From positions 1 to 34,739 of the forward strand of contig CADAER010000050.1 in NCBI GenBank assembly GCA_902787025.1: a DNA stretch of 34,739 nt, written 5' to 3'. The position numbers were made by a program, and so were the translations under genes. Below are positions 1 through 34,739 of the stretch, piece by piece (within the stretch, counting starts at the first letter, position 1; the number at the start of each line of letters is the position of its first letter). The DNA comes from Oscillospiraceae bacterium (lineage in GTDB: Bacteria > Bacillota > Clostridia > Oscillospirales > Acutalibacteraceae). Below the pieces are notes generated by a model. It saw only the letters and a program-made list of their open reading frames with translations. It ran no database searches and was not told the origin of the DNA.

Positions 1-198
1 TTTGCAGAAAGCCTCTGCCTTACCGGGAATAAGATCCGCGGCAGCTACGATTTCAACCTCCGGACATTTTTTATAAGCGTTTACATGAGCTTCGGCAATC
101 CAGCCCGTGCCGATAATGCCGACTTTGACTTTGCGGGAGGCGTCAACCTCTTTAGCCGCAGTTAAATCTTCTTTGAATCTGTCAAGAATACCTGCCAT
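1..198 (-). CDS. Gfo/Idh/MocA family oxidoreductase, N-terminal part (cut by window edge)
   Basis: The gene starts with ATG at 198 behind a GAGGTG ribosome site and runs off the left edge, so 66 codons are visible. After about 20 residues comes a Rossmann strand with the nucleotide-binding motif GIIGTGWIAEAHV, then a second strand reading VEIVAAADLIP. This is the usual N-terminus of NAD(P)-dependent Gfo/Idh/MocA sugar dehydrogenases. It lies 24 bases downstream of a sugar isomerase/epimerase on the same strand, a frequent pairing in catabolism of inositols or keto-sugars. The substrate cannot be told because the C-terminal domain is outside the window. Confidence 0.85.
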   Translation of the reverse strand, partial: MAGILDRFKEDLTAAKEVDASRKVKVGIIGTGWIAEAHVNAYKKCPEVEIVAAADLIPGKAEAFCK

Positions 199-222
199 AA
201 TCGCACCTCATTTATTATTATG

Positions 223-1044
223 TTACCAGCCGAGAGTTGAAAGATACTCGCGACTGAGTTTTACTGATTCAAGTCTAGTATTACCGTTTGAAGGTTCATC
301 CTGCTCAACAACGACCCACTTTGAGCCGGCTTCTTCGCAGGCGGCGAGAATTGCGCCGAAATCCTGTTCACCGTAACCTACGGGGCGGAAACAGAAAGAA
401 CTTTCCTCGCTTTCTTCTTCCTCATCAATGCCGATAAGTTTATAAAGCGAACCGCCTTTTTTCTGACCCATCTCAAAATCTTTGAGATGAACTACCGGGG
501 ATCTGCCCGAATACTTAACTATATATTCGGAGGGATTTTCACCTGCAACATTTACCCAGCATGTATCAAGCTCAGTCTGAAGAAGATCGGCGGGAACAGT
601 ATTATATAGAATATCGAGCGCATAATCATCACCGAGTTTTACAAACTCAAAATCGTGATTGTGATAAAGAAGCTGTATTCCGAGCTCTTTCGCCGCTGAT
701 GCTATTTTGCGAATTCCTTCCACCGTTGACTGCCAACCTGGCGTGCCCGGACGGCATTCTTCGGTAAGATACGGCACAGCGACATATTTGCATCCGATAA
801 TTGCATAGTCACTCAACACTTTTTCGGGATTTTCAAGCATATCATAATACGGAACGTGCGCCGAAACGGGAACGATCCCGACATCTTCACATATTGCTTT
901 GACCTCTTCGGGTGACTTGTCAAAAAGACCCGCGAACTCAACCCCGTCGTAACCGTATTCTTTCATTTTGCGGATTGTGCCTTCAAAATCCTCAGCCATT
1001 TCATCTCTGACAGAATAGAGCTGAACGGCAACAGGAAGTTTCAT
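223..1044 (-). CDS. Sugar phosphate isomerase/epimerase family TIM-barrel protein
   Basis: This 273-residue protein of the xylose-isomerase-like TIM-barrel family begins PVAVQLYSVRDEM, typical of the group usually found beside Gfo/Idh dehydrogenases. Visible signatures are YHNHDFEF near the middle, ELDTCWVNVAG, the VHLKDFE strand and VVVEQDEP near the C-terminus; the H, E and D residues in them are the usual divalent-metal ligands. A short acidic loop (IDEEEESEE) sits between the last two, where relatives vary. The ATG at 1044 has an AAAGGAGTG ribosome site. It probably isomerises or epimerises a keto-sugar acted on by the downstream dehydrogenase. The exact substrate is unknown. Confidence 0.88.
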   Translation of the reverse strand: MKLPVAVQLYSVRDEMAEDFEGTIRKMKEYGYDGVEFAGLFDKSPEEVKAICEDVGIVPVSAHVPYYDMLENPEKVLSDYAIIGCKYVAVPYLTEECRPGTPGWQSTVEGIRKIASAAKELGIQLLYHNHDFEFVKLGDDYALDILYNTVPADLLQTELDTCWVNVAGENPSEYIVKYSGRSPVVHLKDFEMGQKKGGSLYKLIGIDEEEESEESSFCFRPVGYGEQDFGAILAACEEAGSKWVVVEQDEPSNGNTRLESVKLSREYLSTLGW

Positions 1045-1078
1045 AAAGTTTTCACTCCTTTAATAATATTACATAGAT

Positions 1079-1107
1079 ATAGTATCATAAAGGTATTGAA
1101 TATACAA
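1079..1107 (-). promoter_or_regulatory. Promoter for the isomerase/dehydrogenase pair
   Basis: On the minus strand TTGTAT (1107-1102) and TACTAT (1084-1079) are separated by 17 bases, about 35 bases upstream of the ATG at 1044. This is a reasonable housekeeping sigma promoter, with a weaker -10. Confidence 0.5.
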
Positions 1108-1122
1108 GATATATTTTTAAAA

Positions 1123-1554
1123 TCACAGCATTTCTTCAAGAATTTCCGCCGCGCCAGCGACAAGGACCGCGCAGGGACGCTTCTTATAGAATTCAGCGGT
1201 TCTCTCATCAGGAACAGGAGTTGTTCTTGCAACACCTATAAGGTCACGGCAATAAAGCGATGAATACTTTTCTTTGAATTTATCCGCCGCCTGCTGAACA
1301 AGAGCATATAAATTCGCTTTATTCTCTTTGTCACTCAGATTGGCACTTCCGTATCTCATCGATAGAACAATTGCCATACCGGTTACCGCTCCGCACATAT
1401 CGCGCATTCTGCCTACTCCGCCACCTAAGCCTTCGGAAAATTTCAACGCAATATCTTTGGGAACTCCGTAATCCTCGCAAAATGCTGCGACAACGGACTG
1501 TGAACAGTTATAGCCGTCAAAAAAGAGCTGAGCGGCTTCTTCTTTTTTACCCAT
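1123..1554 (-). CDS. C_GCAxxG_C_C family protein (putative redox/metal-binding protein)
   Basis: This 143-residue protein carries the spaced cysteines of the C_GCAxxG_C_C family: NCSQSV, FCEDYG, the MCGAVTG core, YCRDLIG and a final PCAVLVAG segment. A glycine-rich stretch (GLGGGVGRMRD) precedes the core motif. Members are small cytosolic proteins of anaerobes thought to bind a metal or cofactor; no reaction is established. A GTG nine bases further upstream is in frame, but the AGGAAG ribosome site is correctly spaced for the ATG at 1554, so I chose that start. It has its own promoter and is followed by a separately promoted sugar gene pair, so a functional link is not implied. Confidence 0.85.
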   Translation of the reverse strand: MGKKEEAAQLFFDGYNCSQSVVAAFCEDYGVPKDIALKFSEGLGGGVGRMRDMCGAVTGMAIVLSMRYGSANLSDKENKANLYALVQQAADKFKEKYSSLYCRDLIGVARTTPVPDERTAEFYKKRPCAVLVAGAAEILEEML

Positions 1555-1594
1555 AATTGACACTTCCTTTAAACAGAATTAAATGTTTTATAGT

Positions 1595-1603
1595 ATTATA
1601 ACA
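1595..1603 (-). promoter_or_regulatory. Extended -10 promoter for the C_GCAxxG protein
   Basis: The minus strand reads TGT-TATAAT (1603-1595), a TGn extended -10 element, about 40 bases upstream of the ATG at 1554. The -35 region is T-rich without a good hexamer, as is normal for extended -10 promoters. Confidence 0.5.
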
Positions 1604-1645
1604 TAAAAAAAATATAAAAAAAGTATTCCATTATTGAAAATTATG

Positions 1646-1654
1646 TGTTATAAT
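1646..1654 (+). promoter_or_regulatory. Extended -10 promoter for the secreted protein
   Basis: The plus strand reads TGT-TATAAT, identical to the divergent element at 1595-1603. The -35 is poor (TTCCAT at 17 bases). Transcription would start near 1661 and run through the inverted repeat at 1667-1688. Confidence 0.5.
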
Positions 1655-1666
1655 GCTTTTCCGTAA

Positions 1667-1688
1667 CGGATTAAAATGTGTTAATCCG
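1667..1688. promoter_or_regulatory. Perfect inverted repeat in the leader of the secreted-protein gene
   Basis: CGGATTAA (1667-1674) and TTAATCCG (1681-1688) form perfect 8-base arms around six bases. It starts 12 bases after the -10 and ends 9 bases before the GGAGG ribosome site. It could be a repressor operator at the start of the transcript or a small leader hairpin. It has no T run, so it is not a terminator. Confidence 0.45.
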
Positions 1689-1710
1689 ATTTTGAATGGA
1701 GGACAAAACA

Positions 1711-2793
1711 ATGAAAAACGTAAAGAAATCTCTTGCTCTTTTATTTGCAGTTATTTTTACTTTTTCTGCAATGAGCGTAGTAGCTTCGGCAGTTGCGCCG
1801 GTAGTTACAATTGCCTCAATCGGCAAAACAAGTGTCACTTTAAAGCCCCTCGGCGATCAGTGTGTTTTCGGTTGGAAAGCAATCGGAGCTGATGGTGATT
1901 ATTATTATGTTCAGGGAACGAATGTAATTGAGCTTTCAGGCAGTATGGAAGGTTATGAAATCGTTGCAAAGAATTTACAAAGCAATGAAGTAAGCACCGC
2001 TGTTACCGTTCTTGCCGCTCCCAAAGCACCCGTTCTTAAAGATTCCGACTTTGTTTCTTGCACCGCCACAACTATCACAATGAAAGCTAACAGCAAATAT
2101 CAGTATAAAGCTTTCAACAAACAGCTCGGTTTTGAATCAGAATGGTCTGATGAAAACATTATTACAGGCTTAGACAAAGGCACGGAATACTCCGTGGTTG
2201 CCAGAGCCAAAGTTGCTGAAAACCAGCTTTTAGGCGAAGAAAGCAACTCAATTCTTGTCAGAACCGCAAAGAGAGACGCTTTTATCGGCAAGAAGGAAGA
2301 CTGCCGTATTGATCTCGCTTACTCAGGCAGCGTTGAAAAAGGTCAGAAAATAAAGCTCACTGCTGTAGGTTCATTTATTGATGCCGCTACATCCGATGCC
2401 GACACAACCCCTGTTGAAGGCGATGTCCGCTTTGTTCCTTATGAGTGGTATGCAAAACAGACCGACACGGGATTGATTGTTGCCAGCGGCGACTGGGTCG
2501 GTAACGGCAGAACAATAAAAACCACTACCATCGACACAACCGGAGTTTCTGTCAAAGCGGGCGATAACCCCGTTGATGTTTCTGTTGAAGTTCTTTTTGT
2601 TCAGCAGGAATATGTTAACGGAAAATGGAAGACAATCGGCAAATATCTCGATTCCAACTCTTTCCCTGTTAAGCCTCCCGCAACAGGTTTTCAGAAGATT
2701 TTGCAGATACTCACCGGCGTAATTAATCTTGCGACAAAAGTAATTCTTAAGTTCTTTGAATTATTCTACGCTTTCCTTACCAAGAAATCCTGA
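1711..2793 (+). CDS. Secreted protein of unknown function with C-terminal hydrophobic helix
   Basis: I do not recognise this 360-residue protein. It starts MKNVKKSLAL with a clear signal peptide and a likely cleavage after ASA near residue 27. An upstream ATG at 1696 is in frame, but GGAGG at 1698-1702 selects the ATG at 1711. The body is rich in beta-prone segments; one, from about residue 110 to 190 (EWSDENIITGLDKGTEYSVV), resembles a fibronectin-III-like repeat. The last 35 residues, after a PPATGFQ linker, form an amphipathic or hydrophobic helix ending in AFLTKKS, which could hold the protein at the membrane. It has its own promoter with an inverted repeat and a strong terminator, so it is monocistronic. 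A surface or adhesion role is only a guess. Confidence 0.8.
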   Translation: MKNVKKSLALLFAVIFTFSAMSVVASAVAPVVTIASIGKTSVTLKPLGDQCVFGWKAIGADGDYYYVQGTNVIELSGSMEGYEIVAKNLQSNEVSTAVTVLAAPKAPVLKDSDFVSCTATTITMKANSKYQYKAFNKQLGFESEWSDENIITGLDKGTEYSVVARAKVAENQLLGEESNSILVRTAKRDAFIGKKEDCRIDLAYSGSVEKGQKIKLTAVGSFIDAATSDADTTPVEGDVRFVPYEWYAKQTDTGLIVASGDWVGNGRTIKTTTIDTTGVSVKAGDNPVDVSVEVLFVQQEYVNGKWKTIGKYLDSNSFPVKPPATGFQKILQILTGVINLATKVILKFFELFYAFLTKKS

Positions 2794-2815
2794 TTAAGTT
2801 TAATACCAAATTATT

Positions 2816-2855
2816 AAACTCCCTTTATGGCATCATAAAGGGAGTTTATTTTTTT
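2816..2855. terminator. Strong bidirectional terminator
   Basis: The arms 2816-2829 and 2834-2847 form a perfect 14-base stem (AAACTCCCTTTATG with its complement) around GCAT. On the plus strand it is followed by ATTTTTTT. It lies between the converging secreted-protein gene and the transporter gene, whose stop codon overlaps the T tract. Confidence 0.9.
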
Positions 2856-4323
2856 ATGTTTCGACTTCCGTCATCTTTTCTTCAAGTGCTTTCCGCCGCT
2901 CAAGAAGTTGTGCCTCAATCTGCGCACGGACTTCCGGATCATCTCTTACAAACGCTATAACAATAAGATAAAGAACCTCGCCGATTATCGGCCCTGCTAT
3001 AAAAATCGGCCACTGCCATTTCATATATAACGCACCCTGAAGATAATTCTTTTTGGTATTGTCGTATTTCAGCCAGCTGAGAATATAACCGCTTATAAGC
3101 GAATTTGCCGCAGAGGATATTTTTGAAATGAAATTCTGTATTGAGAAAGATATGCCTTCTGTTCGTTTGCCTGTTTTGAGCTCCACTTCATCAATGGAAT
3201 CGCTTGTCAGTGAACGGTGCGCAATATCCATCATATTTGTCGGTATAGCGACAATTGCCATCAAAGCAATTACAGCATACATACTGCCCAGTGAATCAAA
3301 ACCGATGAAATAGCATACAGTTCTTAACACAATCGCCGTGGTCTGGGCAATAATCAATATGCGTTTCATGCCGCCGACTTTGTCAGAGACCTTTGTTGCG
3401 AAAAACATTGAAAGAGCGCCCGGAACACCCATAAGAACACTGTAAACAACTTGTGATGTCCCGCCGTCAAATGATGCAAAGCCAAAATTGAACGACTCGC
3501 GGCTTTCGAAGAAATACGCCCACGGAAGCATTGTTCCGAATGCATCTTTAAAAAACCTTGCGGCTGAAATCAGCAACAGTGTTTTGTTATGACGAAGAAC
3601 AAAAATCGCTTCGAAAAGATTTTCTTTACTTCTCGGAACGTCAACCGCTTCCTTCATTCTGTGAGCAAGCATTGATATCAATTCGCCTCCGAGACCGAAA
3701 ACCAAGCCGAAGAAGGCGAAGATTTTAAAATCATCCATCCCGAGCTGATTGCTCATAACCGAGCGGAGAATCTGAAACGCCATAACAAGAGTTGCGCCTG
3801 CGCCTGCGCCGATTGAGACCCACTGTGAGACCTTCGCTCTCTCTTCAGAATGAGGAGATGAAAGCGCAACCATACCCCAAAGGGCAACATCCTGGAAGGA
3901 ATAGAATAAATCCCACAAAAGATAACAGGCAAAAACGATTATTACGGACACTTTTATATTGGAGCCTGTCTTTATGAACATAAGCGCCGTAAGAATACCG
4001 ATTATAGGCGGAGTCGCCAAAAGGTAAGGTCTTAATTTTTCACCGTTTTTAAAGCGGTGACGGTCAACAAGCGCACCGACAATCGGATCGTTTATTGAAT
4101 CCCATGTTCGTGTTATGCTCGTCATCAGACCGACTATTTTCGAGTTGATGCCGAGAACCGATGTCAGATAATAAAACAGCCATTGCGAAATATAACCATA
4201 AGAAACATTCTGACCGCCCAGACCTATCGCGTAAGAAAGCAGTCTGCCGTTCTTGACATATTTCTGTCTCTGTGGAGGTATGGTTAAGTCTTGTTCTGTG
4301 TTTTCAGTTAAATCGGAAGACAT
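2854..4323 (-). CDS. GPH-family sugar:cation symporter (MelB-like, MFS_2)
   Basis: This 489-residue polytopic membrane protein has the hallmarks of the glycoside-pentoside-hexuronide family: SYAIGLGGQNVSYG in the first helix, then TRTWDSINDPIVGALVDR with the Asp and basic residues typical of the cation/sugar site, followed by KNGEKLRPYLL. The C-terminus is a charged cytoplasmic tail (EERRKALEEKMTEVET is close to the end). It is the last gene of the pentose operon, 19 bases after the epimerase gene, with AAAGGGG as ribosome site, and is followed directly by the terminator at 2816. A pentose or pentoside is the likely cargo from context; sequence alone does not decide it. Confidence 0.9.
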   Translation of the reverse strand: MSSDLTENTEQDLTIPPQRQKYVKNGRLLSYAIGLGGQNVSYGYISQWLFYYLTSVLGINSKIVGLMTSITRTWDSINDPIVGALVDRHRFKNGEKLRPYLLATPPIIGILTALMFIKTGSNIKVSVIIVFACYLLWDLFYSFQDVALWGMVALSSPHSEERAKVSQWVSIGAGAGATLVMAFQILRSVMSNQLGMDDFKIFAFFGLVFGLGGELISMLAHRMKEAVDVPRSKENLFEAIFVLRHNKTLLLISAARFFKDAFGTMLPWAYFFESRESFNFGFASFDGGTSQVVYSVLMGVPGALSMFFATKVSDKVGGMKRILIIAQTTAIVLRTVCYFIGFDSLGSMYAVIALMAIVAIPTNMMDIAHRSLTSDSIDEVELKTGKRTEGISFSIQNFISKISSAANSLISGYILSWLKYDNTKKNYLQGALYMKWQWPIFIAGPIIGEVLYLIVIAFVRDDPEVRAQIEAQLLERRKALEEKMTEVET

Positions 4324-4342
4324 GGATAAATTCCCCTTTCCG

Positions 4343-5107
4343 TTAATATTTCAATGCCTCAAACGCGGGAGCGCAGTCTCTTTCAAAATTGTCGGTGGAT
4401 GCTTCAACCGAACAGGTCTCACAGCCGGCGGCTTCCAGCGCCTCGATAAACGACCTGTAATCTGCTCCGTCGTCTGTGCGCGGAAAATGCCTTGAAACAG
4501 GTTCGGCAATATGAGCGTGTTTAACGGCACCTGTGAGTTTTTTTACTGTTTCGCAATTATCGCCTGCTTCATACATATGATAATAATCAACAAGGCATTT
4601 TATATAATCGGAATTTGCCTGTGATGCGACAGCAGCGCCTTCAAGAGCAGAATTAATAATGTTACTGTCTGTTCTTCTCAACGGTTCAATGGTGATAATT
4701 ACTCCGTATTTTTCAGCTATGGGAGATACAATTTCTTTAAGAAAAAAAACAATCTGTCTGTATGCCTCTTCATAACTCCAACCATCGGGGACATCTCTTG
4801 CGCCCGATGAACCGAAAACAACTTTTTCAAGTCCTAAGGTAACGCCTCTTGAAATGCCTTTTTCAATATATTCTTTCAAAGCATCATAATCAACCTCGGG
4901 TCCGGTTACTTTAAGATTTCCGGGCAAAAAACAGTTGACGGATTCACATTTCAGAGAAAAGCTATCAAGCTCACTTTTAAAACGATTCAGTTTATCTTCA
5001 TCACTTTCTGCAAACAATGAAAAACAGGACTCAACATAATCAAATCCGCTTTCTGCAACAAGTTTTATTTTTTTCTCATCGTTGCCGACACACATTCCGA
5101 AACGCAT
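4343..5107 (-). CDS. TIM-barrel ketose epimerase-like protein (tagatose/psicose 3-epimerase-like)
   Basis: This 254-residue protein is of the sugar isomerase/epimerase superfamily. It starts MRFGMCVGND. The metal-binding pattern of D-tagatose/D-psicose 3-epimerases can be followed: Glu in ITIEPLRR, Asp/His in CLVDYYHMYE, His in KHAHIAEP and Glu in SVEAS near the C-terminus. The ATG at 5107 has a GAGAGGG ribosome site, 20 bases after araD. In this operon it could interconvert ketopentoses or ketohexoses to feed the ribulokinase. L-ribulose 3-epimerase activity is an inference, and L-xylulose-5-phosphate type activity cannot be excluded. Confidence 0.85.
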   Translation of the reverse strand: MRFGMCVGNDEKKIKLVAESGFDYVESCFSLFAESDEDKLNRFKSELDSFSLKCESVNCFLPGNLKVTGPEVDYDALKEYIEKGISRGVTLGLEKVVFGSSGARDVPDGWSYEEAYRQIVFFLKEIVSPIAEKYGVIITIEPLRRTDSNIINSALEGAAVASQANSDYIKCLVDYYHMYEAGDNCETVKKLTGAVKHAHIAEPVSRHFPRTDDGADYRSFIEALEAAGCETCSVEASTDNFERDCAPAFEALKY

Positions 5108-5127
5108 ATTATCCCTCTCTTCGCAGT

Positions 5128-5814
5128 TTATTTCTGACCGTAATAAGCGTCTGCTCCGTGTTTTCTGAAATAGTGTTTGTGCTGTATAGCCTGTGACGCG
5201 GGTTGAGCGTCAAGCCCTTCGCTGATATACGCCATCTTTGCAACTTCCTCAAGTATCGCGGAATTCTTCGCGGCTTCGTAGCAGTCCGAACCCCAGGTAA
5301 ACGGACCGTGTGAATGAACAAGAACCGCGGGGACTGCGTCGGGATTAATATTGTTTTTTTCAAAACATTCAGCTATAACTCTGCCCGTATTCAGTTCATA
5401 CTCTGAGTTGATTTCCTCTTCCGTAAGATCTCTTGTGCAGGGAATCTCTCCAAACGCAAAATCGGCGTGAGTTGTGCCGTATGGTTTTATTCCTTTTGCC
5501 GCCTGTGAGAAACCGACAGCAAATGTGGAGTGCGTATGAGCAACACCGCCGATATTTCCAAATCTGCGGTAAAGTTCAAGATGGGTTGCCGTATCAGACG
5601 AAGGTTTCAAGCCTTCTATTCTGTTACCGTCAAGGTCAACAACGGAGAGATCGGACGCTTTCAATTTTTCATAATCGACACCCGACGGCTTAATAACAAT
5701 AAGGCCGCTTTCCCTGTCTATGCCCGAGACATTACCCCAGGTAAAAAGCACAAGACCATATTCAACCAGTTTCAGGTTGGCTTCAAGCACCTGTTCTTTT
5801 AAAGATTCAAGCAT
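5128..5814 (-). CDS. araD: L-ribulose-5-phosphate 4-epimerase
   Basis: AraD converts L-ribulose 5-phosphate to D-xylulose 5-phosphate, the last step into the pentose phosphate pathway. The 228-residue protein has the class II aldolase fold with the zinc ligands visible as H93-x-H95 (AHTHSTF) and the second site HSHGPFTWG (about 167-175), aligning with His95, His97 and His171 of the E. coli enzyme. FTWGNVSG and IKPSG are the phosphate-binding loops. I chose the ATG at 5814 rather than one 18 bases upstream because GGAGG lies just before it, inside the last codons of araB. Only one base separates the araB stop from this ATG, so translation is probably coupled. Confidence 0.95.
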   Translation of the reverse strand: MLESLKEQVLEANLKLVEYGLVLFTWGNVSGIDRESGLIVIKPSGVDYEKLKASDLSVVDLDGNRIEGLKPSSDTATHLELYRRFGNIGGVAHTHSTFAVGFSQAAKGIKPYGTTHADFAFGEIPCTRDLTEEEINSEYELNTGRVIAECFEKNNINPDAVPAVLVHSHGPFTWGSDCYEAAKNSAILEEVAKMAYISEGLDAQPASQAIQHKHYFRKHGADAYYGQK

Positions 5815-5815
5815 A

Positions 5816-7474
5816 TCAGCCCTCCGCAGCAATCTTCTTAAGACGCTTCATAACATCATTCGATCCCCTGCCGAAATAGTCGTGCAGGGTTTTGTATTCG
5901 GCGTAAAGCTTATTGTATATTTCAACATTTTCAGGATTGGGATAATAAACAGTATCTCTGACTTTACCCATAATGCCCGCCGCTTCATATACATCGTCAT
6001 AGCCGCCGTTCGCTTTTCCTGCTGCAACAGCACCGAGAATCGCGCTGCCGAGTGAGCCGCACTGAGTTGTGCCTGCAATTTTAACAGGCATATTGAGAAC
6101 ATCGGAATATATCTGCATTGTCATCGGGTCTTTTTGAGATATACCGCCTGCTGCATAGAATGTATTGACCTTGACTCCGTTTTCGTTGAAGGTGTCGACA
6201 ATCATTCTTGTTCCGTAAGCGGTTGATTCAATAAGCGCTCTGTAAATATCTTCAGGTTTTGTCTGAAGAGTCATGCCGAGAATAACACCCGTTAAATCTA
6301 TATCACAAAGAACGGAGCGGTTGCCGTTGAACCAGTCAAGCGCAATAAGACCGCTTTCTCCCGGTCTTTTTGCCGAGCACTTTTCGCGCAAAAGTTTATG
6401 AACATTGACACCTTTTTCTTTGGCTTCATTAAAAATGCTTTCCGGCAGACAATTTTCAATAAACCACTGGAATGAATCGCCGACGCAGCACTGACCTGCT
6501 TCATAACCGTAAAGGCCAGGCATAACACCGTCTTCAACCACACCGCACATACCGGGCACCTGTTTTTCTGTACTACCGAGAAGAATGTGGCAGGTTGAAG
6601 TGCCCATTATTGCGAGCATTTCACCTTCGCCGGTAATTCCGACGGCAGGAACGGCAACATGGGCATCAGCTGTCGCTATTGCAACCGCTGTTCCTTCTTT
6701 AAGCCCTGTAAGTTTTGCCATTGCGGCAGTTACTTCACCGGCTTTTTCGCCTATTGGAGTTACAGGACCTAATTTATCTTCAACAAGATTTTCAAGTCTC
6801 GGGTCAAGCGCTTTGAAAAACGATTTGGGGGGATAACCGTTTTTCTTGTTCCAAATAGCTTTATATCCCGCACAGCAGGCATTTCTTGTTTCTTTTCCGC
6901 AAAGCTGCCAAACTACCCAATCAGCCGCCTCGATGAATTTATCAGCCTTATCGTACATCTCGGGTGCCTCTTCTAAAGTTTGCCAAATTTTCGGCACAAG
7001 CCATTCGGAGCTTATTTTGCCGCCGAATGTGTCAAGCCAATCAACGCCGAGCTCTCGTGCAATATCGTTAAGTTTATTGGCATAAGGCTGAGCTGCGTGA
7101 TGTTTCCAGAGTTTTACATAAGCGTGAGGATTTTCGGAGTATTCGGGTAAAAAGCAAAGCGGAGTTGAGTCCGCAAGCACGGGAAGAACCGTGCAGGTTG
7201 TAAAATCTATTCCTACGCCTATTATATCATCGGGATTCACTCCCGATTCTTCAATTACCGCAGGAATAGTATTTTTCAGAACATCAATATAATCCTGCGG
7301 ATGTTGAAGCGCCCAGTCCATACCGAGTTTTTTGCCGCAGGGCAGACATTCATCCATAACCGCGTGCGGATATTCAAAAACGGATGTCGCTATTTCTTTG
7401 CCGTCGGAAACATCAACAAGTAGCGCTCTGCCCGAAAGAGTTCCGTAATCAAGACCAATTGCATATTTTGCCAT
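5816..7474 (-). CDS. araB: Ribulokinase
   Basis: This 552-residue FGGY-family sugar kinase phosphorylates L-ribulose with ATP. Length and motifs match AraB rather than xylulokinase: [15 protein letters not shown] at the start, [47 protein letters not shown] and the C-terminal [19 protein letters not shown] adenine-binding region. The usual opening is close to GTDSVRAL, so GTLSGRAL is a mild variation. An AAGGAG ribosome site precedes the ATG. It lies 12 bases after the DUF4364 gene and one base before araD. No araA (arabinose isomerase) is in the window, so L-ribulose would have to come from an araA elsewhere or from the epimerase gene in this operon. Confidence 0.95.
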
Positions 7475-7486
7475 ATCTGTTTCTCC

Positions 7487-8065
7487 TTATACAAACAATT
7501 TTGAAACTATTCCCGCATAAAGTCCTGCAGGATCTTTGAGATAATTGTCTTTAATACTTTCAACCTGGTTTTCATCTGCCGCGTAAACAGTAAGTTTCAT
7601 AAGTATTTCTTTGCCGTTCATCAGTGTAAATGTTATGTTTGCGCCTTTATCAAGGTATTCTGTTTCAATTTTCGTTTCCGCTTTTCGCCTTTCGATGGTT
7701 TCGAGCATAACTGCGTCACCCAGTGCTTTTTCGCGGACGGATTTCGGTATCTCTTTTTCAAGCTCAAAAAGGGCGCTTGAACTGTCGGGAGTCAAAGCAA
7801 GAATGCCTTCGCTGTCACATTTCAGATTGCCCGAAGAAATCAGTTCTTCAAGCGCTTCACTGACGGCAAAATAATTCGCGAGACCGTGAATCTGAAATAT
7901 TTCTCCGATTTTTTCCCGTTTAACCGGAGTATTCATCTTTTTGACGATATAGCAAATCAGTGTTTTTATTTGCGCGGTGTTCCGTAAACCTCCGAGTTCA
8001 ACACCTTCGGAAAAGGTATCGTAGTTTTCGGAATATGCGTTTGTATTATCGTTTGTTTCTGACAA
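7487..8065 (-). CDS. DUF4364 family protein (winged-helix-like)
   Basis: The N-terminal part matches the Clostridia DUF4364 family: GGLRNTAQIKTLICYIV, then a helix-turn-helix-like stretch through KREKIGEIFQIHGLANYF and SEALEELISSGNL. The C-terminal half is alpha/beta. The family is widespread, usually single copy and without an established role; the winged-helix start suggests DNA binding. GTG (8074), ATG (8071) and TTG (8065) are all possible starts. The AGGTGA ribosome site overlaps the first two and is five bases from the TTG, so I favour TTG and 192 residues. It lies between the HEYGH membrane protein and araB in one operon, so it may be a local regulator or just a passenger. Confidence 0.75.
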   Translation of the reverse strand: MSETNDNTNAYSENYDTFSEGVELGGLRNTAQIKTLICYIVKKMNTPVKREKIGEIFQIHGLANYFAVSEALEELISSGNLKCDSEGILALTPDSSSALFELEKEIPKSVREKALGDAVMLETIERRKAETKIETEYLDKGANITFTLMNGKEILMKLTVYAADENQVESIKDNYLKDPAGLYAGIVSKLFV

Positions 8066-8098
8066 AATCATCACCTGCTTCGCCGAATAATCAGCTAC

Positions 8099-8587
8099 TT
8101 AATTTTTGAAATCAACCGGCGGTAACGGTTTGCCGAAGTAACCGTGTTCCGTCATATCTTTACTTACAAAATTTTCTTTGACCGCTGCTCTTCCCCAAAG
8201 GTTAGCCCAGCCTTCGCAATAGAGTTTGTAATATGAGACGCCCTGCTCTTTTCTTAATTTTACAAATGTCGGGAAATTACACCAAATTGATGAAGGCAGA
8301 CCGACAACTATGAGATAAAGGGGCCCGAGCAGGATCGACTGGAAAGAGTGACCGTATTCGTGAATTTTTGTGTCGTGAGCCCATCCTTCAGTCTGCGATG
8401 AGCCCATAAAAATAAACATTCCCATTGAAAGGCCGCCGAACCCTTTTGCGTTTACATAAGTAATAACCGCATTATGAAAACGTTCGTGTTTATGAGTCGG
8501 AGCAAGAATAAGAAATGCTATAAGACCAGCTAGATTCTGAATGATTCCCCATGTGAACTGTAAAAGATAAAAAAGAAAAGCGGGCAT
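8099..8587 (-). CDS. Small membrane protein with HEYGH zincin-like motif
   Basis: I cannot assign a characterised function to this 162-residue protein. It has an N-terminal hydrophobic helix (residues 3-29), a polar segment, a perfect HExxH motif H76-E-Y-G-H80, a second hydrophobic helix (SILLGPLYLIVVGLPS, about 84-100), then CEGWANLWG with Glu125. HExxH followed by E-x-x-A-N-x-x-G resembles the zinc site of gluzincin-type peptidases, but the protein is far smaller than a normal peptidase. A GGAAG-type ribosome site and a good promoter lie upstream. It is the first gene of the pentose operon, 25-34 bases before the DUF4364 gene. Confidence 0.8.
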   Translation of the reverse strand: MPAFLFYLLQFTWGIIQNLAGLIAFLILAPTHKHERFHNAVITYVNAKGFGGLSMGMFIFMGSSQTEGWAHDTKIHEYGHSFQSILLGPLYLIVVGLPSSIWCNFPTFVKLRKEQGVSYYKLYCEGWANLWGRAAVKENFVSKDMTEHGYFGKPLPPVDFKN

Positions 8588-8619
8588 AAATCTCTTCCTT
8601 TCGGCATATATTTAATTAA

Positions 8620-8648
8620 ATTATAAATTATATTTATATTAAAGTAAA
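8620..8648 (-). promoter_or_regulatory. Promoter of the six-gene pentose operon
   Basis: On the minus strand TTTACT (8648-8643) and TATAAT (8625-8620) are 17 bases apart, about 33 bases upstream of the ATG at 8587. All six genes down to the terminator at 2816 are close-packed and could be read from here. No clear AraR or cre site was found by eye. Confidence 0.6.
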
Positions 8649-8719
8649 GTATATTTTTGAGTTCAAATTGACAAAACAATGTTTTATTCAAATTACACAA
8701 ACAGAGAGTTATAAATATG

Positions 8720-8748
8720 TTGAAAATAAACTTATAATATGTTATAAT
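8720..8748 (+). promoter_or_regulatory. Promoter of coaX
   Basis: TTGAAA (8720-8725), 17 bases, TATAAT (8743-8748), with TG-T before the -10. It starts a transcript about 18 bases upstream of the coaX ATG. A TTGACA at 8668 lacks a matching -10. Confidence 0.7.
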
Positions 8749-8772
8749 ATGCAGGAAATTGAGGTGATCCTT

Positions 8773-9540
8773 ATGTTATTGACAGTCGATATAGGCAACA
8801 CTAATATCACTACGGGAATGTTTGAAGGCGACGAACTTGTTCTTGTAACGAGAATAAAAACAGACCGGAACAAAACACCCGACCAGTATTCAATTGAATT
8901 CAAAAACATTTTCAGCCTTTACGGAATAGATTGCAATATCACAGGCGCGGCAATAAGCAGTGTTGTGCCTGAGCTGACAAGAATAGTCTGCCAGTCAATA
9001 AAAACTCTTTCGGATATTGAGCCGCTTGTTCTTGTTCCCGGAGTAAAGACCGGTATGAACATATTAACCGATGACCCTGCGCAGGTCGGTGCCGACCTTG
9101 TTGCGGGGGGCGTGGGAGCGGCAAATCTTTACCCTCTCCCCTGCCTGATTATTGATTTGGGAACTGCTACAAAAATCTGCCTTATTGACGAGAACGGAGC
9201 ATTCAGAGGATGCACCATTTCACCGGGCATCGGCATATCACTTGAAGCTCTTTCTTCAAGAACATCACAGCTGCCTGCAATAAGTCTTACAACACCGTCA
9301 CATTCGATAGGCACAAACACAATAGATTCAATGGAGTCCGGAATTGTTTTCGGCACTGCCGCGATGCTTGACGGTCTGTGTGCAAAAATCGAAGAAGAAT
9401 ACGGAAAGCCCGCTGCCACTACCGTTGCGACGGGTGGTCTTTCAAAAGATATTATAAAGAGTTGCAAACGCGATATCATTCACAACGGTGAGCTTATTCA
9501 TCACGGTTTAAAAAAAATCTACGAAAAAAACAAAAAATAA
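8773..9540 (+). CDS. coaX: Type III pantothenate kinase
   Basis: CoaX phosphorylates pantothenate, the first step of coenzyme A synthesis. The 255-residue protein has the ASKHA-fold motifs of the type III enzyme: LTVDIGNTNITTGMF at the start, DDPAQVGADLVAG with the conserved Asp, IIDLGTATKICLID and GCTISPGIGISLEAL, then VATGGLSK near the end. The open frame extends upstream to 8668, but GAGGTGA at 8761-8767 and the family's usual start both indicate the ATG at 8773. A damaged ECF transporter S component and metA follow on the same strand. Pairing with an S component suggests pantothenate uptake. Confidence 0.95.
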   Translation: MLLTVDIGNTNITTGMFEGDELVLVTRIKTDRNKTPDQYSIEFKNIFSLYGIDCNITGAAISSVVPELTRIVCQSIKTLSDIEPLVLVPGVKTGMNILTDDPAQVGADLVAGGVGAANLYPLPCLIIDLGTATKICLIDENGAFRGCTISPGIGISLEALSSRTSQLPAISLTTPSHSIGTNTIDSMESGIVFGTAAMLDGLCAKIEEEYGKPAATTVATGGLSKDIIKSCKRDIIHNGELIHHGLKKIYEKNKK

Positions 9541-9589
9541 TTAAAAAATTAAAAACATAATTATGCTAAATTTGTGCTGTATCCCTTAG

Positions 9590-10141
9590 GGGAACATTAT
9601 TATTTTATTCAGTTTTACAGGGCTTGGTTACATCAAAGTCGGTATTATTGAAATCACGCTCAATGTCATTCCCGTTGCTATCGGAGCAATCGTTCTCGGT
9701 CCTGTCGGCGGGGCTGTTTGCGGAGCGGTTTTCGGCCTTACGAGTTTTATTCAGTGCTTCGGTCTGAGCGCTTTCGGCGCGGCATTATTGGCAATAAGCC
9801 CGATACGCACATTTATTACCGCTTTTGTCACAAGAGTTCTCGAAGGTCTTTTGACAGGTTTCATTTTTATGGGATTTAAAAACCATAAAAATGTTGGATG
9901 TGCCGTTTCCAGCATATGCTGCCCGCTGCTTAACACTGTTTTATTTATCGGCACTTTTATTCTGCTGTTCAAAAACTCGGAGTTTTTCACTAATCTTTAT
10001 TCGCAATCAGGATCGGACAACATAATAAAATTCGTCGCGTGGTTCTGCGGACTCAACGGCGCACTTGAAATAGTTGCCTGTTTTATTATCGCTACAGCCT
10101 GTTCAAAGGCACTTCTTGAGGTTAACAAGCGGTTGAAATAA
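9590..10141 (+). pseudogene. ECF transporter S component lacking an intact N-terminus (pantothenate-type by context)
   Basis: From about 9596 the frame encodes IIILFSFTGLGYIKVG, then GAIVLGPVGGAVCGAVFGL and further hydrophobic helices to the stop at 10139-10141. This is the substrate-binding S subunit of an energy-coupling-factor vitamin transporter, and it is membrane embedded. No ATG, GTG or TTG with a ribosome site precedes the first helix. The only in-frame ATG (9563) is followed by an in-frame TAG (9587-9589) and has no ribosome site. In another frame AKFVL at 9565-9579 looks like the lost N-terminus. About 15-20 residues seem missing or frameshifted. AUU initiation behind AGGGGA (9588-9593) is a remote alternative. 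Its place after coaX suggests pantothenate as cargo. Confidence 0.75.
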
Positions 10142-10153
10142 GGAGGTCAGAAA

Positions 10154-11071
10154 ATGCCCATTAAAGTGGATAATGAACTTCCCGCCCACAAAGCGTTGGA
10201 AAATGAAAATATATTTGTAATGACCGAAGAGCGCGCTATGTCGCAGGACATAAGACCGCTTAAAATAATTATACTCAACCTTATGCCCACCAAGATTGAG
10301 ACCGAAACTCAGATTCTCAGACTTCTCAGCAACTCTCCCCTTCAGGTGGACATTGATCTGCTTCAGGTCAAAAGCCATAAATCAAAAAACATTTCAGAAG
10401 AGCATATGCTTAAATTCTACAATGTTTTTGATGATGTCAAGCAAAACAAATATGACGGAATGATTGTTACAGGCGCTCCGGTTGAGCACCTGGAGTTTGA
10501 AGAAGTCGATTACTGGGATGAACTGTGCGAGATATTTGACTGGAGCAAAAAGAATGTTTATTCAACATTTCATATTTGCTGGGGAGCGCAGGCCGCTCTT
10601 TATTACCACTACGGTATTCCCAAATATCCGCTGAATGAAAAGATGTTCGGAATTTTCCCTCACCGCTCTCTTGACACTCTACACCCGCTTATGAGGGGAC
10701 TTGACGACATATTCTATGTTCCTCATTCAAGGCATACGGAAATCAGAAGAAACGATATAGCTCTCGTAAAAGATTTACAGATTATTTCTTATTCCGAAGT
10801 TGCGGGAATCCACCTTGTTTCAGATATGGAATGCCGTAATTTTTATTCGACAGGTCATTCCGAATATGACCGTGACACGCTCGCGAGAGAATATTTCAGA
10901 GATAAAGCGAAAGGCTTGAAAATAAAAACACCTTATAACTACTTTCCCGATGACAACCCTGAAAAAACTCCTGTCATAAGCTGGAGAAGCGCGGGAAATC
11001 TGATTTTCACAAACTGGCTCAACTATTTTGTTTATCAGAAAACTCCTTATGACATCAACAGTATATGCTGA
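10154..11071 (+). CDS. metA: Homoserine O-acyltransferase, predicted acetyl-CoA specific (MetAA)
   Basis: MetA activates homoserine for methionine synthesis. The 305-residue protein aligns without gaps to the family numbering. The nucleophile is C142 ([10 protein letters not shown]), with H235 and E237 in YSTGHSEYD. Residue 111, in [11 protein letters not shown], is Glu. In this family Glu111 goes with acetyl-CoA and Gly111 (E. coli) with succinyl-CoA, so this enzyme should make O-acetylhomoserine despite the usual succinyltransferase label. An AAGGAGG ribosome site overlaps the stop of the S-component remnant, 12 bases before the ATG. A strong hairpin terminator follows at once. No leader riboswitch or T-box was seen. 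Confidence 0.95.
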
Positions 11072-11076
11072 TGATA

Positions 11077-11105
11077 AAAAGACGGCGGATAACCCGCCGT
11101 CTTTT
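11077..11105. terminator. Bidirectional terminator between metA and the DUF1294 gene
   Basis: The arms AAAAGACGGCGG (11077-11088) and CCGCCGTCTTTT (11094-11105) enclose five bases. Read on the minus strand it ends in TTTTTAT, making it a good terminator for the long minus-strand run as well as for metA. It shares a 15-base core with the hairpin at 32551. Confidence 0.9.
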
Positions 11106-11107
11106 GA

Positions 11108-11392
11108 TTATTTATATGCGAAATAGAATGCGAATATCAGTATGGCAACATGAAGAACAATTTCCAGCGGAAGCAGAATCATAAATTTGCGGTGCTGTGT
11201 TTTGTGCCGGATAATCTGCATTGTGATAAATTCACCGAACGCTCCGCCGAAAAGTCCGGTAAGAAGAAGCGTCGCCTCCGGAACGCGCCATTTTCCGGCT
11301 TTTGCCGAAAGTTTATCATATACAGTTATAATTATTGTCAGAACGGACATTACGCCGAAATAAATCAGCAAAAGTTTAAGCCACCAAGTCAT
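11108..11392 (-). CDS. DUF1294 family small membrane protein
   Basis: This 94-residue protein has three or four hydrophobic helices and the DUF1294 signature: a first helix, YDKLSAKAGKWRVPE, then LLLTGLFGGAFGEFITMQIIRHKTQHRKF and a final helix. Family members are small inner-membrane proteins with no known function. The ATG has GGAGGAG as ribosome site and lies 17 bases after the lipoprotein gene. It is the last gene before the terminator at 11077-11105. Confidence 0.9.
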   Translation of the reverse strand: MTWWLKLLLIYFGVMSVLTIIITVYDKLSAKAGKWRVPEATLLLTGLFGGAFGEFITMQIIRHKTQHRKFMILLPLEIVLHVAILIFAFYFAYK

Positions 11393-11409
11393 ATTAATCT
11401 CCTCCGTTA

Positions 11410-11952
11410 TCAGAACAACACATCATCGCGCGTTGTATTCTCTTTGGTCGTTTCCGTTGTTTCGGTTACGGTTTCACTTTCAGGACATTCATCACTGATA
11501 TAACTGATTGCAAGATAGTTGTTTTTATCGAGATAAAAGGAGATATAAAGCGTTTCCGTATCCTCTTTGCAGTAAGCGCTTAAATAACCTTTATAATTGT
11601 TACCTTGCATCTCGCCGAGAGAAACTGAATCGGATGTTATTATTTTGAAAAAAGAAATTCTGGTAAGACCTCTGCCGTCGTCTCCTTCAACAGAAAGAGC
11701 AAGCTGAGTGTCTGGCAGAACCCCGCGGGCGGTGAAGTTACCGCCTTTTGTTATTTTTGCGCTGTAATCATTATTGTTTTCATCGAGAAGAACAAGGGTA
11801 AGACCTTCTGCGGATTGACCGTTGTTATCCGCTATAACACCTTCGATAGTTATTGTTCCCTTACCTTTGGTTTCGTTTGAGCAGGAAGTGAAAAGAGACA
11901 TAAACAATGAAACAATCAAAAACGCAATAATAATTCTTACTGTTTTTTTCAT
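11410..11952 (-). CDS. Putative lipoprotein of unknown function
   Basis: The 180-residue protein starts MKKTVRIIIAFLIV with a hydrophobic signal and a cysteine in LFTSCSNE, a plausible but imperfect lipobox. The body reads like a small beta-sandwich: GTITIEGVIADNNGQSAEGLTLVL with GNFTARGVLPDT resembles a carboxypeptidase-regulatory or transthyretin-like domain. The C-terminus is a Thr/Glu-rich tail (TVTETTETTKENTT), as in many Clostridia surface lipoproteins. A GTG nine bases upstream is in frame, but CGGAG is spaced for the ATG at 11952. It begins 15 bases after pcrA ends. I do not recognise its function. Confidence 0.75.
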   Translation of the reverse strand: MKKTVRIIIAFLIVSLFMSLFTSCSNETKGKGTITIEGVIADNNGQSAEGLTLVLLDENNNDYSAKITKGGNFTARGVLPDTQLALSVEGDDGRGLTRISFFKIITSDSVSLGEMQGNNYKGYLSAYCKEDTETLYISFYLDKNNYLAISYISDECPESETVTETTETTKENTTRDDVLF

Positions 11953-11967
11953 ATAACGCACTCCGGA

Positions 11968-14337
11968 TTATATTTTTTCAATTTTGGCATAGTTCGCCAT
12001 AATCTTTTTTGTGCCCGAGTTTGTAAACGCGACTTCAAGAAGATTGTCGTTTCCGACGGGTGTAACATTGAGAACGACTCCTTCGCCGAATGCCTTATGT
12101 CTGACCGCGTCCCCGACTTTAAAAGCAATTCCCGCTCCGGTCGGCTCGTTGACCTTCGGAACTGTAGTATGCTTGGGATGATAATTGACAGGAACATCGT
12201 TATAGCCGTATCGGCTGTTAATTACGGTTTTTACCGCCGCTTTTGAGCGTGACAAATCTTTTTTCTCAATAAGGCTTTCGGATATTTCATCTATAAATCT
12301 TGATTGCGGATTGAATTTTGTTGATCCGAACATCATTCTCGATTTGGCGCAAGTCAGATACAGTTTCTTTTTGGCTCTTGTAATGCCTACATAAGCCAGT
12401 CGCCTTTCCTCTTCAATATCTTCTCTTGCATCCATTGAAAGTGACGCAGGAAACACGCCTTCCTCCATACCCGCAAGAAACACTTCGGTAAACTCAAGTC
12501 CCTTCGCGGAGTGAACGGTCATAAGAGTCACTGCGTTTGCGGAATCATTGTAATTGTCGATATCTGTCATCAGCGCTATTTCCTGAAGAAAATCGTTCAA
12601 ATCCGAATCCGGGTTTTCATCCTGAAAGCGCACAAGGTTGTTTGACAGTTCGGCAAGGTTTGCCTTTCTGTCTTCGGCGGTGGTGGGATCAAGTTCAAGA
12701 GATATCATATATCCGGTATCATCCAGGCATTTTTCAAGCAGTTCATTCAACTTCAAATCGGATGATTCATCGATAAGGTCATCAATCAACTGCGTAAATT
12801 CTGTCATCTTTTTCGCGGCACGGCTCAGTAAAGGAATGTTGGGTGAATCTTTCATAACCTCATACAGACTCATGCCGAGCGCCTCGGAAGCCTGAAGAGC
12901 GGTTGCGACAGATGTTGCGCCGATTCCTCTCTTGGGCTCGTTTATTATTCTTTGAAGGCGGACACTGTCGCTGGGATTTGCGATGACGCTCAGATAAGCA
13001 AGAGCGTCTTTGATTTCTTTGCGGTCATAGAACTTGTGGCCGCCGACTATTCTGTATGGAATACCCGCGCGCACCAGCGCGTTTTCAATAACATTCGATT
13101 GATTGTTCATTCTGTAAAGAACGGCAAAATCGCTGAAATTCTCCCCTTTGGATTTACCTTCATAAATTCTGTCTGAAATGAACTTTGCTTCATCGAGGTC
13201 ATTATCGGCAATGGCAAGAACTATCTTGTCTCCGCTGCCGTTTTCAGTCCAGAGATTTTTTCCTTTTCGGTTTTCGTTGTTGGCAATAACATTATTGGCG
13301 GCATCAAGGATATTCTGCGTTGATCGGTAGTTTTGTTCAAGACGGATTACCTTTGCGTTTGAAAACTGATTTTCAAAACTCAGAATATTCTCAATTGTTG
13401 CGCCTCTGAATTTATAAATACTCTGGTCGTCATCGCCTACAACGCATAAATTATTATAACCGCCCGCAAGCAGGGATATTAGAACATACTGCGCGTGGCT
13501 TGTATCCTGATATTCGTCAACCAGAACATATCTGAATTTCCGCTGATAATACTCCCTGACCTCATCCTCATTCTGAAGGAGCAGAATCGTATTGACAATA
13601 AGGTCATCAAAATCCATAGCGTCACTCTGTTTGATACGGTTCTGATACAACTCATAAACCTCACCGGCGTGGCGAAGCATAATGTCGGCATAGTTCTGGT
13701 TAATGAAATCATCCGGAGAAATGAGACTGTCCTTTGCTCTGCTGATTATGTTTATGATGCTTTTCGGCGGAAACAGTTTTTCATCAAGTTTAAGTGATTT
13801 CAGACAGTCCTTGACAACACGTTTGGAATCGTCTGTATCATAAATGGTGAAATTGGATGAATAGCCCAACCTGTCGCCGAAACGCCTTAAAATTCTTACG
13901 CAGCAGGAGTGAAAGGTCGATGCCCAGATATCGGCAGCCTGCGCGCCGAGCATTGCTTCAAGACGGTCTTTCAGTTCCTTAGCCGCTTTGTTGGTAAAAG
14001 TGATTGCAAGAATATTCCACGGGCTTACAGCGGAACATTTCAGTAAATCTTCAATTTCGAACAAATCAGAAAGGCTGCCGTCTGCGATCTGCTTTGCAAG
14101 TTTAATATCATTTTCATCGGGTTCGCGGCTCAAATAATCGCTCGTGTATGCGTTACCGTATTTCAGGATGTTCGCGACTCTGTTGACAAGAACGGTGGTT
14201 TTTCCGCTGCCTGCACCTGCAAGTATCAAAAGCGGTCCTTCGGTTGAAAGGACCGCTTCTCTCTGCATAGCATTAAGCTTTGAAAAATCCCGTTCAATTA
14301 TCTGTCTGCGTAATGAAAGGAATTCTTCTTTATACAT
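11968..14337 (-). CDS. pcrA: ATP-dependent DNA helicase PcrA/UvrD
   Basis: This superfamily 1A 3'-5' helicase of repair and replication-fork maintenance has 789 residues. Motifs in order: Q-motif LNAMQREAVL, Walker A GAGSGKT (residues 41-47), Ia ITFTNKAAKEL, II DEYQDTSHAQ, III GDDDQSIYKFRGA, IV RLEQNYRSTQNIL, V TVHSAKGLEF and VI RRLAYVGITRAKK. About 45 extra residues (about 61-104) lie between motifs I and Ia, which I recall from other Clostridia homologues. The C-terminus (FKVGDAVRHKAFGEGVV) is the Tudor-like domain that contacts RNA polymerase. An in-frame TTG lies six bases upstream; the ATG at 14337, two bases after the pfkA stop, is more likely. No strong ribosome site is seen, so coupling to pfkA is expected. 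Confidence 0.95.
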   Translation of the reverse strand: MYKEEFLSLRRQIIERDFSKLNAMQREAVLSTEGPLLILAGAGSGKTTVLVNRVANILKYGNAYTSDYLSREPDENDIKLAKQIADGSLSDLFEIEDLLKCSAVSPWNILAITFTNKAAKELKDRLEAMLGAQAADIWASTFHSCCVRILRRFGDRLGYSSNFTIYDTDDSKRVVKDCLKSLKLDEKLFPPKSIINIISRAKDSLISPDDFINQNYADIMLRHAGEVYELYQNRIKQSDAMDFDDLIVNTILLLQNEDEVREYYQRKFRYVLVDEYQDTSHAQYVLISLLAGGYNNLCVVGDDDQSIYKFRGATIENILSFENQFSNAKVIRLEQNYRSTQNILDAANNVIANNENRKGKNLWTENGSGDKIVLAIADNDLDEAKFISDRIYEGKSKGENFSDFAVLYRMNNQSNVIENALVRAGIPYRIVGGHKFYDRKEIKDALAYLSVIANPSDSVRLQRIINEPKRGIGATSVATALQASEALGMSLYEVMKDSPNIPLLSRAAKKMTEFTQLIDDLIDESSDLKLNELLEKCLDDTGYMISLELDPTTAEDRKANLAELSNNLVRFQDENPDSDLNDFLQEIALMTDIDNYNDSANAVTLMTVHSAKGLEFTEVFLAGMEEGVFPASLSMDAREDIEEERRLAYVGITRAKKKLYLTCAKSRMMFGSTKFNPQSRFIDEISESLIEKKDLSRSKAAVKTVINSRYGYNDVPVNYHPKHTTVPKVNEPTGAGIAFKVGDAVRHKAFGEGVVLNVTPVGNDNLLEVAFTNSGTKKIMANYAKIEKI

Positions 14338-14339
14338 AA

Positions 14340-15365
14340 TCAAGCGCCGAGTTCAACTGAAATATTGAAAAGATCCATATCAAGAGAACTCTTCATTTCA
14401 AGTGCTTCAAGAATGTCGTAATCTACAATGTCAATACCTTTTTTGACAACAACACGGTTGCCGATGCCGTCCATCAGAAGTTTGACGGCCTTATTGCCCA
14501 TCTGGCACCCCGTAATTACATCAAACGCGGAGGGTTTGCCGCCTCTCTGAAGATGACCGAGAACTATTGAACGGCTTTCAATGCCAAGCTGTTCCTGAAC
14601 AGCTTTTGCAATATCCGCAACATTGACACCGTCCATTTTTTCCGCGACAATGACAAGGTAGTGTTTTCTGATATCTTTACTGCCCTTTTCAGCTGCCGCT
14701 TTTTCGCGGAGTTCTTTTGTTTCACGGAGTTTTTTGATTACATAGCCCGTTGCGTCATTATTGATGCTTTCCATAATTTCGGGAACAACTATCACATTTG
14801 CTCCGCAGGCGATACCGCCGTTAAGAGGCAGGTCGCTGCACTTGTTGCCCATAACCTCAACAACCATACAGCGGTCATTTGACGAAATGGTATCTTCAAG
14901 CGAATTGCATAGGTTCATAATTGTATTAAGGCAGGTATCATAGCCGAGAGTGAAATCGGATGAAGGAATATCATTGTCAATAGTGCCGGGAATACCGATG
15001 CAGGGAAGACCTCTTACCGTGAGGTCCCTGGCTCCGCGGAAAGAACCGTCGCCGCCGATTACGACAAGGCCTTCAATGCCTACCTTGCGACAGTTTGCAA
15101 TTGCCTGCTGCATATATTCTTCTTTGTAAAATTCCTTGAATCTCATTGAGCGGAGATATGAACCGCCTTTATTGAGAATTTCGCTGATGTTATTTAAATC
15201 GAAATCAACAAGGCAGTTGTCTATATCATTTGTGAGACCCCAGTAACTGTATTTGATTCCGTAAACCTTGATTCCGTTTGCGACCGCGGATTTAACCACA
15301 GAATATACCGCGGAATTCATGCCCGGGGCATCGCCGCCGCTTGTCAATACGCCTATAGTTTTCAT
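14340..15365 (-). CDS. pfkA: ATP-dependent 6-phosphofructokinase
   Basis: The committed glycolytic enzyme, making fructose 1,6-bisphosphate. The 341-residue protein has GVLTSGGDAPGMN (5-17), GGDGSFRGA (104-112), PGTIDNDIP (126-134) and VVEVMGNKCSDL. Gly in GGDGS and in PGTID indicates ATP rather than pyrophosphate as phosphoryl donor. It has 20 or so residues more than the short bacterial form, partly in a charged stretch around TKELREKAAAEKGSKD. The ribosome site is AAAGGAG, and it has its own promoter. pcrA starts two bases after its stop. Confidence 0.95.
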   Translation of the reverse strand: MKTIGVLTSGGDAPGMNSAVYSVVKSAVANGIKVYGIKYSYWGLTNDIDNCLVDFDLNNISEILNKGGSYLRSMRFKEFYKEEYMQQAIANCRKVGIEGLVVIGGDGSFRGARDLTVRGLPCIGIPGTIDNDIPSSDFTLGYDTCLNTIMNLCNSLEDTISSNDRCMVVEVMGNKCSDLPLNGGIACGANVIVVPEIMESINNDATGYVIKKLRETKELREKAAAEKGSKDIRKHYLVIVAEKMDGVNVADIAKAVQEQLGIESRSIVLGHLQRGGKPSAFDVITGCQMGNKAVKLLMDGIGNRVVVKKGIDIVDYDILEALEMKSSLDMDLFNISVELGA

Positions 15366-15407
15366 TTAAACACCGTCTCCTTTAGTTATATTAAAAATAA
15401 CACGATA

Positions 15408-15437
15408 ATATTACAATACCGTATAATGGTTTGTCAA
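15408..15437 (-). promoter_or_regulatory. Promoter of pfkA
   Basis: On the minus strand TTGACA (15437-15432), 18 bases, TAATAT (15413-15408). It sits just downstream of the DUF2927 lipoprotein stop, so pfkA, pcrA and the following genes can be transcribed separately from the dnaE group. Confidence 0.6.
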
Positions 15438-15445
15438 TAAACAAA

Positions 15446-16315
15446 TCAATAATAAATCTCTTTTATTACATCGGCACACTGCTGACGGTTCATACCGCAT
15501 TTGATCCTGTCGGAATAAAGGATGGCAAAAAGTGTCATATCAATTTCATCGGCAGTATTGTAATTGCTGTATTGATAAATAACACTGTTTGTTCTGAGAA
15601 CCGTGTCATCCGACATTCCCATACAATTGAGGATTTCTTCCTGAATTACAGACTGACGCTGGTCTTTCGGAATATCGTGACAGTAAAGAATTGTTCCGTT
15701 CTGAATTTCATCTGTTGACGTATTGAAGGTAAAACTTGTGAACGCGGCGCAGGTTTCATCAACAGTAATTGTTTTTGCCTGCAGTTCAAGCCGTGTGCAG
15801 AACTTGATTTCAAGATTATACTTATCACCGAAATTAACTCTTGTGGCGCCGGGGAAGCCTTCTATTTTATTGAGTCTTTCGAAAAACTCGGTGATATAAT
15901 AAACATCGGTTGAGTTATAGTTTAAACCGTGAATATAATATCTTATCGGTTTGTTCCATTTCTGGACAAGGACTTTATGTCCCGAATCGCGCGAGTATTC
16001 TGCGGAAAGAACCGTTTCGGCGAAGTATTCAACCATCATATCGGTTGAAACGCCTTTGATATACATATCCGAATGCGCCGGTTTCGGAACTGTCGTTTCA
16101 ACAGTCGTCGTTTCGGTTTCCGGCTCGGTTGTGGTTTCCTGCAGAGTTGTAGTTTCGGGCTCGGGAACGGTAAAATCAGGACTTGCCGTCTGCTTCTCGG
16201 TAACGGTTTCGGGCACGGCAGTGGTTTCTTTATCTGTCTGATTGTTTGTTCTTATGCAGGATGCAGTTGTGAAAACAACAAACAGACACAAAAAGATTGC
16301 AATAACTTTTTTCAA
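15446..16315 (-). CDS. DUF2927 family lipoprotein
   Basis: The 289-residue protein has a signal peptide with cysteine in TTASCIRT, then about 60 residues of Thr/Glu/Pro-rich linker, then a globular domain. That domain carries the DUF2927 pattern: KWNKPIRYYIHG, a strand-rich middle, then VIQEEILNCMGMSDDT, YQYSNYNTADEIDMTLFAILYSDRIKCGM. The IQEEIxxxMG segment resembles a degenerate metal-protease helix, but no HExxH is present. Function is unknown; an extracellular peptidase-related role is a guess. The start is TTG at 16315 with AGAGGTG in front, 12 bases after the dnaE stop. It separates dnaE from pfkA. Confidence 0.85.
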   Translation of the reverse strand: MKKVIAIFLCLFVVFTTASCIRTNNQTDKETTAVPETVTEKQTASPDFTVPEPETTTLQETTTEPETETTTVETTVPKPAHSDMYIKGVSTDMMVEYFAETVLSAEYSRDSGHKVLVQKWNKPIRYYIHGLNYNSTDVYYITEFFERLNKIEGFPGATRVNFGDKYNLEIKFCTRLELQAKTITVDETCAAFTSFTFNTSTDEIQNGTILYCHDIPKDQRQSVIQEEILNCMGMSDDTVLRTNSVIYQYSNYNTADEIDMTLFAILYSDRIKCGMNRQQCADVIKEIYY

Positions 16316-16326
16316 GGGTTACACCT

Positions 16327-18540
16327 CTATTCGTTATAAATGACATTTCCGGCGCCGAGAATTTTTCTGAGTTCTCTCAAAAGCACCTCATTTACAGATA
16401 CACCGTTTCTTAAGTCAAACATTTTATATTCATTTTTGTCACTGAAATAATAGTAAAGCGGAAAACTGCCGTCAAAAATCGCAAGCAGTTTTTCACATTC
16501 CGCAATTTGCGGAGAATTTGCCGAATCGAACCGCAGAAACAGACCTTTGCGCTGTTTCTTTTTCTCAGGCTGTTTCTCGGGCTTCGGCGGACAGGGTTCA
16601 ATCAGTTCGGCAATTATTTTAGGTTCTTCGTCTTCTTTAAGACTTAATCTGCCGTGAATCAGCACAATATTACCTTCGACCAGAATGGGATTATACGCGG
16701 CAAGAATACTTGAAAATGCAATTATTTCAATACTGCCCGTTATATCCTCAACCGTAATGTATGCCATGGAATTGTTTTTTGCGGTTATTTTTTTCTTGAT
16801 TGATGAAATCTGGCACAGCACACGGACTCTCTTATTATCTCCGCCTTCGGGACCGTCAAGAAGAGAACCTATTGTATCGGAGTTTATGCTTTTCGCCGTC
16901 TCGGCAAATTCTGCCATTGGATGGCCCGAAAGATAAAGACCCGTTACTTCCTTTTCGTATCTCAATTTTTCGGAAGTTGAATAATCATCCGCAGGTTCAA
17001 TTGCGAATTCTTCGGTTTCTTCCTCATCTGCGTCGGAATCACCGCTTAACAAATCAAAGAAGCCTATCTGACCGTCAACATTGCGTCTCCTTGTGTTTTC
17101 GAGATCTTCAAGAATCAAAGGCAGAGCGAGCATCATCTCACGGCGGTTTGAGCCGAGACCGTCAAGAGCGCCTGATTTAATAAGACTTTCCGCCGCGCGG
17201 CGGTTGAACTCCCTGCCCTGCATTCTGCGGCAAAAACCGTAGAACGAAGAAAAAGCTCCGTTTGTTTCGCGTTCCTCAATTATCTTTTCGATAAAGCCTG
17301 TTCCGAGATTTTTTATAGCAAGCAAACCGAAACGTATTTTGCTGTCGTCAACGGTAAATCCCGCAAAACTTTCATTTACATCAGGTGGAACGACATCAAT
17401 CGAAAGTCGTTTACATTCGGCTGTATATTCCGTAATTTTGTCTGTGTTATCCAGAAAGCTTGTAAGCGTTGCCGCAAGGAATTCTTTTGGATAATAGCAT
17501 TTAAGCCAGGCTGTCTGGTATGCGACATAAGCGTATGCGGCTGCATGCGCTTTATTGAACGCATAGGATGCAAAAGCAGCCATTTTATCAAATATCGCAA
17601 CCGCGGTTTTTTCGTCTACTCCCCTGCGAACCGCTCCGTCAACTTCAACATTTCCGTTTTCATCTGTTTTTCCGTAGATAAATATCTCGCGTTCCTGCAT
17701 CATTACATTATGCTTTTTCTTTGCCATCGCGCGACGGACAAGATCCGCTCTGCCGTAGGAATAGCCCGCAAGCTCGCGGCATATCTGCATAACCTGTTCC
17801 TGATAAACAATACAGCCGTATGTAACATCAAGAATATCTTTAAGCAACGGAGTGTCATATTTGATTTTTTTCGGATTATGCCTGTTTGCTATATATTCAG
17901 GTATAGATTCCATCGGACCCGGTCTGTATAGAGAAATAACCGCTATCATATCTTCAATGCTCTGCGGACTGAGTCCGACAAGAACATTGCGCATACCTGC
18001 GGATTCAAACTGGAAAACTCCTTCCGTCTGACCGGTGCAAAGCATTGCAAACACTTTTTTATCATCCGTATTGATCTTATCAATGTCAAAATCCGGCTTT
18101 TGCCGTCTTACCGCTTTGACTGTATCATCAATAACCGTCAGTGTTCTGAGACCGAGAAAATCCATTTTTAGAAGTCCGAGTTCCTCAAGCGCAGTCATTG
18201 TATATTGAGTTACGACTGTATCTTCATTTTTGGCAAGAGGAACATAAGACACAACCGGCTCATTTGTGATGACAACGCCCGCCGCGTGAGTTGAAGTATT
18301 ACGCGGCATTCCTTCAACTTTCCGGGCAAGGTCAATAAGTTCTCTCATTTGTTCGGAAGAATGATATATCTCTCTGAAATCGGGTGAAGTTTCAAGCGCT
18401 TCATCCAATGTAATATTCAGTTTTTTAGGAACGGCTTTCGCTACTTTGTCAACAATCGTGTATGAGATTCCCAGCACTCTGCCGACATCACGGACAGCCG
18501 CCTTTGCCGCAAGGGTGCCGAACGTAACAATCTGCGCCAC
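16327..18540 (-). CDS. dnaE: DNA polymerase III subunit alpha, C-terminal fragment of disrupted dnaE
   Basis: The second part of the replicative polymerase gene covers most of the palm, fingers, the helix-hairpin-helix region and the OB domain. Homology begins at [19 protein letters not shown], so it extends a few codons upstream (to 18555) of the GTG at 18540. Visible motifs are [16 protein letters not shown] (third catalytic Asp, equivalent to E. coli Asp555), [35 protein letters not shown] and the OB-like [13 protein letters not shown]. It joins the N-terminal fragment in a different frame, and about 52 bases are missing between them. The GTG has no convincing ribosome site, so it is unlikely to be made as a separate protein. 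It ends in TAG, 12 bases before the lipoprotein start. Confidence 0.9.
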
Positions 18541-19754
18541 ATGGTCGTCGCCGTATTATCAAAGTCCGGCATACTGACCCTTTCGGGGTTTAGAAATCTC
18601 TCAAAAAGAAGGTTGTATTTCATCGGATCTATGCCGGTTATTCCGATGCAATATGCGCATATGCTCGCGGCACCTGAGCCTCTGCCCGGGCCTACGGGTA
18701 TGCCTGCGCTTTTAGCGTGATTCACGAAGTCCTGCACTATGAGATAATAGTCAACATAGCCCATTCTTTCGATTACGCCGAGTTCGTAATTGAGCCTTTC
18801 AACATATTCCGACGGAGGAGTGTCACCGTAACGCTCTTTGAAGCCTTTTTTGCAGAGAAGTTCAAACCACTCATTGTGGCTGTAACCTTCAGGAACATCG
18901 AAGTGAGGCAGTTTTGTTTTGCCGAATTCAAATGTGACATTACATTTGTCGGCAATAGCCTGTGTGTTTTCAACAGCCTGCGGATAATCCGAAAGAGCAT
19001 CCCTCATTTCTTCTTCGCTTTTGACATAAAGCTCGTCGCTGCTGAATTCAAGCCCTGTGCTCTCCCCCAAAGTATGGTTGGTCTGTATGCAGATAAGAAC
19101 CTGCTGTGCTTTTGAATCGTTTTTTTCTATATAATGACAGTCGTTTGTTGCGGCGAGAGGAATTCCTGTTTCCTCCGAAAGTCTTTTGAAAAGAGGATTG
19201 ACCGATGCCTGTTCACGAAGACCGTGATTCTGTATTTCCAGATAATAGTTACCTTCGCCGAAAATGCCATTATATTTAAAAGCAAGAGCTTTCGCTTCTT
19301 CATATTCGTTTCTTTGTAAATGACGGGACACTTCTCCGAAAAGGCAGCCTGAAAGAGCAATCAGACCCTCGTGATACTTTTCAAGCAGTTCAATATCAAC
19401 TCTCGGCTTTGCGTAAAAGCCGTTCACCCAGCTTTCGGAGACAATGCGGGTTAAATTGCGGTAGCCTTCATTATTCTTGCATAATAGAATAAGATGATAA
19501 CGCTCGCTGTCGATTCCGTGAACCTTGTCAAATCTCGACCTCGGCGCAACATAGACTTCACATCCGATTATAGGTTTTATTCCCATATCGAGCGCTGTTT
19601 TATAAAAATCAATTACACCATACATAACACCGTGGTCGGTAATCGCGCAGGCGCACTGACCGAGCTCCCTGACTTTTTCGAGCAGAGGTTTTATTCTGCA
19701 GGCGCCGTCAAGAAGACTGTATTCGGTATGGACGTGTAAATGAGTAAATGCCAT
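18441..19754 (-). CDS. dnaE: DNA polymerase III subunit alpha, N-terminal fragment of disrupted dnaE
   Basis: The first 399 residues are normal DnaE: PHP domain start [19 protein letters not shown], then [11 protein letters not shown], and the start of the palm with [23 protein letters not shown] and [11 protein letters not shown]. After PDFD (codon 18560-18558) the frame continues with 38 unrelated residues to a stop at 18441. Intact enzymes continue D-I/V-D-F-C at this point, so the first catalytic Asp is kept and the second is lost. The ATG is one base after the whiA stop. This is a sequence-level disruption of an essential gene; see the finding on the deletion. Confidence 0.9.
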
Positions 19755-19755
19755 T

Positions 19756-20658
19756 TCAGTTGTTTTCCTTTATCTGCCTTGCTATTTCACTGAGTCTGGC
19801 AAGGCGGTGATTGACTCCCGACCGCGAAATCGGAACGCTGAGCATTTCACCCAGTTCCGTAAGACTGATTTCGGGATTATCAAGACGCAGTTGTGCGATT
19901 TCGCGAAGATTCTCAGGCAGACTGCTGAGACCTCTTGTTTTTTCAATAAATCTGATATCTTCAACCTGGCGGTTTGCCGCGTTGATTGTTTTGTTGAGAT
20001 TTGACATCTCAAAATTAACCCTTCGGTTAACTCTGTTTTTGACATCCTTTTCCATTTTGATTCCCATAAGGAAAAGCGATGATTCGGTAGCGCCCATAAA
20101 TGTAAGGATATCTTCTATGCTTTCGCTTTCTTTGAAATAAACTATATGATAGCCTTTTCGTATAACATATTTGGGATTGAATCCGCATTCGCCGAGAAAA
20201 GTGATTAAGTCACTGCAAAGCTTTTTATGCGACACGACAAATTCAAGATGATAGTTTTTGCTGGGATCGGTAACAGTTCCGCAGGCAATAAAAACGCCTC
20301 TTAAAAATGCGCTGCGGCAACAATCATCCTGTATGTTCGCGCGGTTTATTCGAAGAGTGATTTCTTTTTCGGAATGCCCGAATGTGTTGAGAACTTCTCT
20401 TCTCTGCGCGGCGGACTTGACATAATAGTTATACTTTTTCTGCTCATTCTGGGAATCGCAGACGGGATCGACTTTGCAAACGGATGAAAGCGTTGAAACA
20501 TAAAGAGAAGAAACATCTTCATTTTCGGTGGTTATTGAAACATCAAAGGAAGAAAAGTGCGCAAAAAGAACAAGCCCGTATGCCTGAGCGTGTGTGCAAC
20601 AGGATGACAGGACTTCATACGAAGCAAGTTCTTTTTTTACCGATGATGAAAATGACAT
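19756..20658 (-). CDS. whiA: DNA-binding protein WhiA (sporulation/division regulator)
   Basis: The 300-residue WhiA protein combines a LAGLIDADG homing-endonuclease-like fold with a C-terminal helix-turn-helix. It opens [14 protein letters not shown], contains [20 protein letters not shown], and ends with [20 protein letters not shown] followed by RLARLSEIA, the family's DNA-binding end. In Firmicutes it affects cell division and chromosome segregation. Its start is three bases after the murB stop, with no strong ribosome site, which suggests coupling. Its stop is one base before dnaE. rapZ and yvcK, often just upstream of whiA, are absent here. Confidence 0.95.
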
Positions 20659-20661
20659 TTT

Positions 20662-21567
20662 TCAACCTATAAACTTTATCTCGGGTTCAAGAATATATCC
20701 CGTGTTTTTAAAAACGGTTTCTTTAACATATTCAACAAGTTCCATAACATCTTTTGATGTTGCCCCGCCCTTGTTGATAACAAATCCGGCGTGTTTTTCG
20801 CTGACCTGAGCTCCACCTATGCCGAAACCTTTAAGACCGCACTGTTCAATGAGCGCGCCTGCGTAATTGCCTTGCGGGCGTTTGAAGGTGCTGCCTGCGG
20901 ACGGATAATCGAGGGGCTGTTTAGCCTTGCGGCGCGACAGAAGATCATCCATTTTTGCTTTTATCTCGTTTTTGTCGGTAGGCGTAAGAGTTACAGTAAT
21001 ACCCGTTATTGCATAATCGCCGTCCGAATAAACACTGTGACGGTAGCCGAGATCAAGACTGTTTTTATCAAAACTTCCGAAAGACCCGTTCTTATCGATA
21101 TGAGAAGCACTTATCGTGACATCTTTCATCTCACCGCCGTATGCGCCCGCATTCATAAAAATCGCTCCGCCTGCACTGCCCGGTATTCCGTATGCAAACT
21201 CAAGACCTGAAAGCGAATTTTCAAGCGCAAACGAGCAAAGCCGGATAAGAGGAGTGCCGGCAAGACAGGTTATGTTTCCGTTTCCGTCATAATCAATGCC
21301 TTCAAGAGCTGATGTCAGTATAACAACACCTTTTATTCCGTTATCGGAGACAAGTATATTACTGCCTTTTCCGATGATATGATATTTCGTTTCGCTGTCG
21401 ATACAGAATCCGATAAGTTCACGGAGTTTTTCAACGGAATCCGGAATTGCCAGGAACGAAGCGGGTCCGCCTATTCTAAATGTAGTCAGTTCGCTCATCG
21501 GAGCGTCAAGACGGAACTCGCACTTTATTCTATCGCAAAAGGATTCAAATGACTTGATATCATTCAT
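20662..21567 (-). CDS. murB: UDP-N-acetylmuramate dehydrogenase
   Basis: MurB is the cytosolic FAD enzyme that reduces UDP-GlcNAc-enolpyruvate to UDP-MurNAc for peptidoglycan. The 301-residue protein has TTFRIGGPA, GKGSNILVSDNG and GIPGSAGGAIFMNAGAYGGE for FAD binding. It also has DYPSAGSTFKRP with the catalytic Ser and a C-terminal GFGIGGAQVSEKHAGFVIN plus EPEIKFIG with the conserved Glu. This is the type IIb-like short form common in Firmicutes. The ATG overlaps the glk stop by one base (TAATG). Confidence 0.95.
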   Translation of the reverse strand: MNDIKSFESFCDRIKCEFRLDAPMSELTTFRIGGPASFLAIPDSVEKLRELIGFCIDSETKYHIIGKGSNILVSDNGIKGVVILTSALEGIDYDGNGNITCLAGTPLIRLCSFALENSLSGLEFAYGIPGSAGGAIFMNAGAYGGEMKDVTISASHIDKNGSFGSFDKNSLDLGYRHSVYSDGDYAITGITVTLTPTDKNEIKAKMDDLLSRRKAKQPLDYPSAGSTFKRPQGNYAGALIEQCGLKGFGIGGAQVSEKHAGFVINKGGATSKDVMELVEYVKETVFKNTGYILEPEIKFIG

Positions 21568-22340
21568 TATTCGTCAAGAAGAGCCGCGCCGTAAATACCG
21601 GCGTCGTTGCCGAGTTCAGCCGAAACAATGGCAGTCTGCTTCTTTGCGTGAATGCTGTATCTGCCTCTGTTGACATATTTACGGACGGGAACAAGAAGAG
21701 TCTCGCCTTCATGACCGATTCCGCCGCCGACACAGATTATTTCAGGCTGAAGAGCGTTTATGATATTAACGATGCCCTCGGAAAGATAGTAGATATAATT
21801 CGCAACAACTTTCTCGGCTGTCGCATCGCCTCTGCGCATAGCGTCAAACGAGGTTCTGCCGTTTACTTTATTGACATCGCCGTCGACTATTTCCCACATA
21901 ATGCTGTTCTGGTCGTGGCGCATAGCGTCTTTTGTCTGTGCAATAAGCGCCGTTGCCGAAGCGTATCTTTCCCAGCAGCCGCGTCTGCCGCAGTTGCACT
22001 GCTCGCCGTCGACACAGATAACCATATGGCCGAGTTCGCCTGCCGCATAGTTTATTCCGCTTACTATTTTGCCGTCAAGGATGATACCGCTGCCGACACC
22101 GGTTCCGAGTGTTATGGCAACAAAGTTTTTAACGCCTTTGCCGCAACCGGCAACCGCTTCGCCGAGAGCCGCGCAGTTTGCGTCATTGTCAAGATAAACG
22201 GTTTTGCCGTCAAGTCTCGCTTCGAGCATTTCCTTCGCGGGAACCTGATCGAAATCTAGATTGTTTGCAAATTCGATATATCCGTTTGATTTATTGACTG
22301 AACCGGGGGTTCCTATGCCGATTGACTTGACATCATCAAG
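21567..22340 (-). pseudogene. glk: ROK-family glucokinase, C-terminal fragment
   Basis: This frame carries most of a ROK glucokinase: LDDVKSIGIGTPGSVNKSNG, DNDANCAALGEAVAG, ITLGTGVGSGIILDGK, the zinc site GHMVICVDGEQCNCGRRGCWE and VCVGGGIGHEGE. Homology is continuous upstream of the first ATG (22229) up to about 22340, where it stops abruptly. The N-terminus is in another frame just upstream, and about 20 codons are missing between them. Initiation at the internal ATG 22229 would remove the ATP-binding first strands. Its neighbour upstream is hprK and downstream murB. Confidence 0.85.
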
Positions 22341-22453
22341 AGTTCTCTCGGGCAGTTTGTTTTCTTTTTGCCTCTGCCAACTATCTGCAGATTTTCATCA
22401 ATTACTCCGACGGCGATATTTGTTCCGCCGAGATCAACGCCTACTCTATACAT
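22313..22453 (-). pseudogene. glk: ROK-family glucokinase, N-terminal fragment
   Basis: It starts at the ATG 22453 with an excellent CGGAGG ribosome site, 25 bases after hprK. The protein begins MYRVGVDLGGTNIAVGVIDE, the ROK phosphate-binding strand, and continues to KKKTNCPRE. It then leaves the glucokinase frame near 22343 and stops at 22313. Intact relatives have about 20 more residues before the GIGTPG strand. The good start signals show that the gene was recently functional, or that the defect is in the sequence data. Confidence 0.85.
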
Positions 22454-22478
22454 AATTTTACCTCCGAAAAAAAATTTT

Positions 22479-23447
22479 TTATTGATAGTCTTCCCAGACT
22501 TCGATTTTCTGGCTTTCGGGAATAATGTCATCATTAAGCCCGAGCTGGTGAATAAGTTCCTGAGCGGCATCATAGCCCATTTTTTTCTGCCTGTTGTTCA
22601 TAGCGGCCGCTTCAATGATAATTGACAAGTTTCTGCCGGGTTTTACAGGAACAACATAAATCGGGACTTCAACGCCGAGAATGGTTGTGTAATTGTCAAC
22701 AAGGCCGAGTCGTTCATAGACCTTGTTCTTTTCCCATTGAACAAGCTGAATGACCATATCGATTTTTTCGGTCATCTTTATGGCGCCCATACCGAAAATT
22801 CTTCTTGCGTCAACAATACCGACACCGTGGAGTTCAATAAAATGTCTGATATTGTCGGGCGCGGAGCCGACGACCGTCTTACGGGAAACCTGCCTGATTT
22901 CAACCGCGTCATCGGCAATAAGGCGGTGGCCTCTTTTCATAAGTTCAAGGGCGCATTCGCTCTTGCCTATGCCGCTGTCGCCGAGAATCAGAACTCCTTC
23001 ACCGCTTACTTCAACAAGGACGCCGTGGCGGGTAATTCGCGGAGCAAGTTCAACACTCAGGAATGAAATCGTTGCCGCCATAATCGATGAGGTTGAGTCA
23101 TCGGTCGAAAGTAAAGAAACCTGATATTTCTTTGCAAGTTCGCAAAGTTCGTCCGGTATTTCCTGCCCGTGTGAAACAACGGCGGTTGACGGTCTTGCGG
23201 AGAAAAATCTTTCAAGCGCCATGTGACCTTCTTTTTCGGGCAGCCCGGCAACATAACCGAGTTCCGCCAGGCCGAGAAACTGAATCCGGTCCGGCATAAA
23301 GAATCCGCTGTAACCCGCTAGAATAAGACCGGGGCGCTGAACATCTTTCGATGTCAGATATATATCGGACGGCTCCGCGGGAGCATATACAATATTAAGA
23401 GACAGGTTTTTTACAAATTTTTCCAAAGATACGGAATAACGTTCCAT
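22479..23447 (-). CDS. hprK: HPr kinase/phosphorylase
   Basis: HprK phosphorylates HPr on Ser46 and reverses it, setting carbon catabolite repression through CcpA. The 322-residue protein has the N-terminal HPrK domain, then H141 in RHGVLVEVSG. Walker A GDSGIGKS is at 156-163, RLIADDAVEIRQ at 175-186 with the paired Asp, and the signature ELHGVGIVDARRIFGMGA at about 205-222. A C-terminal helix ends WEDYQ. The ribosome site GGAAAGGAG is strong. It follows the lipase gene by 32 bases and precedes the broken glk by 25. Presence of HprK implies serine-phosphorylated HPr signalling. Confidence 0.95.
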   Translation of the reverse strand: MERYSVSLEKFVKNLSLNIVYAPAEPSDIYLTSKDVQRPGLILAGYSGFFMPDRIQFLGLAELGYVAGLPEKEGHMALERFFSARPSTAVVSHGQEIPDELCELAKKYQVSLLSTDDSTSSIMAATISFLSVELAPRITRHGVLVEVSGEGVLILGDSGIGKSECALELMKRGHRLIADDAVEIRQVSRKTVVGSAPDNIRHFIELHGVGIVDARRIFGMGAIKMTEKIDMVIQLVQWEKNKVYERLGLVDNYTTILGVEVPIYVVPVKPGRNLSIIIEAAAMNNRQKKMGYDAAQELIHQLGLNDDIIPESQKIEVWEDYQ

Positions 23448-23479
23448 AATTACTCCTTTCCGTAAAAATCAAATGTAAA

Positions 23480-25426
23480 TCAAAGTAACCTGACGGGGAA
23501 AAGCCAGATATCGCCTTTACCGAACAGCATTGAGCTTATTTTACTGATAAACATACATACTTTCAAAAGGAAAGGTTTGAGAACATATCTGACTGTCGGG
23601 CTGTCATAACCGTCGGAAAGCATCTTTGCGTTATACATTGCTTTGTAGAGAGCCTGTTCTTTTTCATCGGTTTCGGCTTGAGCCCAGTTACGGCTAAGCA
23701 GAAGGTTTTCGCAATCTTCATAAGCCGCGGTAACTTCATTTTTCTTTTGTTCTGATAAAGAACTCAAATCGGACCTTCTGTAATCTTCCATAAGTTTTTT
23801 TACGGTTGAAAGATCTCTGTATTCATTGAACTGCGGATAGCCGCCGTTGTTTTTTCTGGCATCGGTGATTTCTTTATCCGTAACCAGTTGAACGCACATT
23901 TCGATAATATCGGTAATGCTCGACTGAAGTTTGAGATGGCTCTGATTTCTTACGAACCAGGTCCTGTCGGGAAGAGCGCATGTGCCTGCGTCGACAATTC
24001 CGTCGGGGCTCAAATAACTTCTGTCAATAGCGGGTGTATATCCGTCGCCCAAAACATCACCGACATTTGCAAATGTGCCGCCCGCGGATGTTGACTGTGC
24101 CTGAATAATATTGTCGGAACTCAGATTGTAATGCTCAACAAGAGCCGGCAATTCAAGGTTGTAACCGCTGATAACAAATATATCTACGCCCTGTTCAGTA
24201 AGAGACTGCATTGTCTCTGCTGCGGAAAGCTGGATATTATAGTATTCATCCGTCATTTCTTTCAGCGCGGAATGTTCTGAATCTGAGATGTATTTTTTTG
24301 AAAGATCCGGATAAACTCCGCTCGGGACAAGCGCCCACATCGACTGGCAGTTGCGCATAAGTTTTGCGAGCACTTCATCTATTCCCCGCGAGAGTGTTTC
24401 CGCGAGAAAATCGTTAAAGAGTTCCGCTGGTATGGCCTTTGCTATAACATTACCGAGATAAGCCAGTGACATATATTCCTCTGCCGCAAGCGAGACGATA
24501 TTGGGAATCAATTCATTATAAAGAACTTCGTCGTTGTCAAAAGTCGAAGCGCCGTCCATAAGGTCGGAAAGAAGATAGGACCCGTCAATAGCCGCCGCGG
24601 CGAAAACCACTCTGTCAAGGTCTTCGGGATTTGCGTATTTTGAGAGGAAAACATTGCCTATTGTTCCGCCGAGACTGATAAAGACAATACTGACTTTGTC
24701 GTGTCCCGTCTGTGTTTTGACCATTTCAATGTATTCATTGAGTCCCTTTGCGGATTCAAGGATGTTGCCGAAAGAACTGTATGAATAATAATAAGCGTGA
24801 TCATAACCGTATTTGTCGCAGAAAGATGAGATGTCAACCTGCCGTTTAATGAAATCAAGCTCGTGCTCATATTTGGTTGTCGGCAGAGTGTTGCCGTTTT
24901 CATCCTTACTGTAACCTTTTGCGTAATTGTAGGATTTTTCGGGCTTTGTCGCACATTCTTCAAGAGAATACCAATATTCGTCAACAGCCACATCGTTTAC
25001 CCTTGTGCCGTCCGGCTTGAAATAATGGCTTGAAAAACTTTCATCAAGGATGCCGATGACAATGTCAAGAAGAGCCTGTCTGTCGTGTTTCAAAACACAG
25101 AGAAGAATATCGCCTATTGCGTCTTTGAATTTGGCTTTCATAACCTCTGTGTCGAACATAAACTGCATATCCATACCCTCAACAATCGGGAAACCGTCGC
25201 TTGTCATTAGATCGTTGCCGTTTTCATCCTGAACATAGACCTGAGACTGCATAATACCGGGAACAACGATAAGCGGACTTACCCCGCAATCACCGTTGCA
25301 GGAGGTTTTGACTTCGGATTCCCATTCGTGGGTATGCTCTACAGTCGTTTCTGCGTGAACGGAAAGCAAAGTGCCGAACAACAAAATGACAGCCATGACA
25401 AGACAAAACAGTCTTTTGAAATTCAT
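23480..25426 (-). CDS. Secreted LCAT-like alpha/beta-hydrolase (putative lipase/acyltransferase), paralogue 1
   Basis: The 648-residue protein has a signal peptide (MNFKRLFCLVMAVILLFGTL, cleaved near VHA). A mature start with a HTHEWES segment is followed by LIVVPGIMQSQVY, the oxyanion strand typical of LCAT-type hydrolases. The nucleophile elbow is VFISLGG (Ser about 251) rather than GxSxG. The LCAT hallmark YDWR is replaced by YSYSSF. A possible catalytic His is in RNQSHLKL. After the hydrolase comes a helical region of about 100 residues and a hydrophobic C-terminus. AGAGGA selects ATG 25426 over a start three codons upstream. It has its own promoter and may lead the hprK run. Substrate unknown. 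Confidence 0.8.
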   Translation of the reverse strand: MNFKRLFCLVMAVILLFGTLLSVHAETTVEHTHEWESEVKTSCNGDCGVSPLIVVPGIMQSQVYVQDENGNDLMTSDGFPIVEGMDMQFMFDTEVMKAKFKDAIGDILLCVLKHDRQALLDIVIGILDESFSSHYFKPDGTRVNDVAVDEYWYSLEECATKPEKSYNYAKGYSKDENGNTLPTTKYEHELDFIKRQVDISSFCDKYGYDHAYYYSYSSFGNILESAKGLNEYIEMVKTQTGHDKVSIVFISLGGTIGNVFLSKYANPEDLDRVVFAAAAIDGSYLLSDLMDGASTFDNDEVLYNELIPNIVSLAAEEYMSLAYLGNVIAKAIPAELFNDFLAETLSRGIDEVLAKLMRNCQSMWALVPSGVYPDLSKKYISDSEHSALKEMTDEYYNIQLSAAETMQSLTEQGVDIFVISGYNLELPALVEHYNLSSDNIIQAQSTSAGGTFANVGDVLGDGYTPAIDRSYLSPDGIVDAGTCALPDRTWFVRNQSHLKLQSSITDIIEMCVQLVTDKEITDARKNNGGYPQFNEYRDLSTVKKLMEDYRRSDLSSLSEQKKNEVTAAYEDCENLLLSRNWAQAETDEKEQALYKAMYNAKMLSDGYDSPTVRYVLKPFLLKVCMFISKISSMLFGKGDIWLFPVRLL

Positions 25427-25455
25427 TGTCAACATCCTCTCAATAAATTGTTTTT

Positions 25456-25484
25456 ATTTTATCATATAAAAAAAATATATTCAA
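25456..25484 (-). promoter_or_regulatory. Promoter of lipase paralogue 1
   Basis: On the minus strand TTGAAT (25484-25479), 17 bases, TAAAAT (25461-25456), about 30 bases before the ATG at 25426. No terminator is seen between this gene and hprK, so the promoter may also feed hprK and the genes behind it. Confidence 0.6.
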
Positions 25485-25560
25485 TAATACACTGTAAATT
25501 TCTTCATCATTTTTAACAAAAAATGTAATAATTTGTAACTATAATGTTGCCTCTTAACTG

Positions 25561-25589
25561 TTGACATTTGCGTTTTCAAATAATAGAAT
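25561..25589 (+). promoter_or_regulatory. Promoter of the SGNH/DUF4358 operon
   Basis: A consensus TTGACA (25561-25566), 17 bases, TAGAAT (25584-25589). It lies inside the open frame that would run upstream of 25642, which argues that the true start is the ATG at 25642. The divergent lipase promoter is about 75 bases away. Confidence 0.75.
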
Positions 25590-25641
25590 TATAAATTACC
25601 GAGTGGACTATTTACAATTGAATAAATGGGTGAACAAAAAA

Positions 25642-26415
25642 ATGAAAATGAAACTTTTTATCGGCGCATTAGCCGTTTGCTCACTTGTTCCCGCCGCAAG
25701 TTGCAGCATAAAATCAAATCTCCCTGTAAACGTGGAAAGAACAACCGTTGTTCAGATGACACAGGCGGAACAGACCACCCTTAATGAGGTAATGACCGTG
25801 GAAGGCGCAAGTGAATTTGTGCGACTCGATGACGGCGCTTACCCTTGCTTTGACAACGCTCTTTTTCTTGGAAGTTCGAGGGTGGAAACTCTTGCGGAAT
25901 ATGGTCTCGCGCCCAACGCGGACAATTATGCGAAGGTCGGTATAAATATCCGCACAATTTATGACAAATCGCCTGACGGAGGCGCTTCGATATATGAAAA
26001 AATCGGCTATGGCTCATACGACAGAATCGTTCTTGTATTCGGCGACAATGAGTGCGCATGGCCTTACCTCAATGTTTTTGAGGATGAATATATCGAACTG
26101 ATCAACAATCTTTCCGAAAAGCAACCGAATGCTAAGATTTACATTCAGAGCGTTCTTCCGATTTCAAAAAAGGCGAACGAAGATGAAGTAAATATCAAAG
26201 ACGGCTACACACAGGAAAACATAGACAAAATCAACGAAGTTATAAAAGATGTTGCCGAAAAGACGGATTCCTTTTATCTTCCCGCGCCTGAAGAATTTAC
26301 CGCTGATGACGGTTTTATGCCCGAAAACGCCGCCTCCGACGGAGTTCATTTCGGCAAAAAATACTGTCTCATCTGGCTCGAATACCTTGCAAAAGCGATG
26401 GAGGGTCAGCAATGA
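25642..26415 (+). CDS. SGNH/GDSL-like lipoprotein
   Basis: The 257-residue protein has a signal peptide and lipobox-like PAASC (Cys21). The SGNH blocks are recognisable: block I FLGSSRVETL (residues 75-84, Gly-Ser-Ser-Arg instead of the common Gly-Asp-Ser-Arg), block III VFGDNECAW (132-140), and block V SDGVHFGKK with Asp233 and His236. The fold would make it an extracytoplasmic esterase or carbohydrate O-acetyl/acyl hydrolase or transferase; the substrate is unknown. I chose ATG 25642 because GGGTGA is spaced for it and the promoter overlaps the upstream part of the frame. Its stop overlaps the next start (ATGA), so it is coupled to the DUF4358 lipoprotein. Confidence 0.85.
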   Translation: MKMKLFIGALAVCSLVPAASCSIKSNLPVNVERTTVVQMTQAEQTTLNEVMTVEGASEFVRLDDGAYPCFDNALFLGSSRVETLAEYGLAPNADNYAKVGINIRTIYDKSPDGGASIYEKIGYGSYDRIVLVFGDNECAWPYLNVFEDEYIELINNLSEKQPNAKIYIQSVLPISKKANEDEVNIKDGYTQENIDKINEVIKDVAEKTDSFYLPAPEEFTADDGFMPENAASDGVHFGKKYCLIWLEYLAKAMEGQQ

Positions 26416-26867
26416 AAAGATTGTTCGCGTTAATTATTATCGGTATTACCATACTGACTTTCTGCTCCTGCGGAGGCAGCACGCAAAATACCGAAATTGA
26501 TATAAACGCTCTCGGGGCGTATGTTGCCCAAAACGGAAGTTTTTCTGAGAATCTCGAACCCGTTGGTTCTCACGCGGTTCTGATGAGTTTCAATCTCGAA
26601 GACAGCGGAGTTGAAGCGGTTGAATACGCGACTTCTTCCGCCGTTTCCGAAATTTTTGCGGCGTTTAAAGGCGATGATGTCGTTCTTATTCAGAATGCTG
26701 TGCAGGACAAAATCGACTATCTCAAAGATAGTTACGCTTCATACGGTCCTGCCGAGGTTCCGAAAATTGAAAGCGCCGTTGTTATCACTAGAGGCAATTG
26801 TGTTATTTTCTGTATAAGCGCAGATAATACTCAGGCGAAAAAACTGATTGAAGATTACATAAAGTGA
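26412..26867 (+). CDS. DUF4358 family lipoprotein
   Basis: The 151-residue protein has a signal peptide and lipobox with Cys in TFCSCGGS. The domain shows the DUF4358 pattern: helix-rich start, a VGSHAVLMSFNLE strand, VEYATSSAVSEIFAAFK, then KIESAVVITRGNCVIFCIS near the end. Function is not established. In Clostridia, as I recall, these proteins often sit beside SGNH or MBOAT acyltransferase genes, which fits here and suggests involvement in modification of an exported glycan or lipid. It overlaps the SGNH gene by four bases and is followed by a terminator. Confidence 0.88.
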   Translation: MKRLFALIIIGITILTFCSCGGSTQNTEIDINALGAYVAQNGSFSENLEPVGSHAVLMSFNLEDSGVEAVEYATSSAVSEIFAAFKGDDVVLIQNAVQDKIDYLKDSYASYGPAEVPKIESAVVITRGNCVIFCISADNTQAKKLIEDYIK

Positions 26868-26877
26868 ATATATTGTC

Positions 26878-26904
26878 AGCCCGCATTTGAAGTGCGGGCT
26901 TTTT
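26878..26904 (+). terminator. Terminator of the SGNH/DUF4358 operon
   Basis: AGCCCGCA (26878-26885) and TGCGGGCT (26893-26900) form the stem, with a 7-base loop and a run of T after it. It lies immediately upstream of the next promoter. Confidence 0.85.
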
Positions 26905-26906
26905 GA

Positions 26907-26934
26907 TTGAAAAAAAATAATAATGTGCTATAAT
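26907..26934 (+). promoter_or_regulatory. Promoter of lipase paralogue 2
   Basis: TTGAAA (26907-26912), 16 bases, TATAAT (26929-26934), with TG-C in front of the -10. The leader to the ATG at 26966 is about 25 bases and holds AAGGAGAG. Confidence 0.7.
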
Positions 26935-26965
26935 TTCAATATCAAATCATCAAGGAGAGTTTCAA

Positions 26966-28441
26966 ATGAAAAGAATAATCAGCCTTTTTCTGACACTCGC
27001 GCTCCTGTTCGGTATGACAACCATTCCCGCGTCCGCTTCAAAGGGCGTGCAGTCCCCCGCCGACGCTTCCGCAAAAGCAGAATATGACGGATATCCGTTT
27101 ATTCTTGTTCGCGGAATGGAAATAAGTCTGCTCGTTCACAAACTGGGCACAGATGAGGAAGAACCCGCTTTCCCCGGAATTAACGCGGGAGAACTGATTT
27201 TCAAACTGCTGAAAGCTATCGCGAACGGTATTGTTCACTGGGATATTGATTATTTTACCGAGGATGTTCTAAAATATGTTGACAAGCTTCTCGGTCTTCT
27301 CGCCTGCAACAAAGACGGAACCTCGAAATATGATGTTTCCGTTCAGGAGTATCCCCTTGCACTGAGCAACTATCCAGAATTTGTCAACGAGCTTCCCGAT
27401 GACAACGAGTGGGGTATTCTCAAAGCCGCGTGCGAGCATTACGGAAGCGAAAATGTATATTATTATATGTATGACTGGCGTCTTGACCCGTTTATGCACG
27501 CGGATAAGATAAACGAAATGGTTAAGCGTGCGCTTGCTGACTCCGGAAAAGATAAAGTCAACATTGTATGCTCGAGCATGGGCGGAATTATGACAGAAAG
27601 TTATCTTTATAAATACGGTCACGAGGATGTAAACCGTGTTATTTTCCTTTCATCAACATTCTGCGGAACCTATGTTACAACAGACCTGTTCGCAGGCAAG
27701 GCGGTTATTGAGCCGGACGCACTTTACAATTTTGTTTATCAGAAGTTGGGCGGGAGCAACGTCGCACTCGGATTACTCTACAAAGGGCTTGACAAAATCG
27801 GCTCGTTTGAGAGAATTGCAAACTTAGGCAACAAGCTGATAGAGAAACTGAAAGACAAGGTTTATGACGAGTTTCTCTCCCCTGTTTTCGGCACAATGCC
27901 GTCGCTTTGGGCTCTCTGCCTGCCCGACGGATATGACGAGGATATTGAGTTTATGTTCGGCGGCAAAGAGAATGAATATGCCGAAATTATTGCGCTGACA
28001 AAAGAATATCAGAAAATGGCAAAAGCAAGAAACGAGTTTTTACAGGAAGACGATGATTTCTTCTTTGAAGTTGTAGCAAGCTACGGAACTGCAAACATTC
28101 CGATTTATTTAAGAGGCGGTGAAAGCGGAGACGGAACGCTCGAAAGCGGTCCTATGCTCGGTTTTGCGAAAGTCGCAAGAATAGGTCAGACGCTCGGCGA
28201 CGGATATAAAGGCAAACGCGTCTCACCCGACAGAATCTGCGACCTTTCGGATGTTCTCTACCCCGAAACAACCTGGGCAATCAGCGGCTCACCTCATGTT
28301 GCCTGCAGCTACGGAACCGATTACTCCGATTTTGTCTTCTGGATTCTGAGCAACGAGGGCAGAGTAACCGTTGACAGCAATCCGAAATATCCGCAGTTTA
28401 TGAAATCTTCGGTGAATATGGAACTGGAATTATACAAGTAA
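26966..28441 (+). CDS. Secreted LCAT-like alpha/beta-hydrolase (putative lipase/acyltransferase), paralogue 2
   Basis: The 491-residue protein has a signal peptide cleaved near SASA (residues 22-25). PFILVRGMEIS is the first hydrolase strand. YYYMYDWRLDP (166-175) is the LCAT/phospholipid acyltransferase hallmark. VNIVCSSMGGIMTES gives the nucleophile Ser204 in a C-x-S-x-G elbow, where Gly is usual at the first place. A late His in SGSPHVACSYG could complete the triad. The overall order matches the 648-residue homologue encoded divergently at 23480-25426, but this protein lacks the long C-terminal extension. It probably acts on an extracellular acyl ester. No terminator precedes the tRNA gene. 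Confidence 0.85.
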   Translation: MKRIISLFLTLALLFGMTTIPASASKGVQSPADASAKAEYDGYPFILVRGMEISLLVHKLGTDEEEPAFPGINAGELIFKLLKAIANGIVHWDIDYFTEDVLKYVDKLLGLLACNKDGTSKYDVSVQEYPLALSNYPEFVNELPDDNEWGILKAACEHYGSENVYYYMYDWRLDPFMHADKINEMVKRALADSGKDKVNIVCSSMGGIMTESYLYKYGHEDVNRVIFLSSTFCGTYVTTDLFAGKAVIEPDALYNFVYQKLGGSNVALGLLYKGLDKIGSFERIANLGNKLIEKLKDKVYDEFLSPVFGTMPSLWALCLPDGYDEDIEFMFGGKENEYAEIIALTKEYQKMAKARNEFLQEDDDFFFEVVASYGTANIPIYLRGGESGDGTLESGPMLGFAKVARIGQTLGDGYKGKRVSPDRICDLSDVLYPETTWAISGSPHVACSYGTDYSDFVFWILSNEGRVTVDSNPKYPQFMKSSVNMELELYK

Positions 28442-28461
28442 ATCATTTGTTGATATCGGAC

Positions 28462-28490
28462 TTGAAAAAGCAATTTGCTTTTGATATAAT
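28462..28490 (+). promoter_or_regulatory. Promoter of tRNA-Leu
   Basis: TTGAAA (28462-28467), 17 bases, TATAAT (28485-28490), ten bases upstream of the mature tRNA 5' end. It begins about 20 bases after the lipase stop. Confidence 0.8.
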
Positions 28491-28499
28491 CATACCCAC

Positions 28500-28584
28500 G
28501 CGGGTATGGTGAAACTGGCAAACACGCCGGATTTAGGATCCGGTGGAGCAATCCTTGCAGGTTCAAGTCCTGTTACCCGCACCA
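28500..28584 (+). tRNA. tRNA-Leu (anticodon UAG)
   Basis: An 85-base tRNA with encoded CCA. The acceptor arms GCGGGTA (28500-28506) and TACCCGC (28574-28580) pair perfectly, with discriminator A and CCA at 28582-28584. The anticodon stem CCGGA/TCCGG holds loop TTTAGGA, so the anticodon is UAG, reading CUA and other CUN leucine codons. A long variable arm and a GGTTCAAGTCC T-arm fit a class II leucine tRNA. It is a single gene with its own promoter and terminator, with no sign of an element integrated at its 3' end. Confidence 0.97.
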
Positions 28585-28590
28585 TAAAGA

Positions 28591-28616
28591 AAGGCTTACG
28601 GTTGTAAGCCTTTTTT
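28591..28616 (+). terminator. Terminator after tRNA-Leu
   Basis: AAGGCTTAC (28591-28599) and GTAAGCCTT (28604-28612) with a GGTT loop, followed by more T. It would also end transcripts of the upstream lipase gene, which has no terminator of its own. Confidence 0.9.
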
Positions 28617-28661
28617 CGTTGATTTCAGAGCATATAAATTGAACTGAAAGATTCAGATATG

Positions 28662-28690
28662 TTGTTATTTTTCTCTTTTTATGATAGAAT
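28662..28690 (+). promoter_or_regulatory. Promoter of malQ
   Basis: TTGTTA (28662-28667), 17 bases, TAGAAT (28685-28690), about 35 bases before the malQ ATG. No clear cre box was found by eye. Confidence 0.55.
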
Positions 28691-28724
28691 TATTAAGCAT
28701 TTTATTGAAGGTCGGTGATACACT

Positions 28725-30158
28725 ATGAATCGCGCAAGCGGTGTTCTTCTGCATATTTCATCACTCTGGGGCGACTATTCGGAGGGCTCTTTCGGTAAGG
28801 CGGCAAAGGAATGGGTTGACTACATTTCGAAGCTCGGTTTCACTTACTGGCAGGTTCTTCCGTTCTGCCTTCCAGACGAGTTTTATTCTCCGTATAAATC
28901 ATACAGCGCATTCAGTCTTAACCCGTTCTTTATTGACCTTGAGGAGTTGTTTGACGACGGGCTTCTTACCGTTTCGGAACTGAACGCGGCTAAGCAGAAA
29001 ACGCCTTATTACTGTGAATTCAGAAGACTTTCGGAAGAACGTTTTGCACTGCTTGAAAAAGCAGCGGAAAGATTCGACGGAAAAAGCAAGATTGACAGGT
29101 TTATGAAATCGCATCCGCACACCGAAAAATTCTGCGAGTTCATGGCTCTCAAAACCGCGAACGGCGGCAAAGACTGGCATAACTGGAAAAATAAAAAACC
29201 CGATGAAACTACCCTTAAAACCTGGAGATTCACGCAGTTCATCTTTTTTGAGCAATGGATGAAAATAAAAAAATACGCCAATTCAAAAGGCGTTAAAATA
29301 ATCGGCGACATTCCCATTTATGTCGCGCTTGACAGTTCGGATGTATGGGCTGACCCGAAACAGTTTCAGCTTGACGAGAAGAATATGCCCAAGTGTGTGG
29401 CGGGAGTTCCGCCCGACTATTTTGCAGAAGACGGTCAGCTCTGGGGAAATCCCCTTTATGACTGGGAGAAAATGGAGGTGGACGGTTTCGTCTGGTGGAA
29501 AGAACGCATTGCGTTTATGTGCGAGCTATTTGACGGAATCCGCATTGACCATTTCAGAGGTCTTGAATCATATTACAGCATTCCTGCAACCGAAAAAACC
29601 GCAAAAAACGGTAAATGGATAAAAGGTCCCGGAATGAAATTCGTAAATGCGATAAAGCCGATATGCAAGGGCAAACTGATTATTGCCGAAGATTTAGGCG
29701 ATATCGATGACAAGGTGCGTAAGCTTGTTGATTCAAGCGGGTTCCCGGGTATGAGAGTTCTTCAGTTCGGTTTCCTGGGCGGAGCGGATTCACCTCACCT
29801 GCCCCATAACTATGACGCAAACTGCATTGCTTATACGGGGACTCACGACAACAACACTCTTCTGGGCTATGTGTGGGAACTTGACGAAGGAACGCGCCGC
29901 CGTCTGCTTGACTACTGCGGTTATGACGGGAGCAACTGGGACGCCTGCTACGACAAGATATTGCAGATGATGTTCCGCAGTCATGCCGGCACGCTTATTC
30001 TGCCTGTTCAGGATTTGCTTCTTTACGGCAGCGACACAAGGCTCAACACTCCCGGCACGGCAGATGACAACTGGAATTACCGAATAACCAAAGAGCAGTT
30101 AAACGGTATAAACGCAGATAAGTTCAGAAAATGGAATGAACTCTACGGAAGAATATAA
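28725..30158 (+). CDS. malQ: 4-alpha-glucanotransferase (GH77 amylomaltase)
   Basis: MalQ transfers 1,4-alpha-glucan segments between maltodextrins. The 477-residue cytosolic protein has the GH77 motifs GVLLHISSL at the start and GDIPIYVALDSSDVWADP. Nucleophile Asp275 is in GIRIDHFRGLESYY, acid/base Glu322 in IIAEDLGDID and the third acidic residue Asp375 in GTHDNNT. VPPDYFAEDGQLWGNPLYDW is also typical. Length is close to the bacterial type I form. The start has a GGTGAT ribosome site and its own promoter; a terminator follows. It stands alone here without a maltose operon. Confidence 0.95.
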   Translation: MNRASGVLLHISSLWGDYSEGSFGKAAKEWVDYISKLGFTYWQVLPFCLPDEFYSPYKSYSAFSLNPFFIDLEELFDDGLLTVSELNAAKQKTPYYCEFRRLSEERFALLEKAAERFDGKSKIDRFMKSHPHTEKFCEFMALKTANGGKDWHNWKNKKPDETTLKTWRFTQFIFFEQWMKIKKYANSKGVKIIGDIPIYVALDSSDVWADPKQFQLDEKNMPKCVAGVPPDYFAEDGQLWGNPLYDWEKMEVDGFVWWKERIAFMCELFDGIRIDHFRGLESYYSIPATEKTAKNGKWIKGPGMKFVNAIKPICKGKLIIAEDLGDIDDKVRKLVDSSGFPGMRVLQFGFLGGADSPHLPHNYDANCIAYTGTHDNNTLLGYVWELDEGTRRRLLDYCGYDGSNWDACYDKILQMMFRSHAGTLILPVQDLLLYGSDTRLNTPGTADDNWNYRITKEQLNGINADKFRKWNELYGRI

Positions 30159-30165
30159 ATAGTAA

Positions 30166-30200
30166 AAGGCATCCGATTATTTTTCGGATGCCTTATTTTT
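30166..30200. terminator. Bidirectional terminator after malQ
   Basis: AAGGCATCCGA (30166-30176) and TCGGATGCCTT (30184-30194) form an 11-base stem, followed by ATTTTTT on the plus strand. It overlaps the stop codon of the converging kinase gene. Confidence 0.9.
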
Positions 30201-30690
30201 TCATAAGTGTTTTCAGAAAACCGTCCGCTTCTTTACTGCTTTTGAATACCAAAACCTCTTTGTCCGGAAATTTATTTATCCGCTCGATTACTTTTGGACG
30301 GTTATTGATATTGTAGTTTTTTACGGAATCGACAAATTCTTCATCAAGTTCATCCGAATCTGTCCACGGCATATCGGGGCGTTGACTGCCGCGTCTTGTC
30401 ATAATACCTTCAAGGCAGACATCCGTAGGATAGTCAAGAAAAATGATTGTGTCGCACAAAGACATTCTCAATTCCATTGTGCCGCCGTAGTTACCGTCCA
30501 TTATCCATTCGTCGGTTTTGCCGATTTCATTGATTTTTTCAATTAATTCTTCGCGGGGAAGAAAGGTCTTGTCTTTACGCCAGTAAATCATATCAAGATG
30601 ATAAAGCGGCAGTCCCGTGATTTCATGCAAAGCCCTTGAAAACACGCTTTTGCCGCTGCCCGGGCAGCCGATTACAATTACTTTTTTCAC
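30193..30690 (-). CDS. Small P-loop kinase (adenylate kinase/FlaR-like)
   Basis: The 165-residue protein has Walker A GCPGSGKS (residues 8-15), then LPLYHLDMIYWRKDKTFLPREE, EWIMDGNYGGTMELRM and IIFLDYP. This arrangement is that of the small AAA/adenylate-kinase-like proteins often annotated as DNA topology modulation protein FlaR. The lid region TRRGSQRPDMPW carries the usual arginines. Substrate unknown; nucleotide or small-molecule kinase is likely. The ATG overlaps the stop of the upstream kinase gene by four bases, so the three genes from the GNAT protein on are translationally coupled. Confidence 0.85.
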   Translation of the reverse strand: MKKVIVIGCPGSGKSVFSRALHEITGLPLYHLDMIYWRKDKTFLPREELIEKINEIGKTDEWIMDGNYGGTMELRMSLCDTIIFLDYPTDVCLEGIMTRRGSQRPDMPWTDSDELDEEFVDSVKNYNINNRPKVIERINKFPDKEVLVFKSSKEADGFLKTLMKK

Positions 30691-31205
30691 AGTTTTAACC
30701 TTTCAAAAACATCAAACTCACTGTCAATGAGAATTACAGAATCTTTTTTGCTACCGAACATTTCAAAGAATATTTTGTTTTCTTCTATGGCAATCCGAAC
30801 ATCAAAATCCGTGTCATCAAGTCGATGCTCGATTACGGAGGCGTTGCTTTTTATATCGTCAAAATGCGAACGGATATACTTTTCCGTCATAACAAGGCAG
30901 TAAAACCTGATTTCTTTAAGATACTCCCGTGAAAAATCCTGCTCCCAATCCACTGGAATATAGCAGCCCTCAACAATAAGGTTCTGCCTGTTTTCAACAG
31001 CCGTTTTTATAATCTCTCGGATAACGGGCCACAGGTATTCTGTAATTTTGTCATCATCATAAGGCGTTAGTGTTGTATAGCCGCTTCTGATCAGCCCCAT
31101 TTTTATATGATCAATTGAGAGATACGGATAATTATATTTTTCAAGAAGTTTCTGCGCGAGCAGAGTTTTGCCCGTGTGTGATGCGCCGGTTATCAGAATA
31201 ATCAT
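30687..31205 (-). CDS. P-loop ATPase/kinase of the zeta-toxin/AAA_33-like group
   Basis: The 172-residue protein has Walker A GASHTGKT (residues 7-14) followed by YLSIDHIKMGLIRSG, where Asp in SIDH is the usual second conserved acid. It also has NLIVEGCYIPVDW, a typical substrate-binding strand, and a C-terminal domain with few basic residues. It looks like a small-molecule kinase such as 2-phosphoglycerate or chloramphenicol kinase-like proteins, and the true substrate is unknown. Both ends overlap neighbours by four bases (ATGA), indicating tight coupling with the GNAT gene upstream and the second kinase downstream. Confidence 0.8.
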   Translation of the reverse strand: MIILITGASHTGKTLLAQKLLEKYNYPYLSIDHIKMGLIRSGYTTLTPYDDDKITEYLWPVIREIIKTAVENRQNLIVEGCYIPVDWEQDFSREYLKEIRFYCLVMTEKYIRSHFDDIKSNASVIEHRLDDTDFDVRIAIEENKIFFEMFGSKKDSVILIDSEFDVFERLKL

Positions 31206-31651
31206 AATGCTTTTTCCATTCTGTAAAACTTTCCATCCTTGTCCTCTGCTTCTTCATAAACGATAAAGCCGAGCTTTTTATAGAGATTCACGGCGGCGGT
31301 GTTATCACAATCAACGCCCAAAGCAATAGACTTATATCCCTTTTCTTTTGCTTTGTCGAGCAGATACAGTGATATTGCTTCTCCGTAACCTTTGCCGCGC
31401 TCAGACCGTTTTACGATAAGCCGTGAAAAATACAGTCTCTCGCCGGGAATTGTTCCATATTCGGGATTATCATAAACAAGGTCGCATTCGGCTGTATAAT
31501 CATCGTCAACAGTAAGTATAAAAACATCACGGTTGCCTGCCTTTATCTGCTCAATGAATATATTGGTATAAGGACAGGTCTGCATATTCCAGATTGCATT
31601 GCAATTAGTATATTCATCAAGATTTATCTGTTTTATTGCATAGGGTTTCAT
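31202..31651 (-). CDS. GNAT family N-acetyltransferase
   Basis: The 149-residue GNAT-fold protein transfers an acetyl group from acetyl-CoA. LYFSRLIVKRSERGKGYGEAI contains motif A (RGKGYG) for CoA pyrophosphate binding, and DCDNTAAVNLYKKLGF is motif B. The substrate is not predictable. An in-frame ATG lies 18 bases upstream, but GGAG is spaced for ATG 31651, giving a start MKPYAIKQ. It is 19 bases downstream of the metallophosphoesterase gene and overlaps the next kinase gene by four bases. Confidence 0.9.
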   Translation of the reverse strand: MKPYAIKQINLDEYTNCNAIWNMQTCPYTNIFIEQIKAGNRDVFILTVDDDYTAECDLVYDNPEYGTIPGERLYFSRLIVKRSERGKGYGEAISLYLLDKAKEKGYKSIALGVDCDNTAAVNLYKKLGFIVYEEAEDKDGKFYRMEKAL

Positions 31652-31670
31652 ATAAACTCCAAAACACAAA

Positions 31671-32504
31671 CTATACTATCGTAAGCTCGCGGGCTATGCC
31701 TTCGAATGCGCCGCCTGTTACATACTGTATAAGGTTTTCGGTTAATCTGCTTTCATAATCAAAGTGCAGATGGCCTGTAAGAATCGCTTTTATCTGCTGT
31801 TCGCTCTTGATATATTCAATCATCCGGAGAGTAGATTCCGTCGGTCGTTGCTGAACAGCCCTGAACTCGGAATAAGGCAGCAGATGCTCTTCATCGCAGC
31901 CGACAATATAAGTGCAGTCCGTCGGATGATCGGTGTTATGAAAATCATAAAGCGACTGTTCGAAGAGCGGATCGTGAAAAGCGAGAATGACGGGAAACCC
32001 TTTTTCAACTTCCTTTTTCAGCCGCCATAGCTGCCAGTCTTCAAACTGATAATAGCCGTTGTCAATGCCGACTATGTTCACTCCGCCCACCTGACGGGAA
32101 TTGAAAAACATAGGCACACCGAGACCGTAGCCCATCTGCATGTAGCTGTTCATACGGTAGGCGTTGTCTTCCCACGCCTCGCCGACATACTGCGAATAGT
32201 CGTGGTTGCCCGCGATAAAGAAAATTTTTTCATCCGCAAGGATTTCGCGCGCTTTTTCAACATTTGCGTGTGAGACAAAGTCAATAAGATCACCCGTATG
32301 AACAAGTAAGTCACAGTTATTTTTCGCGTATTCAATATGCTCATAAAGATATTTTTCTTTTTCGGGCGATGAAAGTCTGCGCGCAAGCTCATGTTTTCTT
32401 TCATCGTCACGGTCATCAACAAGGGCTATGTGCGAGTCGGTAACATGGAGTATTTTAACGGGATGTTCAAGGCCGATTTCAAGAGTTGATTTATTGATTT
32501 TCAT
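31671..32504 (-). CDS. Calcineurin-like metallophosphoesterase
   Basis: The 277-residue protein has all metallophosphoesterase blocks: HVTDSHIALVDDRDD (D-x-H), LVHTGDLIDF (GD), FIAGNHDYSQ (GNHD), VILAFHDPLF (H) and AILTGHLHFDY (GHxH). It binds two divalent metals. No signal peptide is evident, so it is probably cytosolic, and the substrate could be a nucleotide, phosphodiester or protein. The start has AAAGGTG. It begins a run of four close genes (phosphoesterase, GNAT, kinase, kinase) that ends at the terminator near 30166-30194. Confidence 0.9.
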   Translation of the reverse strand: MKINKSTLEIGLEHPVKILHVTDSHIALVDDRDDERKHELARRLSSPEKEKYLYEHIEYAKNNCDLLVHTGDLIDFVSHANVEKAREILADEKIFFIAGNHDYSQYVGEAWEDNAYRMNSYMQMGYGLGVPMFFNSRQVGGVNIVGIDNGYYQFEDWQLWRLKKEVEKGFPVILAFHDPLFEQSLYDFHNTDHPTDCTYIVGCDEEHLLPYSEFRAVQQRPTESTLRMIEYIKSEQQIKAILTGHLHFDYESRLTENLIQYVTGGAFEGIARELTIV

Positions 32505-32550
32505 TAAATTAACACCTTTCGGTTTTGTTTTATTGCGGTAAAATGAACGA

Positions 32551-32587
32551 AACGGCGGGTTATCCGAAAAGGACTCCGCCGTTTTTA
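32551..32587. terminator. Hairpin terminator between the ireB pair and the phosphoesterase
   Basis: AACGGCGG (32551-32558) and CCGCCGTT (32576-32583) form the outer stem, with an inner TCC/GGA pairing around GAAAA. The T run is better on the plus strand than on the minus strand where the genes lie, so its strength for ireB transcripts is uncertain. It shares 15 bases with the terminator at 11077. Confidence 0.65.
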
Positions 32588-32593
32588 TTGATA

Positions 32594-32890
32594 TTACTGA
32601 ACTTTGCCGATTTCGCGCTCAAGCCAGATGGTTCCGATATCCATCGCGCTGTAAAGACCGCGTCTTTCGGCTTTTTTCATGATTTTTTCACGCGCTTTTA
32701 CTTCCGGATCTGTGTTGACAAGCTGAACAACAACTCTGTCGGCTACCTCCATACCGTTGATTTCGCGTGTGCTTGTAACCTGCATTATTACTACGCAGGG
32801 TTCATTCATAAAGCCGTAGTATATGGTTTTGCCGTCACGGACAAGCGGTCTGCCTTTATACATTAAAAAATCGTTCTTTTTTGCAGCCAT
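32594..32890 (-). CDS. Conserved protein of unknown function downstream of ireB
   Basis: The 98-residue protein starts MAAKKNDFLMYKGRPLVR and is a compact alpha/beta protein with no signal peptide. Distinct segments are GKTIYYGFMNEPCVVIMQV, INGMEVADRVVVQLV and SAMDIGTIWLERE. I recall similar proteins in Clostridia but cannot name a family. An ATG six bases upstream is in frame; GGAG spaced nine bases before ATG 32890 decides the start. It is 19 bases after ireB and is the last gene of that unit. In other Firmicutes the place after ireB is held by ruvX and a DUF1292 gene; neither resembles this protein. Confidence 0.8.
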   Translation of the reverse strand: MAAKKNDFLMYKGRPLVRDGKTIYYGFMNEPCVVIMQVTSTREINGMEVADRVVVQLVNTDPEVKAREKIMKKAERRGLYSAMDIGTIWLEREIGKVQ

Positions 32891-32909
32891 CTGCATTCAC
32901 TCCAATCCG

Positions 32910-33158
32910 TTATTCTATTCCGAGATAACACTTCAACATCGCCTGAAGCAGTTCGTCGCGGTCAATGCGTCTTATAAGGCTGCGGGCGTTGTTGTGCGTG
33001 GTAATGTAAGTCGGGTCTTCGGAGAGAATATAGCCGACTATCTGATTTATTGAGTTGTAGCCTTTTTCATTGAGCGCATTATAAATTTCAACGAGGGTTC
33101 TCTTCATTTCGCGCTCGCTCTCATCTTTGATTGAGAATTTAATTGTTTTATCGGTCAT
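32910..33158 (-). CDS. ireB: IreB family regulatory phosphoprotein (UPF0297, YrzL)
   Basis: The 82-residue protein contains the whole UPF0297 signature: [49 protein letters not shown] and [13 protein letters not shown]. In Enterococcus IreB is a substrate of the IreK Ser/Thr kinase and dampens cephalosporin resistance; Thr residues near the N-terminus (MTDKT) are the expected phosphosites. GGAGG before ATG 33158 decides this start over one 18 bases upstream. It has its own promoter between pheT and ireB. In most Firmicutes it follows alaS; here it follows pheT. Confidence 0.93.
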
Positions 33159-33179
33159 ATCTGCACCTCCGTTCATATA

Positions 33180-33208
33180 ATTATATTACATATTTCAAAA
33201 TAAAACAA
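33180..33208 (-). promoter_or_regulatory. Promoter of ireB
   Basis: On the minus strand TTGTTT (33208-33203), 17 bases, TATAAT (33185-33180), 22 bases upstream of the ireB ATG and just after the pheT stop. Confidence 0.6.
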
Positions 33209-33230
33209 CAGTTATTTTTAATTATTTCAT

Positions 33231-34739
33231 TTATGTTCTGAGCACTACTCCGATAAATGAAAGGTTTTCGATTATTTTATCAATCCACGCCTGAACCTCA
33301 TCCATACCTATTGTGCGGTCGTGTGATGAGAAATTGAAACGGAGCGTGATGCTCTTGATGTTGGCTCTGTCAAACAGGTCAATCATTTTAACGCTTTCAA
33401 GTTCTTCAATATTGAGCGCTTTCCAGGCGTTTTCGATATGTGAATACCTGACATCATCGGGAACAACAAGCGAAAGGTCGTAATATGTCGCCTGCTGAAC
33501 GGAGGGCTCGCAGAATTCAATCGATGCAGCGGGGATTTTCGTGAACGCATCCATATTGATTTCGATGCAGACAACGGCGGCGTTCTTGTCGATTTTCACC
33601 CTGTTCGAAGGATAGAGTGTGTTTATTGTTCCGACACAGACGCCGTCAACGGTTATCGAAGCGGTATTTTTGGGATGCTGCCAGTTGTGAATAACATCGA
33701 TTTTGTCGTATTCAACACTCTTCTGTTTGATGAGAGAAGCAAGGCAGTTGACGATTTCAACGCCCTTGAGATAAACGGTTTTTTCATCAAGAGTCTTGCT
33801 GTAAAGAACCGCTCCGAGGTGTTTTTCCTCAACACACATTCCGTCCGAACCGGTGCCGTTTACCACTCTGCCGATTTCAAAGACGCCGAAGGTGTCGGCA
33901 TAATCTTTGTTCTCACTTACAGCGACAAGCATTGTGGGAATCATCGAATTGCGCAGGACGCTGTTGTCGGGGTTGTCAATGTTGATAACCTTTACATTGT
34001 CTTCGACATCTATGCCAAGCTTTTTATACTTTTTGCCGTCGCACCAGACATAGGAATGAACTTCGTTGAAAGAATACTTTTTGACAAGGATGTCCTTGAC
34101 CTCGTAATCCTCGTTTTTCTCTTTGGAAATACGGACGGGCTTCAGAGGACTGCGTGTGGTTGAAATAAGGAAATTGTCATAACCGTAAATTCTGGTTATC
34201 TCCTCAATTATATCCGCTTTCATTGTGACATCCTTGGTTGCGCGCCAGGAGGGAACATCAACGGTGAACATATCGTTTTCAAATTTCACGCCGAATCCGA
34301 GAGCTGTAAGAGTGTTGATAATTCTCTCGTTGCTGATGTCAATACCGGTATAGCGGTCAACATAAGCTTTGTCAAAAGTGATTGTTATATGCTCATAGTG
34401 TGAAACGTATTCATCGGTAATGAGTGAGGCAATCTGCGCGCCGGGGTCGGAATCCTTGACAAGTTTTACAAAACGCTTTACGGCGGACATAACGAGTTCT
34501 GGATCGAGCATTTTTTCATATCTCGCGGAAGCGTCTGTTCTGTGATTGAGTCTTGAAGCGGATTTGCGGACGCTGACGCCGCTGAAGTTGGCGCTCTCAA
34601 GAATAACGGAATCGGTCGTTCCGACTATTTCGGAGTCAAGACCGCCCATAATGCCCGCTATGGCAACGGGAGTTGAGCCGTTCCAGATCATAAGAGTATC
34701 GGTATCGATATTTCTCTCGACGCCGTCAAGCGTTGTGAA
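33231..34739 (-). CDS. pheT: Phenylalanine--tRNA ligase beta subunit, C-terminal part (cut by window edge)
   Basis: PheT is the beta subunit of the alpha2/beta2 enzyme that charges tRNA-Phe. About 502 codons are visible up to the right edge, of roughly 800. Domains in order: the end of the B3/4 editing domain (LDGVERNIDTDTLMIW, then VAIAGIMGGLDSEI), the B5 domain (HITITFDKAYVDRYTGIDIS to VDVPSWRATKDVTMKADIIEE), and the catalytic-like core. Last is the C-terminal anticodon-binding FDX-ACB domain (YDLSLVVPDDVRYSHIENAW to the final LSFIGVVLRT). The frame is open at the edge, so the start lies outside. pheS is expected upstream. Confidence 0.96.
   Translation of the reverse strand, partial: FTTLDGVERNIDTDTLMIWNGSTPVAIAGIMGGLDSEIVGTTDSVILESANFSGVSVRKSASRLNHRTDASARYEKMLDPELVMSAVKRFVKLVKDSDPGAQIASLITDEYVSHYEHITITFDKAYVDRYTGIDISNERIINTLTALGFGVKFENDMFTVDVPSWRATKDVTMKADIIEEITRIYGYDNFLISTTRSPLKPVRISKEKNEDYEVKDILVKKYSFNEVHSYVWCDGKKYKKLGIDVEDNVKVINIDNPDNSVLRNSMIPTMLVAVSENKDYADTFGVFEIGRVVNGTGSDGMCVEEKHLGAVLYSKTLDEKTVYLKGVEIVNCLASLIKQKSVEYDKIDVIHNWQHPKNTASITVDGVCVGTINTLYPSNRVKIDKNAAVVCIEINMDAFTKIPAASIEFCEPSVQQATYYDLSLVVPDDVRYSHIENAWKALNIEELESVKMIDLFDRANIKSITLRFNFSSHDRTIGMDEVQAWIDKIIENLSFIGVVLRT

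Follow-up and report, generated by a model that had tools for sequence, protein, structure and literature searches.

A 52-base out-of-frame loss in dnaE of an Oscillospiraceae draft genome is very probably an assembly join error

The dnaE gene of the genome analyzed here is assembled in 2 reading frames, separated by the loss of exactly 52 bases. We consider this break to be very probably an assembly join error; the organism itself most likely carries dnaE as a single intact gene, encoding the second replicative polymerase beside PolC. Four observations led to this reading: both halves of the gene are open and constrained, no other dnaE was found in the bin, losses of the same kind recur elsewhere in the assembly, and runs of N in the assembly have wrong lengths. 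The window, meaning the whole stretch of DNA analyzed, is the complete contig C50 of 34,739 bases and contains no N bases. The draft genome to which it belongs comprises 114 contigs, totals 2,255,057 bases, and is 87.67% complete. At least 80 loci in named genomes matched the first part of dnaE, a list from which the window's own genome is possibly absent; many of these were metagenome bins labelled Clostridia or Oscillospiraceae from animal gut.

The gene starts at an ATG at 19754 on the minus strand, directly after whiA. Its first part (18558..19754, minus strand) was delimited by open reading frame, Pfam, and tblastn analysis and encodes the PHP domain followed by the beginning of the polymerase core; the frame is open to the GAT codon at 18560-18558 and ends with MPDFD. 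The Y-G-D-D-H-V segment then follows in another frame, which begins the second part (16327..18557, minus strand; same analyses), encoding the rest of the core, the fingers, the helix-hairpin-helix, and the OB fold, with a stop codon ending at 16327. The 2 halves were recovered by tblastn in frames -1 (399 residues, to 18558) and -3 (18555 to 16330), each with 92% amino acid identity to the congener G013. Pfam matches in the first part were PF02811 and PF07733 at profile positions 2-104, and those in the second part were PF07733 at positions 129-260, PF17657, PF14579, and PF01336. With the halves scored separately, the usual domain order of DnaE (the C-family polymerase III alpha chain) is thus retained.

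Alignment with 3 congeners (G013, G044, and G043) placed the loss at 18557..18558 on the minus strand and determined its size to be 52 bases, out of frame. In the relatives G013, G044, G043, G045, and G056, PDFD and YG are separated by 18 residues. An earlier note on this DNA had estimated a loss of about 52 bases and about 18 residues from the sequence alone, and both estimates were borne out. No further frame break was found in dnaE in comparison with G013. The ends of the gap have at most one base in common, as judged by eye from the alignment with relatives, and no direct repeats of 8 or more bases were found around the junction in the assembled sequence; deletion between direct repeats was rejected on these grounds.

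The same note had stated that the loss removes a catalytic aspartate, the equivalent of E. coli Asp403, and this was not the case. In the E. coli alpha chain (5fku_A), aligned with the G013 ortholog, the motif reads D401-F402-D403-V404-D405, and the PDFD of the window retains the equivalents of both D401 and D403. The third residue, D555, was counted along the G013 and 5fku_A alignment to the D of KMDFLGLRT in the second dnaE frame. The metal-binding residues of E. coli DnaE are D401, D403, and D555 (PMC3919608), so that all 3 metal-binding aspartates are still encoded in the window, as in intact DnaE. The aspartate that is lost is D405, together with 17 more residues. D405 is described as a further aspartate that is invariant among the DnaE groups, with Asn in its place in PolC (PMC3919608). 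In contrast to intact DnaE, the assembled gene therefore lies in 2 frames and offers no single open frame with an intact active-site region including D405. A protein without D405 and the 17 other residues would not be expected to work.

Both halves of dnaE were compared with relatives for signs of decay. The dN/dS ratios for the first and second parts were 0.054 and 0.039 with G013 as the reference and 0.054 and 0.051 with G044, while those between intact relatives were 0.056 (G013 and G044) and 0.092 (G013 and G043); dS was near or above 1 in these comparisons, and the ratios are therefore rough. Relaxed selection on dnaE was rejected, with dN/dS of approximately 0.04-0.05 in both parts. As judged from these ratios, both halves are constrained as in intact relatives and under purifying selection. 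Neither the further disabling changes nor the relaxed selection expected of a pseudogene were seen, although a very young pseudogene would give the same lack of decay.

A study of B. subtilis reports that the polymerase activity of DnaE is essential, and that DnaE with D changed to A at 382, 384, or 535 did not support growth (PMC5627055). These reports agree with the expectation in the earlier note that DnaE is essential even beside PolC. That note had also proposed a search for another dnaE and for polC. A second dnaE was not found in the bin, and polC is present on contig C23 of the same bin as an open frame of 1456 amino acids. Taken together, the open and constrained halves, the essentiality of DnaE, and the lack of a second dnaE indicate that dnaE is either a very young broken allele or a sequence error.

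We searched a genus set of 45 genomes, the window's own genome among them, for dnaE. Twenty-eight other genomes had a dnaE with a PF07733 match from profile position 1 or 2 to 260 and no internal stop, including 2 with shortened open frames (699 amino acids in G005 and 677 in G056). Only in the window's genome did the dnaE match fall into 2 frames. A dnaE hit was absent in 16 of the 45 genomes, and 14 of these 16 also had no hprK, whiA, or pfkA. If loss were independent and occurred at each genome's rate of incompleteness, 6.75 genomes without the locus would be expected, compared to the 16 observed; the proportion of simulations reaching 16 or more was 0.0002. The hprK-whiA-dnaE-pfkA block is absent from bins more often than chance predicts, and this is likely the loss of one region during binning. 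The idea that some members of the genus have truly lost dnaE was rejected, as 14 of the 16 genomes miss the whole block and not dnaE alone. PheT, which lies at the opposite end of the window contig, was found in 36 of the 45 genomes. Some PF07733 match was present in 44 of the 45 genomes; the sole genome without any, and thus with neither polC nor dnaE, was G047, which is 86% complete. A weak PF07733 match (2.0e-7, positions 3-129) was also seen in a 456-amino-acid open frame at 105226-105726 of contig C15 in G008, a genome without a dnaE hit.

We then surveyed 1,290,005 bases of the window's genome against 1,208,842 bases of G013 and G044 (73,577 of which read N). These 2 relatives were the only survey references; G043, G045, and G056 were left out and served in the junction alignment and selection analysis. 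Reading frames were compared for 347 reference genes in the window's genome and 333 in the reverse direction, and DNA alignments for 342 and 323, respectively. Five clean out-of-frame losses of 34, 52, 64, 79, and 104 bases, with flank identities of 0.78-0.93, were found in the window's genome. Besides the 2 in the window, they lie at about 2376 on contig C2 (34 bases, L121), about 11469 on C30 (79 bases, L224), and about 27677 on C18 (104 bases, L179), each identified by DNA and frame comparison with relatives. The genes concerned are unrelated, namely the polymerase, a sugar kinase, a LytR-CpsA-Psr gene, a gene whose FAD-oxidoreductase match is weak and falls short of the Pfam cut-offs, and one other. 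Out-of-frame loss sites therefore numbered 5 in 347 gene comparisons, versus none in the 333 reverse comparisons (one-sided Fisher test, P = 0.034). This value is modest; the threshold was chosen post hoc, and some genes were counted twice, once for each relative.

In the DNA comparison, 12 rows showed out-of-frame losses of 20 bases or more in the window's genome. Five with flank identity of 0.60 or below were dropped as alignment noise, and the remaining 7 represent the 5 sites, both window sites having been seen against 2 relatives. The reverse direction gave 5 such rows, all with flank identity of 0.68 or below and all dropped. The frame comparison gave 12 broken rows, of which 7 were the same 5 sites, 1 was a low-complexity gene, and 4 were small offsets (on C2, C35, C7, and C9); the 5 reverse rows were small offsets near gene starts. 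Approximately 5 further frame differences that were small or unclear occurred in each direction. Offsets between alignment segments on C2, C35, and C7 had pointed to tandem duplications (17, 25, and 38 bases), but these were rejected, as the sequence contained no duplication. Losses that kept the reading frame, were 20 bases or longer, and had a flank identity of at least 0.75 numbered 5 in the window's genome versus 2 in the reverse direction. These may be real differences, and hence some of the gaps may be real too.

The second loss within the window is in an unrelated gene, a ROK-family kinase, 3.8 kb from the dnaE junction. The first part of this gene (22345..22453, minus strand) was recognized by tblastn with the G013 and G044 orthologs and from the sequence. 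Alignment with G013, G044, and G043 revealed 64 bases missing out of frame at 22344..22345 on the minus strand, after which the gene continues in another frame as a second part (21567..22344, minus strand; tblastn, and PF00480 at 22229-21570) with 96-99% amino acid identity to G013 and G044. Between 11500 and 24700 of the window, the dnaE gap of 52 bases and the ROK kinase gap of 64 bases were the only 2 common to the comparisons with G013, G044, and G043. Farther along, the window encodes 2 diverged proteins of the same type, one on each strand (23480-25435, minus; 26966-28441, plus); a G044 protein has 87% identity to the product of the former and 28% to that of the latter.

Seven N runs, of 25, 41, 36, 48, 66, 1, and 47 bases, were present in the 1,290,005 sampled bases, and 5 of the 7 could be measured against relatives. 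The run of 25 corresponds to about 27 bases in G013, that of 36 to 43 bases in G013, that of 48 to 79 bases in G013, and that of 47 to 35 bases in G056 and G044. The single N, at 15276 on C41 (L235), stands for 87 bases in G013, G056, and G043 and about 101 in G045. Gap values for C41, C9, and G044 include an extrapolation across 7 to 34 flank bases that did not align, and those for G045 across more. The runs on C24, whose region had no match in G013, G044, or G056, and on C38, with only a 36-base flank hit, were left out. For the run on C9, G044 and G056 were left out because 116-121 bases beside the run were unaligned, and for that on C36 these 2 genomes had no match to the right flank. The real spans of the 5 measured gaps were about 27-87 bases, a range into which most of the silent losses also fall; the estimated lengths erred by up to 86. 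The assembly thus contains scaffold gaps of wrong estimated length as well as at least 4 further losses like that of dnaE in unrelated genes, and no such losses were found in the compared stretches of G013 and G044.

These results suggest how the break could have arisen. Two contig ends lying about 52 bases apart inside dnaE would have been joined directly, without bases or Ns between them, probably owing to an estimated gap length of zero or less. We infer this assembler step from the case of the single N: if the estimated length were zero or negative, no filler would be inserted, and the result would be a scar exactly like that in dnaE. The earlier note held dnaE to be broken and named assembly error as the alternative; the recurring losses and the wrong N lengths do not support the former and point to the latter.

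A real and very recent deletion could instead have inactivated dnaE in the strain that was sampled, leaving PolC alone to replicate the genome. Such a deletion would fit the clean, out-of-frame gap, and in the bin the open polC frame is present and no other dnaE was found. Nevertheless, the rest of dnaE is without decay, DnaE activity is essential in B. subtilis, the one well-studied case cited here (PMC5627055), 4 other genes have like losses, and the N runs give wrong gap lengths; we regard a real deletion as improbable. That a PolC bacterium has just lost DnaE and copies its whole genome, including primer extension, with PolC alone is more improbable again.

Strain mixture is common in metagenome bins, and the genome is a 114-contig draft of the same kind as the metagenome bins among its named relatives. 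The deletion could therefore be real but derived from minority cells or a mixed strain and caught in the consensus by chance. This scenario leaves both the 5 losses of 34-104 bases in unrelated genes and the single N standing for 87 bases unexplained, and we give it very little weight. Lastly, dnaE could be functional as it stands, by a frame jump or as 2 cooperating polypeptides, given 2 open, constrained parts that between them still encode all 3 catalytic aspartates. Yet a frame jump cannot supply the 18 missing residues, including the conserved D405 (PMC3919608), and 28 dnaE genes of other genomes in the genus read through this region in one frame; this last scenario is extremely improbable. 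An assembly join error accounts best for the dnaE break. This break differs from fragmented C-family polymerase sequences in public genomes in that 52 bases are lost and losses of similar size recur in other genes of the assembly.

With the break as an artefact, the assembly seems to hold silent losses of approximately 30-100 bases within genes, and its apparent pseudogenes should therefore not be trusted without reads. The dnaE finding itself is then most likely ordinary, and explaining it requires neither a novel type of polymerase nor a cell that lives without DnaE. A real loss would call into question the idea that bacteria with PolC also need DnaE for primer extension.
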